From NCBI RefSeq assembly GCF_947493565.1, contig NZ_CANLRG010000005.1, positions 124,001-188,000 of the forward strand: a stretch of 64,000 nucleotides of DNA, given 5' to 3'. This DNA comes from an uncultured Lutibacter sp. Its GTDB lineage: Bacteria; Bacteroidota; Bacteroidia; Flavobacteriales; Flavobacteriaceae. The notes beneath the pieces are model-generated. The model ran no database searches and had not been told where the DNA came from. It saw only the letters and a list, made by a program, of their open reading frames with translations. A program made the translations under genes and the position numbers. Shown here piece after piece: positions 1 to 64,000 of the stretch (its first letter is position 1; each line of letters starts with the position of its first letter).

Positions 1-672
1 GTAATTGAAATCCCAAAAGAAGCTTCAGATATACATGGCATAACCAATGAACAAGTGTTAAATGAACCAACTTTTAACGAACTTGCACCTTTAGTTAATG
101 AAATGATAAAAGGCTGTGATTTGGCAGGGTTTAATTCCAATCGTTTTGATATACCTTTATTGGCAGAAGAAATGATACGTGCCAATGTAGATTTTGATAT
201 GAAGGGAAGAGTAGCAATTGATGTACAAGTAATTTATCATAAAAAAGAAGAAAGAACACTAAGTGCTGCCTATAATTTTTATTGTGGTAAAAGTTTGAAA
301 AATGCACATTCAGCTGAAGCAGATACCAATGCAACTTACGAAATTTTAAAAGCACAATTAGATAAATATTCAGATTTAAAAAATGATGTTAAATTTTTAA
401 ATGAATATTCAACATTTAATAAAAGAGCCGATTTTGCTGGTTTTATTATGTATAACGAAGATGAAAAAGAAATGTTTACCTTTGGAAAGTATAAAGGAAG
501 AACTGTTGCTGAAGTTTTAAAAGAAAATCCAGGGTATTTTAGTTGGATTCAAAATGCAGATTTTCCATTATACACCAAAAAGGTTTTGGCAGAGTTAAAA
601 GAAAATTTATTTCCAAAAAAGAAAGTAAATACCTTAGAAGATTTACAAAATAAATTTAATAAAAAAATATAA
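1..672 (+). CDS. 3'-5' exonuclease, DnaQ-like (5' end outside window)
   Basis: Partial gene: the frame is open from base 1, so the start and the Exo I motif (DxE) lie upstream. About 223 residues are visible. They include an Exo II-like segment (GFNSNRFDIPLL) and an Exo III-like segment (HSAEADTNATYEIL), which mark a DEDD-family exonuclease of the DNA polymerase III epsilon type. A C-terminal module (FGKYKGRTVAEVL, then FSWIQNADFP) resembles the small domain found after such exonucleases. It probably degrades DNA or RNA 3' to 5' in the cytoplasm; whether it proofreads or does repair is open. The next gene starts one base after its stop, so the two are likely co-transcribed. Confidence 0.85.
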   Translation, partial: VIEIPKEASDIHGITNEQVLNEPTFNELAPLVNEMIKGCDLAGFNSNRFDIPLLAEEMIRANVDFDMKGRVAIDVQVIYHKKEERTLSAAYNFYCGKSLKNAHSAEADTNATYEILKAQLDKYSDLKNDVKFLNEYSTFNKRADFAGFIMYNEDEKEMFTFGKYKGRTVAEVLKENPGYFSWIQNADFPLYTKKVLAELKENLFPKKKVNTLEDLQNKFNKKI

Positions 673-673
673 A

Positions 674-1162
674 ATGTTTGTTGATTTTGAAAGTTTAAAA
701 GATGATTCAAGGGTTTGGATTTATCAAGCTGATAGAGAATTTTCAACTAATGAAGTAGAAGAAATTAGTGAAAAAATTAAGAACTTTGTTGCCACTTGGC
801 AACGACATGGTGAAGATTTAAAAGCTTCATTTCAAATAAAATATAACCAATTTATTGTTTTGGCTGTAGATGAAAGTTTTAACAATGTTTCAGGTTGCTC
901 AATTGATGCTTCAGTAAATTTAATAAAACAACTTGAAAATACACTAAATATGGATTTAACTAACAAGTTAAACATTTCATTTAAAGATGGTAATAATATT
1001 AATGTAGTTAAATTAGCTGATTTTCAAAAATACGCCAAAGAACAAAAAATTACAGTAGATACGGTAGTTTTTAATAATATGGTAGCCACTAAATCTGAAT
1101 TTGAAAATAATTGGGAAGTCACTGCAAATAATAGTTGGCACCAACGATTTTTAGTAAAATAA
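674..1162 (+). CDS. Conserved Bacteroidota hypothetical protein
   Basis: A 162-residue soluble protein with no signal peptide or membrane segment. It resembles a family common in Flavobacteria that databases often label 'ABC transporter ATPase', although I see no Walker A or B motif, so that label is not supported. Conserved-looking patches are VWIYQADREF near the N-terminus and FVATWQRHGEDLKASF around residues 38-55. It starts one base after the exonuclease stop and ends 18 bases before the NagZ-like gene, so it probably belongs to one operon. Function unknown. Confidence 0.8.
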   Translation: MFVDFESLKDDSRVWIYQADREFSTNEVEEISEKIKNFVATWQRHGEDLKASFQIKYNQFIVLAVDESFNNVSGCSIDASVNLIKQLENTLNMDLTNKLNISFKDGNNINVVKLADFQKYAKEQKITVDTVVFNNMVATKSEFENNWEVTANNSWHQRFLVK

Positions 1163-1180
1163 TAAAAATCCACTTATAGA

Positions 1181-4108
1181 ATGTTCAAAAGAATACTATT
1201 TATAGTAGTAGTTTGTAATGCTCTTTATTTGAATGCTCAAATTAAAGATCCATTAATTACTAAAGACACTTTAGCACAACAAAAGTGGGTAGATACTATG
1301 TTAAGTAGTATGACACTTGATGAAAAAATTGGTCAGTTATTTATGGTAGCTGCGTATTCTAATAAAGATAAAAATCATGAAAAATTTATAGCTAATTTAA
1401 TAGAAAAGTACCATATAGGTTCATTGATTTTTTTTCAAGATGATCCCATAAAACAGGCTGAGTTAACAAATAAGTATCAAGCGTTGTCTAAAATTCCCTT
1501 ACTTATAGGTATTGATGGGGAATGGGGATTAAATATGAGGTTAAAAGATACCTATCGTTTCCCTTGGAATATGACTTTAGGTGCAATAAATGAAAATTCG
1601 TTAATTACAGCCTTTGGAGTTCAAGTTGGTAAGCATTGCAAGCGGTTAGGAATTCATATGAATTTTGCTCCTGTTGTAGATGTAAATACGAATCCTGAAA
1701 ATCCAATTATTGGTAATCGCTCATTTGGAGAAAATTATTTAAATGTAGCTAATAAATCGGTAGCTTTTACCAAAGGGCTTCAAAGCGAACATGTACTTGC
1801 TAGCGCAAAACATTTTCCAGGTCATGGTGATACGGCTACGGACTCACATCATACATTACCCACAGTTGATTTTGCAAAAGAACGGTTAGACTCTATTGAG
1901 TTAGTACCGTATAAAAAAACATTTGAAGCTGGTATTGCAGGAGTTATGGTAGCCCATTTAAGCATTCCAAGTTTAGAACCAACAACCAGTTTACCTTCTT
2001 CTTTATCAAAAAACATTGTTACAGGTTTGTTAAAAAATGAATTAGGTTTCCAAGGTTTAATTATTACCGATGCCTTAAATATGAAAGCTTCAGCTAATTT
2101 TGCATCTTCTGAAGAAATTAATCTAGCTGCAATATTAGCAGGAAATGATGTGTTAGATGTACCTTTAAATATTCCTGAAACAGTTATTAGATTTAAAGAA
2201 GCATTGCAAACAGGTGAATTAACAGAAGAACGTTTAGATTACTCTGTTAGAAAAATACTAAAAACAAAATATTGGGCAGGATTAAATAGCTACAAACCCA
2301 TTGAAACACAGAATTTACTAGCAGATTTAAATTCTTTTGAAAATGAATTATTACATAGAAAATTAATCGAACATTCAATTACATTGCTAAAAAATAAGGA
2401 GGCTATTTTACCAATTAAAGAACTAGATAAAAAGAAAATTGCATATGTAAAATTAGGTGATGGAGAAAATGATAGTTTTATTTCCATGCTAAGGAATTAT
2501 GACAATATTGATGTGATTTCAAGTGACAATTTAGATGAATTAATTTCAAAATTAAAATCATACAATTTGGTAATTATAGGTTACCATAAATCCAATACCA
2601 ATCCTTGGAAAAATTATAAATTTAATAATAAAGAATTGGTTTGGTTATATGAAATTGCAAGAACCAATAAAGTAGTTTTAAATATTTTTGCAAGCCCATA
2701 TAGTTTATTACAAATAAAAACCTTTGAAAATATTGAAGGATTAGTAGTTTCTTACCAAAATAGTGAACTCTCTCAAGAAATCTCGGCTCAAATAATTTTT
2801 GGAGCACTCGAAGCAAAGGGCAAATTACCAGTTTCTATAAATAATACATTTGCTGAAGGAGAAGGTTTAAAATCAACTTCTTTAAAACGTTTAGCTTATT
2901 CTATTCCTGAAGAAGTGGGTTTAAGTAGTAAAAAATTAAACAAAATTGATTCTATGGCCAACATTGTTATCAAAGACCAAATGGCTCCTGGATTACAAGT
3001 TTTAGTTGCTAGAAAAGGAAAAGTTGTTTATAGGAAAAGTTTTGGATATCACACCAATGAAAAAAAAGAAAAAGTTAAAAATTATGATATATATGATGTT
3101 GCTTCATTGACTAAAATTTTAGCAACATTGCCTTTAATTATGGAGTTAGAAGAACAACATGTTTTTCAACTAGAAACTAAGCTAGGTGAGTTATTACCAA
3201 GTTTAAAAAATTCTAATAAAGATACATTAACAGTTAAAGAAATTTTATCTCATACTGCCAGATTAAAAGCTTGGATTCCATTTTATAATAAAACTTTAGA
3301 CAGTATAACCAAAAAGCCATCGGAAGAATATTATCAAAAGAAAATGTCGAGTAGATACAATATTAAAGTTGCTGACAAGCTGTATTTAAGGAATGATTAT
3401 AAAGACTCTATAAATTTTATTGTTAAAACTGCAGAACAAAGAGAAAGAAATGGTTATAAATACAGTGACTTAACTTTTTTTATTTTTAAACAATATATTG
3501 AAGATTATTATAAAAAAGATTTAAATGCACTAACTCAAAATCACTTTTATAAACCATTAGGAGCTAATAGAACTACTTATTTACCTTTATCAACCTTGCC
3601 AAAAAGTAGCATTGTGCCTACTGAAATAGATGACTATTACCGTTATCAATTAGTGCATGGCTATGTTCACGATATGGGAGCAGCCATGCAAAATGGAATA
3701 GGAGGTCATGCAGGGCTGTTTTCAAATGCTAACGATGTTGCTAAAATTATGCAAATGTATTTGCAAAAAGGATATTATGGTGGAAAAAGATATTTTTTAC
3801 CTAGTACAATGGATAAATTTAACCATCGTTATTTTGAAAAACAAGAAGTTAGAAGAGGTTTAGGGTTTGATAAACCTCAAATAAAAGAGAATGAAAAAGC
3901 AACTTGTGGTTGTGTTTCAGATAAAAGCTTTGGACACAGTGGCTTTACAGGAACTTATACTTGGGCTGATCCTGAAACGGAAATAGTGTATGTATTTCTA
4001 TCCAATAGAGTTTACCCTACAATGGAAAATAAAAAATTAATTAAAAGTAATATAAGAACAGAAATTCAACAATATATTCAAGAAGCTATAATTAACGAAC
4101 AATACTAG
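1181..4108 (+). CDS. Glycoside hydrolase family 3 (NagZ-type) fused to a serine beta-lactamase-like domain
   Basis: A 975-residue exported protein with an N-terminal signal sequence ending near residue 20. The first half is a GH3 beta-N-acetylhexosaminidase: the KHFPGHGDT signature lies at about residues 210-218 and the likely nucleophile Asp near 297 (IITDALNMKA). The second half is a class C beta-lactamase/DD-peptidase-like domain with SLTK (Ser about 641), a YSD element and a late HSGFTGT motif. Such fusions are known in Bacteroidota and suggest coupled cleavage of peptidoglycan glycans and peptides in the periplasm; whether the C-terminal half is active is not shown. Its 3' end overlaps the convergent acyltransferase gene by 17 bases. 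Confidence 0.9.
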   Translation: MFKRILFIVVVCNALYLNAQIKDPLITKDTLAQQKWVDTMLSSMTLDEKIGQLFMVAAYSNKDKNHEKFIANLIEKYHIGSLIFFQDDPIKQAELTNKYQALSKIPLLIGIDGEWGLNMRLKDTYRFPWNMTLGAINENSLITAFGVQVGKHCKRLGIHMNFAPVVDVNTNPENPIIGNRSFGENYLNVANKSVAFTKGLQSEHVLASAKHFPGHGDTATDSHHTLPTVDFAKERLDSIELVPYKKTFEAGIAGVMVAHLSIPSLEPTTSLPSSLSKNIVTGLLKNELGFQGLIITDALNMKASANFASSEEINLAAILAGNDVLDVPLNIPETVIRFKEALQTGELTEERLDYSVRKILKTKYWAGLNSYKPIETQNLLADLNSFENELLHRKLIEHSITLLKNKEAILPIKELDKKKIAYVKLGDGENDSFISMLRNYDNIDVISSDNLDELISKLKSYNLVIIGYHKSNTNPWKNYKFNNKELVWLYEIARTNKVVLNIFASPYSLLQIKTFENIEGLVVSYQNSELSQEISAQIIFGALEAKGKLPVSINNTFAEGEGLKSTSLKRLAYSIPEEVGLSSKKLNKIDSMANIVIKDQMAPGLQVLVARKGKVVYRKSFGYHTNEKKEKVKNYDIYDVASLTKILATLPLIMELEEQHVFQLETKLGELLPSLKNSNKDTLTVKEILSHTARLKAWIPFYNKTLDSITKKPSEEYYQKKMSSRYNIKVADKLYLRNDYKDSINFIVKTAEQRERNGYKYSDLTFFIFKQYIEDYYKKDLNALTQNHFYKPLGANRTTYLPLSTLPKSSIVPTEIDDYYRYQLVHGYVHDMGAAMQNGIGGHAGLFSNANDVAKIMQMYLQKGYYGGKRYFLPSTMDKFNHRYFEKQEVRRGLGFDKPQIKENEKATCGCVSDKSFGHSGFTGTYTWADPETEIVYVFLSNRVYPTMENKKLIKSNIRTEIQQYIQEAIINEQY

Positions 4109-5141
4109 TTTTGGTAGTAATTAAACTCAAAACTATACTCATTGTAAAATAAATGAGTGCGTACCTAAAATTAAAAAAGTAATAAACTACAACCGCTTGA
4201 AGGCTATAAAAAAGTGGAAATAAAGTAGTAATTACTGCAAATCTAAATGTATGTGAAAATATAACTTCTTTTATGTTTTGCTTTAAATATTTCCATATAA
4301 TCAATGGAAAAATACTATTAATTTTTGCAAGCAGGTGTAATGGATAAAACCAGTTAATATGATTGGTTTTTATTTTTTGAACCTTAGAAAGTAATTTGAT
4401 ATTTTTTATCATTTCATTTCCTTTTATAGGATTTAGGTAATCAATATTGTTATTTTCTAAAATTTTTATAGTTGTTTCATATTCCAAATCATTATTTACG
4501 TGCAATGTTAATTTTTTTAATTCATCAGAAGTAGATTTTAAGATATCATGATAATTTAAAGTCTTTTTATTGAAGTCAAAAAAACGGTTTGCTAAAATAG
4601 GTTTCCCATAATATATGGAAGTACTACAAGGAAAATTTAAATGAGAATCGTAATTAATTCCAACAGGTATAATCTGAATAGCTAATTCTGGATATTTTTT
4701 TAGTGCACCTTCAATAATTCTTGTGAATCCTTTTTTAAAAGGGAGCACTTTTCTTTGTAAATGATGTTCGCCTTCAGGAAAAATTTGAATGGCCTTTTTT
4801 TGCTGTAAGATTTCAATACATTGTTCAAAAACCTCAAAATTTTTCCCCATTTGATGTACGCCATCTCTAATTCGGTAAACAGGAATCATATTTAAACTCC
4901 TTAAAATTTTATTAGCTAAATTGTTTTTAAAAGCACTGGCTCTAGCTAAAAAATGAATATTTCTTGAAGTAGTTGTAGGTATTAATATGGCATCAATTAA
5001 TGCGTTTTGATGATTTCCAATAAAAATGATGGCTCCTTTTTTAGGAATATTTTCTCTACCATGTACAGTTATTTTTTTTATTAGAAAAAACAAACCTGTT
5101 TTTACATAAATTCTCATTAAGTGATACCAAAAATGCTTCAA
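4092..5141 (-). CDS. PlsC-type 1-acylglycerol-3-phosphate acyltransferase-like protein
   Basis: A 349-residue protein with the acyltransferase HX4D motif (NHQNALID, His about 44) and the later FPEGEHH motif, both typical of the PlsC/LPLAT superfamily. A hydrophobic segment precedes the catalytic domain, and two more hydrophobic stretches near the C-terminus suggest membrane attachment. It probably acylates a lysophospholipid or related glycerolipid at the inner membrane. It is longer than classical PlsC (about 240 residues), so the exact acceptor is uncertain. It lies 3 bases after the symporter gene in the same direction, likely one operon. Confidence 0.85.
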   Translation of the reverse strand: MKHFWYHLMRIYVKTGLFFLIKKITVHGRENIPKKGAIIFIGNHQNALIDAILIPTTTSRNIHFLARASAFKNNLANKILRSLNMIPVYRIRDGVHQMGKNFEVFEQCIEILQQKKAIQIFPEGEHHLQRKVLPFKKGFTRIIEGALKKYPELAIQIIPVGINYDSHLNFPCSTSIYYGKPILANRFFDFNKKTLNYHDILKSTSDELKKLTLHVNNDLEYETTIKILENNNIDYLNPIKGNEMIKNIKLLSKVQKIKTNHINWFYPLHLLAKINSIFPLIIWKYLKQNIKEVIFSHTFRFAVITTLFPLFYSLQAVVVYYFFNFRYALIYFTMSIVLSLITTKTSIVR

Positions 5142-5144
5142 AAT

Positions 5145-6050
5145 TTATGATTTTACTTTTTGTTTAGACCAATAACTTGCTAATAATAATCCTGAAAAGA
5201 TATCCCAAATAGCCCAAAAAGCAACTAATAAAGCCATTCCTCCTAAGCCATGAAAAAAGCTAAAAATTAATAACAGTCCCAATCCAGAATTTTGAATACC
5301 TGTTTCAATAGCCAATGTTTTTTGATTTTTAAAGGAAAGTTTCATTGCTTTTGCAAAATAAAATCCTGTTAAAATTGCTAAAATATTATGTGCAATTACC
5401 AATAGTAAAACGTAATGTACATAATTAATAAAAATATCAAAATTGTCATAAAATGCAATAACAATAAAGAGCATAAAAATTATAAGTGAAATGGGTTTTA
5501 ATATTTTGGCTAGTTTATTCGCTAAAACAGCTTTATGCCGTCTCACCCACATTCCAATTATAAGTGGGATTCCTAAAATAAGTGTAACTAATTTAACAAG
5601 CTGCCAAGGACTTAACTGAATGGTTTGTAAAATTTCGGCAGTAGGCGCATATAAATTACCCCAAAAGGAGAGGTTAAAAGGTGTCATAACCAGAGAAACT
5701 AACGTGGCAAATGCAGTTAAGCTAACAGATAAAGCAGCATTTCCTTTAGCCATTTGAGTCATAAAATTTGAAATATTTCCTCCCGGACAGGCCGCTACCA
5801 TCATCATTCCTAAAGCTATACTTGGCATAGGATTTACCAATTTTATAAAAATAAATGTAACAAATGGAAGTAATAAAAATTGAGAAACAATTCCAGTTAA
5901 TAATATTTTAGGATTGCTAAAAAGTCTTTTGAAGTCATTAGTTGTAATTCCCAAAGCAACGCCAAACATAATAATTGCTAAGGTAATATTTAAAACCCAG
6001 AGGCCTTCGGTATCAAAATTTATTTCGAGAGAATCTAAGTTTTCTTCCAT
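5145..6050 (-). CDS. Bile acid:sodium symporter family transporter
   Basis: A roughly 300-residue integral membrane protein with about nine hydrophobic helices and the SBF-family segment ACPGGNISNFMTQMAKGN. It probably co-transports an organic anion with sodium; the substrate cannot be read from sequence. I chose the ATG at 6050 (MEENLDSLEI) rather than the upstream ATG at 6077, because 6050 leaves the gene immediately after the DUF4159 stop codon, whereas 6077 would overlap it by 26 bases. Upstream and downstream genes run the same way with tiny gaps. Confidence 0.85.
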   Translation of the reverse strand: MEENLDSLEINFDTEGLWVLNITLAIIMFGVALGITTNDFKRLFSNPKILLTGIVSQFLLLPFVTFIFIKLVNPMPSIALGMMMVAACPGGNISNFMTQMAKGNAALSVSLTAFATLVSLVMTPFNLSFWGNLYAPTAEILQTIQLSPWQLVKLVTLILGIPLIIGMWVRRHKAVLANKLAKILKPISLIIFMLFIVIAFYDNFDIFINYVHYVLLLVIAHNILAILTGFYFAKAMKLSFKNQKTLAIETGIQNSGLGLLLIFSFFHGLGGMALLVAFWAIWDIFSGLLLASYWSKQKVKS

Positions 6051-6051
6051 A

Positions 6052-6744
6052 TTAGTTTTTAAAGGCGTATTCAACAATATTAGCTCCCATTTTTAATGCT
6101 TTTTCACGAATTTCAAAAGAATCATTATGAATTTCTTCGTCTTCCCAACCATCACTTAAATCGGCTTCATAATCGTAAAAACAAACCAACCTTCCTTCAT
6201 AAAATAAACCAAATCCTTGAGGCGGTTTATTGTCGTGCTCATGAATTTTAGGCACTCCATTTTCAAAATTAAATGTTTGATGAAAAATGGGGTGATTATA
6301 GGGTATTTCTTGAAATTCTAATGTAGGAAATATTTTTTTAATTTCAGTTCTTATAAATTTATCTAATCCATAATTGTCAGAAATATGTAAAAATCCACCA
6401 GCAATTAAGTAGTTTCTTAAATTTTTGGCATCCACTTCTGAAAAAATAACATTTCCATGACCTGTCATAAAAATTATGGGATAGTTAAATAAATCTAAGC
6501 TATTTATTTCAACAGTTTCTATGTTTTTTTTAATGGTAGTGTGAATGTTTTCATTGCAAAATTCAACTAAGTTAGGAAGTGCAGTTGGATTTGCATACCA
6601 ATCGCCTCCACCATTATATTTTAAAATTGCAATTTGTTGTGCTTGTATTATAGTGATATTTAGTAAAAAAAGAATTAAGCTACAAATCCAAATTTTGCGT
6701 ATTAAAAATTGCTTTTTATAAGGTTTGTTAGAAAGTAAAATCAT
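6052..6744 (-). CDS. DUF4159 domain-containing protein
   Basis: A 230-residue protein with an N-terminal hydrophobic signal or anchor (about residues 15-35) followed by a DUF4159 domain, seen in IAILKYNGGGDWYANPTALPN, the IIFMTGHG segment and the LRNYLIAGGFLHISDNYG segment. The domain resembles a glutamine-amidotransferase-like fold of unknown activity and probably faces the periplasm. It lies 4 bases downstream of rsmE and directly before the symporter gene. Function unknown. Confidence 0.85.
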   Translation of the reverse strand: MILLSNKPYKKQFLIRKIWICSLILFLLNITIIQAQQIAILKYNGGGDWYANPTALPNLVEFCNENIHTTIKKNIETVEINSLDLFNYPIIFMTGHGNVIFSEVDAKNLRNYLIAGGFLHISDNYGLDKFIRTEIKKIFPTLEFQEIPYNHPIFHQTFNFENGVPKIHEHDNKPPQGFGLFYEGRLVCFYDYEADLSDGWEDEEIHNDSFEIREKALKMGANIVEYAFKN

Positions 6745-6748
6745 TTAG

Positions 6749-7456
6749 TTATTCATTTACAAAAGCAACACTATGAGTGGCAACAACTCCTGCAGTTTCT
6801 GTTCTTAGTCGGCTTTTTCCCAAAGATACAGGAATAAATTTATGTTCCAAACTTTGAGTAATTTCTTTGGTTGAAAAATCTCCTTCAGGACCTATTAGTA
6901 TGGTAGTTTTTGTTGAAGGGTTTAATACTAATTTTAATGATTTTTTTTGGGTTTCTTCACAGTGTGCAATAAACAAATCTCCTTCAAACTTTTGGGTAAT
7001 AAAATTTTGAAAGTTCATGGGCTCATTCAATTTTGGAAAATGAAATTTAAGTGATTGTTTAGCAGCTGACTGAATAATTTTCTCCATTCGATCAAGCTTC
7101 AAGGTTTTTCTTTCGGAATGTTTACAAATAATGGGTGTAATTTCATCTATACCAATTTCTGTAGCTTTTTCTAAAAACCATTCAAAACGATCGTTTAATT
7201 TTGTAGGTGCAATAGCTATATGTAAGTAATAATTCCAAGGTTTTGGGTGATTTTCAATTTTTGAAATTTTAACCAAACATTTTTTGTCGTTTGCAACTAA
7301 AACTTTAGAACAAAATAATTGTCCTAATCCATTGGTAATATAAATTGCATCACCTTCTTTTTTTCTTAATACCCTAACTATATGCCTACTTTCTGTTTTA
7401 TCAAAAGTAAATTGAGAAGTATTTTGAGTTATTTGAGAATTGTAGAATAATTGCAT
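6749..7456 (-). CDS. rsmE: 16S rRNA (uracil-1498-N3)-methyltransferase
   Basis: A 235-residue SPOUT-family methyltransferase. An N-terminal PUA-like part (SRHIVRVLRKKEGD) precedes the knotted catalytic domain with the ILIGPEGDFS motif and the SLGKSRLRTETAGVVA loop that binds S-adenosylmethionine. RsmE methylates N3 of U1498 in 16S rRNA on the 30S subunit. Length fits the family. Its ATG directly abuts the stop of the preceding GNAT-like gene. Confidence 0.95.
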   Translation of the reverse strand: MQLFYNSQITQNTSQFTFDKTESRHIVRVLRKKEGDAIYITNGLGQLFCSKVLVANDKKCLVKISKIENHPKPWNYYLHIAIAPTKLNDRFEWFLEKATEIGIDEITPIICKHSERKTLKLDRMEKIIQSAAKQSLKFHFPKLNEPMNFQNFITQKFEGDLFIAHCEETQKKSLKLVLNPSTKTTILIGPEGDFSTKEITQSLEHKFIPVSLGKSRLRTETAGVVATHSVAFVNE

Positions 7457-8575
7457 TTATAAGTTTTTTTTATAAGTACATCTTTTTTTATACGTAATAG
7501 GGTTGAAATTTTTCCATACCGCAGCTATAGCTTTGTTACTAGCTAATTCTGGAGTTCTAATACAATTTTCGATATTCATTTCTTCAAATGTTTTTTGATA
7601 CTCATTGAAAATCAACGCATGAATTCCTTTATTTTGATAAGATGGATGTACTCCAATTAAATAAAAGATAACATCTTTACTTTCTTTTTTAGCTTTTAAT
7701 AAATGAAATATTCCAAATGGAAATAATGTACCATTTGCCTTTTGTAATGCTTTTGAAAACGAAGGCATTGTAATTGCAAATGCTATCATGTTATGGTCTT
7801 TATCAACTACAAATTTTATATATTCTGGATTGATAAATGAAATGTATTTCTTTTTAAAATATTCAATTTCAATGGTTGAAATAGGAACAAATGAAGGTAG
7901 AGCAGCATAGGTAATGTTAAATAATTCAAACATTTTATCCACATAAGGCATTAAATCCTTAGTTTTTGTAAAATTAAGAGAGGTAAGCTGATACCTTTTT
8001 TTTAAAATAGTACTAATTTTTTCGATAGGCTCTTTAACCACATTTTTAAAAGGAAATTTATTTTCTAAATATTCTTTTTCAACGTTAAAGCCTAATTTTT
8101 TAAAGTGATCTTTGTAATAAGGGTAATTGTACCAAGTAATCATAGTTCCAATATGATCAAACCCCTCTGTAAGAACACCTACTTTATCTAAATTTGAAAA
8201 ACCAACAGGACCTTCCATAAATTCTAGTTGATGTTGAATACCAATTTCTTCAATTTTTTTTAAAAGCATTTTAGAAACTTCAAGATCATCAATAAAATCA
8301 AACCATCCAAAACGCATTTTTTTTATGTTTTGTTCATTCAATTCTGTATAATTAATGATAGCGGCTATACGTCCAACAATTTCATTATTTTTTAGTGCAA
8401 TAAAAAAACGAGCTTTTGCATGTTTAAAAACGGGATTGATGTTTTTATCAAAAGAGTCAAGCTCCTCTTTAATAATTGGAGGTACCCAAAAAGGATTGTT
8501 TTTATAAAGTTTAAAAGGAAATTTTACAAATAATTTTAATTCCTTTTTTGAAGTTAGTTCTTTAATGGTAATCAT
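7457..8575 (-). CDS. GNAT-like acetyltransferase family protein (large Bacteroidota form)
   Basis: A 372-residue cytoplasmic protein. The C-terminal half carries a GNAT-like pattern (FYLIGVHPSYQNKGIHALIF, compare Q/RxxGxG/A acetyl-CoA loops), and the N-terminal part (KLYKNNPFWVPPIIKEE) matches a large family in Bacteroidota annotated as N-acetyltransferase or hypothetical. Transfer of an acyl group is likely but the acceptor is unknown. It directly precedes rsmE without a gap and follows the outer-membrane gene at 8590 by 14 bases. Confidence 0.75.
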   Translation of the reverse strand: MITIKELTSKKELKLFVKFPFKLYKNNPFWVPPIIKEELDSFDKNINPVFKHAKARFFIALKNNEIVGRIAAIINYTELNEQNIKKMRFGWFDFIDDLEVSKMLLKKIEEIGIQHQLEFMEGPVGFSNLDKVGVLTEGFDHIGTMITWYNYPYYKDHFKKLGFNVEKEYLENKFPFKNVVKEPIEKISTILKKRYQLTSLNFTKTKDLMPYVDKMFELFNITYAALPSFVPISTIEIEYFKKKYISFINPEYIKFVVDKDHNMIAFAITMPSFSKALQKANGTLFPFGIFHLLKAKKESKDVIFYLIGVHPSYQNKGIHALIFNEYQKTFEEMNIENCIRTPELASNKAIAAVWKNFNPITYKKRCTYKKNL

Positions 8576-8589
8576 AAGTTGTAGGTCAG

Positions 8590-9531
8590 TTAATTGCGCT
8601 TTTTACTAAATAATCTTCCAAAGAAACCTTTTCTTTTAGAACGTTTTTTAGATGGTTGTTTAGGTTGGTTTTTGTATATAAATGAATCTTGATGCCTATC
8701 TAAACGCCAAGAAAAACCAGCGGTTAAATATAAATAAGAATAATTGTCAAAAAAATTGGTTCTAGCCGAGGCATCAATTTGTAAGTTAGGAGATAAAAGA
8801 TAGGCGATTCCTGTTCCGAACTGTTGTTCAGGAGCAAGTTCTTCATAAATATTTCCTTGGTTTTCAATAAAATAAGACCATCTTTCATTAATGGCGTAAG
8901 TCATAGTTACAATATATGAATAGTACTGCTCTTCAGTACTTATTTTATCAGCTATTAAATTGGTAAGTAGTACTAAACGGTCAGTAAAATCGTTTTGTAA
9001 TAATATAGCTCCTTTAAAACTTATACCTTCATCACTTTTATAATCTTTGCCTATAAAATTAGTATTTACACCAGCATAAACACCTACAGAAGGAATCAAT
9101 CTTTTTTTATCAAAAGCCATTTTCCTTTTCCAGCTTCTAATTTCTTTGGACTTGTCTTTATAATTTTGTTGGTAAATTAAGTACTTACCACCAATAGTAA
9201 TTTTGCTAATTCCATTAGTTTTAAAATTAGATTCAAATTCATGATTAAATTCATCTTTTTGATAAGCGATATGGGCATTAAACTCTAGCTTTTCAGAAAA
9301 TCGAGCATATCTTAAAAACAATTCACCTCCAAATGATTTTGTATTGGCTAATGGCGCTTTATGGTTGCTGTCTTTAAAAAATAAACCACTTTCTACTTGA
9401 TATACACCAGTACCTATCCCATAAGGACTTTCAGAAAAACCAGGTCTTTTAGAGTTGATAATTTCCGTGTATTGGGCTTTAGAAATTTGAAAAATGTGAA
9501 AGAAAACAAAAAGTAGAAAAACTCTTTTCAT
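8590..9531 (-). CDS. Outer-membrane transporter-like protein (phenol-MetA family)
   Basis: A 313-residue exported protein: an N-terminal signal (MKRVFLLFVFFHIFQISKAQ) then alternating amphipathic beta-strands typical of an outer-membrane barrel. The opening INSKRPGFSESPYGIGTGVYQVESG is characteristic of proteins assigned to the 'MetA pathway of phenol degradation' transporter family. The C-terminus has a basic tail (KKRSKRKGFFGRLFSKKRN) that is unusual for a barrel end. Ligand unknown. A -7 box TATATTTG lies at 9552-9559 on this strand. Confidence 0.75.
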   Translation of the reverse strand: MKRVFLLFVFFHIFQISKAQYTEIINSKRPGFSESPYGIGTGVYQVESGLFFKDSNHKAPLANTKSFGGELFLRYARFSEKLEFNAHIAYQKDEFNHEFESNFKTNGISKITIGGKYLIYQQNYKDKSKEIRSWKRKMAFDKKRLIPSVGVYAGVNTNFIGKDYKSDEGISFKGAILLQNDFTDRLVLLTNLIADKISTEEQYYSYIVTMTYAINERWSYFIENQGNIYEELAPEQQFGTGIAYLLSPNLQIDASARTNFFDNYSYLYLTAGFSWRLDRHQDSFIYKNQPKQPSKKRSKRKGFFGRLFSKKRN

Positions 9532-9551
9532 AGTTAGGTTGTTTAATGTGT

Positions 9552-9559
9552 CAAATATA
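9552..9559 (-). promoter_or_regulatory. -7 promoter box for the 9531 outer-membrane gene
   Basis: TATATTTG on the minus strand matches the Bacteroidota TAnnTTTG -7 consensus, 20 bases before the ATG. I found no clear TTG -33 element at the usual spacing. Confidence 0.55.
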
Positions 9560-9600
9560 AGATTTTATATAATTAAACGTTTTAGTTCTTTTCAAATTGT

Positions 9601-9608
9601 TATTTTTG
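9601..9608 (+). promoter_or_regulatory. -7 promoter box for the DUF4834/polysaccharide operon
   Basis: TATTTTTG matches TAnnTTTG and lies 24 bases before the ATG at 9633. It also argues against the upstream in-frame TTG at 9597 as start, because that codon would lie upstream of the transcript. Confidence 0.55.
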
Positions 9609-9632
9609 AAAATTATAAAATACTTGAATGAA

Positions 9633-9899
9633 ATGGGATTGTTAAGAACTATAGCAATTATTATAATTGTATATTATGTGTTGAAGTTTATTAGTAAGTA
9701 TATTTTGCCTTTATTTTTAAAAAAAATGGTTGATAATGTTCAAAAAAAATATACAGAACAACAAGAACAACAACAGCAAAATACGTATGAAGGTAAAGTA
9801 GGTGAAACTATAATTGCAAAAAAACCAGCCGAACCAAAAGAAAGTAACAAAAATGTAGGTGATTATGTAGATTATGAAGAAGTAAAAGATGATAAATAA
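9633..9899 (+). CDS. DUF4834 family small membrane protein
   Basis: An 88-residue protein: one N-terminal membrane helix (IAIIIIVYYVLKFISKYILPLF), then a charged, glutamine-rich cytoplasmic part, ending with the family-typical NVGDYVDYEEVKD. The ATG at 9633 is preferred over a TTG 36 bases upstream, which would lie before the -7 box at 9601-9608. Its stop is immediately followed by the YfhO start, and this pairing is common in Flavobacteria. Function unknown. Confidence 0.8.
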   Translation: MGLLRTIAIIIIVYYVLKFISKYILPLFLKKMVDNVQKKYTEQQEQQQQNTYEGKVGETIIAKKPAEPKESNKNVGDYVDYEEVKDDK

Positions 9900-12326
9900 A
9901 TGAATTTTTCTATTAAAAAAACTGTTCCATACCTAATAGCATTCGTAATTTTTACGGTTGTTTCTGTAGCTTATTTCTCTCCTGTTTTAGAGGGAAAGAA
10001 AATTTTTCAAAATGATATAAAGCACTTTATTGGAATGGCTAAAGAAGTAAACGACTTTAGAGCCGAAAATAAAACAGAACCTTATTGGACAAATGCAGCA
10101 TTTGGTGGAATGCCAACCTATAGTTTAAGTGCAAAATACCCCAATAATTATATCAAACAATTAGATAGTTTATTGCGATTTTTACCTAGACCTGCGGATT
10201 ATTTATTTCTTTATTTTTTAAGTTTTTTCATTTTACTCACAGTTTTAAAAGTTGATTGGAAATTATCAATATTAGGTGCACTAGCCTTTGGTTTTTCAAC
10301 GTATTATATTATTATTTTAGGAGTAGGTCATAATGCAAAAGCACATGCCATAGCTTATATGCCATTGGTTTTAGCAGGTATTTTAATGGTGCTGCAAAAA
10401 AAATATTTGTGGGGCTTTGTATTAACTGCCATTGCAATGGCATTAGAAATTAATGCAAGTCATCCGCAAATGACATATTACTTATTATTTACAGTTCTTA
10501 TTTTAGGAATAATTTACTTAATTGATGCTTTTAAAGAAAAAGATTTAGCAACCTATTTTAAAGGTATTGGAATTTTAGTTGTTGCTGTAACCATTGCGGT
10601 TGGAGTTAATGCATCTAGTTTATTAGCTACAAAAGAATATGCTAAATATAGTACTCGAGGTAAAAGTGAATTAACTATAAATCTAGATGGATCTACAAAA
10701 GAAGCTGTTAATGGACTTTCTAAAGAATATATAACACAGTATAGTTATGGGATTTCCGAAACCTTTAATTTATTCATTCCGCGTTTTATGGGTGGAGGCA
10801 ATTATGAAAATGTAGGTTTAGAATCTAATATTTATGAATTTTTAAAAGATAAAACTGATCCACGGCAAGCAAAACAATTTTCTGAGTTTGCACCTATGTA
10901 TTGGGGGCAACAACCCATAGTAGAAGCACCTGCATACATTGGGGCTATTTTAATATTTTTATTTGTACTAGGAATTTTCTTAGTGAAAGGGAAATTGAAA
11001 AAATGGTTAGTTGGAGTGGTAATTTTTTCAATTTTACTTAGTTGGGGAAAGAATTTTGAGATATTGACTAACTTTTTTATTGATTATATTCCTTTATACA
11101 ATAAGTTTAGAGCAGTTTCTTCTATACAAGTTATAACAGAATTAGCAATTCCATTATTAGGAATTTTAGCTTTAAAGGAATGGTTTTCCAATACTATTTC
11201 TTCGGAAAATAAATTGAATGCATTAAAAAAAGCATTTTATATAGCAGGAGGTTTTGCTTTAATTTTCACTTTATTTGGTTCAAGTTTATTTGCTTTTGAA
11301 GGGTTAAGAGATGCTAGTTACGATCAAATGTTACCTGGTTTATTGGATGCAATTATGGCAGATAGAAAAGCAGTTTTCTTTTCAGACAGCTTGAGAACCT
11401 TAATTTTAGTTACATTATCAGCTGGAATATTGTGGTTATATTTAAAAAATAAATTAAAATTAAATACAACAATAATTACTTTAACAGTTTTGATTTTGTT
11501 TGATTTAATAACTGTAGATAGACGCTATGTTAATAACGATGATTTTGAAGCAGCAAGTATAATTGAAAAGCCATTTGTAGCTTCTGAAATTGATAAAGAA
11601 ATTTTAAAAGACACAAGCTATTACCGAGTGGCTAACTTTATGGTTGATCCAATGAACGATGGAAGTACATCCTATTTTCATAAATCTATAGGAGGTTATC
11701 ATGCTGCTAAATTGGGTATTTATCAAGAACTGTTTGATTTTCAAATTGCTAAAAACAATATTGAAGTATTAAATATGTTGAATACCAAATATTTTATTTT
11801 TGAAGATGGTAGTCAGCGAGCAACAGTTCAGCAAAATATTCAAGCAAATGGAAACGCTTGGTTTGTAAATACTATAAAAGTTGTTGAAAATGTCAATGAA
11901 GAAATGATGGTCTTAGATAGTTTAAAAACGAAAAATGAGGCTGTACTTACTAAAAATCGTATTCCAAATAGTTTCAAAACCAATTATGAGATAGATTCTT
12001 TGGCAACTATTAAATTAATTTCATACAAAGCAAATGAGTTAATTTATCAAGTTTCATCAACTAAAAACCAGTTTGCTGTGTTTTCAGAAATTTATTATAA
12101 AGAGGGATGGAACGCCTATATTAATACTAAATTGCAACCTTATTATAGAGTAAATTATGTGCTACGTGGTATGGAAATTCCTAAAGGAAAACACACCATT
12201 ACTTTTAAATTTGAGCCGTCTGTAATTAAAAAAGGAACAAGCATCTCATTAGTATCATATGCTTTACTTTTATTAATTCCTGTTGGATGGTTTTTTGTTC
12301 AAAAACGAAAAAAAGATGTATCATAA
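9900..12326 (+). CDS. YfhO family membrane protein
   Basis: An 808-residue protein with a dozen or more hydrophobic helices and a large C-terminal extracytoplasmic part. It matches the YfhO family (opening VPYLIAFVIFTVVSVAYFSPVL, then NAAFGGMPTYSLSAKYPNN), GT-C-like proteins linked to glycosylation of cell-surface polymers such as teichoic acids in Firmicutes. In Bacteroidota the acceptor is unknown. It heads a chain of polysaccharide genes and its 3' end overlaps the next gene by 11 bases. Confidence 0.85.
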   Translation: MNFSIKKTVPYLIAFVIFTVVSVAYFSPVLEGKKIFQNDIKHFIGMAKEVNDFRAENKTEPYWTNAAFGGMPTYSLSAKYPNNYIKQLDSLLRFLPRPADYLFLYFLSFFILLTVLKVDWKLSILGALAFGFSTYYIIILGVGHNAKAHAIAYMPLVLAGILMVLQKKYLWGFVLTAIAMALEINASHPQMTYYLLFTVLILGIIYLIDAFKEKDLATYFKGIGILVVAVTIAVGVNASSLLATKEYAKYSTRGKSELTINLDGSTKEAVNGLSKEYITQYSYGISETFNLFIPRFMGGGNYENVGLESNIYEFLKDKTDPRQAKQFSEFAPMYWGQQPIVEAPAYIGAILIFLFVLGIFLVKGKLKKWLVGVVIFSILLSWGKNFEILTNFFIDYIPLYNKFRAVSSIQVITELAIPLLGILALKEWFSNTISSENKLNALKKAFYIAGGFALIFTLFGSSLFAFEGLRDASYDQMLPGLLDAIMADRKAVFFSDSLRTLILVTLSAGILWLYLKNKLKLNTTIITLTVLILFDLITVDRRYVNNDDFEAASIIEKPFVASEIDKEILKDTSYYRVANFMVDPMNDGSTSYFHKSIGGYHAAKLGIYQELFDFQIAKNNIEVLNMLNTKYFIFEDGSQRATVQQNIQANGNAWFVNTIKVVENVNEEMMVLDSLKTKNEAVLTKNRIPNSFKTNYEIDSLATIKLISYKANELIYQVSSTKNQFAVFSEIYYKEGWNAYINTKLQPYYRVNYVLRGMEIPKGKHTITFKFEPSVIKKGTSISLVSYALLLLIPVGWFFVQKRKKDVS

Positions 12327-12834
12327 ATTACCTGTAAAACGTTATAAATATACGCTTGATTTTTTACAAAGTGTATTACCAGCACCTGCAACAATTTTAG
12401 ATTTAGGTGTACGAAATCCTTTTTCTGAGATTATGGAAAAAAATGGATATACCGTATTTAATACATTAGGCGAAGATTTAGATGAAGTACCAGAAATTGT
12501 AAAAAAATACAAGGTAGATGCTGTTACTGCTTTTGAAATTTTTGAGCACTTGCTGTCTCCTTATGAGGTGTTAAAATCAATTGAAACTAAAAAAATTATC
12601 GCAACAATACCGCTCAATTTATGGTTTGCAAAGGCATATAAAAGTTCAACCGATATGAGAGATAGACATTATCATGAGTTTGAAGACTGGCAGTTTGATT
12701 GGTTATTGGAAAAAACAGGTTGGGTTATTTATCAAAGGCAAAAATGGACAAGTCCTATTAACAAAATAGGAATACGACCAATTTTAAGAAAATTTACACC
12801 ACGTTATTACGCTGTGTATGCAGAAAAAAAGTAA
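12316..12834 (+). CDS. Class I SAM-dependent methyltransferase-like protein
   Basis: A 172-residue protein with a glycine-containing SAM-binding strand (ATILDLGVRNPFSEIM) and an EIFEHLLSPYEVL segment typical of type 11/25 methyltransferases. I chose the ATG at 12316 (MYHKLPVKRYKY). The in-frame ATG at 12283 would give a longer overlap (44 bases) with yfhO and adds only basic residues. Because it sits in a polysaccharide operon, the target may be a sugar or lipid-linked intermediate. It ends 2 bases before the next gene. Confidence 0.75.
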   Translation: MYHKLPVKRYKYTLDFLQSVLPAPATILDLGVRNPFSEIMEKNGYTVFNTLGEDLDEVPEIVKKYKVDAVTAFEIFEHLLSPYEVLKSIETKKIIATIPLNLWFAKAYKSSTDMRDRHYHEFEDWQFDWLLEKTGWVIYQRQKWTSPINKIGIRPILRKFTPRYYAVYAEKK

Positions 12835-12836
12835 CG

Positions 12837-14027
12837 ATGCGTATAGGAATGATTTTAGACAAAACCTATCCACCTGATCCTAGGGTGGAGAATGAAGCTG
12901 TTTCATTAATTGAAAACGGTCATGAAGTTTTTTTGTTTTGTTTAAAATATGCAAATGAAAAAGGAGAAGAACTAATAAAAGGAATTCAAGTAAAAAGATA
13001 TATTTCAAATAAGTTTATTTATAAATCTTCAGCTTTAGCTTATACCATCCCTGTATATTCTAAATTAATGTCTAATAAAATTCGTCATTTTTTAATTTCA
13101 AATAAAATAGATATTGTTCACATACACGATATTCAAATTGCGAAAGCAGCTTTTAAAGCAATAAAAAAAACAGGTTTAAAAACCATATTAGATTTACATG
13201 AAAATAGGCCTGAAATAATGAAGTTTTATCCTCATTTACAAAAATTTCCTGGGAGATATTTAATTGCAATAAAAAAGTGGAAACAAAAAGAAGAAGAGTT
13301 TATAAAAAAGGCAACTAAAGTTGTGGTTGTTACTGAAGAATCAAAACAGGAAATTATAAATAGAGTTGGGGTTCATTCAAATAAAATAGTAGTTGTACCA
13401 AATACGGTTCATCAATCGTATGTAAACAATGCAACTTTTAATCAAGAAATTATTGAAAAATATAGCACACAATTTACGTTATTGTATGTTGGTGATACCG
13501 GTTTAAGAAGAGGATTATCTACTGCTATTGAAAGTATGGATGTTTTAAAAGAGAAAATTCCAAATATTAAATTGGTAATCGTTGGAAGTAATTCTTCGGA
13601 TGTGTTTTTAAAACAACAAGTAGCAGATTTAGAAATTCAAGATTATGTAGATTTTGAAGGGTGGAAAAATGAAAATTTGTTTCCTTCTTACATTAAAGCT
13701 AGTTCAATTTGTATATCTCCTTTGCATCGAAATTTACACCATGATACTACTTATGCTAATAAACTTTTTCAATATATGAGTTTTGGGAAACCGTTATTGG
13801 TTAGTGATGCTACGGCACAAAAAAATATAGTTGAAAAAGCAGCATCTGGATTAGTACATAAAGCAGAAGATATTGTAGATTTCACAGAAAAAGTATTGGA
13901 ATTATATCATGTCAAAGTTTTGCAATCTAAATTGGGAGAAAATGGAAAATCTTTTATCGAAAATGAATTCTATTGGGAGAAAACTTCGAAAGATTTAATT
14001 GAGTTATATGCTAATTTAAATCTATGA
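12837..14027 (+). CDS. Glycosyltransferase, GT4 family
   Basis: A 396-residue GT-B fold glycosyltransferase: N-terminal MRIGMILDKTYPPDPRVENEA with the DPRVENEA acceptor loop, IVHIHDIQIAKAA, and a C-terminal donor domain with LYVGDTGLRRGL and the ISPLHRN...FQYMSFGKPLLVSD region (EX7E-like). It probably transfers a nucleotide-activated sugar to a growing lipid-linked glycan at the inner-membrane face. Its end overlaps the next glycosyltransferase by ATGA. Confidence 0.9.
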   Translation: MRIGMILDKTYPPDPRVENEAVSLIENGHEVFLFCLKYANEKGEELIKGIQVKRYISNKFIYKSSALAYTIPVYSKLMSNKIRHFLISNKIDIVHIHDIQIAKAAFKAIKKTGLKTILDLHENRPEIMKFYPHLQKFPGRYLIAIKKWKQKEEEFIKKATKVVVVTEESKQEIINRVGVHSNKIVVVPNTVHQSYVNNATFNQEIIEKYSTQFTLLYVGDTGLRRGLSTAIESMDVLKEKIPNIKLVIVGSNSSDVFLKQQVADLEIQDYVDFEGWKNENLFPSYIKASSICISPLHRNLHHDTTYANKLFQYMSFGKPLLVSDATAQKNIVEKAASGLVHKAEDIVDFTEKVLELYHVKVLQSKLGENGKSFIENEFYWEKTSKDLIELYANLNL

Positions 14028-15307
14028 AAAAAGTCTTAATTATAACATATTATTGGCCGCCAGCAGGTGGGTCTGGCGTACAACGCTGGTTAAAGTTTGT
14101 AAAATATTTTCGAGATTTTAACATTGAACCTATAGTATATACAATAGCCAATCCAAACTACCCAATTATTGATGATACACTAATAAACGAAATACCAAAA
14201 GATATTGAAATTTTAAGAAAACCGATTTGGGAACCTAATAATTTTCTTTCTTATTTTGGCAAAAAGAAAACGGAGAGTTCTGGATTTTTAAATCCTAATC
14301 CTTCTTTTATTGGTAAAATAATACAATATATTAGAGCCAATTTTTTTGTTCCTGATGCTAGAGTATTTTGGGTCAATCCATCTGTAAAATATCTAAAAAA
14401 ATACCTTTCAAAAAATAAAGTTGAAGTTATAATTACTACAGGTCCTCCGCATAGTTTGCATTTAATTGGACTAAAATTAAAGCAACAATTAAAAGTTAAG
14501 TGGATTGCAGATTTTAGAGATCCTTGGACAGAAATAGACTATTTTCATCAATTACCATTTTCAAATCGAATACTAAAAAAACATCATAAGTTGGAAGAAG
14601 AAGTTTTAAAAACTGCCGATAATGTGATGGTTGTTGGTAATACAATGAAAGATAATTATAGGAAGTTTATTAAAAATATAAGTGTTATTACTAATGGATT
14701 TGATGATGAATTTACCAATAAAAATAACGAAGTTCAATTAGATTCAAAATTTAGTATTACTCATGTAGGTTTATTAAATGCTGATAGAAATTCAAAAACA
14801 TTGTGGAAAGTTTTATCCGAGATATGTAGGGAGAATGTACAATTTAAAAAAGATTTAGAAGTTAAATTAATTGGAAAAGTTGATATTTCTGTAACACAAA
14901 AAATATTAGAATTTGGGCTCACCAAAAAAGTAAATATAATTAATTATATTACCCATAATGAGGTAGTTCAATTTCAAAAAAAAGCCCAAGTATTATTGTT
15001 ATTAGTAAATAATGTACCTAGTGCAAAAGGCATTTTAACAGGTAAAATTTTTGAATATTTAAATGCCAAAAGACCTGTTTTAGCTGTTGCTCCATTGGAT
15101 GGAGATTTAGCTGAAATTTTAAAAAGCACCCAAGCAGGTTTTGTAGTTGATTTTGAAGATGAAATAGGATTAAAAAATCAACTTTTAAAATTATATAAAG
15201 AATTTAAAAAAGGAAGTTTAAAAATACATTCAAAAAATATTGAACAATTTCATAGACGAGAACTCACAAAAAAAGTATCAGAACTAATAGAACAAATTAC
15301 AGAATGA
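14024..15307 (+). CDS. Glycosyltransferase, GT4-like
   Basis: A 427-residue glycosyltransferase with the N-terminal YYWPPAGGSGVQRWLKFVKY motif of a GT4 subfamily, WIADFRDPWTEIDYF in the middle and a C-terminal GKIFEYLNAKRPVLAVAP donor-binding segment. It acts with its neighbour in building a surface polysaccharide; donor and linkage are not predictable. Four-base overlaps with both flanking genes indicate translational coupling. Confidence 0.88.
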   Translation: MKKVLIITYYWPPAGGSGVQRWLKFVKYFRDFNIEPIVYTIANPNYPIIDDTLINEIPKDIEILRKPIWEPNNFLSYFGKKKTESSGFLNPNPSFIGKIIQYIRANFFVPDARVFWVNPSVKYLKKYLSKNKVEVIITTGPPHSLHLIGLKLKQQLKVKWIADFRDPWTEIDYFHQLPFSNRILKKHHKLEEEVLKTADNVMVVGNTMKDNYRKFIKNISVITNGFDDEFTNKNNEVQLDSKFSITHVGLLNADRNSKTLWKVLSEICRENVQFKKDLEVKLIGKVDISVTQKILEFGLTKKVNIINYITHNEVVQFQKKAQVLLLLVNNVPSAKGILTGKIFEYLNAKRPVLAVAPLDGDLAEILKSTQAGFVVDFEDEIGLKNQLLKLYKEFKKGSLKIHSKNIEQFHRRELTKKVSELIEQITE

Positions 15308-16383
15308 AAAAAATTGTAACCATTTTAGGTGCGCGTCCTCAATTTGTAAAAGCTGCTGTATTGAGTAGAGTGATTTCAAACCACAAAGAACTTGAAGAAA
15401 TTATTGTTCATACAGGGCAACATTATGATGTAAATATGAGCGACATTTTTTTTGAAGAAATGGAAATTCCTAAACCAGCCTATAATTTGGCAATTAATGG
15501 TTTAAGTCATGGTGCTATGACCGGTCAAATGTTAATAAAAATTGAAGAGGTTTTAGAGTTCGAAAAACCAGATATAGTAGTGGTTTATGGGGATACAAAT
15601 TCAACTTTAGCTGGGGCATTGTCTGCCAAAAAACTACACATTAAAGTTGTTCATATTGAAGCAGGTTTACGATCTTTTAATATGACTATGCCTGAAGAAA
15701 TAAACCGTATTTTAACCGATAGAATTTCTGATTTATTAGTATGTCCAACTGAAACCGCAGTAAGTAATTTAGTAAACGAAGGTTTTTCAAATATGCCTTC
15801 AAAAATTGTGAAAAGTGGAGATATAATGAAAGATGCTGTTGAGTATTATAGTAAATTTTCGAAAGAAAAATCAACGATAATTTCCAATTTAAATCTAACA
15901 CCAAATAACTTTGTTTTAGCTACAATTCATCGCCAAGAAAATACAGATGATTTGGAAAGTTTAAAAGCTATTTTTAAAGGGCTAGAAAAAATTAGCAAAA
16001 TAAAACAAGTTGTATTACCATTACACCCTAGAACAAAAGCTATTTTAGAAGAAAATAAGTTAGTATTTGATATTAAAATAATTGAACCTGTGGGGTATTT
16101 TGATATGTTAGAGTTATTAAAAAATTGTAATTTAGTTATTACTGATAGTGGGGGACTTCAAAAAGAAGCCTATTTTAATAAAAAGCATTGTATTATTGCT
16201 CGTTATGAAACTGAGTGGATTGAGCTTGTAGAAAATAAATTTGCTGTAATTGTTGGGAATAACCCTCAAAAAATGGAAGATGCTTTCAAAAATTTTCAAA
16301 AGTCAACAGCTCATTTTAATTTAGATTTATATGGAACAAATGTAGGTGAAAGCATTTATCAAGAAATTTTAAATATTATATAA
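15304..16383 (+). CDS. wecB: Non-hydrolysing UDP-N-acetylglucosamine 2-epimerase
   Basis: A 359-residue enzyme that interconverts UDP-GlcNAc and UDP-ManNAc. Family motifs are complete: ILGARPQFVKAA, HTGQHYD, VYGDTNSTLAGA, HIEAGLRSF, PEEINRILTDRISD and TDSGGLQKEA. UDP-ManNAc (or a derivative) would be a precursor for the polysaccharide made by this operon; I see no WecC dehydrogenase in the window. It overlaps the flippase gene by one base (TAATG). Confidence 0.93.
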   Translation: MKKIVTILGARPQFVKAAVLSRVISNHKELEEIIVHTGQHYDVNMSDIFFEEMEIPKPAYNLAINGLSHGAMTGQMLIKIEEVLEFEKPDIVVVYGDTNSTLAGALSAKKLHIKVVHIEAGLRSFNMTMPEEINRILTDRISDLLVCPTETAVSNLVNEGFSNMPSKIVKSGDIMKDAVEYYSKFSKEKSTIISNLNLTPNNFVLATIHRQENTDDLESLKAIFKGLEKISKIKQVVLPLHPRTKAILEENKLVFDIKIIEPVGYFDMLELLKNCNLVITDSGGLQKEAYFNKKHCIIARYETEWIELVENKFAVIVGNNPQKMEDAFKNFQKSTAHFNLDLYGTNVGESIYQEILNII

Positions 16384-17834
16384 TGGGAATTGTTTTAAAA
16401 CAATCATTTATTAATACAATAATTCTATTTTTAGGTTTTGCTATTGGTGGAGTAAATGTATTGTTTTTGTTTACCCATTTTTTACATGAAGATTATTTTG
16501 GCTTAATCACTTTTTTGCTTTCTGCTGCAAACATATTACTTCCTTTATTGGTTTTTGGAATGCAGCATACCGTTATTAAATACTATTCATCCTATAAAAC
16601 TCAAAAAGAAAAAGATGGTTTTTTAATTTCAACACTACTTATTCCGTTGTTAGTAATAATTCCAGTAGGTTTGATTGGAACTTATTTATATGAAACTATT
16701 GCAAATTGGTTATCATCAGAAAATATACTAATAAAAAAATACACCTATTTAATATTTATTGTTGCTATTTTAATGGGGTATTTTGAAGTTTTTTATGCTT
16801 GGACCAAAGTTCAATTCAATTCTGTTTTTGGAAATTTTATTAAAGAGATATTTGTACGTATTTGCACTACATTTTTATTGTTTGCAGTATATTTTGAATG
16901 GATTACAAACGAGCAATTTATTTATGCAATAGTAGTAGTATATGCTGTAAGAACTTTACTAATGAAATTATATGCATATATTGTTTATAAGCCTCAAATA
17001 ATATTTAAAATACCTTCAAATATTAAAGAAATTTTATCATTTTCATTGTATATAGTTGTTGCTGGTTCTGCAGCTGGGATATTGTTGGAAATAGATAAAT
17101 TCATGATTCCAAAACTGGAACAAATTGCCGAAGTAGCTTATTATTCTGTGGGTATATATATTGCAAGTGTAATAGCAATTCCTACACGAGCTATGCAGCA
17201 AATCACCACTTCAATTATTGCTAAAAAGATGAATGAAAATAAGCTGTTTGAAGTAGGTAAATTGTATAAACAAACCTCCATAAATTTATTGGTAATAGGA
17301 GGGTTACTTTTTTTGTTAATTAATTTAAATGTAGAAGATTTATATTTACTTATTAATAAACCTGAGTTTACAAAGGGTATCTCTATTGTATTAATAATTT
17401 CTTTAGCTAAATTAATGGAATTAGCCTTTGGAACGGGAAATGCAATTTTAGTAAATTCTAAATATTACAAAATATTTTTTTATTTGTCACTAGCAATGGC
17501 TATTACTGTTGTTGTTTTAAATAACTGGCTAATTCAATTAATTGGTATAAAAGGTGCTGCACTTTCAAGTTTAATTGTGGTAGTGTTATATACAATAATA
17601 AAAATAGGCTACATTAATTTAAAGTTTAACATTAAACCATTTAGTTTACAAACAGTGAAGTTACTTTGTTTAATAAGTTGTATTTTTATACTTTTTTATT
17701 TTTGGAATTTCTCTTTTCACCCACTTTTAAATATATTTTTAAAAGTAATATTAATTACTATTTTGTATGTTTTTTTAATTAAAAAGATGAACATTTCAGA
17801 AGATATCAATATGCTTTTTAAAACATATTTTTAA
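16383..17834 (+). CDS. Oligosaccharide flippase (Wzx-like, MATE/MVF superfamily)
   Basis: A 483-residue protein with about 12-14 hydrophobic helices and the polysaccharide-biosynthesis family layout (opening NTIILFLGFAIGGVNVLFLF). It probably flips lipid-linked oligosaccharides across the inner membrane. It is the last gene of the chain, followed by a terminator at 17845-17875. No polymerase or initiating sugar-phosphate transferase is seen beside it. Confidence 0.85.
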   Translation: MGIVLKQSFINTIILFLGFAIGGVNVLFLFTHFLHEDYFGLITFLLSAANILLPLLVFGMQHTVIKYYSSYKTQKEKDGFLISTLLIPLLVIIPVGLIGTYLYETIANWLSSENILIKKYTYLIFIVAILMGYFEVFYAWTKVQFNSVFGNFIKEIFVRICTTFLLFAVYFEWITNEQFIYAIVVVYAVRTLLMKLYAYIVYKPQIIFKIPSNIKEILSFSLYIVVAGSAAGILLEIDKFMIPKLEQIAEVAYYSVGIYIASVIAIPTRAMQQITTSIIAKKMNENKLFEVGKLYKQTSINLLVIGGLLFLLINLNVEDLYLLINKPEFTKGISIVLIISLAKLMELAFGTGNAILVNSKYYKIFFYLSLAMAITVVVLNNWLIQLIGIKGAALSSLIVVVLYTIIKIGYINLKFNIKPFSLQTVKLLCLISCIFILFYFWNFSFHPLLNIFLKVILITILYVFLIKKMNISEDINMLFKTYF

Positions 17835-17844
17835 TAAAAAATAA

Positions 17845-17875
17845 AAAACCATCAGAATTTAAGTTTGATGGTTTT
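17845..17875 (+). terminator. Intrinsic terminator of the polysaccharide operon
   Basis: Perfect 10-bp stem AAAACCATCA / TGATGGTTTT with an 11-base loop, 11 bases after the flippase stop; the 3' arm supplies the T-tract. Confidence 0.75.
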
Positions 17876-18033
17876 AATTATTAAAATTAAGAAAAATCTT
17901 AACTTTCAGCAGTATTGTTATAAGAATTAATTTCTAATACAAATTTAAGCTAATCTTTCATATAAGATTGTAATAAAAGTCACAGGAAAGACTCATTATA
18001 AATTAATATATTCGCAAAATTATATTTAAAAAG

Positions 18034-18648
18034 ATGGATTATTTTTTACATGTATTTTATGGGGTTTTAATGGCTTATATTGGTTTAATTTCACCAGGAA
18101 TGTTAAATATGACGGCCTTGAAAATAAGCTTATCTACAAATAAAAAAGAAAGTATCAAATTTGCTTTAGGAGCTTCTTTAGTAGTATTTTTTCAAGCTGG
18201 AATTGCATTGTTTTTTGCTGATTATTTTGTGAAAAACCCTAAAATAATTGAAGTATTAAAAGTTATTGGAGTTTTTGTTTTTTTTATACTTTCTGTCCTT
18301 TTTTTTATACTATCTCGAAAGGTATTGAATGCGAAAACGACCAAAGGTGCTAGAAATTATTTTTTAAAAGGTATTGCTATGTCAGTTGTTAATATGTTGG
18401 CTGTGCCATTTTATTTAGGAATAAGTATTTATTTAGCATCAATTAATAAAATAATAATTGAGCAACCATTTATCATATTATTTGTTTTTGGGTCAGCTTT
18501 AGGCTCTTATTTATTGTTTTACACCTATATTATTTTGGCGGATGTAATTAATAATAAAATAGCATTTATAGCTAGAAATATTAATTTAATATTAAGTATT
18601 TTATTTTTGATTTTAGGAATTTTAACATTGTTTAAGTTACTTCGCTAA
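18034..18648 (+). CDS. LysE family transporter
   Basis: A 204-residue membrane protein with six hydrophobic helices. The N-terminal VLMAYIGLISPGMLNMTALKIS is the LysE/RhtB signature (GxxxPGP-like region). Members export amino acids or related small molecules; the substrate is unknown. It is preceded by about 200 gene-free bases with a weak -7-like box (TATATTCG, 18007-18014). Confidence 0.82.
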   Translation: MDYFLHVFYGVLMAYIGLISPGMLNMTALKISLSTNKKESIKFALGASLVVFFQAGIALFFADYFVKNPKIIEVLKVIGVFVFFILSVLFFILSRKVLNAKTTKGARNYFLKGIAMSVVNMLAVPFYLGISIYLASINKIIIEQPFIILFVFGSALGSYLLFYTYIILADVINNKIAFIARNINLILSILFLILGILTLFKLLR

Positions 18649-18688
18649 AAATATTTTTATATTTACAAAAATTAATATTATTTAAAAT

Positions 18689-19180
18689 ATGATTGAAGCT
18701 ATAGAGCACAATTTACGTAGAGGTCTTAATCTTTTAACGTGTATTTCTGATGAAGAATATAGTAATACGTCAATTGCTCCATATCATTCAAGCATTGGTG
18801 GTCATATGCGTCATATATTGGATGTTTTTGATTGTATATTTGAAGGAATTGAATCTAAAAACATCAATTTAATTCAACGAAAAAGAAATCCATTAGCTGA
18901 AAATTATACCAAACATGGAGTTGATTATTTTAATTCAACTATAAAAAAACTTCATAAATTAAAAGAGGTAGATTTTAATTCAATGGTTTCTGTAACTGAT
19001 GATTTAGGTCTTGGAGTTATAGCTACCAATTATACCTTAAGTGCCATATTAATACAAGCACACAGTCATGCAATTCATCATTTTGCCAGTGTTGGCTATG
19101 TAATTTCACAATTAGGAATTGAATTGCCTGATGAAGATTTTGGATTTAATCCAACAACACCTAAATCCAAGGTAAATTAA
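18689..19180 (+). CDS. DinB-like family protein
   Basis: A 163-residue helical protein of the DinB/YfiT-like metal-binding superfamily. Potential metal ligands are in IGGHMRHILDVFDC (residues about 32-45) and QAHSHAIHHFASVGY (about 128-142), which fits the three-histidine site of the family. The C-terminus DFGFNPTTP is typical of the Flavobacteria group. Members are linked to thiol-dependent or detoxifying reactions, but no substrate can be assigned. It overlaps the convergent ATP-grasp gene by 4 bases. Confidence 0.8.
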   Translation: MIEAIEHNLRRGLNLLTCISDEEYSNTSIAPYHSSIGGHMRHILDVFDCIFEGIESKNINLIQRKRNPLAENYTKHGVDYFNSTIKKLHKLKEVDFNSMVSVTDDLGLGVIATNYTLSAILIQAHSHAIHHFASVGYVISQLGIELPDEDFGFNPTTPKSKVN

Positions 19181-20229
19181 GAATTGTTAAGTTTTTTAAT
19201 TTGTTTTAAATATTTTTTATACCTAAAATATAAGTTTATAAAATAGCTTAAGTTAGTAAACTCTCCGTTCCCTGTTTTTTTATTTTGAAGACTGATTTGA
19301 TATAAAATTTTCCAATGGTTTTTTATAGATTTTAGAGCTTTTAAGTAGGTTCCTTTGGAAGCATCATAAATATGAGTAGGCTCAGATATAATACCGTTAA
19401 GTTCTAAAACTTTAAAATTTTTACCTTCTACTAATTCTTCAAAAGTTGTATATTTTACATCAATTCTTCCATAATTCCAACCATCTATTTGGGTGTTTAA
19501 AGTATTTAAAAATGTAGTTAACTTTTCATTAATTAAATGGTTACCATTTATAAATTGAGTTCCTTTTGAATGATTTCCAATGATATTCAAAATTAATGCC
19601 TCATTGTTTTTTGGAATATATGAAAGTCTTTCTTTGTTAATTTCAGAAATCAATTTTGAATAAATTCGAGCCCTAGAATCTAGGCTAATTAATTGACTCA
19701 AATTGTTAATACCATCTCCAATTATAGTTAAATATTTTTTTAATGTGATAGAAGATATTTTTCCTTTTTGTTGGTTTGGAAATCTATAGAAAAAAATACC
19801 ACATTCATTAGGTAAATTAATGTACTCTTGAAGTAATAAATTTATAGAGTTGTATTTGTTTACATATTTTATAAGTTCAATTTCAGAATTGAGTTTTTTT
19901 ACTAGCAATCCTCTAAAACCAATATCTGGTTTAATTATTAAAGGGAATGTAAGTTGTTGTTCATTTATTTTTAAAGAAACAGCATCAAAACTTTCACCTT
20001 TAGCTATGTAAATTGTTTTAGGACAATATTTTTTTGGAATTAATTGAAGAGTTTTAAATTTTGATTCTAAACCATTACCAGCTCCTTCAATTGATGGATT
20101 TACAGCAGAAAAAAAACCAAAACTTTTTGCTTTTAAAGCCAAATAAAAAGCATAAGGTAGAATCGGAATGTAAAACATATAGGATGGCCAATATTCCCAT
20201 TTAGTAATTTTATGTAACGTTGTATTCAC
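19177..20229 (-). CDS. ATP-grasp domain protein (D-alanine--D-alanine ligase-like)
   Basis: A 350-residue protein with an ATP-grasp layout: FPLIIKPDIGFRGLLVKKL (the nucleotide-binding lysine), LLQEYINLPNECGIFFYR, and a late VLELNGIISEPTHIYD segment supplying metal-binding Glu/Asn. It forms an ATP-activated bond between a carboxylate and an amine or thiol; the substrates are unknown. Its partner in the operon is the small DUF6095 gene ending 2 bases upstream. Confidence 0.72.
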   Translation of the reverse strand: MNTTLHKITKWEYWPSYMFYIPILPYAFYLALKAKSFGFFSAVNPSIEGAGNGLESKFKTLQLIPKKYCPKTIYIAKGESFDAVSLKINEQQLTFPLIIKPDIGFRGLLVKKLNSEIELIKYVNKYNSINLLLQEYINLPNECGIFFYRFPNQQKGKISSITLKKYLTIIGDGINNLSQLISLDSRARIYSKLISEINKERLSYIPKNNEALILNIIGNHSKGTQFINGNHLINEKLTTFLNTLNTQIDGWNYGRIDVKYTTFEELVEGKNFKVLELNGIISEPTHIYDASKGTYLKALKSIKNHWKILYQISLQNKKTGNGEFTNLSYFINLYFRYKKYLKQIKKLNNS

Positions 20230-20231
20230 TT

Positions 20232-20456
20232 TTATTTTTTGTTAAAAAGTGCATTTAAAATAATTTGGATACCCAAAAAGCCTAAGACAACAGCTAAAAT
20301 TGCTAAAAGAATACCAATAATTAACCATAAATAGTTATTTTGTTGTTTTATAGCTTTATAACCAATGGTAATTAGTATAGGTGCCAAAAACAATAGCGGT
20401 AGAGCCGCTAATTCATATTTTAGTCCTCTAAAAAGTTCTTTTTTATCTGTTGCCAT
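20232..20456 (-). CDS. DUF6095 family small membrane protein
   Basis: A 74-residue protein with two hydrophobic helices (YELAALPLLFLAPILITIGY and LWLIIGILLAILAVVLGFLG), matching the flavobacterial DUF6095 family, which typically opens MATDKxxLxxGLKY. I therefore chose the ATG at 20456 over the one at 20471. Function unknown. It precedes the ATP-grasp gene by 2 bases. Confidence 0.78.
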   Translation of the reverse strand: MATDKKELFRGLKYELAALPLLFLAPILITIGYKAIKQQNNYLWLIIGILLAILAVVLGFLGIQIILNALFNKK

Positions 20457-20707
20457 TCGTAAATTTTTCAATTGTTTTTTTACACTTTTATATGTTGAAA
20501 GTACTCCCTGAATTACAAGTAATGCATGCGGTTAATATAATGTTCATTACATTTTTTTAAGTCACTATTTACATGATAAAACTCATAAAGCCAAAAATAA
20601 TAAAATGTTGGTTATATTTTAAAAAAGGTAGTTTTTTTGTGACTTAATTTAATGTAAAGTGTCATAATTATAAATAGTTGTAAGGTTTAGTATAATTAGT
20701 TGGTAAA

Positions 20708-20739
20708 AAAAGAGCGAAAACATATGTTTTCGCTCTTTT
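20708..20739 (-). terminator. Intrinsic terminator downstream of icd
   Basis: Nearly perfect palindrome: stem AAAAGAGCG / CGCTCTTTT continued by AAAACATATGTTTT. It lies 21 bases after the icd stop and on the minus strand is followed by extra T residues. It could also stop plus-strand transcription. Confidence 0.85.
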
Positions 20740-20760
20740 GATTTTTAAATTGTTTAAGGC

Positions 20761-22995
<2,235 letters not shown>

Positions 22996-23009
22996 TTAAT
23001 ATTTTAAGT

Positions 23010-23039
23010 TTATAAATTGAATTTAAATTCAATTTATAA
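23010..23039 (-). promoter_or_regulatory. Perfect 30-bp palindrome in the icd leader
   Basis: Half-site TTATAAATTGAATTT followed directly by its exact reverse complement, between the predicted transcription start (about 23065) and the icd start codon. It could be a dimer-bound operator or a leader hairpin. The regulator is not identifiable. Confidence 0.55.
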
Positions 23040-23070
23040 CTGTACTAATTATTTTTAATTTGAAGTAGTG

Positions 23071-23078
23071 CAAATGTA
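23071..23078 (-). promoter_or_regulatory. -7 promoter box of icd
   Basis: TACATTTG on the minus strand. The surrounding 19 bases (23066-23084) are identical to those around the dapF -7 box. No clear TTG -33 element at 19 nt. Confidence 0.6.
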
Positions 23079-23188
23079 GTAAATATAGATATAAAAACAC
23101 CTATCGAAAACGTTATAAATATGGTATTTTTTTAGTTTTTTGATAAAAATAAATATAGAAAATTATGGGAATTATAATTGATAAAAAC

Positions 23189-23227
23189 AAAAGCCATAAT
23201 ATTGATTTCTCATTATTATGGCCTTTT
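23189..23227 (-). terminator. Terminator-like hairpin, possibly ending a small RNA
   Basis: Stem AAAAG-CCATAATA / TATTATGGCCTTTT with one bulged base. On the minus strand the stem is followed by a T-rich run (TTTTGTTTTTA). No annotated gene ends here: rplS already has its own terminator 490 bases upstream on that strand. Confidence 0.5.
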
Positions 23228-23686
23228 GCTGAAACATTTAACTTAATAAGTCTAAAGTTAACTTGTTAAAACTGATTTGTTGTTTTTCTTGTTAAAGAAT
23301 CACACAATTTTAAAGTCTTTCAATAGCTTGTTGCTTTCTTACGAAACAACTTCTTATTAGCTTAAGTATTTCGTTTAAAACAAGTCTAAAGCTTTGTTGT
23401 AATTTCTAAAAATTACTCGCTTTAAAACACTATTTTAAAAATGCTTTTAAAACCATGTTTCCATCTATTCATGCTAAATACTTGGGCACATTACTCTTTT
23501 AAAGTTGGTTTTAAAAACGATGTTCAAGAACATTAAGAATATTACTTTAAAATGTTTTACAGTATTAAAATTTGCATTTCAACAATGTAAATTAACATTT
23601 CTCCGTTAATTCTTTTGTAAAATAAATAGGTAAAATTCTAATTTCCAAATTTATAATGGGTTTTATATCAACAAGTTGTAAACTGT

Positions 23687-23710
23687 AGTTATTAACAAAT
23701 GTTAATAACT
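23687..23710. repeat. Perfect inverted repeat, 10-bp arms
   Basis: AGTTATTAAC, loop AAAT, GTTAATAACT. It lies just beyond the rplS terminator. It could be an RNA hairpin or a protein site; nothing ties it to a known element. Confidence 0.6.
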
Positions 23711-23714
23711 GAAA

Positions 23715-23744
23715 AAGCCCAATTTTCAATTGAAAATTGGGCTT
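23715..23744 (-). terminator. Intrinsic terminator of rplS
   Basis: Perfect palindrome with arms AAGCCCAATTTTCAA / TTGAAAATTGGGCTT, then Ts on the minus strand, 25 bases after the rplS stop. Confidence 0.85.
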
Positions 23745-23768
23745 AAATTTTGTTGTAGAAAGTAGATC

Positions 23769-24119
23769 TTAACGTCTTCTTTCTTGGATTCTAGCTTTTT
23801 TACCAGTTAAACCTCTAAAGTAGAAAATACGAGCTCTACGTACTCTACCGTGTTTGTTAACTTCAATTTTTTGAATTGCTGGTAAATTAACAGGGAAAAT
23901 ACGCTCTACACCAACGGTTCCAGACATTTTTCTAATGGTAAATGTCTCTGAAGCTCCAGTTCCTCTTCTTTGAATAACTGTACCTCTAAAGAACTGTGTA
24001 CGTGTTTTTTCTCCTTCTCTAATTTCGTAGTATACAGTAATAGTATCTCCTGCTTGAAATTGAGGAAATTCTTTTTTTGCTACAAATTCGTCTTGTACAA
24101 ATTTTACTAAACTTTCCAT
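23769..24119 (-). CDS. rplS: 50S ribosomal protein L19
   Basis: A 116-residue ribosomal protein L19, full length, with the conserved FQAGDTITVYYEIREGEKTR and GVERIFPVNLPAI segments and a basic end (RRARIFYFRGLTGKKARIQE). L19 lies at the 30S-50S interface. It follows trmD, as in many bacteria, but has its own consensus promoter inside the end of trmD (24191-24220), a structured leader and its own terminator, so it can be expressed independently. Confidence 0.98.
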   Translation of the reverse strand: MESLVKFVQDEFVAKKEFPQFQAGDTITVYYEIREGEKTRTQFFRGTVIQRRGTGASETFTIRKMSGTVGVERIFPVNLPAIQKIEVNKHGRVRRARIFYFRGLTGKKARIQERRR

Positions 24120-24149
24120 TTTAAAATTTAATTAATGGTTTTTCATAAA

Positions 24150-24179
24150 TCAACATTCACGAGTATCGTCAGAGGTTAA
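24150..24179 (-). promoter_or_regulatory. Structured 5' leader of rplS (candidate L19 autoregulatory leader)
   Basis: On the minus strand TTAAC pairs with GTTGA (24179-24175 with 24154-24150) around an inner ACGA / TCGT helix with a three-base loop. An L19 leader family has been described from Flavobacteria; whether this sequence belongs needs a covariance-model search. Confidence 0.4.
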
Positions 24180-24190
24180 TTTTGAGAGTG

Positions 24191-24220
24191 CAAATTTAGT
24201 AAAAAAGATTAGTCTTCCAA
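24191..24220 (-). promoter_or_regulatory. Consensus Bacteroidota promoter of rplS
   Basis: TTG at 24220-24218, exactly 19 bases, then TAAATTTG at 24198-24191. It overlaps the last codons of trmD. Confidence 0.75.
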
Positions 24221-24886
24221 TAAATCGGGTCTAATTTTTTTTGTATGTTCAAATGCTTTCTCATTTCTCCACTCTTCAATTTTAGGAAAATTGCCTGATA
24301 ATAAGATATCGGGGACTTTAAGTCCTTTATATTCAGAGGGTCTAGTATATACTGGAGGCGATAATAGATTGTCTTGAAAAGAATCTGTAAGAGCAGAAGT
24401 TTCATCTCCTAAAACTCCTGGGATTAATCTTATAATTGTATCACATAAAACTGCAGCACCTAACTCTCCTCCGCTAAGTACATAATCTCCTATAGATATT
24501 TCTTTGGTTATAAATAAATCTCTAACTCTTTGATCTACTCCTTTGTAATGTCCACAAAGTATAATGATATTTTCTTGTAAAGAAAGTGTATTGGCAGTTT
24601 GCTGATTTAAAGTTGGCGCATCTGGAGTCATATAAATGATTTCATCATATGTTCTTTCTGATGTTAATTTTGAAATGCATTTATCAATAGGTTCAATCAT
24701 TAAAACCATACCAGCTCCGCCGCCAAATTGATAATCATCTATTTTACCATATTCGTTTAAAGCATAAGTTCTTAAATCATGAAAGTGGACTTCAACTAAG
24801 TTTTTATCAATGGCACGTTTGATTATTGAAAATTCAAACGGACTTTTAATCAATTCAGGTGAAACAGTAATAATATCTATTCGCAT
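24209..24886 (-). CDS. trmD: tRNA (guanine-37-N1)-methyltransferase
   Basis: A 225-residue SPOUT methyltransferase that methylates G37 next to the anticodon and so prevents frameshifting. Family motifs: [66 protein letters not shown] and the C-terminal [14 protein letters not shown] -7 box TATATTTG ends only 4 bases before the ATG, suggesting a leaderless transcript. It lies downstream of prmC and upstream of rplS. Confidence 0.97.
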
Positions 24887-24890
24887 TTTG

Positions 24891-24898
24891 CAAATATA
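24891..24898 (-). promoter_or_regulatory. -7 promoter box abutting the trmD start
   Basis: TATATTTG, then CAAA, then the ATG of trmD. With the usual distance from the -7 box, transcription would begin at or inside the start codon. No TTG at -33. Confidence 0.45.
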
Positions 24899-24903
24899 CT
24901 TAA

Positions 24904-25758
24904 TTATAGAAAAGCTTTTATCATTCTGTTAACTTCAAAAATATCTTTTTTTAATTGTATTTCTTTAAATCCTTTTTGGTGTAACAGTTGGACAGTTTCT
25001 TCTCCTAAATATTGATTGATTTCAAAATAAAGTGTTCCATTTTTTTTAAGATGTATTTTGGCTAAATCAGCAATTTTATCATAAAATACTAATGGGTTTT
25101 CATCTTTTACAAACAGGGCTAAATGAGGTTCATTTCCTAATACATTTTGTTGCATTTGATTTTTTTCCAATTCTCTAACATAGGGAGGGTTACTTACAAT
25201 AATATCAAATTGATGTGGTAGTTTTTTAAGGCTGAGGATATCTTCAGTAATAAATTGGATTGCTACGTTGTTTTTTAACGAGTTTTCTTCTGCAACTTTC
25301 AGTGCTTCTTTAGAAATGTCTAGTGCATAAACGCTAGTATTAGGTAAATTTTTTGCTAAAGAAACTGCAATACAACCACTTCCTGTACCAATATCAAGAA
25401 TTTTTAATTTAGAATTTTGAACCTTATCTAGGTGGTCCTTTATAACCCAATGTACTAATTCCTCGGTTTCAGGTCTTGGAATTAAAACGTCATTAGTTAC
25501 CTTAAATGGCAATCCGAAAAATTCCGTTTCACCAATTATATATTGTATAGGAATATACTTTTTTAATGTAGTTAAAGCATTTTGAAGAAAGGCTAGGGCT
25601 ACTTTGTCAATTATTATATTTGGATGAAGTGCAATCTCAACACGATCCATTTTTAATTGATGTTTAATTAAAAGATTAAAGAACGATTGAATTTCTGTTT
25701 GTGGATAAATTTCAGAAAGTTCTTTAAAAAATAACTGTTTAAATTCTTGAATTTGCAT
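24904..25758 (-). CDS. prmC: Release factor glutamine N5-methyltransferase
   Basis: A 284-residue enzyme that methylates the GGQ glutamine of peptide-chain release factors. Motifs: N-terminal helical domain, [17 protein letters not shown] (SAM-binding), [10 protein letters not shown] (the NPPY substrate motif), and the preceding RPETEELV segment. The ATG overlaps the stop of the upstream GNAT gene by one base, and trmD follows by 17 bases. Confidence 0.95.
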
Positions 25759-26249
25759 TATAAATCTTTAAGCATCCATAAATTACAAGAATAATGTCCT
25801 GTATCTCCCATTGGTTTATCCAAGTCTTTAAAACCAACTTTTCTATACAGTTTTCTGGCTTCTTCCATATAAGGAAGGGTTTCTAAATAACATTTCTCAA
25901 AACCAAAATCTTTAGCCTTTTGTAAACATATTTGCATCATTTTACTACCTAGTCCTATGCCTCTTGCAGCAGGTAGGAAATACATTTTTTGAAGTTCACA
26001 TACTTTTCCAGTATAATTATCGAGTTGTTTTATTCCAGCTCCGCCTAAAATTTCATTATTTTTTTCAACTACATAATAAATTGCATTTTCAACATTGTAG
26101 GCTTCAAATAAGGTGTCTAAAATTTTGTCAGCATATGCAGTGCCAACTTTAGGAACGCCAAATTCAATTAAAACTTCACGAATTGCTTTGGCTATTTTAG
26201 GATTGTCTTTAGGTTTAATTTCTCTAATTGTAAAGTTATTAAGAGTCAT
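25758..26249 (-). CDS. GNAT family N-acetyltransferase
   Basis: A 163-residue GNAT enzyme: the acetyl-CoA loop is PAARGIGLGSKMMQICLQ, preceded by the strand VCELQKMYFLP and followed by LETLPYMEEARKLYRKVGF. The acceptor is unknown. It is translationally coupled to prmC by a one-base overlap. Its start codon is only 22 bases from the divergent ribD start, leaving almost no room for separate promoters. Confidence 0.88.
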   Translation of the reverse strand: MTLNNFTIREIKPKDNPKIAKAIREVLIEFGVPKVGTAYADKILDTLFEAYNVENAIYYVVEKNNEILGGAGIKQLDNYTGKVCELQKMYFLPAARGIGLGSKMMQICLQKAKDFGFEKCYLETLPYMEEARKLYRKVGFKDLDKPMGDTGHYSCNLWMLKDL

Positions 26250-26271
26250 TTTAAAGTACTATTTTTACGAC

Positions 26272-27321
26272 GTGAAGATACACGAAAAATATATAAAAAG
26301 ATGCATACAATTAGCTAAAAATGGTTTGGGCACTACGTATCCTAATCCTATGGTTGGAAGCGTTATTGTATACAATGATACAATTATAGGTGAAGGGTGG
26401 CATCAAAAAGCTGGAGAGCCTCATGCAGAAGTGAATGCAATTAACTCGGTTAAAGATAAATCGCTGTTAAAAGATGCTATTATTTATGTTAGTTTAGAGC
26501 CTTGCTCTCATTATGGAAAAACACCTCCATGTGCTAATTTAATTGTTGAAAGTGGAATTAAAAAAGTAGTTATAGGAATTATAGATTCTAACAGTGAAGT
26601 ATGTGGTAGAGGGGTTTTACATTTGCAGAAAAATGGTTGCGACGTTATTATAGGTGTGTTAGAACAAGAGTGTTATCATTTAAATAAACGGTTTTTTACC
26701 TATCATCAAAAACAGCGCCCATTTATAATCTTAAAATGGGCTGAAACTAAAGATAAGTTTATAGATAAAAAAAGAGAAAAAGGAGGGAGTAATTCTCCTA
26801 ATTGGATTTCTAATAAATATTCTCAACAGTTGGTTCATAAAATGAGGGCAGAAGAACAAGCTATTCTAGTAGGAACCAATACCGCTTTAAACGATAATCC
26901 AAATTTAACCGTTAGAGGTTGGTATGGAGAGAATCCAATAAGAATCCTTATTGATAAAAATTTAAAAGTACCAAAAGATTGTAATTTATTAGATGATAGT
27001 GTTAAAACCGTAGTTTTAACGAATAAATTACCCGAAAAAAGTTTATTTAAAAATACGTATTTTGAGAAAATAAATTTTTCAGAAAATGTTCCTCAACAAA
27101 TAATTAAGATTTTGTACAAGTATAAAATACAGTCTGTGCTAATTGAAGGAGGAGCTTATACTCTAAAAGCTTTTATAGATAAAGGTTTATGGGATGAAGC
27201 ATATGTATTTGAAGGGAATACAAATTTTAAATATGGATTAAAAGCTCCAAAATTTAAAAAAGCACCATCTGAAATCCGAAAAATTTCAGATGATACGTTG
27301 TATATTTATAAAAATAGTTGA
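26272..27321 (+). CDS. ribD: Bifunctional riboflavin deaminase/reductase
   Basis: A 349-residue enzyme carrying out the second and third steps of riboflavin synthesis. The N-terminal deaminase has zinc motifs HAEVNAI and PCSHYGKTPPC; the C-terminal half is the NADPH-dependent reductase (MRAEEQAILVGTNTALNDNP and a late VLIEGGAYTL). I place the start at the GTG at 26272 (VKIHEKYIKRCIQLAKNG), where homology begins. The upstream in-frame ATG at 26113 lies inside the opposite-strand GNAT gene and adds non-homologous sequence. A -7-like TATTTTTA (26260-26267) ends 4 bases before the GTG. Confidence 0.93.
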   Translation: MKIHEKYIKRCIQLAKNGLGTTYPNPMVGSVIVYNDTIIGEGWHQKAGEPHAEVNAINSVKDKSLLKDAIIYVSLEPCSHYGKTPPCANLIVESGIKKVVIGIIDSNSEVCGRGVLHLQKNGCDVIIGVLEQECYHLNKRFFTYHQKQRPFIILKWAETKDKFIDKKREKGGSNSPNWISNKYSQQLVHKMRAEEQAILVGTNTALNDNPNLTVRGWYGENPIRILIDKNLKVPKDCNLLDDSVKTVVLTNKLPEKSLFKNTYFEKINFSENVPQQIIKILYKYKIQSVLIEGGAYTLKAFIDKGLWDEAYVFEGNTNFKYGLKAPKFKKAPSEIRKISDDTLYIYKNS

Positions 27322-28374
27322 TTAGTTTGTTTTTTCAAACATTTCAATTTTAGTATCTCCGTTTGATTTTTTGTAGCCTCTAAACATGCCTGAGGAATTA
27401 AAATCCCAGTAAACATCTCCATTTTTATCTAATAAAATCATTCCACCTTCTCCACCTAATTTACCAATTTGATTGAATAAAACTTCGTGAAGCGCTTCGG
27501 ATGGACTTACTTTTTTATATTGAATTAAATTTGAAACTTCATGAGCGGCAACGGTTCTAATAAAATATTCACCTGAACCTGTACTAGAAATTCCACATGT
27601 TAAATTATTAGCATACGTGCCTGCTCCAATGATAGGAGAATCTCCAATTCGTCCATATTTTTTATTGGTCATACCACCTGTTGAAGTGCCAGCAGCAATA
27701 TTTCCATTTTTATCTATTGCAACGGCGCCAACGGTTCCGTATTTATGATCGTCAATTAATTCGTTTTTTATTAAAAACGCAGTATGGTCTAACTGAGTTT
27801 GCTCTTTTCCCTGAATTTTTTTAAGCTGATTCATTCTTTTTTCTGTAAAAAAATAAGAACTATCTACCATTTCAATTCCGTATTTAGCAGCCATAATTTC
27901 TGCACCTTTTCCAGAAAGCATCACATGTGAAGAGCTATCCATAACTACACGCGCAGCTAAAATTGGATTTTTAATATGGTTTACGCCAGCAACTGCTCCA
28001 GAATTTAAGGTTTGACCGTCCATAATTGAAGCGTCCATTTCTTGAGCTGCTTCACTGTTATATACGGCTCCTTTACCTGCGTTAAATAATGGTGAGTCTT
28101 CCATAACATTTATTGTAGCTTGAATAGCATCTAATGAAATACCACCTTTTTCAAGTACTAAATATCCAGCGTTTAAAGCTTCTTGTAATTTTTCGGCATA
28201 TGCTTTCTGTTGTTCTTCGGTAAAATACTCTCTTTTTATTCCGCCAGCACCTCCATGGATTACTATTGCGAAAGAGTTAGGAGTTCTTGTTTTTTTAATT
28301 TCTTTTTTTAAATCTTTTTCTTGACAAGAAATAATTAAAAGAAGTGAATAAAGTAATAAAGAAATTTTTTTCAT
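27322..28374 (-). CDS. Isoaspartyl peptidase/L-asparaginase (type 2, Ntn-hydrolase), lipoprotein
   Basis: A 350-residue precursor with a lipoprotein signal (LLLIISC, lipid-attached Cys about 17). IVIHGGAGG and FNAGKGAVYN form the substrate pocket, and GTVGAVAIDKNGNIAAGTSTGG contains the threonine that becomes the N-terminal nucleophile after self-cleavage. It removes isoaspartyl dipeptides or hydrolyses asparagine in the periplasm. It is divergent from the YigZ gene with a -7 box at 28395-28402, and its 3' end meets ribD with no gap. Confidence 0.93.
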   Translation of the reverse strand: MKKISLLLYSLLLIISCQEKDLKKEIKKTRTPNSFAIVIHGGAGGIKREYFTEEQQKAYAEKLQEALNAGYLVLEKGGISLDAIQATINVMEDSPLFNAGKGAVYNSEAAQEMDASIMDGQTLNSGAVAGVNHIKNPILAARVVMDSSSHVMLSGKGAEIMAAKYGIEMVDSSYFFTEKRMNQLKKIQGKEQTQLDHTAFLIKNELIDDHKYGTVGAVAIDKNGNIAAGTSTGGMTNKKYGRIGDSPIIGAGTYANNLTCGISSTGSGEYFIRTVAAHEVSNLIQYKKVSPSEALHEVLFNQIGKLGGEGGMILLDKNGDVYWDFNSSGMFRGYKKSNGDTKIEMFEKTN

Positions 28375-28394
28375 AAGTGGTTAAGTTTAGTATT

Positions 28395-28402
28395 CAAATA
28401 TA
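28395..28402 (-). promoter_or_regulatory. -7 promoter box of the asparaginase gene
   Basis: TATATTTG on the minus strand, 20 bases before the ATG; no TTG at the expected -33 distance. Confidence 0.5.
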
Positions 28403-28439
28403 TTCATTTAAAAACAGAAAATTAAAATTTTACTTTTGA

Positions 28440-28447
28440 TATATTTG
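28440..28447 (+). promoter_or_regulatory. -7 promoter box of the YigZ/IMPACT gene
   Basis: TATATTTG, 12 bases before the ATG at 28460. It supports that ATG as the intended start even though the reading frame shifts just after it. Confidence 0.5.
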
Positions 28448-28459
28448 TATTCTTAAATT

Positions 28460-29075
28460 ATGTAATATTTTAGAAAAAGACACATATAAAACTATTGATG
28501 TAGCTAAAGGCGAGGCTTTATATAAGGAAAAAGGAAGTAAATTTATTGGTTATGTTTTTCCTGTTACTTCAGAAGATGAAATAAAAGAATGTATTGAAAG
28601 TGTTAAAAAAAAGCATCACACGGCAAGGCATTGGTGTTATGCTTGGCAGTTAGGTGTTGAAAACCTACAGTACAGAGTTAACGATGATGGAGAGCCTAAT
28701 AATTCTGCAGGTCAACCAATTTATGGGCAAATTTTATCTAAAGAATTAACAAATATTTTGGTAATTGTAGTTCGGTATTTTGGAGGAACTAAATTAGGGG
28801 TTGGTGGGTTAATAAATGCATATAAAACCGCTGCCAAATTAATTTTAGGTGAAGCTGAAATTGTTGTAAAAACGATAGATATTCATTTTCAGTTAATTTT
28901 TGAATATCAGTATATGAATAAAGTGATGCGAATTATTAAAGAAGAAAATCTAGAAATTTTAAATCAAAAAATGGAATTAAATTGTGATTTTATAATTTCG
29001 GTTAGAAAAAAGAATTCACAAAAAGTTAAAGATAGATTTGAAGATTTAAGGTGTTTAAATATTAAGGAAGTGTAG
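28460..29075 (+). CDS. YigZ/IMPACT family protein with a one-base shift after the ATG
   Basis: About 204 residues, full length for the family. Visible motifs: KGSKFIGYVFPV, ARHWCYAWQLG, RVNDDGEPNNSAGQPIYGQI, IVVVRYFGGTKLGVGGLINAY. The family is linked to control of translation or proteolysis in the cytoplasm. The only sensible ATG (28460) is followed by TAA in its own frame. Skipping one T gives ATG-AAT-ATT-TTA-GAA, the expected start of the protein. In the coding frame no ATG, GTG or TTG exists between the upstream stop (28437) and residue 100. So this is an ATT/TTA start, a real frameshift or a sequencing error. The 3' end overlaps the convergent thioesterase by 14 bases. Confidence 0.7.
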
Positions 29076-29478
29076 CATTAAGTTTTTTTAATTTGTTTAA
29101 TAAATATTCAGGAGCTTTAGTAGGTTTATTAGTTTTCATATTTACAAATGCCAAAGTAATGTTAGCCGTTGTTAAAAGTTCGTCGTTTTCATTTCGTAAT
29201 TCGTATTCAAATTCAATTTTAACAGTTGGTGTTTTTACAAGTGTTGTTTTTAACGTTAGTAAATCATCGTATTTTGCAGGCTTTTTGTAATTTATATTTA
29301 GATTAATTACAGGTAACATAATGCCAGTTTCTTCCATTTTTTTATACGAAACCCCCAATTCTCTTAGCCATTCTATTCTACCCATTTCAAAGTACTGAGC
29401 ATAATTCCCATGATATGCATAACTCATTTGATCGGTTTCGCCATATCTTACTCTAAATTGAATTTTATTTGAAATCAT
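29062..29478 (-). CDS. Acyl-CoA thioesterase, YbgC/4-hydroxybenzoyl-CoA thioesterase-like
   Basis: A 138-residue hotdog-fold thioesterase with the active-site segment RYGETDQMSYAYHGNYAQYFEMGRIEW (split across the usual Asp and Tyr/His positions). It hydrolyses short acyl-CoA or acyl-ACP thioesters; the exact substrate is unknown. It is transcribed away from dnaA, with 166 bases between them, and overlaps the YigZ gene tail to tail. Confidence 0.88.
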   Translation of the reverse strand: MISNKIQFRVRYGETDQMSYAYHGNYAQYFEMGRIEWLRELGVSYKKMEETGIMLPVINLNINYKKPAKYDDLLTLKTTLVKTPTVKIEFEYELRNENDELLTTANITLAFVNMKTNKPTKAPEYLLNKLKKLNATLP

Positions 29479-29644
29479 TTTGTATATTTATACGTGTTAT
29501 GTTACGTAAAAAAAAATTAATAATCAATAGATATTTAATTTTTTTATACTGAAAAATATTCACATTTTTGTACAACCAAAAAAGGAAAAGGAGTTTACTC
29601 TTTTTTAAAAACTAATTAACTTAAATACACCTTTTAGATTACCA

Positions 29645-31072
29645 ATGAATAAAACTGCATCATCAGTTTGGACGGAATGCCTATCTTTTATAGAGGATAA
29701 CATTAAGCAGCAAGCGTATAAAACTTGGTTTGAGCCAATTAAACCAATTAAATTATCAGGTGAAGCATTGACAATTCAGGTTCCTAGTAAATTTTTTTAC
29801 GAATGGTTAGAAGAACACTATATTAAGTTATTAAGAGTTGCTTTGGTAAAACAATTGGGTGAGGATGCAAAGTTGATTTATGATGTAAGAATGGAAAATA
29901 ATTACAGTAGTAACAATCCACATACTGTAAAAATACCAAGTTCTAATAGAAACCCAATTACACCTCAAGGAGTTGCGTTTCCACTAGATATTAATAAACG
30001 AGAATTAAAAAATCCATTTATAATTCCTGGAATTCAAAAGGTAAAAATTGAATCTCAATTAAATCCTAATTACAATTTCGAAAGTTTTGTTGAAGGAGAT
30101 TCTAATAGGTTAGCTCGTTCGGCAGGAATGGCTGTTGCTAATAAACCTGGAGGAACTTCATTTAATCCTTTGCTAATTTATGGAGGAGTTGGATTAGGAA
30201 AAACTCATATAGCTCATGCTATTGGAGTTGAAATTAAAGATAAATATCCAGACAAAACAGTGTTGTACATTTCTTCAGAGAAATTTACACAACAATACAT
30301 AGATTCTGTAAAGGGAAATACTAGAAATGACTTTATTCATTTCTATCAAATGATAGATGTATTAATTATTGATGATGTTCAATTCTTGTCTGGTAAAACA
30401 GGAACTCAAGATGTGTTTTTCCATATTTTCAATCACTTGCATCAAAATGGAAAGCAAGTTATTTTAACATCAGATAAGGCGCCTGTTGATATGCAGGATA
30501 TTGAGCAACGTTTGCTATCGCGTTTTAAATGGGGGTTGTCTGCAGAGTTACAAGCTCCTGATTATGAAACTAGAGTGTCTATTTTGCAAAATAAACTCTA
30601 TAGAGATGGTGTAGAAATGCCAGAAGAAATAGTTGAATATATTGCAAAAAATATAAAGTCGAATGTTCGTGAGTTAGAAGGGGTTTTAATCTCAATGATT
30701 GCTCAAGCTTCTTTTAATAGAAAAGAATTTACCCTAGCACTTACCAAACAAATTGTAGATAAATTTGTTAAAAATACCAAAAGAGAAGTTTCTATAGATT
30801 ATATTCAAAAAATTGTTTCTAATTATTTTGAATTAGATGTGGCTACCTTGCAATCTAAAACTCGTAAGCGTCATATTGTTCAAGCTCGTCAATTGGCAAT
30901 GTATTTTGCAAAAAGAATGACGAAAGCTTCGTTAGCAAGTATTGGTTCTCAAATTGGAAAAAGAGATCACGCAACCGTGCTTCACGCTTGTAAAACTGTT
31001 GATAATTTGACAGAAACCGACAAGCAGTTTAGAAAGTACGTAGATGATTTAACTAAAAAACTTACTTTTTAA
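29645..31072 (+). CDS. dnaA: Chromosomal replication initiator DnaA
   Basis: A 475-residue AAA+ ATPase that melts the chromosomal origin. Domain I (VWTECLSFIEDNIKQQAYKT) is followed by a short linker, Walker A GGVGLGKTHIAHAIG, Walker B VLIIDDVQFLSGK, a sensor-like LLSRFKWGL, and the C-terminal DNA-binding domain with KRDHATVLHACKTV. Start at the ATG preceded by a short hairpin (about 29590-29612). I saw no DnaA-box cluster in the 166 bases upstream, so this need not be the origin. The phosphatase gene follows by 4 bases. Confidence 0.98.
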   Translation: MNKTASSVWTECLSFIEDNIKQQAYKTWFEPIKPIKLSGEALTIQVPSKFFYEWLEEHYIKLLRVALVKQLGEDAKLIYDVRMENNYSSNNPHTVKIPSSNRNPITPQGVAFPLDINKRELKNPFIIPGIQKVKIESQLNPNYNFESFVEGDSNRLARSAGMAVANKPGGTSFNPLLIYGGVGLGKTHIAHAIGVEIKDKYPDKTVLYISSEKFTQQYIDSVKGNTRNDFIHFYQMIDVLIIDDVQFLSGKTGTQDVFFHIFNHLHQNGKQVILTSDKAPVDMQDIEQRLLSRFKWGLSAELQAPDYETRVSILQNKLYRDGVEMPEEIVEYIAKNIKSNVRELEGVLISMIAQASFNRKEFTLALTKQIVDKFVKNTKREVSIDYIQKIVSNYFELDVATLQSKTRKRHIVQARQLAMYFAKRMTKASLASIGSQIGKRDHATVLHACKTVDNLTETDKQFRKYVDDLTKKLTF

Positions 31073-31076
31073 TAAA

Positions 31077-31538
31077 ATGACTAAAGTATTAATGGTTTGT
31101 CTCGGTAATATTTGCCGCTCTCCATTAGCAGAAGGAATTTTAAAATCTAAACTTTTAAAACCAGGTTTTTTTATTGATTCTGCTGGAACTGGGGCGTATC
31201 ATGTTGGTGAACACCCAGATAGACGTTCAATAGCAATAGCAAGACAATACGGAATAGATATTTCTACCCAAAAAGCTCGTAAATTTACCGTTGATGATTT
31301 TGATAAATTTGATGTAATTTATGTAATGGATAACTCCAATTATTCAAATGTTATAGCATTGGCTAGAAGTGAAGAAGATAAAAAGAAAGTAAACTACATT
31401 TTGAATGAAGTTTTTCCAGGTGAAAACTTAGATGTTCCAGATCCTTATTATGGAGGAGATTATGGTTTTAAAAATGTATATTTAATGTTAGATGAAGCTT
31501 GTGAAATTATTTCAAAAAAAATAAATTCAAATGAGTGA
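31077..31538 (+). CDS. Low-molecular-weight protein-tyrosine phosphatase
   Basis: A 153-residue enzyme with the catalytic loop CLGNICRSP (CX5R) at residues 8-16 and the general-acid loop DPYYGG near residue 122. It dephosphorylates phosphotyrosine in proteins or arsenate-like substrates in the cytoplasm. It starts 4 bases after dnaA and overlaps the next gene by 8 bases, so the three are probably co-transcribed. Confidence 0.93.
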   Translation: MTKVLMVCLGNICRSPLAEGILKSKLLKPGFFIDSAGTGAYHVGEHPDRRSIAIARQYGIDISTQKARKFTVDDFDKFDVIYVMDNSNYSNVIALARSEEDKKKVNYILNEVFPGENLDVPDPYYGGDYGFKNVYLMLDEACEIISKKINSNE

Positions 31539-32247
31539 TATAAAAGGGGTTTTGTATTTGATTCCTACAACTTTAGGAGATAGTGAACCTTTAGAGGTGC
31601 TTCCTTTGTCTGTAAGAAAAGTTATAGAAGAAGTCGATCACTTTATAGTAGAAAATGAAAAAACAGCTAGAAGGTTTATAAAACGAATTACCCCAAAAAA
31701 ATCACAACCTTCACTTACCATTTATAAATTGGATAAATATGCTGATGAATTTGAAGTGAAAACTTATTTAGATGTTTGTGAAAAAGGTATTTCAGTAGGT
31801 TTGATTTCTGAGGCGGGTGTTCCTGCAATTGCAGATCCAGGAGCAGAAATTGTTAAATTAGCTCATGAAAAAGAAATAAAGGTGGTTCCGTTAGTTGGTC
31901 CTTCATCTATTATTTTAGCAATGATGGCTTCGGGTTTTAATGGTCAAAATTTTACGTTCAATGGGTATTTACCTATTGAAACTAATGAGAGAAAAAAGGT
32001 AATAAAAAGCCTTGAAAAACTTTCAAAAGAAAAAAATCAATCTCAAATTTTTATTGAAACTCCTTATAGAAACGAAAAAATGTTTGCCGATTTAAAAAGT
32101 ACATTAACTCCAACAGCAAAATTATGTATTGCTTGTGATATAACATTGCAAAACGAATATATTAAAACGATGGAAATTAAAGATTGGAAACATCAGCAAC
32201 CTGATTTACATAAAAGACCCACCATTTTTATAATTCATAAAGATTAA
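31531..32247 (+). CDS. Tetrapyrrole-methylase-fold SAM methyltransferase, RsmI-like
   Basis: A 238-residue protein with the SAM-binding segments LYLIPTTLGD, GLISEAGVPAIADPGAEIV and PLVGPSSIILAMMASGFNG, as in RsmI, which 2'-O-methylates C1402 of 16S rRNA. This flavobacterial group is a little shorter than E. coli RsmI and lacks its C-terminal extension, so the rRNA role is likely rather than certain. A strong terminator follows at once. Confidence 0.85.
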   Translation: MSDIKGVLYLIPTTLGDSEPLEVLPLSVRKVIEEVDHFIVENEKTARRFIKRITPKKSQPSLTIYKLDKYADEFEVKTYLDVCEKGISVGLISEAGVPAIADPGAEIVKLAHEKEIKVVPLVGPSSIILAMMASGFNGQNFTFNGYLPIETNERKKVIKSLEKLSKEKNQSQIFIETPYRNEKMFADLKSTLTPTAKLCIACDITLQNEYIKTMEIKDWKHQQPDLHKRPTIFIIHKD

Positions 32248-32280
32248 AAAAAAGCCTCAACACTAAGTTGAGGCTTTTTT
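32248..32280 (+). terminator. Bidirectional intrinsic terminator (GCCTCAAC type)
   Basis: A6-GCCTCAAC, loop ACTAA, GTTGAGGC-T6. It starts at the RsmI-like stop and also serves the convergent gene ending at 32302. The same stem recurs at 38633-38663 and, with one mismatch, at 45910-45943. Confidence 0.9.
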
Positions 32281-32301
32281 GTTTAACCAAAATTATTCTA
32301 A

Positions 32302-32919
32302 TTATAAAACAGGTTTCCTTTTAGCTTTAATAAAAGAAGTGTCATAACCTGAGAATTCTTTTAAATAGTGCCTAACTGAAGAGCCATAAGCATCTTCAAA
32401 AGTAAAAGCACCTTTGCTTCTTAAAAATTTCTTTACATTTCCAGCTCCAGCTAAATGAGCAGCTGCAATAATGCCGGATTCTGTAATTTCAATTCCGTGA
32501 ATATTTTTTCCAACACTTCGTTTAATGTCTTTTCTTAAAATCCATTTATTAAGTGAGCATAAGGCTAAAAATGCATCTTCTTGTAATTCTGGATTTCTTA
32601 AAAAAGAGTGAGTGTCATAAATTTTAAATCTACTAAGGGTTGATTTTCCAAATTGATATTTTCCTAAATATCCAAGTGTATTAATAATTTCGTATCTACC
32701 TTGTGATTCTTTAAATGCTAAAGCTTCTCTAAACCCAACAAATTTGTTGCCAATAAAAGGAATGTTGAAATCTTGAAGAGCTGCTTCTTCTTCTGTAGGA
32801 ACATAGGCTACAGATGTAGTTGTATTAAAGTTTATTTTCGAGTTTTTTGTGTCTTTTGAAAAACTAGAAATAATTATTCCTAATACAATTAAACTTAAAA
32901 ATAGTATTACTTTTTTCAT
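32302..32919 (-). CDS. Lysozyme-like (lytic transglycosylase-like) exported protein
   Basis: A 205-residue protein with an N-terminal hydrophobic export signal. The body reads FREALAFKESQGRYEIINTL, where the Glu in KESQG sits where lytic transglycosylases and goose-type lysozymes keep the catalytic acid; LGYLGKYQFGKSTL follows, as in a muramidase fold. It may cleave or bind peptidoglycan in the periplasm. Annotation pipelines sometimes call it a peptidoglycan-binding protein, but I see no LysM repeat. A consensus promoter lies at 32957-32986. Confidence 0.7.
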   Translation of the reverse strand: MKKVILFLSLIVLGIIISSFSKDTKNSKINFNTTTSVAYVPTEEEAALQDFNIPFIGNKFVGFREALAFKESQGRYEIINTLGYLGKYQFGKSTLSRFKIYDTHSFLRNPELQEDAFLALCSLNKWILRKDIKRSVGKNIHGIEITESGIIAAAHLAGAGNVKKFLRSKGAFTFEDAYGSSVRHYLKEFSGYDTSFIKAKRKPVL

Positions 32920-32956
32920 AATTTTAAGGTTTAATTACCTTATAAATTTCGGGGTG

Positions 32957-32986
32957 CAAATGTAATGTATATTTTTATATTGGCAA
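32957..32986 (-). promoter_or_regulatory. Consensus Bacteroidota promoter of the lysozyme-like gene
   Basis: TTG at 32986-32984, 19 bases, TACATTTG at 32964-32957. A small leader hairpin (AAGGT / ACCTT, 32926-32941) lies just before the start codon. Confidence 0.75.
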
Positions 32987-33124
32987 TAAATTTAATAAAA
33001 AAATAATTATTTTAATAAATAATTAACAAATATTCTGTTTTATTAAATAATTTTTAACTTTTGTAAATTAAGATTACTTAGAGTTGTAAAGTTTTTAATA
33101 AACTTTTTTTTTACAGACTAATAA

Positions 33125-34159
33125 TTATCTATTCACGCCTTGTTTATTAAGCCAATTTTGATATTTAAGTGCATTTTTATTATGTTGTGATAGCGTTTTT
33201 GCAAATTCATGTGTGCCAATTTTGGTAATACTAGCGCACATATAATAGTAGTTATGGTTGGCTGGATTTAAAACTGCTTCAATTGAAGAAATATCAGGCA
33301 TAGCAATTGGTCCAGGAGGTAATCCTAAATTTATATAGGTATTGTATGGAGAATTAATTTTTAAATCTTTTTTTAAAACTCTTTTTATTGTGGTATTTTC
33401 TCCATGTTGCATTTTATAAGCAAATATAACTGTTGGATCTGCTTGTAATGGCCAATTATCTTTAAGTCTGTTTAAATATAACTTAGCTACCATTGGTCGT
33501 TCGCTCACTGTTGAAGTTTCTTTTTGTACGATTGAAGCAAGTGTAATTACTTCATTTTTTGTTAGATTTAGTTTTTTTGCTTTTTGCAATCTTTCATCAT
33601 TCCAAAAGCGTTGATATTCTTTAAGCATTTTTGCTCTAAATGCTTCAGCGCTTGTATTCCAATAAAATTCATAAGTATTTGGAATATACATTCCAAGAGC
33701 CGAATTTTTTGTAAAGTGATGCTTGTTTATAAAATTTTGATCATAAAATGCATTTAATAATGAAATGGAATCAGCTTCAATTTGCTCTGATATTCTTCCT
33801 GCTAATTTTTTAAAATTGTCTTGATTGTTGAATGATAATTTTACAGGAGTTTGGTTGCCACTTCTTAATAGATTTACCAAGTCATTATTATTCATTCCTT
33901 TGGCAATATGATATTTTCCAGGTTTAATGGTATTGGTATATTTTTTTTTAGCTGCAACCCAGGTAAATGGTTTTACTCTTTTTAAAAATGGACGAACTAA
34001 ATTTTCAACTTCAGTAAAATTACTATTAGAAGGAATGTATAAATAGCCTTCTTTTATAGTATTTGGTTTGTAAATTTTATTGTAAAAATTAAATGCTAAA
34101 AAACCAGCTATTATTAATAATAGAGAAATGATTAATAGGATAAGTTTTTTTAAATTCAT
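33125..34159 (-). CDS. mltG: Endolytic transglycosylase MltG
   Basis: A 344-residue YceG-family protein with one N-terminal membrane helix, a LysM-like region (KPGKYHIAKGMNNNDLVNLL) and the catalytic domain with ASIVQKETSTVSERPMVAKL (catalytic Glu) and LQADPTVIFA. It cuts nascent glycan strands in the periplasm and is thought to set strand length. It follows a GNAT gene by one base and dapF before that. Confidence 0.94.
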   Translation of the reverse strand: MNLKKLILLIISLLLIIAGFLAFNFYNKIYKPNTIKEGYLYIPSNSNFTEVENLVRPFLKRVKPFTWVAAKKKYTNTIKPGKYHIAKGMNNNDLVNLLRSGNQTPVKLSFNNQDNFKKLAGRISEQIEADSISLLNAFYDQNFINKHHFTKNSALGMYIPNTYEFYWNTSAEAFRAKMLKEYQRFWNDERLQKAKKLNLTKNEVITLASIVQKETSTVSERPMVAKLYLNRLKDNWPLQADPTVIFAYKMQHGENTTIKRVLKKDLKINSPYNTYINLGLPPGPIAMPDISSIEAVLNPANHNYYYMCASITKIGTHEFAKTLSQHNKNALKYQNWLNKQGVNR

Positions 34160-34160
34160 G

Positions 34161-34682
34161 TTACGATTTAATCAGTTGGTATAATACTTCATCTTTAAAG
34201 TTAGGGTTTGAATAAATCCAATCTTTTTTTACACCAATTTTTTTAAAATGATGTTTTTCAAATAACCTGATGCTTTTGGTATTGTCCGAAGTAATATTTG
34301 CAAAAATTTGATGAACATCTAAGTAGGTAAATGCATAATCGATGATCATTTCAAGAGCTTCGGATCCATAGCCTTTATTTTGGTGTTGAGGTAGTAATAA
34401 AATTCCAATTCCAACTCTTTTATGAAGTGGGTTAAAATCAAATAAATCAATCATCCCAACAGGAATGTCGTCAAAATCACTAATTACAAACCTATATTGT
34501 TTGGCTTCATAAATATCTTGATGTGAGTTTTCAAGATATTTTTTTAGTACGTATTTTGAATAAGGTAATTGTGTACCGCTTATTTCCCAAAAAAGCTCAT
34601 TGTTTTCTGTTGAAAACAAAAAGTTTAAATCTTCAGGCTCTAAAGCTCTTAAATTGATATTTTTACCTAATAAAATTGCCAT
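34161..34682 (-). CDS. GNAT family N-acetyltransferase (RimJ/RimL-like)
   Basis: A 173-residue GNAT enzyme of the RimJ/RimL group: NLRALEPEDLNFLFSTENN at the start, RVGIGILLLPQHQNKGYGSEALEM as the acetyl-CoA loop, and NTKSIRLFEKHHFKKIGV near the end. It may acetylate N-terminal amino groups or small amines. It overlaps dapF by one base and precedes mltG, forming a three-gene operon. Confidence 0.88.
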   Translation of the reverse strand: MAILLGKNINLRALEPEDLNFLFSTENNELFWEISGTQLPYSKYVLKKYLENSHQDIYEAKQYRFVISDFDDIPVGMIDLFDFNPLHKRVGIGILLLPQHQNKGYGSEALEMIIDYAFTYLDVHQIFANITSDNTKSIRLFEKHHFKKIGVKKDWIYSNPNFKDEVLYQLIKS

Positions 34683-35461
34683 TAAATTGTAATATTACCT
34701 TCAAATACAAATTGAGCAGGTCCTTTTAAAAAAACATTTGTGTAGGAAGTATCCTTTTTTTCAAAAGAGACTTCTAAGTTCCCTCCTAAAACTTCAATTT
34801 TAATAGTGTTAGAATTGGTTATGTTAGTTTTATTAGCTGCAATTGCAACCGCAGTAACACCTGTTCCACAAGCTAAAGTCTCATCTTCAACACCACGTTC
34901 GTAGGTTCTAACTTTGAATGAATCGTTAGTTAATTGTTCAACAAAATTTACATTGGTTCCTTCTTCAAAATAGGGAGCTCCATATCTAATTTTTGAACCT
35001 ACTTCTTTTACATTTATAGTCGATATATTTTTACAGAAGCTGATATGGTGTGGAGATCCTGTATTTAAAAAAGTGTATTCTTTAGCAATTTCTATTTCAG
35101 TTACATCAATCATTTTTAAGCTAACTATGTTATTTTCAATAGTAGCATAATGTAATCCGTCTACAGCATCAAAAGTAGTTTTATAAGTTATTATACCAAG
35201 CTGTTTTGCAAATGCAACCAAGCATCTCCCTCCATTTCCACACATGCTTCCTTCATTTCCATCGGCATTAAAATAAACCATTTTAAAATCTTGTTTATTC
35301 GAAGGTTCTAATAAAATTAAACCATCTGCACCTATTCCAAAACGTCTGTCACACAGTTTGTTAATAAGCGAAATGTTAGTTTTTGGAAACGATAAATTTC
35401 GATTATCTATCATGATAAAATCGTTTCCAGTGCCTTGATATTTGTAAAAATGTAATTTCAT
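34682..35461 (-). CDS. dapF: Diaminopimelate epimerase
   Basis: A 259-residue epimerase converting LL- to meso-diaminopimelate for lysine and peptidoglycan synthesis. Both catalytic cysteines are visible: SMCGNGGRC and LACGTGVTAVA. I chose the ATG at 35461 (MKLHFYKYQGTGNDF), where homology starts. An upstream ATG at 35521 would add 20 unconserved residues and would overlap the -7 box TACATTTG (35467-35474), which ends 5 bases before 35461. Confidence 0.95.
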   Translation of the reverse strand: MKLHFYKYQGTGNDFIMIDNRNLSFPKTNISLINKLCDRRFGIGADGLILLEPSNKQDFKMVYFNADGNEGSMCGNGGRCLVAFAKQLGIITYKTTFDAVDGLHYATIENNIVSLKMIDVTEIEIAKEYTFLNTGSPHHISFCKNISTINVKEVGSKIRYGAPYFEEGTNVNFVEQLTNDSFKVRTYERGVEDETLACGTGVTAVAIAANKTNITNSNTIKIEVLGGNLEVSFEKKDTSYTNVFLKGPAQFVFEGNITI

Positions 35462-35466
35462 TAGTG

Positions 35467-35474
35467 CAAATGTA
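35467..35474 (-). promoter_or_regulatory. -7 promoter box abutting the dapF start
   Basis: TACATTTG, five bases, then ATG: a near-leaderless arrangement. The 19 bases at 35462-35480 are identical to the icd promoter core at 23066-23084. Confidence 0.55.
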
Positions 35475-35590
35475 GTAAATTTCATTGTAGGTTTTTTGAT
35501 TAAAGATAATGATGAAACCAAGAAATGTTAAATATGGTTAAATGAGCGTTAATAAAGCGTTAAAGGAGTTTTTGAAAAGCAATAAAATTT

Positions 35591-35598
35591 TAATTTTG
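35591..35598 (+). promoter_or_regulatory. -7 promoter box of the HtrA-type protease gene
   Basis: TAATTTTG, 26 bases before the ATG, with TTG at 35572-35574 (16-base spacing, shorter than usual). Confidence 0.5.
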
Positions 35599-35624
35599 AA
35601 TGTTAATTTATAAAAATATTAAAG

Positions 35625-37034
35625 ATGAAAAGAATAATTAGTATTGTGTTATTTTCGGCTTTAGGAGGAGCACTTACTTTAGGTGCTTATAAATTATTTA
35701 TTGAAAAGCCACAAGTTGTTATTGAAAAAGCAGTTGAGTCAAAACCATTGGCGGTCAAGACAAATTATACAAATACGTTAGGAACTGCCATTGAAGATAC
35801 TGATTTTACCATAGCTGCTGAAAAAACATTAAATGCTGTAGTTCACGTAAAAAACACGTCTTATAAAACAGTGAGAGACCCTTTTGCAGAGTTTTTTTAC
35901 GGACAAGGAAATGGAATTAAACATTATTCGCAAGTTGGTACAGGTAGTGGTGTAATTTTTTCATCCGATGGATACATTATTACCAACAATCATGTAGTAA
36001 AAGACGCTACAGATATTGAAGTAACTTTAAATAATAAGAAAGTTTATAAAGCTAAAATTATTGGAAACGATGCTATAAATGATATAGCACTCCTTAAAAT
36101 TGATGAAAAAGAGTTGCCCTATATTACCTTTGCTAATTCTGACAATGTAAAAGTAGGTGAGTGGGTGTTAGCCGTTGGAAATCCATATAATTTAACGTCA
36201 ACAGTTACTGCAGGAATTATCAGTGCAAAAGGTAGAGATTTAGAAGGAAATGGTCCAATTACAGATTCATTTATACAAACTGATGCCGCAGTTAACCCTG
36301 GTAATAGTGGAGGAGCCTTGGTAAATGTTAGAGGTGAATTAATAGGTATTAATACCGCAATTTCTTCTAGAACAGGTTCTTTTATAGGCTATTCATTTGC
36401 TGTTCCTTCCAATATTGCAAAAAAAGTAATTGAAGATTTAATGGAGTTTGGAACTGTACATAAGGCAATTTTAGGAGTGCAAGGAGGTGAGTTAAATGGA
36501 AAAGTTGCTCAAGATTTAGATATAGATTTAACAGAAGGTTTTTATATTTCTTCTGTATCCGAAAACTCTGGAGCTAAAAAAGCAGGACTTAAAAAAGACG
36601 ATGTAATCATTCAAGCTGATGGAGTAAAAATAACATCATATGCTAATTTAACAGGTTTTTTAAATACCAAACGTCCTGGAGATGTAATAAAAGTAACTTA
36701 TGTAAGAGAAGGACACGAATATACTGCAAATGTTAAATTGAGTAAAAATGAAATGAGTAAAGTAAACTCTTTAGGTTTAGAATTGAAAAATTTAGATGCC
36801 AAAGAATTGAAAAAACTAAAAGTTTCTAATGGAGTAAAAGTTACAGATATTACCAATAAAGAATTGTTGTATTATGGAGTACGAAAAGGATATGTAATTA
36901 CTTCTATCAATAATCAAAAAGTAAACTCTGTTGATGATGTTACTGAAATGATTTCTACCAAAGCAGCTAACGAGGTATTACGTATTGAAATGTTAAACTT
37001 AGATGGAGAGGTAGAACGCTATATTTTTAGGTAG
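35625..37034 (+). CDS. HtrA/DegP-type periplasmic serine protease
   Basis: A 469-residue protein with an N-terminal membrane anchor, a trypsin-like domain with the full triad (IITNNHVVKD, NDIALLKID, NPGNSGGAL) and two PDZ domains (ILGVQGGELNGK onward; second around VRKGYVITSINNQ). It degrades or refolds damaged envelope proteins. Length and layout match Do/DegQ. It stands alone, with its own -7 box and a terminator at 37051. Confidence 0.94.
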   Translation: MKRIISIVLFSALGGALTLGAYKLFIEKPQVVIEKAVESKPLAVKTNYTNTLGTAIEDTDFTIAAEKTLNAVVHVKNTSYKTVRDPFAEFFYGQGNGIKHYSQVGTGSGVIFSSDGYIITNNHVVKDATDIEVTLNNKKVYKAKIIGNDAINDIALLKIDEKELPYITFANSDNVKVGEWVLAVGNPYNLTSTVTAGIISAKGRDLEGNGPITDSFIQTDAAVNPGNSGGALVNVRGELIGINTAISSRTGSFIGYSFAVPSNIAKKVIEDLMEFGTVHKAILGVQGGELNGKVAQDLDIDLTEGFYISSVSENSGAKKAGLKKDDVIIQADGVKITSYANLTGFLNTKRPGDVIKVTYVREGHEYTANVKLSKNEMSKVNSLGLELKNLDAKELKKLKVSNGVKVTDITNKELLYYGVRKGYVITSINNQKVNSVDDVTEMISTKAANEVLRIEMLNLDGEVERYIFR

Positions 37035-37050
37035 TTGTTAGATTGTGTAT

Positions 37051-37083
37051 AAAATCCTTTCAAAAATTGAAAGGATTTTTTTT
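37051..37083 (+). terminator. Intrinsic terminator after the HtrA-type gene
   Basis: Perfect 13-bp stem AAAATCCTTTCAA / TTGAAAGGATTTT with a 3-base loop and T7, 16 bases after the stop. Confidence 0.88.
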
Positions 37084-37094
37084 ACAAAAAAGAG

Positions 37095-37124
37095 TTGCGA
37101 AAACGTTTGAAATTGGTACTTTTG
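37095..37124 (+). promoter_or_regulatory. Consensus Bacteroidota promoter of the GAPDH gene
   Basis: TTG at 37095-37097, exactly 19 bases, TACTTTTG at 37117-37124, 28 bases before the ATG. Confidence 0.8.
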
Positions 37125-37152
37125 CAAAAATTTTTAACAACACACAACTAAA

Positions 37153-38598
37153 ATGTCTTACAACGAACTTTACGAAAAAGAACTCGCCTTTCAAGCAGAT
37201 AGGCGAAGAGCTACAGTAGAATTTATTAGAATTATTAGCGATTTATGGTATGATGATACCATAGAACTAATTCTTTTTAGAAATCAATTAATTGATAGAA
37301 ATGTTAGTGAAATACTTAACTTAGTTGAGTATGCTAGTGAATTTGTAGAAAAACCAATTTCAATATTTGATGCTGTTGAAATTGCGCGTGAAATTAAGAA
37401 TCAAAAATTATCGCCTTCAAAAATTGATATTGGTAAATTGGTGTATGAGTATCATATAGAGAGTAATAGTAAAAATATTGAAGACTTTATTGCTGAAAAA
37501 TTAAGTGATGCAAAAAAAATAAATGGAATTGAGCCAAAAGACGTTGTATTATATGGCTTTGGAAGAATAGGAAGGCTATTAGCTCGAGAATTAATGACTC
37601 GTACAGGAAAAGGTAATTTAATGCGCTTAAGAGCTATTGTTACAAGAGGTGAAATAACAGAAACGGTTTTAGAAAAAAGAGCAGCATTATTAAGAAATGA
37701 TTCCGTACATGGTGATTTTCCTGGAACTGTAAGTGCTGATATTGAAAAACAAGCTTTGATCATAAATGGAACTACAGTAAATATAATTTCAGCAAATTCA
37801 CCTGAAGAAATTGATTATACTTCTTATGGTATTTTTGATGCTTTAGTAATTGACAATACGGGAGCTTTTAGAGATAAAGAAGCTTTAAGCAGGCATTTAG
37901 CATCTAAAGGCGTGTCTAAAGTTTTACTTACTGCGCCAGGTAAAGGAGTTCCAAACATAGTTCACGGTGTTAATCATTTAGAATATGAACCTACTAAAGT
38001 TGATGTTTTTTCAGCAGCTTCTTGTACTACTAATGCAATTACACCTGTTTTAAAAGTTATGGAAGATAGTTTTGGTGTAATAAACGGACATTTAGAAACG
38101 ATTCATGCATATACAAATGATCAAAATTTAGTGGATAATATGCATAAAAAATATCGAAGAGGAAGAGCAGCAGCTTTAAATATGGTAATTACTGAAACTG
38201 GTGCTGGTAGTGCTGTTTCTAAAGCATTGCCTTCATTTGAAGGTAAGTTAACATCAAATGCTATTAGAGTTCCTGTGCCTAACGGAAGTTTAGCAATTTT
38301 AAATTTAAGACTGGAAAATGCTGCAAGTAAAGAAACAATTAATTCAGTAATGAAAAAGTATGCTTTAGAAGGTGATTTGGTTGAGCAAATTAAATATTCT
38401 TTAAGCAATGAATTGGTTTCTTCAGATATTGTTGGAACTTCTGCACCAGCAATATTTGATAGCAATGCAACCATTTCTAATAATGATGGAAAAAACGTAA
38501 TTCTATATGTCTGGTACGATAATGAATACGGATATAGTCATCAAGTAATAAGGTTGGCAAGGTATATTTCACAAGTACGAAGATTTACGTACTATTAG
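37153..38598 (+). CDS. gap: Glyceraldehyde-3-phosphate dehydrogenase, long form
   Basis: A 481-residue GAPDH. The catalytic domain starts near residue 130 with the NAD-binding VVLYGFGRIGRLLAREL and carries the active site SAASCTTNAITPVLKVM and the end WYDNEYGYSHQVIRL. The first 130 residues form a charged, probably helical extension (LAFQADRRRATVEFIRIISD onward) that classical 335-residue GAPDHs lack; this long form recurs in Bacteroidota. It works in glycolysis or gluconeogenesis. Strong promoter and terminator flank the single gene. Confidence 0.93.
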   Translation: MSYNELYEKELAFQADRRRATVEFIRIISDLWYDDTIELILFRNQLIDRNVSEILNLVEYASEFVEKPISIFDAVEIAREIKNQKLSPSKIDIGKLVYEYHIESNSKNIEDFIAEKLSDAKKINGIEPKDVVLYGFGRIGRLLARELMTRTGKGNLMRLRAIVTRGEITETVLEKRAALLRNDSVHGDFPGTVSADIEKQALIINGTTVNIISANSPEEIDYTSYGIFDALVIDNTGAFRDKEALSRHLASKGVSKVLLTAPGKGVPNIVHGVNHLEYEPTKVDVFSAASCTTNAITPVLKVMEDSFGVINGHLETIHAYTNDQNLVDNMHKKYRRGRAAALNMVITETGAGSAVSKALPSFEGKLTSNAIRVPVPNGSLAILNLRLENAASKETINSVMKKYALEGDLVEQIKYSLSNELVSSDIVGTSAPAIFDSNATISNNDGKNVILYVWYDNEYGYSHQVIRLARYISQVRRFTYY

Positions 38599-38632
38599 TA
38601 TATTGTTACTTTATATTTACACTATTTTATAC

Positions 38633-38663
38633 AAAAAAGCCTCAACATTTGTTGAGGTTTTTT
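38633..38663 (+). terminator. Terminator of the GAPDH gene (GCCTCAAC type)
   Basis: A6-GCCTCAAC, loop ATTT, GTTGAGG-T6. Its last bases overlap the stop codon of the convergent DUF885 gene. Confidence 0.88.
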
Positions 38664-39921
38664 ATAATAACTCTAATGGAATATCACCATATTTTAATAG
38701 ATGTTTATGAAAACTCTTATATGAAAATTCATTTTCTTTTTTTGCTTTATCCAACTTATTTAAAAATATGTTAGCGCCATATTTATATGTTACAACTTGT
38801 GCAGGCCAACGTTTCATTCGTTCAATTTCTCGTAAGCCAATGTCGTCTTTATTTATGATATATTTTTTCCAAAAATTTTGTGCTTTTATGTCAGACCAAC
38901 CATAATAGTTTATGCCTACATCTAAAGCAACCCGTACTGAACGGATTAGATCCCATTCCCATTTCCCATACTCATCATAAATGGTTTTGTATGCACCTAA
39001 TTCTTTTCCTAAAAACTCAACATAAGCTCCCCAACCTTCAGCAAAACCTGGATACCAAAATAATGCTTGAATTTCTGTTCTATGAATTAGATTGTTTATC
39101 ATAAGCTGGTAATGATGCCCTGGAATTGCTTCATGAATATAAATCCAATCAATTTGACGCTTGTTGAATGGCTTATCAAAATAATTATAGAAAAAAGTTC
39201 CATTGTTATAATATGCAGGTACTTGTGTTAAAGAAGGATTGTTACCTTTTTTAATTTTTACATCTTGAACTTTATTAATGTACGGAAACAATGTATCAGC
39301 CTTTTTGTTTACCAAGAGTTTGGTTTTTTCAAATGCTTTTTGAATATCACTTACTTTAAAATAGAAGAATGAAGAATCCTTTAAGAACTTATCAAAATTA
39401 ATTTTATGGTGCCCTGATTTTTTTTGAAGTTGAGTCATTTGAGTTTTTACAAATTCAATTTCTCGTAAACCAAATTGAAAAATATCATCAGGATTTACGT
39501 TAGCATTTACCCAACGTTTTAATAAATAAGCATACCACTTTTTGCCGTTTTTAATTGTATAAATACTTTTATTATCATCTAATTTGATTGAGGTATCCCA
39601 TTGTTTTTCGAGAGCTATCCGTTCTAAATTTAATACTGTTTCATACTTCATTATTTGATAATCTAACTTTTCATACTCCGTTAAATTCTGGAATGGAACC
39701 TGTTTTAAATTTTTTTTAATTTTCAAGAAGAATTTTTCTTGTTTTTCGATATCCATTTTATTTTTAATGGAGTTTAAATTTTGAACATAATTTATTTGAA
39801 GATTTGGAATTTCTAACGCAGTATATTCTTTTACAAACAGTTTTTGTAACTGGTTAAAACTATTTTGGGCAACAGAGAGTTGGGTTATATATAAAAATAT
39901 TAGTATAGGTTTTAGTTTCAT
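38662..39921 (-). CDS. DUF885 family exported protein (putative metallopeptidase)
   Basis: A 419-residue exported protein with an N-terminal signal (MKLKPILIFLYITQLSVAQ). The DUF885 signature IYIHEAIPGHHYQLMI contains an HExxxGHH-like metal-binding pattern, and a Glu further on (FAEGWGAYVEFLG) could be another ligand. It is shorter than the usual 550-600 residues of the family. It probably cleaves peptides in the periplasm. It overlaps the end of the broken propeller gene by 4 bases. Confidence 0.8.
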   Translation of the reverse strand: MKLKPILIFLYITQLSVAQNSFNQLQKLFVKEYTALEIPNLQINYVQNLNSIKNKMDIEKQEKFFLKIKKNLKQVPFQNLTEYEKLDYQIMKYETVLNLERIALEKQWDTSIKLDDNKSIYTIKNGKKWYAYLLKRWVNANVNPDDIFQFGLREIEFVKTQMTQLQKKSGHHKINFDKFLKDSSFFYFKVSDIQKAFEKTKLLVNKKADTLFPYINKVQDVKIKKGNNPSLTQVPAYYNNGTFFYNYFDKPFNKRQIDWIYIHEAIPGHHYQLMINNLIHRTEIQALFWYPGFAEGWGAYVEFLGKELGAYKTIYDEYGKWEWDLIRSVRVALDVGINYYGWSDIKAQNFWKKYIINKDDIGLREIERMKRWPAQVVTYKYGANIFLNKLDKAKKENEFSYKSFHKHLLKYGDIPLELL

Positions 39922-40612
39922 ATTAACTTTTGGTTGTATTTTTCAGAATTAAAACGAATTATATAGTGATTAAAAAAGGTATTTTCATCAGTACTTCCTC
40001 TACTACTTGTAAAAATTAAATATTTTCTATCTTTAGTTACAAACGGACTTCCATCATATCCTTGAGAATTAATTTCTTTACCCATCCAAACTGGTACTGA
40101 CCATGTACCATTTTCATTAAAGCTTATGTATAAATCTGATTTACCAAGATTTTGACCTCTTCCAAAACCAGCAAATATTAAATAACTTTCATCTGGAGAT
40201 AAAAAGGCATCACCTTCTAATTTTTCTGAATTAATATTTATAAGTGGTGAAGGTTTTTGATAGTTCCCATTTTTATATTTAGAAACGTATAAGTCACTAT
40301 TTCCCGAGCCGTGAGGTGTTATTGAAAAATAGAGATTTCCACTATTTGTTAAATACGGATAAAATCGATTTCCTTCTATATTTTTTTCAAAAAAAGGCAT
40401 AGGTTTTTGCCATTCACCGTTTATTCTTTTTGATTTCCAAATATTCCAATCCATACAGAGTCTCTCTATAATGTTCCCTCACCTAATTTTACAGGTGTTT
40501 TTGTATTTGCATACAGCCGAAAATTATCAGTTTTATTAGAGCAACTACTAATTATAACAAAGGTTAAAGCTAAAAAGTGAATTATTGAATTTCTAATTCT
40601 AATTTTTTCCAT
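39918..40612 (-). pseudogene. Broken PD40/TolB-like propeller lipoprotein gene
   Basis: Two frames are needed. Frame one starts at the ATG at 40612 (MEKIRIRNSIIHF), encodes a lipoprotein signal ending IISSC and a mature start KTPVKLGEGTL, then hits TAG at 40466-40468. Frame two, open from about 40478, carries DWNIWKSKRINGEWQKP and PD40-type beta-propeller repeats (SGNLYFSITPHGSGNSDLYV, DESYLIFAGFGRGQNLGKSD) to 39918. Compared with intact relatives, a blade-sized segment also seems missing around the joint. The intact 178-codon part from 40454 could still be translated. The ATG overlaps the upstream S41-like gene by 31 bases. Confidence 0.65.
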
Positions 40613-42111
40613 ACTAAAGAGTTTAAATTAATTTTTCCATTGTTATTTATGTATTTTAAGTAAACATTCTTTATGTCTGTTGAAATAATTCCTTCCGATT
40701 GAAAATAAAGTTCTGTTTTGATTTCAAAAAAACTTTTCATTTTTCTATTCATTGTTAAAAATAGCTGTTCTCCTTGAGTATTAATAGCAATTTTTCTTCC
40801 ATTTATTTTATAAGTACCCTCAAGTTGTTTTGCGATTTCTTTCGGGATTTGTTGTTGATCTGAATTAAGTTTACAGTTTTCAACTGCTGTTAACCAAGTG
40901 TCTATATTTTCTTTATAATCAGAGTATTGATAGTTAACTTTTATTTCTGGATTTAAATAAGTACTGTTATCTTGCTTCCAACTTGTTGCCCAAAAAGTAT
41001 GTGTTAATGATGCTTTTAATCCTGAATTTGGTAAAGTTATATATGTAATATCTCCAACAGTATTTACACCTTCAGCTGTAGGTTCCCCAACCAAAATAGC
41101 TTTAGTATTTTGATTTAAAATTGAAGCTAACTCTAATAAAGTTCCTCTTGTAGCTTTGCTAGTTAAAACAAATAGTTTCCCTTTTTGGTTGATGTTTTTT
41201 GAACTTTTCAATAAATCGGTAAACCCTTTTAACTTAAAACCATTTCCGCCACCTCCATAACGAATGTCGATAATTAGTTTTTCAACTTTATTTGTGTTTA
41301 TCAATTTTTCAATAGTATCAACAAATTTGGAAAATGAATTATCTTTTTTATCATTAACGATTTGTTGTAGTTGAACAAATAAAGTTTTAGTGTTTGGGAT
41401 AAGTTCAAACCAATAGTTTTTTCCTTTGTAGCTTTTATTTTTAACATTAAAATACCCATCATTTGGTAGTTTTCTATCTAATTTAGAATATTCAGAAATT
41501 GAAGCAGCCTTCATTGTTATCTGTTCTTCTGAATTGAGTTCTAATACAACTTGGTCGGTAAATTCACTTAACCCTATTGTTTTTAAAAGTGAAGGCATAA
41601 AGCCATATACTTGAAATAGATAGCTGCGATAGTAATCGTTATCAGCATTTAAATAGTTGTTAGTTTTTTCAAATACTTCTTCAAGTGAAAATCCATTAAT
41701 TTTTGTAATTTTTTTTCCTATGAACTCTCTGTAATCAGTTGAAGCGTCTAAGATGTACATTCCATCATTAAACCAGTAGGGCTTTATTGGTAAAACCTGA
41801 AGGTCAAGCCCCTCTTGGAATAAAGGAATATTACAACCTTCATCGTTTAATGTATTTAAGACTCGTTGTAAAGCGTAAACTCTTTTTTCAATAGTTTGTA
41901 TGTCAGAGCTCAGCGTTTCATTAAAAATACGTTTAAATTCATTTTTATGTATTGAGTTTTGAAAAGAAGGAAACGTCTTTTCAACTTTTTCTTTTAAAAA
42001 AATCAAATCCTCCTTCCATTGTTTGTCACTTATTAATAAATTCACTTCTTGTGAGCAACTAGTAAATGAAATGAATATAAAATTTAAAAATAATATTAGT
42101 TTTAGTTTCAT
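40582..42111 (-). CDS. S41 peptidase-like lipoprotein lacking the usual serine
   Basis: A 509-residue lipoprotein (signal ending FTSC, Cys 19). Residues about 240-370 resemble the S41 tail-specific protease core: LIIDIRYGGGGNG (278-291), LFVLTSKATRG (313-323) and ILVGEPTAEGVN (339-350). The position that normally holds the nucleophile (TxSA) reads TRGTLLE, with Gly 323 in place of Ser, so it may be inactive or bind peptides only. It lies one base after the PDZ-hydrolase gene in a DUF2911-headed operon. Confidence 0.75.
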   Translation of the reverse strand: MKLKLILFLNFIFISFTSCSQEVNLLISDKQWKEDLIFLKEKVEKTFPSFQNSIHKNEFKRIFNETLSSDIQTIEKRVYALQRVLNTLNDEGCNIPLFQEGLDLQVLPIKPYWFNDGMYILDASTDYREFIGKKITKINGFSLEEVFEKTNNYLNADNDYYRSYLFQVYGFMPSLLKTIGLSEFTDQVVLELNSEEQITMKAASISEYSKLDRKLPNDGYFNVKNKSYKGKNYWFELIPNTKTLFVQLQQIVNDKKDNSFSKFVDTIEKLINTNKVEKLIIDIRYGGGGNGFKLKGFTDLLKSSKNINQKGKLFVLTSKATRGTLLELASILNQNTKAILVGEPTAEGVNTVGDITYITLPNSGLKASLTHTFWATSWKQDNSTYLNPEIKVNYQYSDYKENIDTWLTAVENCKLNSDQQQIPKEIAKQLEGTYKINGRKIAINTQGEQLFLTMNRKMKSFFEIKTELYFQSEGIISTDIKNVYLKYINNNGKINLNSLVWKKLELEIQ

Positions 42112-42112
42112 C

Positions 42113-43480
42113 TTATTTTATGATTGATTTCATCCAATTTATACTTTCTTCGCCAATTTTTTTATTAAAATTATCTCTGGCATAATTCATATAAGTACCA
42201 TTACCCAATGTTTCAACATTGTGTTGCATGGAGTTAAAATTGATAAATCCGTGATCAGCATTTTTAACTAAAATAAAAGTTCCATTTCCTCCATTTTTGT
42301 TTACTATGTTAATCAGTTCTTGAGCTCCATCTGAATTTATAGCTTGAATATCAAATTCTCCGTGAAGTGCCAATACATTGGTTTTTACTTTAGTCCAAGC
42401 TTTAGGGATGTTGATATCGGCTAAAGATTGCCAAAATTTAAAATGACGACCAATGTATTGATTCCTTTTAAAATCGTTAACGTTAAAAAATTCAGCATAG
42501 TCTTTGTTTTTTAACATTTCTTCACCTGATAATTTATTGATTAACAAATCGTTATTGAATTTTAAATTAACTTTATTATTTTCTTTAATTTCAGCATCTG
42601 ATGTGCCAAAATGTTTCGGTTGAATGGTGTACAAATCAACCATATAATCGTACCAAGATTTTGCTACAGTTCCGTAAGTAATTATTCCTTTTGGTCTATA
42701 GTATTTATTTAACAGTGGTGCAATTACGCCTCCCATTGAATGCCCGAATAAAAAAATATTTGTTGAGTCAATACTTTGTTGTTGTAACAAATATTTATAT
42801 CCTTCCTTAAAAGCCTGTAGTTCTTCAGTAAAACCAATCTCCAAACAATTCACTTTACACTTACTATCACCCACACCAGGTTTTTCAACTCTAAATACTG
42901 CAAATCCAGCATTTACCCAATCATTAAATAATTTTTTACTTGGATTGTGGTCAGAGGCAGTTTCAACTGAACCACAAGTGTAACCTTGTAGAAAATAAAC
43001 AACAGGCGGATTCTTAATATTTTTAGGAGTTACCAAAATTGAACGTAATAAATTGTCTTTATAAGCCACTTCTCCATAAAAAACATTTCCGTTATTAAAT
43101 TTTTCAATAGGTCTTCCTAGTAATTCAGTTTTTTTAAGTTGTTTTTTGTTTTTTGAATAAAACTCAGCTTCAATACTATCACCTTCAAAGAGTTCACTTG
43201 TAATAGTTAGTACATCTTGAATAGTATTTACTGAAATTCCATTTAGTTTGGTTAGTACATCACCTTGTTTTATACCTAAGTTTGAAAAAGTAGAATTTGG
43301 CATTACAGTGTTAATATACACCCCATTTTTGATAGTTAATTTATTTTGAGAAGCAATACTATCTGTTAAGTTTTGCATCATTATTCCCAACATCCCTTTG
43401 CGTTTAAGTGTTTGACTTTCTACAGAAGTTTGCACTAATGTGAAAGCTATAACAACCAATATAGTTTTAAGTAATTTCAT
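42113..43480 (-). CDS. PDZ domain plus alpha/beta hydrolase, exported
   Basis: A 455-residue exported protein with an N-terminal signal (ending near VESQT), a PDZ domain (GVYINTVMPNSTFSNLGIKQ, then VLTKLNGISVN, about residues 45-105), then an alpha/beta-hydrolase: oxyanion-hole region VVYFLQGYTCGSVE, nucleophile elbow FGHSMGGV, and late catalytic His in VKNADHGFINF. It may cleave esters or peptides in the periplasm. Neighbours are a DUF2911/TPR protein (10 bases upstream) and an S41-like lipoprotein. Confidence 0.82.
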   Translation of the reverse strand: MKLLKTILVVIAFTLVQTSVESQTLKRKGMLGIMMQNLTDSIASQNKLTIKNGVYINTVMPNSTFSNLGIKQGDVLTKLNGISVNTIQDVLTITSELFEGDSIEAEFYSKNKKQLKKTELLGRPIEKFNNGNVFYGEVAYKDNLLRSILVTPKNIKNPPVVYFLQGYTCGSVETASDHNPSKKLFNDWVNAGFAVFRVEKPGVGDSKCKVNCLEIGFTEELQAFKEGYKYLLQQQSIDSTNIFLFGHSMGGVIAPLLNKYYRPKGIITYGTVAKSWYDYMVDLYTIQPKHFGTSDAEIKENNKVNLKFNNDLLINKLSGEEMLKNKDYAEFFNVNDFKRNQYIGRHFKFWQSLADINIPKAWTKVKTNVLALHGEFDIQAINSDGAQELINIVNKNGGNGTFILVKNADHGFINFNSMQHNVETLGNGTYMNYARDNFNKKIGEESINWMKSIIK

Positions 43481-43490
43481 TATTTTTATT

Positions 43491-44582
43491 TTAAAGTTTG
43501 TAAGTTCCTGACTTAATTTCTAAGATAATTTCATTTAAGCGGTTGTGAAAATGCTCTGGAGCTACTTTTATCACTTGCTTTACATCTTTTAAGGCATCTT
43601 TAGTGTTATTTAAAAAATAGTTGCTTAAACCTCTGTTTAATAATAAAAACCACGAATCTGGAAATTGTTTAAATTTTTTGTTATTATATTCAAAAGCATC
43701 ATTATAGAATCCATTTCTTAACAAGAAAATACCAAAGCTATTAGCTTCATTAGCAGTAGTATGTAACTCTTTAGCTTCTTTTTTTACCTTTTCAATTTCA
43801 TTATTTTTATTTAACTTTTTAAGTATACTAATTTTTGTGGATAAATTGGTTAAGTTTTTATTGGCTGCAAACCCATTATAACCACCATTAATGGAACGAT
43901 TAATCCATTTTAAAGCTTCATCAAGATTGGTATTATGATTTAAGCACCAGTTTGCAGCATCATTCCAAGCTTGCCAGTGATAGGTGTTAATTCCACGAAG
44001 TTCATTTCTAAAGCTTTCTATTACTGTTTTGTTTAAATCTACTTCTACTTTAAAAGGAATGCGTTTTTCTCCCCATTCCAGCCCGATAACCAGTGAATTA
44101 TCTGTTCTATTTAGAAACTCAAAATCTAATTGTTCTGATTTTGTACAAGTCTCAGGGTTTACTTTTACTCGTAGTGTTACATCTTTTTCAATATCTAAGT
44201 AATAACTACCCCATTGGTTATTTTTATGAGCAAATAGTAAAGTGTATGAATCATTTTCGGGAATAATATGAAAACCGTATTTACCAGCAGCCAAAGTTTG
44301 TCCTTCTAAAGTTACATCAGTTGAAAAAGAAATGGTTGTATTCATGTCTGCGCCAGCGCGCCAAGCAATAGGTTTTCCTTGTTGAGGAATTACATTTGTA
44401 TTGTTCCATACATCTCTATCTCTTAATTTTGGTGAACTGTATGTAATAGTAATATCTGTAACTCCTAATCGTTGTTTTTCAACAACAGGCTGACTTCTTT
44501 TAGGGATATTAAGCGTATGAAATTGCGCTGTGAGGTTTATTGTAAAAACACAAAATAATAATAGTAAGGTATTTTTTTTCAT
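43491..44582 (-). CDS. DUF2911 protein with a C-terminal tetratricopeptide-like region
   Basis: A 363-residue exported protein (signal MKKNTLLLLFCVFTINLTAQ). The DUF2911 domain spans residues about 25-185 (VTDITITYSSPKLRDRDVW and ITPENDSYTLLF-like strands). The remaining part is helical with TPR-like repeats (FGIFLLRNGFYNDAFEYNNK, WFLLLNRGLSNYFLNNTKDA). Function unknown; Flavobacteria carry many copies. It is the first gene after the AraC-type regulator and has a -7 box at 44626-44633. Confidence 0.85.
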   Translation of the reverse strand: MKKNTLLLLFCVFTINLTAQFHTLNIPKRSQPVVEKQRLGVTDITITYSSPKLRDRDVWNNTNVIPQQGKPIAWRAGADMNTTISFSTDVTLEGQTLAAGKYGFHIIPENDSYTLLFAHKNNQWGSYYLDIEKDVTLRVKVNPETCTKSEQLDFEFLNRTDNSLVIGLEWGEKRIPFKVEVDLNKTVIESFRNELRGINTYHWQAWNDAANWCLNHNTNLDEALKWINRSINGGYNGFAANKNLTNLSTKISILKKLNKNNEIEKVKKEAKELHTTANEANSFGIFLLRNGFYNDAFEYNNKKFKQFPDSWFLLLNRGLSNYFLNNTKDALKDVKQVIKVAPEHFHNRLNEIILEIKSGTYKL

Positions 44583-44625
44583 AATGATTGTCTTTGAAAA
44601 TTTAAAATTAGTGAATCAATAGCGA

Positions 44626-44633
44626 CAAATCTA
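44626..44633 (-). promoter_or_regulatory. -7 promoter box of the DUF2911 operon
   Basis: TAGATTTG on the minus strand, 43 bases before the ATG. A palindrome at 44649-44661 sits just upstream, about where a -33 element would be. Confidence 0.5.
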
Positions 44634-44648
44634 TATGAACTGATGGTT

Positions 44649-44661
44649 TTAGGCGACCTAA
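44649..44661. promoter_or_regulatory. Small palindrome, candidate operator
   Basis: TTAGG-CGA-CCTAA, a perfect 5-bp inverted repeat about 15 bases upstream of the DUF2911 -7 box. It may bind a regulator such as the adjacent AraC-type protein. Confidence 0.35.
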
Positions 44662-44751
44662 TTTGTGTATTCGCAATTATTAGAACCTATTTTTAACTTT
44701 TTTTAACAGTAAAAATTAATTTTTTAGAAGATTTTAAGAAGTAATTTTAAT

Positions 44752-45846
44752 TCAAAAATGGAGCATGTTTTTTTTAAATTCAGAAGGGGTAACACCTTCT
44801 TTCTTTTTAAAAGCAGCATTAAAAACAGATTTGCTATTGAAACCAGCATCGTATAAAATTTTTAAAATAGTTAACTCCTCATTATTAGTTTTAAGTAGTT
44901 TTTTTGCTTCCTCAATTCGATAAGAATTTACAAAATCATAAAAGTTTGTGCCGTGAAAAGATTTGATAATAGCTGAAGTATTTCTACTAGAAATTCCTGT
45001 TAATTCTGATAGTTCTACTACTTTGAAATTTGGGTTTTTATACAATTCTTTTTCAAACATTAAATCGCATATTTTTTTATAATTAGCTTCATTTATGAAC
45101 TTATTTTGAGTTTTATTTTTTTTAGTTTCAAATGCCTCTTGTAAAAAAAATACTTCAGGATTTTTTACCATAAATACTAAAGTTAGGTTCGATAAAATAA
45201 GTAATAAAAGGATTCCAATAAATTTAAAGTTGTTTGACAAATTAGGATTTTGGAAGTAGTTGTTTATTGCAAAATGAATAAAAAATACAAACCAAATAAT
45301 TATAAATAGCAATAAGATGCTTTTTAAGAATTGAACTGTTTTATATTGGTGGTTGTATTCAAAATTTAAATTTTTAATAGTCTTAAGAGCAAAAAAAGTA
45401 TAACTAAAAACCTGTATATAATATGCATAAGCCACAATTTCATTAAAGATTAAAGCAAAAGAGCCAAATGTATTACTCTTAATATTTAACTTGAATAAAA
45501 ATACTTGAGTTATATTAAAAAAAGCATAAATAATGAAAGGTATAAAATGTAAGTAATTTCTTTTGAAATTAAATTGAAGACTCGTTATGGCTTTTGCGAA
45601 AAAGTATAAAAATGGAGCATAAAAAAATAGAAATGAATTCAATAATACACCAAACAGAACTTCTGTAGAAACCTCAGTTATTTCTGATAAAAGTATATTA
45701 CTTAATAGTGTAATACCCTTTCCAGCTAAAAAAAATGAAAAAATAATTACTGGAACTTTAACTTTTCGTTTCATTAAAAAAATTAAAGCAGCAATTAATA
45801 AAAAGTTAAAAACTGAAATATATTGTAGTGTCATTGTTAACTCCAT
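44752..45846 (-). CDS. Membrane-integrated AraC family transcriptional regulator
   Basis: A 364-residue protein: about seven hydrophobic helices in the first 235 residues, then a C-terminal AraC HTH domain (YKNPNFKVVELSELTGISSR, ILYDAGFNSKSVFNAAFKKK, GVTPSEFKKNM). Such membrane regulators in Bacteroidota sense extracellular or membrane signals. The DUF2911 operon begins 169 bases downstream and is a plausible target. ATGs at 45846 and 45834 are both possible; a -7 box TAGCTTTG at 45863-45870 favours the first slightly. Confidence 0.85.
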   Translation of the reverse strand: MELTMTLQYISVFNFLLIAALIFLMKRKVKVPVIIFSFFLAGKGITLLSNILLSEITEVSTEVLFGVLLNSFLFFYAPFLYFFAKAITSLQFNFKRNYLHFIPFIIYAFFNITQVFLFKLNIKSNTFGSFALIFNEIVAYAYYIQVFSYTFFALKTIKNLNFEYNHQYKTVQFLKSILLLFIIIWFVFFIHFAINNYFQNPNLSNNFKFIGILLLLILSNLTLVFMVKNPEVFFLQEAFETKKNKTQNKFINEANYKKICDLMFEKELYKNPNFKVVELSELTGISSRNTSAIIKSFHGTNFYDFVNSYRIEEAKKLLKTNNEELTILKILYDAGFNSKSVFNAAFKKKEGVTPSEFKKNMLHF

Positions 45847-45862
45847 TAAAATTTAATTTTAA

Positions 45863-45870
45863 CAAAGCTA
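45863..45870 (-). promoter_or_regulatory. -7 promoter box of the AraC-type regulator gene
   Basis: TAGCTTTG on the minus strand, 16 bases before the ATG; no clear -33 element. Confidence 0.45.
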
Positions 45871-45909
45871 ATAAAAATGAAAATAAAGAATGTATATGAA
45901 ATGTTAAAC

Positions 45910-45943
45910 AAAAAGCCTCTACATTTGTTGAGGCTTTTTTTTA
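45910..45943 (-). terminator. Terminator of the SQR-TusE-DsrE operon (GCCTCAAC type)
   Basis: Stem AAAAAGCCTC / GAGGCTTTTT around TACATTTGTT, with one T-T mismatch compared with the copies at 32248 and 38633. It lies 32 bases after the DsrE-like stop. Confidence 0.8.
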
Positions 45944-45975
45944 TTAGTCAAGTAAAAATAAAATTTTCACTTGTT

Positions 45976-46452
45976 TTAGATGAATAATATTTGAGTTCCT
46001 TCTACATCTGCTTTGCTATAAAAATCTCCAATAGTTAAGATTCCATCAAGATCATCAATTAAATCTTCTTCTTTTAAATGGAACATGTCCACGGCTAGTT
46101 TACAACCCCACATTTTTACACCAGAAGCTGATAGAATTTCTAAAAATTCATCAACAGGAGGCATATCTAGTTTTTCCATTTCTTTTTTCATCATTTTAGT
46201 TGCAAGTGCTTCCATACCAGGTAATCCACCTAGCATTGTAGGGATATGCATTGCTGGGTTTCCTACTGTTGCAACGTGTAAATGATTTAATTTTTTCTTT
46301 TGAATTGCTTCTAAGCCAAAGAATGTAAAAAATATTTCGGCTTCAATTCCTTCCATTCTAGCTCCGTTCGCCATTACAAAAGCAGCATATACATTTTCGA
46401 TTGTTGCCTTTGATAAGATGAACATCATTTTTTTAACTTTTGTTTTGCTCAT
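45976..46452 (-). CDS. DsrE/DsrF/DrsH-like sulfur relay protein (DsrE2-type)
   Basis: A 158-residue cytoplasmic DsrE-fold protein. The single conserved-looking cysteine (GVKMWGCKLAVDMF, Cys 117) lies where DsrE-family proteins hold a persulfide. HIPTMLGGLPGMEALATKMM is typical of the DsrE2 group found with rhodaneses and TusA/DsrC proteins. It probably passes sulfane sulfur to or from the TusE/DsrC-like protein encoded 17 bases upstream. It is the last gene of the operon. Confidence 0.88.
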   Translation of the reverse strand: MSKTKVKKMMFILSKATIENVYAAFVMANGARMEGIEAEIFFTFFGLEAIQKKKLNHLHVATVGNPAMHIPTMLGGLPGMEALATKMMKKEMEKLDMPPVDEFLEILSASGVKMWGCKLAVDMFHLKEEDLIDDLDGILTIGDFYSKADVEGTQILFI

Positions 46453-46469
46453 GACAGATATTTTAAATT

Positions 46470-46778
46470 TTAAATACAGCTTTTAGGTTTTGGTACACCT
46501 GCTATTTTTGTAGATACTTTAAGAGGTCCTCCAGGGAACAGAGCATAAAATTCTTTAATATCAACAACTCCACTTTTTTTAACTCCTCTTACTGATAAAG
46601 CCGTGCCAGCTTTAACTTGTTCTTGTATCCAATTGATTACTTCCCAATGACGGTCAGTCATTTCAATTCCTTCGTTTTTAGCGATTTCATTTCCAATTTC
46701 TTTATTCCAATTAGAAAAATCTTCTAAGTAGCCATCTTCAGTTACTATTACTTTTATTCCTGCTAATACTGCTTCCAT
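46470..46778 (-). CDS. TusE/DsrC-like sulfur carrier with only the penultimate cysteine
   Basis: A 102-residue protein of the DsrC/TusE family: DGYLEDFSNWNKEIGNEIA, HWEVINWIQEQ and the flexible C-terminal arm ending KIAGVPKPKSCI. The penultimate Cys 101 (CysA) is present. The second cysteine of true DsrC, 11 residues earlier, is Thr 90. It is thus a single-cysteine, TusE-like carrier, and no dsrAB sulfite reductase lies in the window. With SQR and DsrE neighbours it probably carries sulfane sulfur in the cytoplasm. Confidence 0.9.
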   Translation of the reverse strand: MEAVLAGIKVIVTEDGYLEDFSNWNKEIGNEIAKNEGIEMTDRHWEVINWIQEQVKAGTALSVRGVKKSGVVDIKEFYALFPGGPLKVSTKIAGVPKPKSCI

Positions 46779-46802
46779 AATTGTTAATTTTTATAGTTTT
46801 TA

Positions 46803-48032
46803 TTATATTTTTTTTCCTTTAGTACTCATATTTCTACTTACAAATGGAATTGCTATTCCTTTTAATAACATATTCCAATATATCCATCTAAATGCTAATT
46901 TCCCCCAATGGTTAAAAATACTTTCTTTTAATAGTTTTAGAGGTCCAAAGCCTGCAAAAGGGAAAGTTCCTTCTACGGGTTCTTGTTCATAGTTAAAGTC
47001 AATTAATAATGCTTTATTGTGTCCTGTTTCAATAAAACAGTTTGCATGACCATCAAATTCTTCTTTTAAAGGTTTGTTATTTATAAATAATAATATGTTA
47101 TCTGTTAGTGTTTCAGCCTCAAAATGCGCTACTGATCCAGCTTTTGAAGCAGGAACATTGGTAGCATCACCAATCACAAAAATGTTTTGGTGCTCTTTAG
47201 ATTGTAAGGTGTTTGGGTGTGTAGGTACAAAGTTTAGTTCATCGCCCATTCCCGAACGCTCAATAACTTCATCTCCCATATTGGTTGGAACAGTTACTAA
47301 CAAATCATAATCAATCTCTTTTTCAGCATAGTCCACTATTTTGTTATTTTCATTATCTACATGTTCAATGGCAAAATCAGTTTCTAATTTTATATTTTTT
47401 TCTTTTAAAAGATAGCTTAATGAATTTGAACAAGTTTGTTTAGTGAAAGCACCTGAAAGTGGGGTAACGTAAGTGATGTCAACCTTGTCTCTCATTCCTT
47501 TTTTTGTAAAATATGAATCAGCTAAAAATGCAAATTCTAATGGAGCTACAGGGCATTTTATAGGCATTTCAGTAATATGTACTACTAATTTTCCACCTTG
47601 CCATGTTCTTAATTTGTTACGTAATGCTAAAGCACCTTCGTACGTATAAAAATCAAATACATTTTTATGCCAATTTTTACCTTTCATACCTTCTACTTCA
47701 TCTGGAGCAATTTTAGAACCAGTGGCTATAATTAAAATATCATAACTAAGAGTTTGATCTTCTAATTGCACTTTGTTTTCATTAGGTAAAATTTGTTCAA
47801 TTTTTTTCTGAATATAGTTGACTTCTTTAGGAATAAATTTTCCGCCAACTTTTTTAACTTGATTTTCTGTATAAATATCAAATGGTAAAAACAAAAAACC
47901 AGGTTGATAGTAATGTGTTTTATATTGATCTACAATAGTTATCTTCCACTCTTTTTTATTTAACTTAGGTCTTAAATGATTTGCCATCATTGTACCTGAA
48001 GTACCAGCACCAAGAATTAATAAGTTTTTCAT
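46803..48032 (-). CDS. Sulfide:quinone reductase-like flavoprotein
   Basis: A 409-residue FAD-binding oxidoreductase: LLILGAGTSGTMMANHLR binds FAD, LIIATGSKIAPDEVEG and IFVIGDATNVPASKAGSVAH complete the fold. Cys 160 (MPIKCPVAPLEF), Cys 201 and Cys 332 (GHANCFIETG) resemble the redox cysteines of SQR. A C-terminal amphipathic stretch (FRWIYWNMLLKGIAIPF) would hold it to the inner membrane. It probably oxidises sulfide to polysulfide with quinone, or works in reverse or on related sulfur compounds. It is first in an operon with TusE and DsrE; two GTWAC-type sites lie upstream. Confidence 0.85.
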   Translation of the reverse strand: MKNLLILGAGTSGTMMANHLRPKLNKKEWKITIVDQYKTHYYQPGFLFLPFDIYTENQVKKVGGKFIPKEVNYIQKKIEQILPNENKVQLEDQTLSYDILIIATGSKIAPDEVEGMKGKNWHKNVFDFYTYEGALALRNKLRTWQGGKLVVHITEMPIKCPVAPLEFAFLADSYFTKKGMRDKVDITYVTPLSGAFTKQTCSNSLSYLLKEKNIKLETDFAIEHVDNENNKIVDYAEKEIDYDLLVTVPTNMGDEVIERSGMGDELNFVPTHPNTLQSKEHQNIFVIGDATNVPASKAGSVAHFEAETLTDNILLFINNKPLKEEFDGHANCFIETGHNKALLIDFNYEQEPVEGTFPFAGFGPLKLLKESIFNHWGKLAFRWIYWNMLLKGIAIPFVSRNMSTKGKKI

Positions 48033-48090
48033 TTTTAGTAGTTTAATATTTTTTTAAGACTTGTTTATGTAATTTTTATTACACTGTAAA

Positions 48091-48109
48091 GTTACTTAAG
48101 TAGCATAAT
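48091..48109. promoter_or_regulatory. Sulfur-island site A (GTWAC-N4-GTWRC-ATAAT)
   Basis: GTTACTTAAGTAGCATAAT, 59 bases upstream of the SQR-like start. One of five related sequences found only near the sulfur genes in this window. Confidence 0.55.
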
Positions 48110-48115
48110 GTGATT

Positions 48116-48130
48116 TATGATAAAAATCAG
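48116..48130. promoter_or_regulatory. ATGA-N6-TCAG element upstream of the SQR-like gene
   Basis: TATGATAAAAATCAG, between sites A and B; related to the better palindromes at 54295 and 60780. Confidence 0.45.
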
Positions 48131-48138
48131 TCTACACT

Positions 48139-48157
48139 GTTACATTAGTTACATAAT
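48139..48157. promoter_or_regulatory. Sulfur-island site B
   Basis: GTTACATTAGTTACATAAT, 107 bases upstream of the SQR-like start. Confidence 0.6.
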
Positions 48158-48242
48158 ATGCTTAAATATAAGCAAAAAACGTTAAAAAAATGTCTGATAT
48201 AAGTTAAAAAATATGATTACTTTTAGCCAAGAATTTTTGAAT

Positions 48243-50246
48243 ATGAAGCTAACAATTGAGCAAAAAATACAAAGGTTAAGAACAGAGTTAAATGAACATA
48301 ATTACAACTATTATGTATTAGATAATCCTACAATTTCAGATTATGAGTTTGATTTAAAATTGAAGGAATTAGAGAAACTAGAAATCGAGCATCCTCAATT
48401 TTTTGATTCAAATTCTCCGACTCAGAGAGTGGGAGGTGAGGTAACTAAAAGTTTTGAAACTGTTGTTCATAAAAATAGAATGTACTCTCTAGATAATTCA
48501 TATTCTAAAGAAGATTTATTAGACTGGGAAAAAAGAATAAAAAAAATGTTAGGTGTTGATGAGGTTTCCTATACTTGTGAATTGAAATATGATGGTGCTT
48601 CAATTAATTTATTTTATGAAAATGGAACATTGGTTAGCGCTGTAACTAGAGGAGATGGTTTCCAAGGAGATGAAGTAACCACTAATATAAAAACCATAAG
48701 ATCTATACCCTTGGTTTTAAAAAAGCCCTTTGTGGAAAGTTTTGAGATTAGAGGTGAAATTATTTTACCTTTTGAGGGGTTTAATAAAATGAATGAAGAA
48801 AGAATTGATATTGGAGAAGAACCATATAGAAATCCTAGAAATACTGCAAGTGGTAGTTTAAAACTTCAAGATAGTGCAGAAGTAGCCAAACGTCCGTTAG
48901 ATTGTTTATTGTATCATATAGTAACCAATAATAATCCTGTAAAAACCCATTATGAGATATTAAAAAAGGCTAGAGAAGTAGGTTTTAAAGTCCCTAGCAC
49001 AATAAAATTATGCACTTCTATTGATGAAGTTTTTACATTTATTGAAAAATGGGATTTAGAGCGTTTTAATTTACCTTATGAAACAGATGGAGTGGTGGTT
49101 AAAGTTAATTCATTAGACCAACAAGAAGAATTAGGATATACTGCTAAAGCTCCGCGTTGGGCCATAGCTTATAAATTTAAAACCGCTCAAGAAAGCAGTG
49201 TTTTAAAAGAAATTACTTACCAAGTTGGTAGAACAGGAGCTATAACTCCTGTCGCTAATTTAGAACCTGTGCAATTAGCAGGAACTATAGTTAAAAGAGC
49301 TTCTTTACACAATGCAGATCAAATTGAGAAGTTAGACATTAGAGTGGGGGATACTGTGTTTGTAGAAAAAGGAGGTGAAATTATTCCTAAAATAGTTGGT
49401 GTAGATTTAAGTAAAAGACCTTCAAATTCTGAGCCCACAAAATACATAACGCATTGCCCAGATTGTAATACAAATTTAATTAGAAAAGAGGGTGACGCAA
49501 AGCACTATTGTCCAAATGAATATGGCTGCCCAACTCAAATAACAGGTCGTATTCAACATTTTATTAGTAGAAAAGCAATGGATATTGATGGTATTGGTGC
49601 AGAAACAATTGAATTGTTGTTTAAAGAAGGCTTGATAAATAATTATGCCGATTTATATGATTTAAAAGTTGAACAAATTATTCCTTTAGAGCGTATGGCT
49701 GAAAAATCAGCTCAAAATATGATTATTGGAATTGAAAATTCTAAACAAATACCTTTTGAAAAAGTGCTTTTTGCCTTAGGAATTAGATTTGTTGGAGAAA
49801 CTGTAGCTAAAAAATTAGCCAAACATTTTAAATCAATTGATAATTTGATGAATGCAAGTTTTGAAGAATTAATTGCTGTGGATGAAATTGGAGAACGGAT
49901 AGCACAAAGCGTGATTGATTTTTCAAAAAATTTACTAAATATTCAATTGGTAGAGCGGTTAAAATCTTATGGAGTTCAGTTAGAGCTTTCGGCTGAGTCA
50001 CTAGCTAACACTACTACAATTTTAGAAGGTAAAACATTTGTTGTTTCAGGAGTGTTTACCATATTTAATAGAAATGACTTAAAAAAATCTATTGAGGATA
50101 ATGGTGGTAAAGTGGCAACATCAATCTCTAAAAAAACAGATTATGTAATTGCTGGAGATAATATGGGACCTAGCAAAAAAACAAAAGCTGAAAATTTAAA
50201 TATACCAGTTATTTCAGAAAGTGATTATTTAAATATGTTAAAATAG
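48243..50246 (+). CDS. ligA: NAD-dependent DNA ligase
   Basis: A 667-residue ligase that seals nicks in DNA using NAD. The adenylated lysine lies in CELKYDGASINLFY. Other features: YEFDLKLKELE (domain Ia), TGRG-like VTRGDGFQGDEVT, the zinc finger CPDCNTNL...HYCPNEYGCP, helix-hairpin-helix repeats and a C-terminal BRCT domain (LEGKTFVVSGVFTIFNRNDL). I chose the ATG at 48243 (MKLTIEQKIQRLRTEL), which matches the family start; an in-frame ATG at 48213 adds ten residues. This housekeeping gene interrupts the sulfur island and ends 10 bases before the convergent regulator gene. Confidence 0.96.
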   Translation: MKLTIEQKIQRLRTELNEHNYNYYVLDNPTISDYEFDLKLKELEKLEIEHPQFFDSNSPTQRVGGEVTKSFETVVHKNRMYSLDNSYSKEDLLDWEKRIKKMLGVDEVSYTCELKYDGASINLFYENGTLVSAVTRGDGFQGDEVTTNIKTIRSIPLVLKKPFVESFEIRGEIILPFEGFNKMNEERIDIGEEPYRNPRNTASGSLKLQDSAEVAKRPLDCLLYHIVTNNNPVKTHYEILKKAREVGFKVPSTIKLCTSIDEVFTFIEKWDLERFNLPYETDGVVVKVNSLDQQEELGYTAKAPRWAIAYKFKTAQESSVLKEITYQVGRTGAITPVANLEPVQLAGTIVKRASLHNADQIEKLDIRVGDTVFVEKGGEIIPKIVGVDLSKRPSNSEPTKYITHCPDCNTNLIRKEGDAKHYCPNEYGCPTQITGRIQHFISRKAMDIDGIGAETIELLFKEGLINNYADLYDLKVEQIIPLERMAEKSAQNMIIGIENSKQIPFEKVLFALGIRFVGETVAKKLAKHFKSIDNLMNASFEELIAVDEIGERIAQSVIDFSKNLLNIQLVERLKSYGVQLELSAESLANTTTILEGKTFVVSGVFTIFNRNDLKKSIEDNGGKVATSISKKTDYVIAGDNMGPSKKTKAENLNIPVISESDYLNMLK

Positions 50247-50256
50247 AATTTAAGGT

Positions 50257-50910
50257 TTAGATATTATCAATTATAATTCTATTACGTCTAATTTTAATTT
50301 TACCTTCGTTTTCTAACTGTTTTAACAATCTTGAAACTACTACTCTAGAGGTGTTAATATCATCTGCTATTTCTTGGTGAGTAATAATTAAAGTGTTTTC
50401 TTTCATTATTTTAACCTTGTCTGTTAAATATTTTAATAATCTATTATCTAACTTCATAAAAGCTAAACTATCAATAGATTCTACCATTTCTATAAGTCGC
50501 ATATGGTAGCTATCAACAATAAAGTAACGCCAAGTTTTATATTTTTTTAGCCATTCATCAACTAAACTGACAGGAATAAAAATGCCTTCAGTTTCTTTTT
50601 CAGCTAAACCTCTAAACATGCTTTTACTGCGGTTGATACAATTTATAAATGAAATAGCGCATGTATCACCTTTTTCTAAAAAATAAAGTGCTATTTCATC
50701 TCCATTTTTATCTTCTCTAATAATTTTAACAGCTCCACTAAGTATCAAAGGAACATGGGTCATTTTATCATCAATATCAATTAACATTTCCCCATTACTA
50801 ATGGTTCTAAAAATACCATTTTCAACAATTTCATCAATCAATTCTTTTTCAAAAATTGATGAATAATAATCGTTCAATTTACTTCTTAAAATATCTTTAT
50901 CTGTTGTCAT
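50257..50910 (-). CDS. Crp/Fnr family transcriptional regulator
   Basis: A 217-residue regulator: cyclic-nucleotide-type sensing beta-roll (residues about 35-115), long dimer helix (120-150) and a C-terminal winged HTH (HQEIADDINTSRVVVSRLLK). The recognition helix keeps Arg 189 and Arg 194, but the Glu that contacts TGA half-sites in CRP/FNR is Val 190, so a different half-site is expected, for example GTWAC. Cys 84 and Cys 91 lie in the sensing domain; there is no FNR-like N-terminal FeS cluster motif. It is a good candidate to control the sulfur genes around it. Confidence 0.9.
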   Translation of the reverse strand: MTTDKDILRSKLNDYYSSIFEKELIDEIVENGIFRTISNGEMLIDIDDKMTHVPLILSGAVKIIREDKNGDEIALYFLEKGDTCAISFINCINRSKSMFRGLAEKETEGIFIPVSLVDEWLKKYKTWRYFIVDSYHMRLIEMVESIDSLAFMKLDNRLLKYLTDKVKIMKENTLIITHQEIADDINTSRVVVSRLLKQLENEGKIKIRRNRIIIDNI

Positions 50911-50921
50911 ATTTTATATTT

Positions 50922-50941
50922 AAATGGAGAATATTCCATTT
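50922..50941. promoter_or_regulatory. Palindrome in the Crp/Fnr gene leader (candidate self-operator)
   Basis: AAATGGA-N6-TCCATTT, perfect 7-bp arms with the 6-bp spacer typical of dimeric Crp/Fnr sites, directly downstream of the -7 box. It suggests repression, possibly autoregulation. Confidence 0.5.
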
Positions 50942-50943
50942 AG

Positions 50944-50951
50944 CAAAAATA
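50944..50951 (-). promoter_or_regulatory. -7 promoter box of the Crp/Fnr gene
   Basis: TATTTTTG on the minus strand, 33 bases before the ATG and next to the palindrome at 50922-50941. Confidence 0.5.
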
Positions 50952-50970
50952 CGAAAAAAAACATAAAAAA

Positions 50971-50992
50971 CTCCTAACATAATTGTTAGGAG
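50971..50992 (-). terminator. Terminator after the porin gene
   Basis: Stem CTCCTAAC, loop ATAATT, GTTAGGAG; on the minus strand followed by T6 and further Ts. It lies 27 bases after the porin stop. Confidence 0.85.
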
Positions 50993-51019
50993 CTTTTCCT
51001 CAAATAATTACTTAATTAA

Positions 51020-52066
51020 TTAAAACCTTACTTGAAGTTGCATTAATAAAGCATCATTATCAATGCTTAATCCAGTTTCAATTTTGTTTTGGTAGTTAAC
51101 TTGTAATCTTGTTTTAGCATTTATAAAATAGTTTACACCTAAAGTCATCATTTCTTGGTATCCAACTTTTTTAATATCTAAATCTTGATCAAAGTATTCA
51201 TATTTAAAAACAGGTTGTAATTTTTCATTTACATTATAAGTTGCCATTACATAAGCACCTGCTCTTTTTTCACCTAATTCTAATGGAGTAGATCCACAAC
51301 CACCATCAGCAGCTCTGTTATAATCACCTTCATCATAAATATACTCACCTTGTAAAGCAAAATCTTTATAGTTTACTAAAAATTCAGCTCCATAGGTGGT
51401 TCTGTCTAAGTCGTTATTATTAGGGTAACCATATCTAAAACTACCTCCTACAGTTAAAAAATCGAATAATTTATAAGAAGCTCTACCAATAACATCTTTT
51501 TTAGTGTTGTTGTCTTTAACACCTAAACCTCTACCATTCATTAAAGCTAAAGAGTAGCGAAATTTTGTTTTGCTAGTTCCACCTAACATCATTACCCCTA
51601 AATCTCTTTGAGGTGCTACTAATTGATCTGAAACAATAGCTCTATCAATAGTTGTTAAGGCATGACAAGCAGTAGTAACTTCTAAACCAAAAGGCTGTTT
51701 AAATGATCCCATTGAAAATTTTGTCCACTCATGTTTATCATAAGTAATAAAGGCATCTAATAAATAAACATTGCCATCTGATGATACAAAGTCACTAGTT
51801 TCTAGGGCAACATAGTAAGAGAAAGAACGATTAACTCTACCACGTACTCCTAATCTAGCTCTTTTAAATTTGAAGGTATTTTCGTTTGCATCAGTAAAAT
51901 GAGATTCAAACATTGGTTGTATATAACCGAAGAAAGTCATATTACTTGTTGATGGTACCCCTGAAGTACTAGAGGCTGGAGCATCGTCTTCGCAACCTTG
52001 TGCAAAAGAACTATTAGTTGTAAAAGCAAATAGTGCGATGAATATTAATAAAATTCTTGTTTTCAT
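51020..52066 (-). CDS. OprO/OprP-like outer-membrane porin
   Basis: A 348-residue exported protein with a signal peptide ending SSFAQ. It shows the phosphate-selective porin layout: FFGYIQPMFESHF at the start, FKFKRARLGVRGRVN, QPFGLEVTT, AIVSDQLVAPQRDLGVMM and a C-terminal beta-strand ending in LLMQLQVRF with terminal Phe, typical of a barrel. It lies downstream of two rhodanese genes, so it may admit anionic sulfur compounds such as thiosulfate or tetrathionate; that is inference from context. A folded intergenic element precedes it. Confidence 0.85.
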   Translation of the reverse strand: MKTRILLIFIALFAFTTNSSFAQGCEDDAPASSTSGVPSTSNMTFFGYIQPMFESHFTDANENTFKFKRARLGVRGRVNRSFSYYVALETSDFVSSDGNVYLLDAFITYDKHEWTKFSMGSFKQPFGLEVTTACHALTTIDRAIVSDQLVAPQRDLGVMMLGGTSKTKFRYSLALMNGRGLGVKDNNTKKDVIGRASYKLFDFLTVGGSFRYGYPNNNDLDRTTYGAEFLVNYKDFALQGEYIYDEGDYNRAADGGCGSTPLELGEKRAGAYVMATYNVNEKLQPVFKYEYFDQDLDIKKVGYQEMMTLGVNYFINAKTRLQVNYQNKIETGLSIDNDALLMQLQVRF

Positions 52067-52082
52067 ATTGTTTAGTTTTTTA

Positions 52083-52161
52083 AAAGCCCTAAAAAGTAGG
52101 TTACTTAGTATTTGCTAAAGAATGCAAATAATTATATTTATGAATTAGATTTTAGGGCTTT
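52083..52161 (-). promoter_or_regulatory. Branched RNA-like structure between rhodanese and porin genes
   Basis: A perfect 12-bp outer stem (AAAGCCCTAAAA at 52083-52094 with 52150-52161) encloses two smaller hairpins: AGTA/TACT (52095-52105) and TATTTGC/GCAAATA (52109-52130). There is no strong T-tract, so it looks more like a processing or regulatory element than a plain terminator. Confidence 0.5.
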
Positions 52162-52183
52162 AAATTTTTAATTTTTAGATTAT

Positions 52184-53185
52184 TTATTGAACTAATGGTA
52201 AATCTTTAGGCTTGCTATCAGCTCCCCATTGGTTTGAGCTAAATGCAGAATTTGTATTGTATAAACCATTCATACCAAAGGTTAAGCTATAAGCGTCATA
52301 TCCTAAAACTCTTAAGCAGGCGGTAACCACAGCTGAGGTTTGCCCTGTATAACAGTAGGTTACCACTTTTGCATTGGTTGCAGGATCTAAGCCTTTATAG
52401 CTATTATCAGCTAAGGTTAAAGGTAAAATTCTGTAAGCACCATCAATATGTCCAAATCCTGAGTAGTCTGCTTCAGAAAAGTAGTTGTTGATATAATAAT
52501 TAGTTGGATTGTTTAAAACATCTGTTCCAGTAACTGTTTTAAAACCAGCTTCTACAGCATCTTCCACTCTTTTTCTAAGAATTGTTCCACCATCAGTTGA
52601 TAAAGATGTAAATGAAGGGTCACTAAACACATTATTTGTTGGAGCTCCACCATAAGACCAATTTGAGTGTCCTTTAGCTTCTTCAACCCCAATTTTTCCA
52701 TTCCAAGGTCCTGCAGTAGTTGCATTCCAACCAGACATTCCCCATTTTAAAGCTTGGGTATGTGAAAATCCATACATACGCATTAAAGCTGTTGCATAGC
52801 AAGCAGTTTGTCCAGTATAACATACCATTAGAACAGGTTTGCTAGCAGCAGCTCCTTCAGTTAATATATCTTTAAATGCTATGTTTTTTGCACCTTCTAT
52901 ATGACCAGCAGCAAATGCATCAGCGCTTCTAATATCTAGAATAGTATATTTTGCGATAAATGCAGGAACATCTGCAGCTGTTGCAGGAGGGGCAGTTACA
53001 AATTTTTCACCGTCTGTATTTGTAATAATTTGATTAATATCCATATTATTTGTAATCAAATAATCTTTCATAAGTGTAAAAGCAGGAGCTGATACCACAT
53101 TTAGATCATCTCCTTTATCACAGGAGGTTAAAAAAAGTGATGGAATTAAGAATAATCCTATTAAAAATAATGATAGTTTTTTCAT
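52184..53185 (-). CDS. Lipoprotein with two rhodanese domains
   Basis: A 333-residue lipoprotein (signal ending FLTSC, Cys 22). The first rhodanese domain has TILDIRSADAFAAGHIEGAKN and active-site loop CYTGQTA (Cys 122); the second has FGHIDGAYRI and CYTGQTS (Cys 278). Both keep the catalytic cysteine, with Gln after Gly in the loop, unlike the usual Arg-type thiosulfate loop. It probably transfers sulfane sulfur in the periplasm. It is paralogous to the next gene upstream and is followed by the porin. Confidence 0.92.
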   Translation of the reverse strand: MKKLSLFLIGLFLIPSLFLTSCDKGDDLNVVSAPAFTLMKDYLITNNMDINQIITNTDGEKFVTAPPATAADVPAFIAKYTILDIRSADAFAAGHIEGAKNIAFKDILTEGAAASKPVLMVCYTGQTACYATALMRMYGFSHTQALKWGMSGWNATTAGPWNGKIGVEEAKGHSNWSYGGAPTNNVFSDPSFTSLSTDGGTILRKRVEDAVEAGFKTVTGTDVLNNPTNYYINNYFSEADYSGFGHIDGAYRILPLTLADNSYKGLDPATNAKVVTYCYTGQTSAVVTACLRVLGYDAYSLTFGMNGLYNTNSAFSSNQWGADSKPKDLPLVQ

Positions 53186-53231
53186 GATTTGTTTGTTTTG
53201 ATTTGTATAATTGATTGCTTAAAAGCGTTGT

Positions 53232-54221
53232 TTATTCTACTACAGGGAAGTTTTTTATCTCACTGCTGCTAAAGCCATTCCAGTTTTTTTCTACTAGATT
53301 TTTATTCATATAGCTATTAGCGCCATACGCTAAATTAGCAACATCGTATCCTAAAACATTTAAATAAGCTACTACATAAGCTGCTGTTTGTCCAGTATCA
53401 CAGCTAACTAGTACTTTTTTATTTGTAGGTAAAGTATATAGATTAGTTGTTGATGAAAGAGATGTTCTTGGTTCATACTTGATAGCGCCAGGAACGTGTC
53501 CGAAATTATATTTTTCTTCATTCACATAATTTATTATGTAGAAATTTTCAGGAGCTGCAAAAACATCTTCTACTTTTGTAATAAACTCTTTGTAAGGTGT
53601 TTCAAAGGCTTTTCTAATTCTTTCTTTTAAAATTTCAGAAGCTTCTGTTTTACCTGTATTTAATGTAGGATATTCACCTTTTTCTGGCATTGGATTGGCA
53701 GTTTTCTCAACTTGATCAGCAAAATCATTTTTAGAATTTTTTACCCAAATATTTTGAGCAAATTCTTCAGCCCAAGAACTCATACCCCATTTTAAACTAT
53801 ATACATTATCAAAACCATAAAGTCTTAAAAGGCTTGCATAATAAGCTGCAGATTGTCCTGAATAGCATACGATAGTTATTTTTTTGTAATCAGAAGGTGT
53901 AATTTCGTTTTCAAAATAATTAAGTAATTCAGGACCTTTTACATTTTTGGCATTTTTTATATGACCATAATCGAACCAGCTTTCACTTCTAATATCTAAT
54001 ACTAAATATTCTTTATTTTTTAGGTTCTCTTTAATTTCATCAGCTAATACAATTGCAGGTGCATGATTACTGTTTATAAAGTTTCCATTTGCCTCTAAAT
54101 GTTGAACTAAAAGTTCAAATTCTGTTGGAGGGTTATTTTCTTGTTGTTGATTACTTTTAAAACTACTAAATAAGGTAGCTGTTATAAAAAGTAGTACTAA
54201 ATATGATGTTAATTTTTTCAT
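53232..54221 (-). CDS. Exported protein with two rhodanese domains
   Basis: A 329-residue exported protein (N-terminal hydrophobic segment, residues about 5-20). Two rhodanese domains: LVLDIRSESWFDYGHIKNAK with loop CYSGQSA (Cys 119), and FGHVPGAIKYEPRT with loop CDTGQTA (Cys 274). Gene order, domain order and loops show it arose by duplication with the neighbour at 52184. Role: periplasmic sulfur transfer. Upstream lie sites ATGA-N6-TCAT (54295) and GTWAC type (54339), marking it as first in its operon. Confidence 0.92.
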   Translation of the reverse strand: MKKLTSYLVLLFITATLFSSFKSNQQQENNPPTEFELLVQHLEANGNFINSNHAPAIVLADEIKENLKNKEYLVLDIRSESWFDYGHIKNAKNVKGPELLNYFENEITPSDYKKITIVCYSGQSAAYYASLLRLYGFDNVYSLKWGMSSWAEEFAQNIWVKNSKNDFADQVEKTANPMPEKGEYPTLNTGKTEASEILKERIRKAFETPYKEFITKVEDVFAAPENFYIINYVNEEKYNFGHVPGAIKYEPRTSLSSTTNLYTLPTNKKVLVSCDTGQTAAYVVAYLNVLGYDVANLAYGANSYMNKNLVEKNWNGFSSSEIKNFPVVE

Positions 54222-54294
54222 CGTGTATTAATTTTAATTCAGTAATTAATGTTTGTTTTATACTATAAAATTAAGTACCAATGACATGTGTTTT

Positions 54295-54309
54295 TATGAT
54301 AATTGTCAT
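54295..54309. promoter_or_regulatory. ATGA-N6-TCAT palindrome upstream of the rhodanese operon
   Basis: TATGATAATTGTCAT, differing at one position from the element at 60780-60794. Crp/Fnr-like half-site spacing. Confidence 0.55.
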
Positions 54310-54338
54310 TTTTAAGTTATATATATTTATTCTCTACA

Positions 54339-54357
54339 GTAACTTTAGTAACATAAT
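54339..54357. promoter_or_regulatory. Sulfur-island site C
   Basis: GTAACTTTAGTAACATAAT, 118 bases upstream of the first rhodanese gene start. Confidence 0.6.
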
Positions 54358-54494
54358 TAACTATCTGATAACTAAAAAGTTAAGTATGATTTTTTTATTT
54401 TTTTTGAAAGTGGGAATGACTTTGTTTTTGGAAGTATTATTTTGATAGGTTTTGAATAACAAAACGATGGAATTTTTTTAAGTAAGTTTAAAAA

Positions 54495-54522
54495 AAAAGC
54501 TGTTTTTTAAAAAACAGCTTTT
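54495..54522 (-). terminator. Terminator of the molybdoenzyme-YeeE-VEGGC operon
   Basis: Perfect 28-base palindrome (AAAAGCTGTTTTTT and its complement), then Ts on the minus strand, 13 bases after the last gene. Confidence 0.85.
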
Positions 54523-54535
54523 CAATAATTAAAAA

Positions 54536-55153
54536 CTAACAACCGCCTTCAACAGGCATTTTCTTTTTCTTTTTAATTGGAATAATTTTTTTAGGAGTTT
54601 TAATAACTTTAGGTGTTGGTTTTGGTTGTAAAGCAGCTTTTTTAATGGATTCGCTTATAAATGCGTTTATATCGGCTTCCGATTTTTCAACAACTATATT
54701 TTGTGTGATTAATTTGTTTTGACTGTAACTGTTTTTTATAGTTGCAATTTTTAGGTTTTGATATCCTAATTGATGTAAAATCATAAATGGAACCACTACT
54801 TCTTCAGGAGTATTTCCATACATTATAATGGTTTTATTTGTGCTTTTTAACTCTTCTAAAATACCTGTATTTTCTTCATTTAAAATTTCAGGAGCATACA
54901 TATTTAGGGCATTGTTTAAATGTCCTTTTTCAAATTCATATTGATTTCTAATGTCTATTAAAATAACATCTGAGTTTTCAATTTCATTTAGGGAAATTAA
55001 ATAATTTTCAGTGGTGATATTTTCTAAAGTAGTTTTAGAATTTACTGCATACATATGTTTTGGTCTTTTATACGTTAAAAGTCCAATAAGTACTACAAGT
55101 ATAAAAAGTACTGAAGCTATAGATATTCGTTTAGTTTTTTCTAATTCTTTCAT
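54536..55153 (-). CDS. Membrane-anchored degenerate rhodanese with VEGGC tail (copy 2)
   Basis: A 205-residue protein: one N-terminal membrane helix (residues 12-27), a rhodanese-like domain with DVILIDIRNQYEFEKGHLNN, then a Pro/Lys-rich linker and the end PKKIIPIKKKKKMPVEGGC. The catalytic loop reads MYGNTPEE, so the active-site cysteine is gone; the terminal Cys 205 is the only cysteine in the protein. I chose the ATG at 55153 over an in-frame TTG at 55171. It forms a pair with the preceding gene (18-base gap) that shares the same tail. The arm could carry sulfur like the GGCGG end of SoxY; that is inference. Confidence 0.85.
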   Translation of the reverse strand: MKELEKTKRISIASVLFILVVLIGLLTYKRPKHMYAVNSKTTLENITTENYLISLNEIENSDVILIDIRNQYEFEKGHLNNALNMYAPEILNEENTGILEELKSTNKTIIMYGNTPEEVVVPFMILHQLGYQNLKIATIKNSYSQNKLITQNIVVEKSEADINAFISESIKKAALQPKPTPKVIKTPKKIIPIKKKKKMPVEGGC

Positions 55154-55171
55154 ATAATAGATATTTAACAA

Positions 55172-55837
55172 TTAACAACCTCCTTCAACAGGCATTTTCT
55201 TTTTCTTTTTAATTGGAATTACCTTTTTTGGAGTTACTTTTTTTACTTCAGGTTTTTTTTCTATTTTAAGCTGTTCTGGATAAACTACGCCAAAAAACAT
55301 ACTCGCAGATTTTCTAAATGAATATAGTTCAAAATCTTCTGCTGGCATATTTTCAGTAGGTTTTGTAGGATTTATAATTGTTAAATACCAATTATTGATC
55401 CCACCTTTTAGAACTCTTAAATTTTTATAATCTAATCTATTACACAATACCCAAGCTTGATCTGCGTAAAAGTGATCATTTGAAATAAATATAACATCAT
55501 ACTGATTTTGATTAAGATATCCAATAGCATCTTCATCTAATAATTTTTTTAATGGAATATTTATTGAATTAGGGATTGAGTATTTATTAAATTCGTTCTC
55601 ATTTCTAACATCAATCATTATAAATGATGGATCTTGATTTATAATTTTATTTGCTAATTCATCAGTTGAAATATATCTTTCTGGACTTATAGCATTACTC
55701 AATAATTCTTCAGGCTTTATTCCTTCATGTTTTTCGTACTTTGGAAGTAGTACTAAACCTGCAGCTAGTAATAAAAATATGCCAGCGAGTATTTTATATC
55801 TAAAAGTTAAAACTTTTGCTACTTTTCTATTAACCAT
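55172..55837 (-). CDS. Membrane-anchored degenerate rhodanese with VEGGC tail (copy 1)
   Basis: A 221-residue protein: membrane helix (residues about 15-31), rhodanese-like domain with FIMIDVRNENEFNKYSIPNS, then a linker and the end PKKVIPIKKKKKMPVEGGC. The catalytic loop reads FISNDHFYAD without cysteine; the only cysteines are Cys 132 (in a buried-looking WVLCNRL helix) and terminal Cys 221. The last 38 bases before the terminal codons are identical to those of the next gene, while the rest of the two proteins has diverged strongly. It lies 15 bases after a YeeE gene. Confidence 0.87.
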   Translation of the reverse strand: MVNRKVAKVLTFRYKILAGIFLLLAAGLVLLPKYEKHEGIKPEELLSNAISPERYISTDELANKIINQDPSFIMIDVRNENEFNKYSIPNSINIPLKKLLDEDAIGYLNQNQYDVIFISNDHFYADQAWVLCNRLDYKNLRVLKGGINNWYLTIINPTKPTENMPAEDFELYSFRKSASMFFGVVYPEQLKIEKKPEVKKVTPKKVIPIKKKKKMPVEGGC

Positions 55838-55852
55838 TCTAATTTTTTTAAA

Positions 55853-56443
55853 TTAATAAAATATTTTTTTTCTTCTTTTTCTGATTAAATCTGAAATTAC
55901 AAAGGCAAGGATTGCAATTATAGTAAAAACAAATACAAACCAATAACGATTGATACCAAAGGAATCCATTAAAGTTATATTACCATAAAAATAACCTTCA
56001 TAGAGTGGTTGAAATACGGTATATAATTCAGAAAAAATAAATATTCCTACCATAATACCAATTACATAAACTATAGCGTCAATTTTTCCAATGGCAACAG
56101 CACATAAGCTTGTTCCAGGGCAAAAACCAGCTGAAACAAAACCTACTCCCATGATAACGCCTCCAATTATTGCTCCCCATAAATAGGTTGGGTGAACATA
56201 TAGTTGCTCCATATTTATATAACCAAGGTAATCCATATATAAAATACCAATAAGTGATACTAATGCAGCAGTAAAAAACACTTTAAGCACTGCAAAATCG
56301 TATCCGTAAAATACTCCTGCTAATTTTCGTGAAGAAGAAAACCCTGATGCTTCTAAAACAAATCCGAAAACAATTCCAATGATAATTGCTATTATGTTGT
56401 TCCACTCATAAGGTATGACTCCATTAGGAATTAAAGGTCCCAT
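55853..56443 (-). CDS. YeeE/YedE family transporter, half-size (second half)
   Basis: A 196-residue membrane protein with about five helices. GFVLEASGFSSSRKLAGVFYG and GFVSAGFCPGTSLCAVAIGK are YeeE/YedE (DUF395) signatures; cysteines in CPGTSLC may handle sulfur atoms as in the thiosulfate importer TsuA. Full TsuA is about 350 residues, so this and the next gene upstream probably form one two-subunit transporter. It probably moves thiosulfate or sulfane sulfur across the inner membrane. Confidence 0.88.
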   Translation of the reverse strand: MGPLIPNGVIPYEWNNIIAIIIGIVFGFVLEASGFSSSRKLAGVFYGYDFAVLKVFFTAALVSLIGILYMDYLGYINMEQLYVHPTYLWGAIIGGVIMGVGFVSAGFCPGTSLCAVAIGKIDAIVYVIGIMVGIFIFSELYTVFQPLYEGYFYGNITLMDSFGINRYWFVFVFTIIAILAFVISDLIRKRRKKIFY

Positions 56444-56465
56444 ATATTTTTTTATTTTTTAATTA

Positions 56466-56990
56466 TTAAATCCAATTTTTTCTAAAGAAATATGCTACTA
56501 AGAATCCTGTTCCAAAAATAGCAAGCATAGTTATAAAACCACCTGTTGATAATACCGCCATACCACTTAAAGCAGCACCGCTTGTACAACCACGAGCAAC
56601 TTGTGCACCAATACCAAATAATATTCCACCACCTAAAGCAAATAGCAATCTTCTGTTTTTAGTTATTTTAGGTGAATGTTGAGTTCTCCAGCCAATTCTA
56701 CCGGCCAATCCACCCGAAATAAAAGCTCCAATTAAAACGCCTAAAGCTTCAAAAACTAACCAAGAGTTTAAGGGAGATTTTTCATCTTTTACAAATTTAC
56801 TGTAGTAGGCATTGTTTTCTGCATGGTTTGAAGCCAATGCATCAACAATAGTTACTACACCACTTTTCATAGCGCCACTTGCACCTAGTCCTCTTCCTGT
56901 CATATAAAAAGTGAAAAGAATAAGTATTCCTAGAAGAAAACCACCAAAGTATGGATTCCAGTATGTATGTTTATTTTTTTGAATATTCAT
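56466..56990 (-). CDS. YeeE/YedE family transporter, half-size (first half)
   Basis: A 174-residue membrane protein with about four helices, containing GGILFGIGAQVARGCTSGAA and LSGMAVLSTGG, the second half-motif type of YeeE proteins (Cys in RGCTSG). It pairs with the gene 22 bases downstream. The N-terminal part (GILILFTFYMTGRGLGASGA) and a polar loop around residues 50-80 fit an inserted periplasmic segment. Role: uptake or release of a sulfur compound for the operon's redox enzymes. Confidence 0.88.
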   Translation of the reverse strand: MNIQKNKHTYWNPYFGGFLLGILILFTFYMTGRGLGASGAMKSGVVTIVDALASNHAENNAYYSKFVKDEKSPLNSWLVFEALGVLIGAFISGGLAGRIGWRTQHSPKITKNRRLLFALGGGILFGIGAQVARGCTSGAALSGMAVLSTGGFITMLAIFGTGFLVAYFFRKNWI

Positions 56991-57000
56991 AATATTTGTT

Positions 57001-57942
57001 TTAATATAAGTATCTAGTTATTTGTCCAGCTTCTACCATTACAAATCTAAAAACTAAACCACCTATTAAAATTAAGATTGCTGGCACAGCAACTGGTACT
57101 TTGTACCCAATTAATTCTGTTAGTTCTAAAATAGCGGGAACTATAAGTCCTAAAATAATTACAAAGCCAAAAAACATAAGAGTAAACTCACCTCCAACTA
57201 ATAGTTGCATGGCCTCTAATTGTACTTCAGAACCAGCGTACATTCCCATCAGCATATGGATTATCAACCCTAACTCAATAACAATAAGGGCTAAATCAAT
57301 TTTGCTGAAAAGATGTCTTTCTTTAGCGTTTTTAGCTAATAAAATAATGGTTGCTGCTCCTGTTGATAAACCAGATGTTAAAAATAATGGACCTAGTATT
57401 GCATTATTCCACAAAGGTCTGGCATTAAAAGCTGATAATAATATTCCTGTATAAATACCTAGTACAATTGATAATGGAATTAAAGCTATCGCCATATTCA
57501 TTCTATTTTCTTGAAGGAATTTTTCGAACGTGTTTAAAAAATTAAACTTCAATTTCCATTTAGGAAATAATTCAGTATAATAACTAAATACCCATAAAAA
57601 TGAAATAGGGGTAATGATTAATAATACCCAAGCACCCCAACTCATAGGAGATTCAATTCTGATAGTTGTGTATAATCTCCAAAAATATAATTTGTGAGTT
57701 AAATCATAAAATAAAGCCAATAAACCTAATGTTAAAGCAATTGGAGATACAATTGATGCAAACTTAACCGCTGCAGGATATTCTTTGTCCTTTTTTAAAA
57801 CAGTAATTAATGCTGCAAAAAACAGTAATCCAGCAGCCAAGCCTCCTAAAAATAAGTATACAGATATTGGCCAGTGCCATATTTGTAATGAAGGATCTAT
57901 ATTTGGAATATTTCTTCCACTTGTAAATAATTCTTCTTGCAT
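57001..57942 (-). CDS. NrfD/PsrC-type membrane subunit
   Basis: A 313-residue protein with eight to nine helices. WHWPISVYLFLGGLAAGLLF is the typical NrfD/PsrC opening, followed by WRLYTTIRIESPMSWGAWVL. It exchanges electrons between the menaquinone pool and the FeS subunit encoded 10 bases upstream. Together with the FeS and molybdopterin subunits it forms a polysulfide-reductase-like (PsrABC) respiratory complex in the inner membrane. Confidence 0.9.
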   Translation of the reverse strand: MQEELFTSGRNIPNIDPSLQIWHWPISVYLFLGGLAAGLLFFAALITVLKKDKEYPAAVKFASIVSPIALTLGLLALFYDLTHKLYFWRLYTTIRIESPMSWGAWVLLIITPISFLWVFSYYTELFPKWKLKFNFLNTFEKFLQENRMNMAIALIPLSIVLGIYTGILLSAFNARPLWNNAILGPLFLTSGLSTGAATIILLAKNAKERHLFSKIDLALIVIELGLIIHMLMGMYAGSEVQLEAMQLLVGGEFTLMFFGFVIILGLIVPAILELTELIGYKVPVAVPAILILIGGLVFRFVMVEAGQITRYLY

Positions 57943-57952
57943 AATTTTTAAT

Positions 57953-58486
57953 TTATATTAAATAATAAACTTGAGGCTTAGTTCCTGCTTCAGGAGCCAA
58001 TGTTTTATGTTTTCTATTTTTTAACAATTGCGAAACTTCACTATTTGGATCATCTAAATCCCCGAAATACATACATTTAGTTGGGCAAACAGATACACAA
58101 GCTGGAAGTTGTCCTTTTTCTAATCTATGATGACAGAATGTACATTTGTCTACATAACCATCAGGGTGTTGGTAACGAGCGTCGTATGGGCAAGATTCTA
58201 TACAAGCACCACATCCAATGCATTCATCAGCCGTAACTAATACAATGCCATTGTCTAATTGATGACTAGCACCTGTTGGACAGCATCTTACACAAGGAGC
58301 ATTATCGCAATGATTACATCTTTCAGATTTTAATTCTAATTCTATACTTGGATAAGCACCGTTAACAGTTTCGGTTATCCAATCTCTACAGTATCCAATA
58401 GGAACATTATTTTCGGTTTGACAAGCAACTACACAATCGCTACATCCAACACATTTTAAGGTGTCAATTACCATTGCATATCTCAT
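57953..58486 (-). CDS. Ferredoxin-like FeS subunit, PsrB/NrfC type
   Basis: A 177-residue protein with four [4Fe-4S] cluster motifs: CVGCSDCVVAC, CNHCDNAPCVRCC, CIGCGACIESC, and CTFCHHRLEKG...CVSVCPTKC. It conducts electrons between the molybdopterin subunit and the NrfD-type membrane subunit on the periplasmic face. It has no signal peptide and is probably exported with its Tat-signal-bearing partner, whose gene it overlaps by 4 bases. Confidence 0.94.
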   Translation of the reverse strand: MRYAMVIDTLKCVGCSDCVVACQTENNVPIGYCRDWITETVNGAYPSIELELKSERCNHCDNAPCVRCCPTGASHQLDNGIVLVTADECIGCGACIESCPYDARYQHPDGYVDKCTFCHHRLEKGQLPACVSVCPTKCMYFGDLDDPNSEVSQLLKNRKHKTLAPEAGTKPQVYYLI

Positions 58487-60726
58487 AACTCAATATTTTT
58501 ATGTGGATTTTCAGTTAAAATTGATACAAAATTTCCTCTCATACCAGTCCCACCCATAATTGGGTCGATAGCTACTTTTGAAATTAGTTGAGTATCGTTA
58601 ATACCTTTTCCAAAGGCGCGACTTAATTTTTTATTGGTGTGTCCAAAACCATGAACCATATAAACAGAATCCCAACGAACTCTTTCCGTAACTCTAACTT
58701 TAATTGGGAAATTAGAAGTAATTTCATCCTGATTTTTTAACCAAACTTCTTGCCCTGTTTTTAAGCCTAAAATTCTAGCAACTTTTGGGTTCACCCATAA
58801 ATTATTTTCACTTTTTAAATCGTTTAAATTAGGGTTATTAGCTGTTCTACTAAATGTATGCATTGGAGCTCTACCATAATTTAATCGGTAAAAGCCTTGT
58901 GGAGGTTCTGGGTGTTTTATGTAATTTGGCAATGGGTCAAAACCTAAATTTTTTAATTCTTGAGAATACAATTCAATTTTACCACTAGCTGTTGGAAAAT
59001 GATAGGCTTCATTTTCATTTAAGTATAATGGACCCGATGTTCTTGAAAAATTTTTCACTCCAATTTTATTCATTTCGTCTAAAGAGGTTCCCATTTGTTG
59101 TAACTGCCATTCAATTACTTCTTCATAATCATCATAATTAAAATAGTCACCTAAACCTAAACGTTCTCCAATTTGTTTTGCTACCCACCATCCCGGTTTA
59201 GAATCGTATTTTGGTTTAACAGCTGGCACTCGAACAGCAATTGAAGGCTCTCTATTAGTTGCAGATCTTATATCATCATAACGTTCTAAATAAGTACATT
59301 CAGGTAAAACTACATCTGCATACCCAGTAACATCCATCGGCATGGTATCCATTACAACCATAAATTCTAATTCATCCATTGCTTTTTCAAGCATTTCTTT
59401 TTCTGGAATAGATTTGGTAATATTAGTACCGGCAACCATCCAAGCTTTTATAGGATATTTATTATCTTTACTAGGGATTGAACATTTAATAACTTCACTT
59501 GTAATACCCATTTGAGCTACAGGATATTTCTCTCCAATATTTTTCCAATCCCACTTAGGATGAGGGTATTTTGGTGAAGGGTATTTAGGAACTTTAATAC
59601 TTTCTTTAAAGTAGAAACCACCTCTACGACCCCAAGAACCTAATAAAGCATTTAAAATAGCTATTGAACGAGCTCTTTGAGTATCATCTCCATACCAACT
59701 TACATGGCGTCCTGGATGTATAATAACTGATGGAGAAGCACTTGCCATTGCTCTAGCAGTTTTTCTAATTTCTTCAGGTTTTATAGTTGTTATTCCATAA
59801 GCCCATTCAGGAGTAAAAGTACTCACATGGTCTTTTAATTGATTAAATCCTGTAGTGTATTTTTCAACATATTCTTTATCATATAAACCTTCCTCAATAA
59901 TTACATTCATCCAAGCAAGCATTAAAGCTATATCTGTAGCAGGTTTGATAGCTAACCAATGTTTTGATTTGCTAGCTGCTGTTGAAAAGCGTGGATCTAC
60001 TGTAATGATTGTAGCACCATTATCAATTGCATCTGACATTTCTTGCACTTGAGAATTGTGCATGTTTTCACCAATATGAGATCCAATTAACACTAAGCAT
60101 TTGGTGTCTCTAATGTCAGTTGGTTCAGGTGAACCAACCCAAGATCCATAGGTTAATGCAAAACCTGCTTCACGAGCACCTCTACATTGTGCATAAGCTG
60201 GTTCTGCGATGGTGTCTGATCCAAAAGCTTTAAATAAATGTTCTAAATGTTTTCCAGGTGACCCATGTTTTAATAAGGCAATAGCTTCTGGGCCATATTT
60301 TTCTTTAATATTGCTAAATTTTGAAGCAATTAAATCAAGAGCTTCTTCCCAACTGGCTTCTCTAAACGTTTCTTCTCCATTAATAGTTGTTCTAATTAAA
60401 GGAGTTTTTAATCGATCTTCATCATTATACATTCCAACACCACCAGTTCCTCTTGGACATAAACGTCCGTAGCAATGTGAGTCATTTTCATTACCAATAA
60501 TTTTTTGAATATTACCTTCTTCATCGGTATAAGTCCAAGCAGCACATTTCCAAAAACAAACTTCGCAATAAGTAGGAGTTCTCTTAAATTTTTTGGTAAC
60601 ATTTTGTTTTACAAGCTCATCTAAATATGAGTTTGCACCAAACATATTTAGTGCACTTGTAGTAGCTGCTACACCACCCAAACCTAATGCAGAAATTTTA
60701 ATAAATTTTCTTCTTGAAGTAGTCAT
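58483..60726 (-). CDS. Molybdopterin oxidoreductase, PsrA/PhsA-like catalytic subunit
   Basis: A 747-residue protein with a twin-arginine signal (TSRRKFIK). An N-terminal [4Fe-4S] site is formed by Cys 54, 57, 61 and 90. The probable molybdenum or tungsten ligand is Cys 181 (AYAQCRGAREAGF), as in PsrA/PhsA and nitrate reductase NapA groups. Later segments (CLVLIGSHIGENMHNSQ, VLPECTYLERYDD, the C-terminal INDTQLISKVAIDPIMGGTG) fit the DMSO-reductase superfamily. Context (rhodaneses, YeeE, SQR) favours polysulfide, thiosulfate or tetrathionate as substrate over nitrate or arsenate, but sequence alone does not settle it. First gene of its operon. Confidence 0.9.
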   Translation of the reverse strand: MTTSRRKFIKISALGLGGVAATTSALNMFGANSYLDELVKQNVTKKFKRTPTYCEVCFWKCAAWTYTDEEGNIQKIIGNENDSHCYGRLCPRGTGGVGMYNDEDRLKTPLIRTTINGEETFREASWEEALDLIASKFSNIKEKYGPEAIALLKHGSPGKHLEHLFKAFGSDTIAEPAYAQCRGAREAGFALTYGSWVGSPEPTDIRDTKCLVLIGSHIGENMHNSQVQEMSDAIDNGATIITVDPRFSTAASKSKHWLAIKPATDIALMLAWMNVIIEEGLYDKEYVEKYTTGFNQLKDHVSTFTPEWAYGITTIKPEEIRKTARAMASASPSVIIHPGRHVSWYGDDTQRARSIAILNALLGSWGRRGGFYFKESIKVPKYPSPKYPHPKWDWKNIGEKYPVAQMGITSEVIKCSIPSKDNKYPIKAWMVAGTNITKSIPEKEMLEKAMDELEFMVVMDTMPMDVTGYADVVLPECTYLERYDDIRSATNREPSIAVRVPAVKPKYDSKPGWWVAKQIGERLGLGDYFNYDDYEEVIEWQLQQMGTSLDEMNKIGVKNFSRTSGPLYLNENEAYHFPTASGKIELYSQELKNLGFDPLPNYIKHPEPPQGFYRLNYGRAPMHTFSRTANNPNLNDLKSENNLWVNPKVARILGLKTGQEVWLKNQDEITSNFPIKVRVTERVRWDSVYMVHGFGHTNKKLSRAFGKGINDTQLISKVAIDPIMGGTGMRGNFVSILTENPHKNIEL

Positions 60727-60762
60727 AAGTTTAATTATTTATTTCTTGTGTAAAGGTATTTA

Positions 60763-60770
60763 CAGATGTA
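60763..60770 (-). promoter_or_regulatory. Weak -7-like box of the molybdoenzyme operon
   Basis: TACATCTG on the minus strand, one mismatch from TAnnTTTG, 36 bases before the ATG. Site D would be centred about 62 bases upstream of the implied start of transcription, a typical class I activator position. Confidence 0.4.
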
Positions 60771-60779
60771 TTTTTATAG

Positions 60780-60794
60780 TATGATAAATGTCAT
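60780..60794. promoter_or_regulatory. ATGA-N6-TCAT palindrome upstream of the molybdoenzyme operon
   Basis: TATGATAAATGTCAT, nearly identical to the element at 54295-54309, 54 bases before the psrA-like ATG. Confidence 0.55.
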
Positions 60795-60812
60795 TAAAAA
60801 TGGCGTAAAATA

Positions 60813-60831
60813 GTAACAATGGTTACATTAA
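60813..60831. promoter_or_regulatory. Sulfur-island site D
   Basis: GTAACAATGGTTACATTAA: a perfect GTAAC-N4-GTTAC palindrome in the divergent promoter region. Confidence 0.65.
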
Positions 60832-60856
60832 TAGCTTGAAAATCATATATTTATAT

Positions 60857-60875
60857 GTAACAAAAGTAGCATAAC
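60857..60875. promoter_or_regulatory. Sulfur-island site E
   Basis: GTAACAAAAGTAGCATAAC, centred about 93 bases upstream of the implied start of the cytochrome transcript. Confidence 0.55.
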
Positions 60876-60943
60876 TAAACTCCTTGATTGGTTATCAGTT
60901 AATTACATTTTTTAGTAAAAAAAGCTAACATTTTAAATTGTTG

Positions 60944-60951
60944 TAAATTTG
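60944..60951 (+). promoter_or_regulatory. -7 promoter box of the dodecahaem cytochrome gene
   Basis: TAAATTTG, 17 bases before the ATG at 60968. No TTG at -33, which would fit an activated promoter. Confidence 0.5.
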
Positions 60952-60967
60952 TACAAACGCTCTATTT

Positions 60968-62857
60968 ATGAAATTAAAATACTCTAAATTTTGGTTTTTT
61001 TTGGTAGTTACAATTTTAATTGTAGCTCTATTTTTTGTTAAAAATTTTAAGCTTCAACAAGAAATAATAAAAGAAGATAATTATGTTAAAATTGAAACTA
61101 TTGAAAAGGAGACTTGTTTAGAGTGTCATCAAAATACCAAGGGATATTCTAATTACCATAATCCAGAATTAATAGGTTGTATAAGTTGTCATTTAGGAAA
61201 TCCAAACACTATGGATAAGGATGATTCTCATAAAGGAATGGTTCTAATTCCAGGGAATTTAAAAGATGCTAAAGCAACTTGTGGAGTTTGCCATCCAAAT
61301 GAATTAAACAAGATTGAAAACTCTTTAATGACCACTAATAGTGGTTTGGTGGCTGTAGATAAATATATTTTTGGAGAAGCTGATAGCCCAAATGGTAGAT
61401 ACCACATTCAATTAATTGAAAACTCAGCTTCAGATAAACATTTAAGAGATTTATGTGCAAATTGTCACTTAGGAGCACAAAAAGAAGAATTTGGACCAAT
61501 AACACAGTTGAGTAGAGGTGGAGGTTGTAATGCTTGTCATTTAAATTATTCTGATGAAGCAATAAAAGATTTAAAGACTTATTTAACTTCAAATAAAAAG
61601 GAATTACCTCAATTTCACCCAGCAACTGATATTTTTGTAACCAATGAACATTGTTTTGGTTGCCATAGTCGATCTAGTAGAATTTCAACAAATTATGAAG
61701 GATTTCAAGAAACACTGCTAGATGAAAGTGAAGTGATAGCTAAAGATGGATTTAAGGTAATAGAAGATAAAAGAGTTTATAAATATATTGGAGAAGATGT
61801 ACACCATACAAAAGGAATGTTATGCATAGATTGTCATTCTTCACATGAAGTAATGGGCGATGGTAAGCGTTATATTCATGAAGAACAAGCTGTTAAAGTA
61901 CAATGCTCAGATTGTCATTTTAAAGAGCAACCCAATACTGTACCTTATGATTCTTTAGATGCGGAAAGTTTATTGGTTTTTTTACACAGAGATTATAAAC
62001 ATTCAGATAAAGAGATAGTTGCAGTTAAAAAAGGAGGGCACCCATTAGTAAATACATTTGTTGATTCGCTTGGAAATGCTTTTTTAATTGGAAAGAGAGA
62101 TGGAGAGTTGCACCCTTTAAATCCACAATCAGAGGTTTGTTCAAGAGATAATGCACATAAAAATGTAAGTTGTGCAACTTGCCATTCTTCTTGGACTACA
62201 CGTTGTATAGGCTGCCATAATGAATATGATAAAAACGAACCACGAGCTTTTGACTTGTTAGATAGAAAGTATGGCAAAGGACAATGGAAAGAATTTGTAG
62301 CAGAGTTTTCATCATCATTACCAGCTATGGGAGTTCGAGAAAATTCGGAAGTCATACATATTGAACCTGCCGTTCCTGGAATGATTTTAACGATTGATAA
62401 GGGTAGTTATTCTGGAAAAGAGTTAGGAGAAGATGTTTCTTTTCATAGATTATATGCACCAAACTCGCCTCATACAACTACTGCTAAAGTTAGAGATTGT
62501 AAAAGTTGTCATACCAACCCAGCTACTTTAGGTTATGGTAATGGTGAATTAATTTATAAAATTAGTGAAGGTGTTGGAACATGGAGTTTTACTCCAGCCT
62601 ATGAATTAAATCCAAATGATGGTTTACCTGAAGATGCTTGGATTCCTTTTTTAAAAGAAGTGGATAAAAATGTGGTTAATTCTACTAGAACAGATTTTAG
62701 ACCATTTACTGTAAAAGAGCAACAAGAATTGTTGTTAGTTGGAGCTTGTTTACAATGTCATAAAGAAGACTCTAAGGAGATGAAACAAAGTTTAATTACT
62801 GGTATTCAGCCATTATTGAAAAAATTAGATAAAAGTTGTATATTGCCAACATGGTAA
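60968..62857 (+). CDS. Twelve-haem c-type cytochrome
   Basis: A 629-residue protein with one N-terminal membrane helix (residues about 9-25) and exactly twelve CXXCH haem motifs: CLECH, CISCH, CGVCH, CANCH, CNACH, CFGCH, CIDCH, CSDCH, CATCH, CIGCH, CKSCH, CLQCH. It must be assembled in the periplasm and carry electrons, or act as a reductase or oxidase itself. It stands divergent to the PsrA-like operon with shared control sites, so it probably exchanges electrons with that complex. I see no catalytic signature of nitrite, tetrathionate or hydroxylamine multihaem enzymes that I can name with confidence. Confidence 0.9.
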   Translation: MKLKYSKFWFFLVVTILIVALFFVKNFKLQQEIIKEDNYVKIETIEKETCLECHQNTKGYSNYHNPELIGCISCHLGNPNTMDKDDSHKGMVLIPGNLKDAKATCGVCHPNELNKIENSLMTTNSGLVAVDKYIFGEADSPNGRYHIQLIENSASDKHLRDLCANCHLGAQKEEFGPITQLSRGGGCNACHLNYSDEAIKDLKTYLTSNKKELPQFHPATDIFVTNEHCFGCHSRSSRISTNYEGFQETLLDESEVIAKDGFKVIEDKRVYKYIGEDVHHTKGMLCIDCHSSHEVMGDGKRYIHEEQAVKVQCSDCHFKEQPNTVPYDSLDAESLLVFLHRDYKHSDKEIVAVKKGGHPLVNTFVDSLGNAFLIGKRDGELHPLNPQSEVCSRDNAHKNVSCATCHSSWTTRCIGCHNEYDKNEPRAFDLLDRKYGKGQWKEFVAEFSSSLPAMGVRENSEVIHIEPAVPGMILTIDKGSYSGKELGEDVSFHRLYAPNSPHTTTAKVRDCKSCHTNPATLGYGNGELIYKISEGVGTWSFTPAYELNPNDGLPEDAWIPFLKEVDKNVVNSTRTDFRPFTVKEQQELLLVGACLQCHKEDSKEMKQSLITGIQPLLKKLDKSCILPTW

Positions 62858-62872
62858 TAATTGCTTTAGATT

Positions 62873-63550
62873 ATGATTAAAAAAATAGCTCTAATTGGAT
62901 TTCTGCTAGTTTCAATTTTAGATATTATTGGAATCGCTTTTAAAATAGAAAGTTTAATTTTCTTATTTAAACCTTTGATACTTTTATCTCTATTGTTTTT
63001 ATATTCAAATTCTGTGGTAGATAGAAACAAATGGTATTCAACTGCGTTAGTTTTTTCTTTTTTTGGAGATGTGTTTTTAATTTATTCAGGAGATTTTACT
63101 TTTAAAGCAGGTTTAATTTCATTTTTAGTTGCACATATATTATTTATAAGTATTGTTATTAAAAGAATACAAAAAGCGTCTTTTTTAAAAGCTTTACTAG
63201 CAGCTATTCCATTTTTTATTGTGTTAACAGGCTTAATTTTTTTAATTAAAAATGCTTTAAATGAATTGTTAGTTCCCGTTGTAATTTATGGAATAACTAT
63301 TTCAATTTTTGGAATGGTATCTTTCTTAGACTATAGTACTAAAAAAACGAAAGAATCTTTATGGATGTTATTTGGAGCTATTGTTTTTATGATTTCTGAC
63401 TCTATATTAGCCATCAATAAATTTTATGAATCTTCATTATTTTTTGAAATAATTGTAATGATTACGTATGTTTCGGCACAATATTTAATTTATAAATCAA
63501 TGGTTTGCGAACAGGTAGAGGAGGCTGAACTAAAAAGTTTTGCCAATTAA
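62873..63550 (+). CDS. YhhN family membrane protein (lysoplasmalogenase-like)
   Basis: A 225-residue protein with about eight hydrophobic helices. VFSFFGDVFLIYSGDFTFKA and FMISDSILAINKF carry the Asp residues conserved in the YhhN/TMEM86 lysoplasmalogenase family. It may hydrolyse a vinyl-ether lysolipid; bacterial roles are unclear. It starts 15 bases after the cytochrome stop and could be co-transcribed with it, but no functional link is evident. Its 3' end overlaps the convergent DoxX gene by 21 bases. Confidence 0.82.
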   Translation: MIKKIALIGFLLVSILDIIGIAFKIESLIFLFKPLILLSLLFLYSNSVVDRNKWYSTALVFSFFGDVFLIYSGDFTFKAGLISFLVAHILFISIVIKRIQKASFLKALLAAIPFFIVLTGLIFLIKNALNELLVPVVIYGITISIFGMVSFLDYSTKKTKESLWMLFGAIVFMISDSILAINKFYESSLFFEIIVMITYVSAQYLIYKSMVCEQVEEAELKSFAN

Positions 63551-63916
63551 TGGCAAATTTTTACGTTCATTCCATAAAACAATACTACTTAATATAAAGG
63601 TACTTATAGCCATAAAAAAGAGGGTGCCTCCATCATTATTAACTTCAATTCCAAGTAGGGTAAAGTGTATAAATATTGCACCACTGATAACACTTAAGAT
63701 TAATATTGCTCCAACCCAAACAGTTTTTGGGATTAAAATGAGTATGGCTCCTATTAATTCTAAAATACCTATACCTATTCTTCCATAAGGTTCCATACCT
63801 GCCTTTGAAAAAATATAAACACTATCGGGATGTGCAGTAAATTTAAAGCGAAGAGTTTGGATTAAAATAACAGCAATTATAATTCTTATGGTAACTAATA
63901 GGTGTTTTTTCATCAT
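63530..63916 (-). CDS. DoxX family membrane protein
   Basis: A 128-residue protein with four hydrophobic helices and the DoxX-like segment GRIGIGILELIGAILILIPKT. In some organisms DoxX-type proteins act in thiosulfate:quinone oxidation or redox balance, so its position beside the sulfur island is suggestive, but the family is very broad. Two ATGs (63916 and 63913) are possible. A terminator-like hairpin ends directly before the start. Confidence 0.8.
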   Translation of the reverse strand: MMKKHLLVTIRIIIAVILIQTLRFKFTAHPDSVYIFSKAGMEPYGRIGIGILELIGAILILIPKTVWVGAILILSVISGAIFIHFTLLGIEVNNDGGTLFFMAISTFILSSIVLWNERKNLPLIGKTF

Positions 63917-63918
63917 AA

Positions 63919-63948
63919 AAAACTTTCTCGTTTAGACGAAAAAGTTTT
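63919..63948 (-). terminator. Terminator-like hairpin directly before the DoxX start
   Basis: Stem AAAACTTT-C-TCGT, loop TTAG, ACGA-A-AAAGTTTT with one C/A mismatch; on the minus strand followed by Ts and then the DoxX ATG. It probably ends the transcript of the partial gene at the window edge. Confidence 0.6.
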
Positions 63949-63954
63949 AAATAA

Positions 63955-64000
63955 TTACAATAAAGCTTTCTTTTTATTTAGAAAAAACTTCGTTATGCTG
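63955..64000 (-). CDS. Possible 3' end of a gene entering from the right edge
   Basis: The minus strand reads SITKFFLNKKKALL and a TAA at 63955-63957, followed 7 bases later by the hairpin at 63919-63948. Only about 14 codons are visible, so no product can be given and the frame is a guess. Confidence 0.3.
   Translation of the reverse strand, partial: SITKFFLNKKKALL

Follow-up and report, generated by a model that had tools for sequence, protein, structure and literature searches.

Paired rhodanese-like proteins with a conserved C-terminal cysteine tail beside split YeeE/YedE transporter genes in Lutibacter and other Bacteroidota: candidate extracytoplasmic sulfur carriers

The window, by which we mean the whole stretch of 64,000 nucleotides analysed here from an uncultured Lutibacter sp. 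(Flavobacteriaceae; contig NZ_CANLRG010000005.1, positions 124,001 to 188,000), carries on its minus strand an operon-like row of genes for a molybdoenzyme, a ferredoxin, an NrfD-type subunit, two half YeeE/YedE transporters and two adjacent rhodanese-like proteins, RhdB and RhdA, followed by tRhd1, tRhd2, a porin and a Crp-type regulator. The relevant features are given below; assignments of transmembrane (TM) helices, TAT starts, signal-peptide starts and lipoprotein starts were made by eye.

60968..62857, plus strand: divergent multihaem cytochrome c; nearest NCBIfam model ExtM (selenite/tellurite operons), far below cutoff
58483..60726, minus strand: molybdopterin enzyme with TAT-like start SRRKFIK; nearest NCBIfam model PhsA, 484 bits, below the cutoff of 694
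57953..58486, minus strand: 4Fe-4S ferredoxin subunit (domain search)
57001..57942, minus strand: NrfD-type membrane subunit (domain search)
56466..56990, minus strand: yeeE1, half transporter, PmpA-like, matching the C-terminal half of TsuA
55853..56443, minus strand: yeeE2, half YeeE/YedE transporter, PmpB-like, matching the N-terminal half of TsuA
55172..55837, minus strand: rhdB, 221 aa, with N-terminal TM-like helix, rhodanese domain without loop Cys, and tail
55481..55483, minus strand: Ser119 codon of rhdB, in the catalytic-Cys column of the alignment
55175..55291, minus strand: tail of rhdB, Lys/Pro-rich, ending VEGGC; residues 183-221 (39), net charge +8, terminal Cys221
54536..55153, minus strand: rhdA, paralogue, 205 aa, with N-terminal TM-like helix, rhodanese domain without loop Cys, and tail ending VEGGC
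54815..54817, minus strand: Gly113 codon of rhdA, in the catalytic-Cys column of the alignment
54539..54634, minus strand: tail of rhdA, residues 174-205, net charge +9
53232..54221, minus strand: tRhd1, tandem rhodanese with loop Cys and signal-peptide-like start; its homologues in loci L074-L077 bear a GGCG tail
52184..53185, minus strand: tRhd2, tandem rhodanese with lipoprotein-like start (domain search)
46803..48032, minus strand: SQR/FCSD-like flavoprotein, family guessed from sequence; Pfam Pyr_redox_2 and weak FCSD_central
46470..46778, minus strand: DsrC-like protein with C-terminal KPKSCI, candidate cytoplasmic acceptor
45976..46452, minus strand: DsrE2-like protein, candidate cytoplasmic acceptor

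The multihaem cytochrome recurs next to the molybdoenzyme in many loci. The DsrC-like gene, lying between the DsrE2-like and SQR/FCSD-like genes, encodes a second candidate carrier with a C-terminal cysteine in the same island.

Both RhdB and RhdA contain the Pfam rhodanese domain (PF00581; 52.6 and 42.3 bits, respectively, against a cutoff of 22.2) and their predicted folds match solved rhodanese structures in a structure search, which bears out the fold attributed to them in an initial annotation of this DNA. Their Pfam and NCBIfam matches were to rhodanese or rhodanese-containing models only, with no SoxY domain, and no NCBIfam model scored above its cutoff for either protein. A TTG-started RhdA of 211 aa is probably too long, and the ATG at 55153 is favoured because the listed homologues of 203-205 aa begin there. 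The adjacent proteins share the C-terminal tail KKKKKMPVEGGC, and their genes an exact run of 38 bases that ends 10 bases before each gene's end, in agreement with the near-identical VEGGC tails and about 38 shared bases described initially; the cysteine counts given then are also correct, RhdA having Cys205 alone and RhdB Cys132 in addition to Cys221. The last 39 residues of RhdB show pLDDT block means of about 40-55 in the predicted structure, as would be expected if this tail were a flexible arm.

Among the homologues listed, the end EGGC is found in 120 of 120 for B (the best 120 of 862) and in 119 of 120 for A (the best 120 of 733), the window's own proteins included, and the single exception, P0148, stops within the tail. 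Genomes of all phyla were also scanned for relatives with two peptide words, yielding 75 near-family loci that all bear Bacteroidota names. The six genes moA-fes-nrfD-yeeE1-yeeE2-rhdB occur in this order in 66 of them, and the remaining nine are without leading genes only, which would lie beyond the reach of the contig. An A-type gene comes next after rhdB in 72 loci, the contigs of the other three ending at most 208 bases from rhdB. All 74 complete B proteins and 66 of the 71 complete A proteins end in GGC or GGCG (B of L063 and A of L009 and L020, incomplete at contig ends, stand outside these counts, and no A was reached in L063, L072 and L078); the end is SGGCG in a distant clade formed by L072 and L074-L078. 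The initial annotation had named a tailless homologue in a kept neighbourhood as evidence against its reading: such homologues were found for rhdA in L031, L041 and L051, and B has its tail in all three. The other two A exceptions are frameshifted, with the tail letters in other frames in L073 and the tail on the second fragment in L056. The frameshift of L073 (L073:9655-10221, rhdA of a Tamlana isolate) lies before the poly-Lys tract and is either a mutation or a sequencing error. In L041, where rhdA is tailless, a tandem rhodanese paralogous to tRhd1 (L041:10604-11665) ends VQEGGC, a possible compensation. A wider B-type search (best 120 rows of 2897 matches) gave 111 new proteins, 106 of which end in GGC or GGCG and five of which are tailless (P0311, P0320, P0321, P0323 and P0333). 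An exact terminal GGCGG was not seen among these relatives, the ends being GGC or GGCG.

At the level of the phylum, 395 Bacteroidota genomes were searched with a profile of B, which gave 61 matches spread over 58 of them, and every match was read. The cysteine is last or last but one in 60 of the 61 (GGC, EGC, DGC, RMGC, GGCx and one FQC), the exception, L188, being a short ordinary rhodanese with a loop Cys. Profile A3 holds tail columns, which gives a small bias to tailed proteins, and the reverse search with yeeE2, a query with no tail, is without this bias: it gave 37 matches at E<=4.1e-34 in 198 genomes, and each has a rhodanese with a C-terminal Cys next to it or fused to it (most were read in sequence stretches, seven being judged from match coordinates). 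Near seven weak matches (E 9e-19 to 2e-9), no ORF of more than 80 aa ending in GGC, EGC, MGC or GGCx was found. Locus L192 was considered as a YeeE pair without a tailed rhodanese, a reading that was rejected since the rhodanese, missed by the profile, is present by eye and ends NEGC. The two glycines are not universal, as L142 ends RFQC and 17 of the 52 tailed phylum proteins are without GG.

Both proteins of the window had been described as having lost the loop cysteine, and the homologues agree with few exceptions. The catalytic column, Ser in RhdB and Gly in RhdA, holds Ser in 75 of 75 B homologues and Cys in none of 73 A homologues (two gapped), and Cys in 41 of 46 tRhd1. The cysteine of the tail is kept far better than that of the loop (74/74 versus 0/75 for B, 66/71 versus 0/73 for A). 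In the phylum set, a Cys occupies the column in two of 53 proteins, L188, which is not tailed, and L122, hence in one of the 52 tailed proteins; a loop-position Cys in addition to the terminal one is found in a single genus, in L095/L122 (one genome) and in L099. A Cys lies near the column, not in it, in L032 and L079 (A), L070 (B) and L130. The A-like protein of L079 (L079:9681-10340, a Bacteroidales MAG) has CGSC just past the loop column, plus an EGGC tail. RhdB and RhdA have a rhodanese fold, yet, judged by their loops, would not be active rhodaneses.

The gene context was compared in 51 flanked loci (L111-L150, L181-L187 and L189-L192). Seventeen have a molybdoenzyme of the PhsA/PsrA type, Psr and Phs enzymes being indistinguishable by catalytic-subunit sequence (PMC7887784), 29 have a relative of octahaem tetrathionate reductase with a cytochrome b, and five have neither within the stretch. 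All six octahaem proteins tested scored 568-584 bits against the TIGR04315 cutoff of 375, the other octahaem assignments being by similarity. In 29 of 29 loci, the genes for the octahaem protein, cytochrome b and yeeE1 share a strand and are separated by no more than 201 bases. Furthermore, yeeE2 and the tailed rhodanese form a single open frame in 29 of the 51 loci, a fusion that Pfam confirmed in the one protein tested (L098 and L125); by context, 28 of the 29 fusions belong to octahaem loci and one to a molybdoenzyme locus (L124). In L131, yeeE2 and the rhodanese are in separate frames with one TAG inside the yeeE2 match, and a stop may have divided a fused gene there. What all 51 loci have in common is the tailed rhodanese, and the genes conserved around it are moA or otr, and yeeE. 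Mapping of the gene neighbours, as proposed in the initial annotation, thus places a sulfur transporter nearly always, and one of two reductase types often, beside the tailed rhodaneses, with split Sulf_transp halves, a feature of YeeE/YedE and PmpAB, adjoining the tailed gene. The exception is L112, with a molybdoenzyme, both tailed rhodaneses and no yeeE genes, and the transporter is therefore not an obligate neighbour.

The background frequency of such ends was taken from non-overlapping ORFs of at least 120 aa in L006-L080 and L111-L150, which are mechanical and uncurated. A terminal Cys was found in two of 1333 non-family ORFs, one of them the tandem rhodanese of L041, and a Cys in the last two positions in 11 of 1333 (seven being tRhd1) versus 180 of 185 family ORFs. 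The tRhd1 of L012 and L018 end APGCD, a near-terminal Cys of a different kind. Chance was rejected as the source of the tail on this background. So was a general C-terminal sorting signal, given the same two of 1333 and the confinement of the pattern to two genes, rhdB and rhdA being the sole ones found in their own genome with PVEGGC codons followed by a stop.

The tail had been ascribed to strong constraint or recent copying, and both act. RhdB and RhdA share on average 26% identity in their bodies and 88% in their last 14 residues (61 pairs), and the longest common run between shuffled bodies has a mean of 10.5 bases and a maximum of 15 (200 trials), against the 38 bases of the window's pair. 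Tails agree more within a genome than between shuffled genomes, in residues (0.88 vs 0.69) as in codons (0.70 vs 0.57). The codon agreement of 0.70 also exceeds the 0.59 expected by codon usage, with the excess outside Lys codons, which argues for some homogenisation, and in L075 the last 36 bases are common to B and A. In L074 and L077 an identical or almost identical tail peptide is encoded by different codons, which points to constraint at the protein level; pure gene conversion was rejected as the tail's cause on these different codons and the 26% body identity. A midpoint-rooted tree built on 56 rhodanese bodies sets the tailed twins and the phylum proteins apart from tRhd1 (100/100), with A in its own clade. 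This split suggests that the tRhd1 of the GGCG clade acquired their tail separately.

The charges flanking the TM helix of rhdA leave its orientation unfixed, and the outside placement rests on homologues. Three proteins per locus end in GGCG in L074-L077, namely B, an A-like protein and tRhd1 (the latter in four of four). The A-like protein has a lipoprotein-like signal by eye, as do, at their starts, the tRhd1 of L074 and L076, the two inspected. Since lipoproteins are exported, these GGCG tails lie outside the cytoplasm. Of the initial proposal of periplasmic swinging-arm carriers built on dead rhodanese folds, the extracytoplasmic placement is upheld in the lipoprotein homologues, and the dead loop, the flexible tail and the linkage to sulfur genes are upheld as well; the carriage of sulfur itself we infer.

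Taken together, we find it rather probable that RhdB and RhdA are extracytoplasmic, membrane-anchored pseudo-rhodaneses whose tail thiol carries sulfur between the reductase and the PmpAB-like transporter. The broader reading, which we also favour although with some more reserve, is that they belong to a Bacteroidota-wide class of extracytoplasmic sulfur carriers whose reactive cysteine has left the loop for a GGC arm at the C-terminus. By convergence this class would be a counterpart of SoxYZ, serving two kinds of thionate or polysulfide reductase and loading a PmpAB-type importer, to which it is sometimes fused. Sulfur carriage, its chemistry, the docking and the direction of flow are here drawn by analogy with known systems. 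With a loop made dead by Ser or Gly, the working thiol would sit at the tip of the tail, which is long, flexible and positively charged; there the cysteine could take up a sulfane sulfur or a thionate fragment as persulfide or S-thiosulfonate. On one side of its swing the arm would meet the catalytic site of its partner reductase, which is a PhsA/PsrA-type molybdoenzyme here and, elsewhere in Bacteroidota, an octahaem tetrathionate reductase; on the other it would meet the split YeeE/YedE transporter at its outer mouth. The transporter would pass the sulfur to the cytoplasm, where DsrE2 and DsrC are the candidate acceptors in the window. The duplicated arms of Flavobacteriaceae may let two thiols hold one polysulfide.

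Other roles for the conserved thiol have to be weighed against sulfur carriage. The linkage in 37 of 37 yeeE2 matches and the fusion to yeeE2 would also suit a gate or redox sensor, whose cysteine arm would enter the PmpAB-like transporter and, through a mixed disulfide, open or close it or signal the sulfur status with no cargo; a SoxT paralogue has a signalling role (PMC11582611). However, L112 retains its tails without yeeE genes, and a third tail in L074-L077, borne by a rhodanese with a loop Cys, exceeds the needs of a gate, and we consider this role unlikely. A little less likely again would be a structural one, in which a disulfide through the terminal Cys holds RhdA in a complex with RhdB or the reductase, as might fit the paired tails of Flavobacteriaceae and their likeness within a genome (0.88 vs 0.69 shuffled). 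Such a tether leaves the linkage to sulfur transport unexplained and sits poorly with the single tailed protein per locus in the stretches examined of L113-L150 as well as with the three tails of L074-L077.

The nature of the cargo raises a further alternative, with selenium, tellurium or a metal on the thiol in place of sulfur. The best NCBIfam score of yeeE2 is with the selenium YedE model and that of the cytochrome with ExtM of the selenite/tellurite operon, but both are far below cutoff, the reason for which selenium transport was rejected; moreover, the nearby reductases belong to thiosulfate/polysulfide and tetrathionate families and the island of the window includes DsrC, DsrE2 and further rhodaneses, so that we hold such a cargo to be improbable, slightly more so than a disulfide tether. 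Finally, a functionless tail, spread and kept identical by gene conversion or as a common repeat, could account for the codon agreement above expectation and for the 36 identical last bases of B and A in L075. It is largely refuted by the single-copy fusions without a visible partner, and GGC is retained at 26% body identity and written with different codons in L074 and L077, which makes this explanation extremely improbable.

DsrC is a cytoplasmic carrier with a cysteine on a flexible C-terminal arm and a fold other than rhodanese; the proteins described here resemble it in their arm, differ from it in fold and in their extracytoplasmic placement, and share their island with a DsrC-like gene. 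Sud is a periplasmic rhodanese-type protein that serves a Psr-type molybdoenzyme and acts through its single Cys in the rhodanese site, unlike RhdB and RhdA, whose loop Cys is lost and whose best-kept Cys stands at the tail end. It is named as the polysulfide-sulfur transferase of Wolinella in PMC4522728. In SoxY, sulfur is bound on the Cys of a C-terminal GGCGG that acts as a swinging arm (PMC6067878; PMC5336275). The tailed rhodaneses are like SoxY in being extracytoplasmic sulfur-pathway proteins with a C-terminal Gly-Gly-Cys arm (GGC or GGCG here), and unlike it in having a rhodanese fold and, for neighbours, PmpAB-like halves and reductases, not sox genes as far as seen. A tailed rhodanese may work as SoxY does, by analogy and not by homology, and is not a SoxY.

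Thiol proteins are also known beside YeeE-family transporters. YeeD (TsuB) is described as an essential partner of YeeE (TsuA) with a Cys modified by thiosulfate (PMC11073785) and as a soluble cytoplasmic TusA-like protein (PMC11582611). RhdB and RhdA resemble it as thiol proteins with a transporter partner of the same family, but they are not of this TusA-like or cytoplasmic type, having a rhodanese domain and lipoprotein homologues, and thus a lipid anchor in one clade. YedE1E2, a PmpAB-type pair, imports zero-valent sulfur with one essential Cys per half (PMC10812762), and the window has two half-transporters of this split type (PMC11582611; PMC10812762), whereas a rhodanese partner with a C-terminal Cys is unmentioned in the available portions of these two accounts. 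We found no description of such a tail in the open-licence literature. For Lutibacter, a genome paper noted SQR and polysulfide reductase, and that thiosulfate gave no stimulation (PMC5219744).

How sulfur is delivered from outside the cell to YeeE-type transporters is still debated (PMC11582611). With a carrier known by its terminal GGC, a sulfur route in Bacteroidota would become testable and gain a genomic marker. If true, the sulfur-carrier reading would mean that a reactive thiol has moved, by convergence, out of an enzyme pocket and onto a swinging arm.
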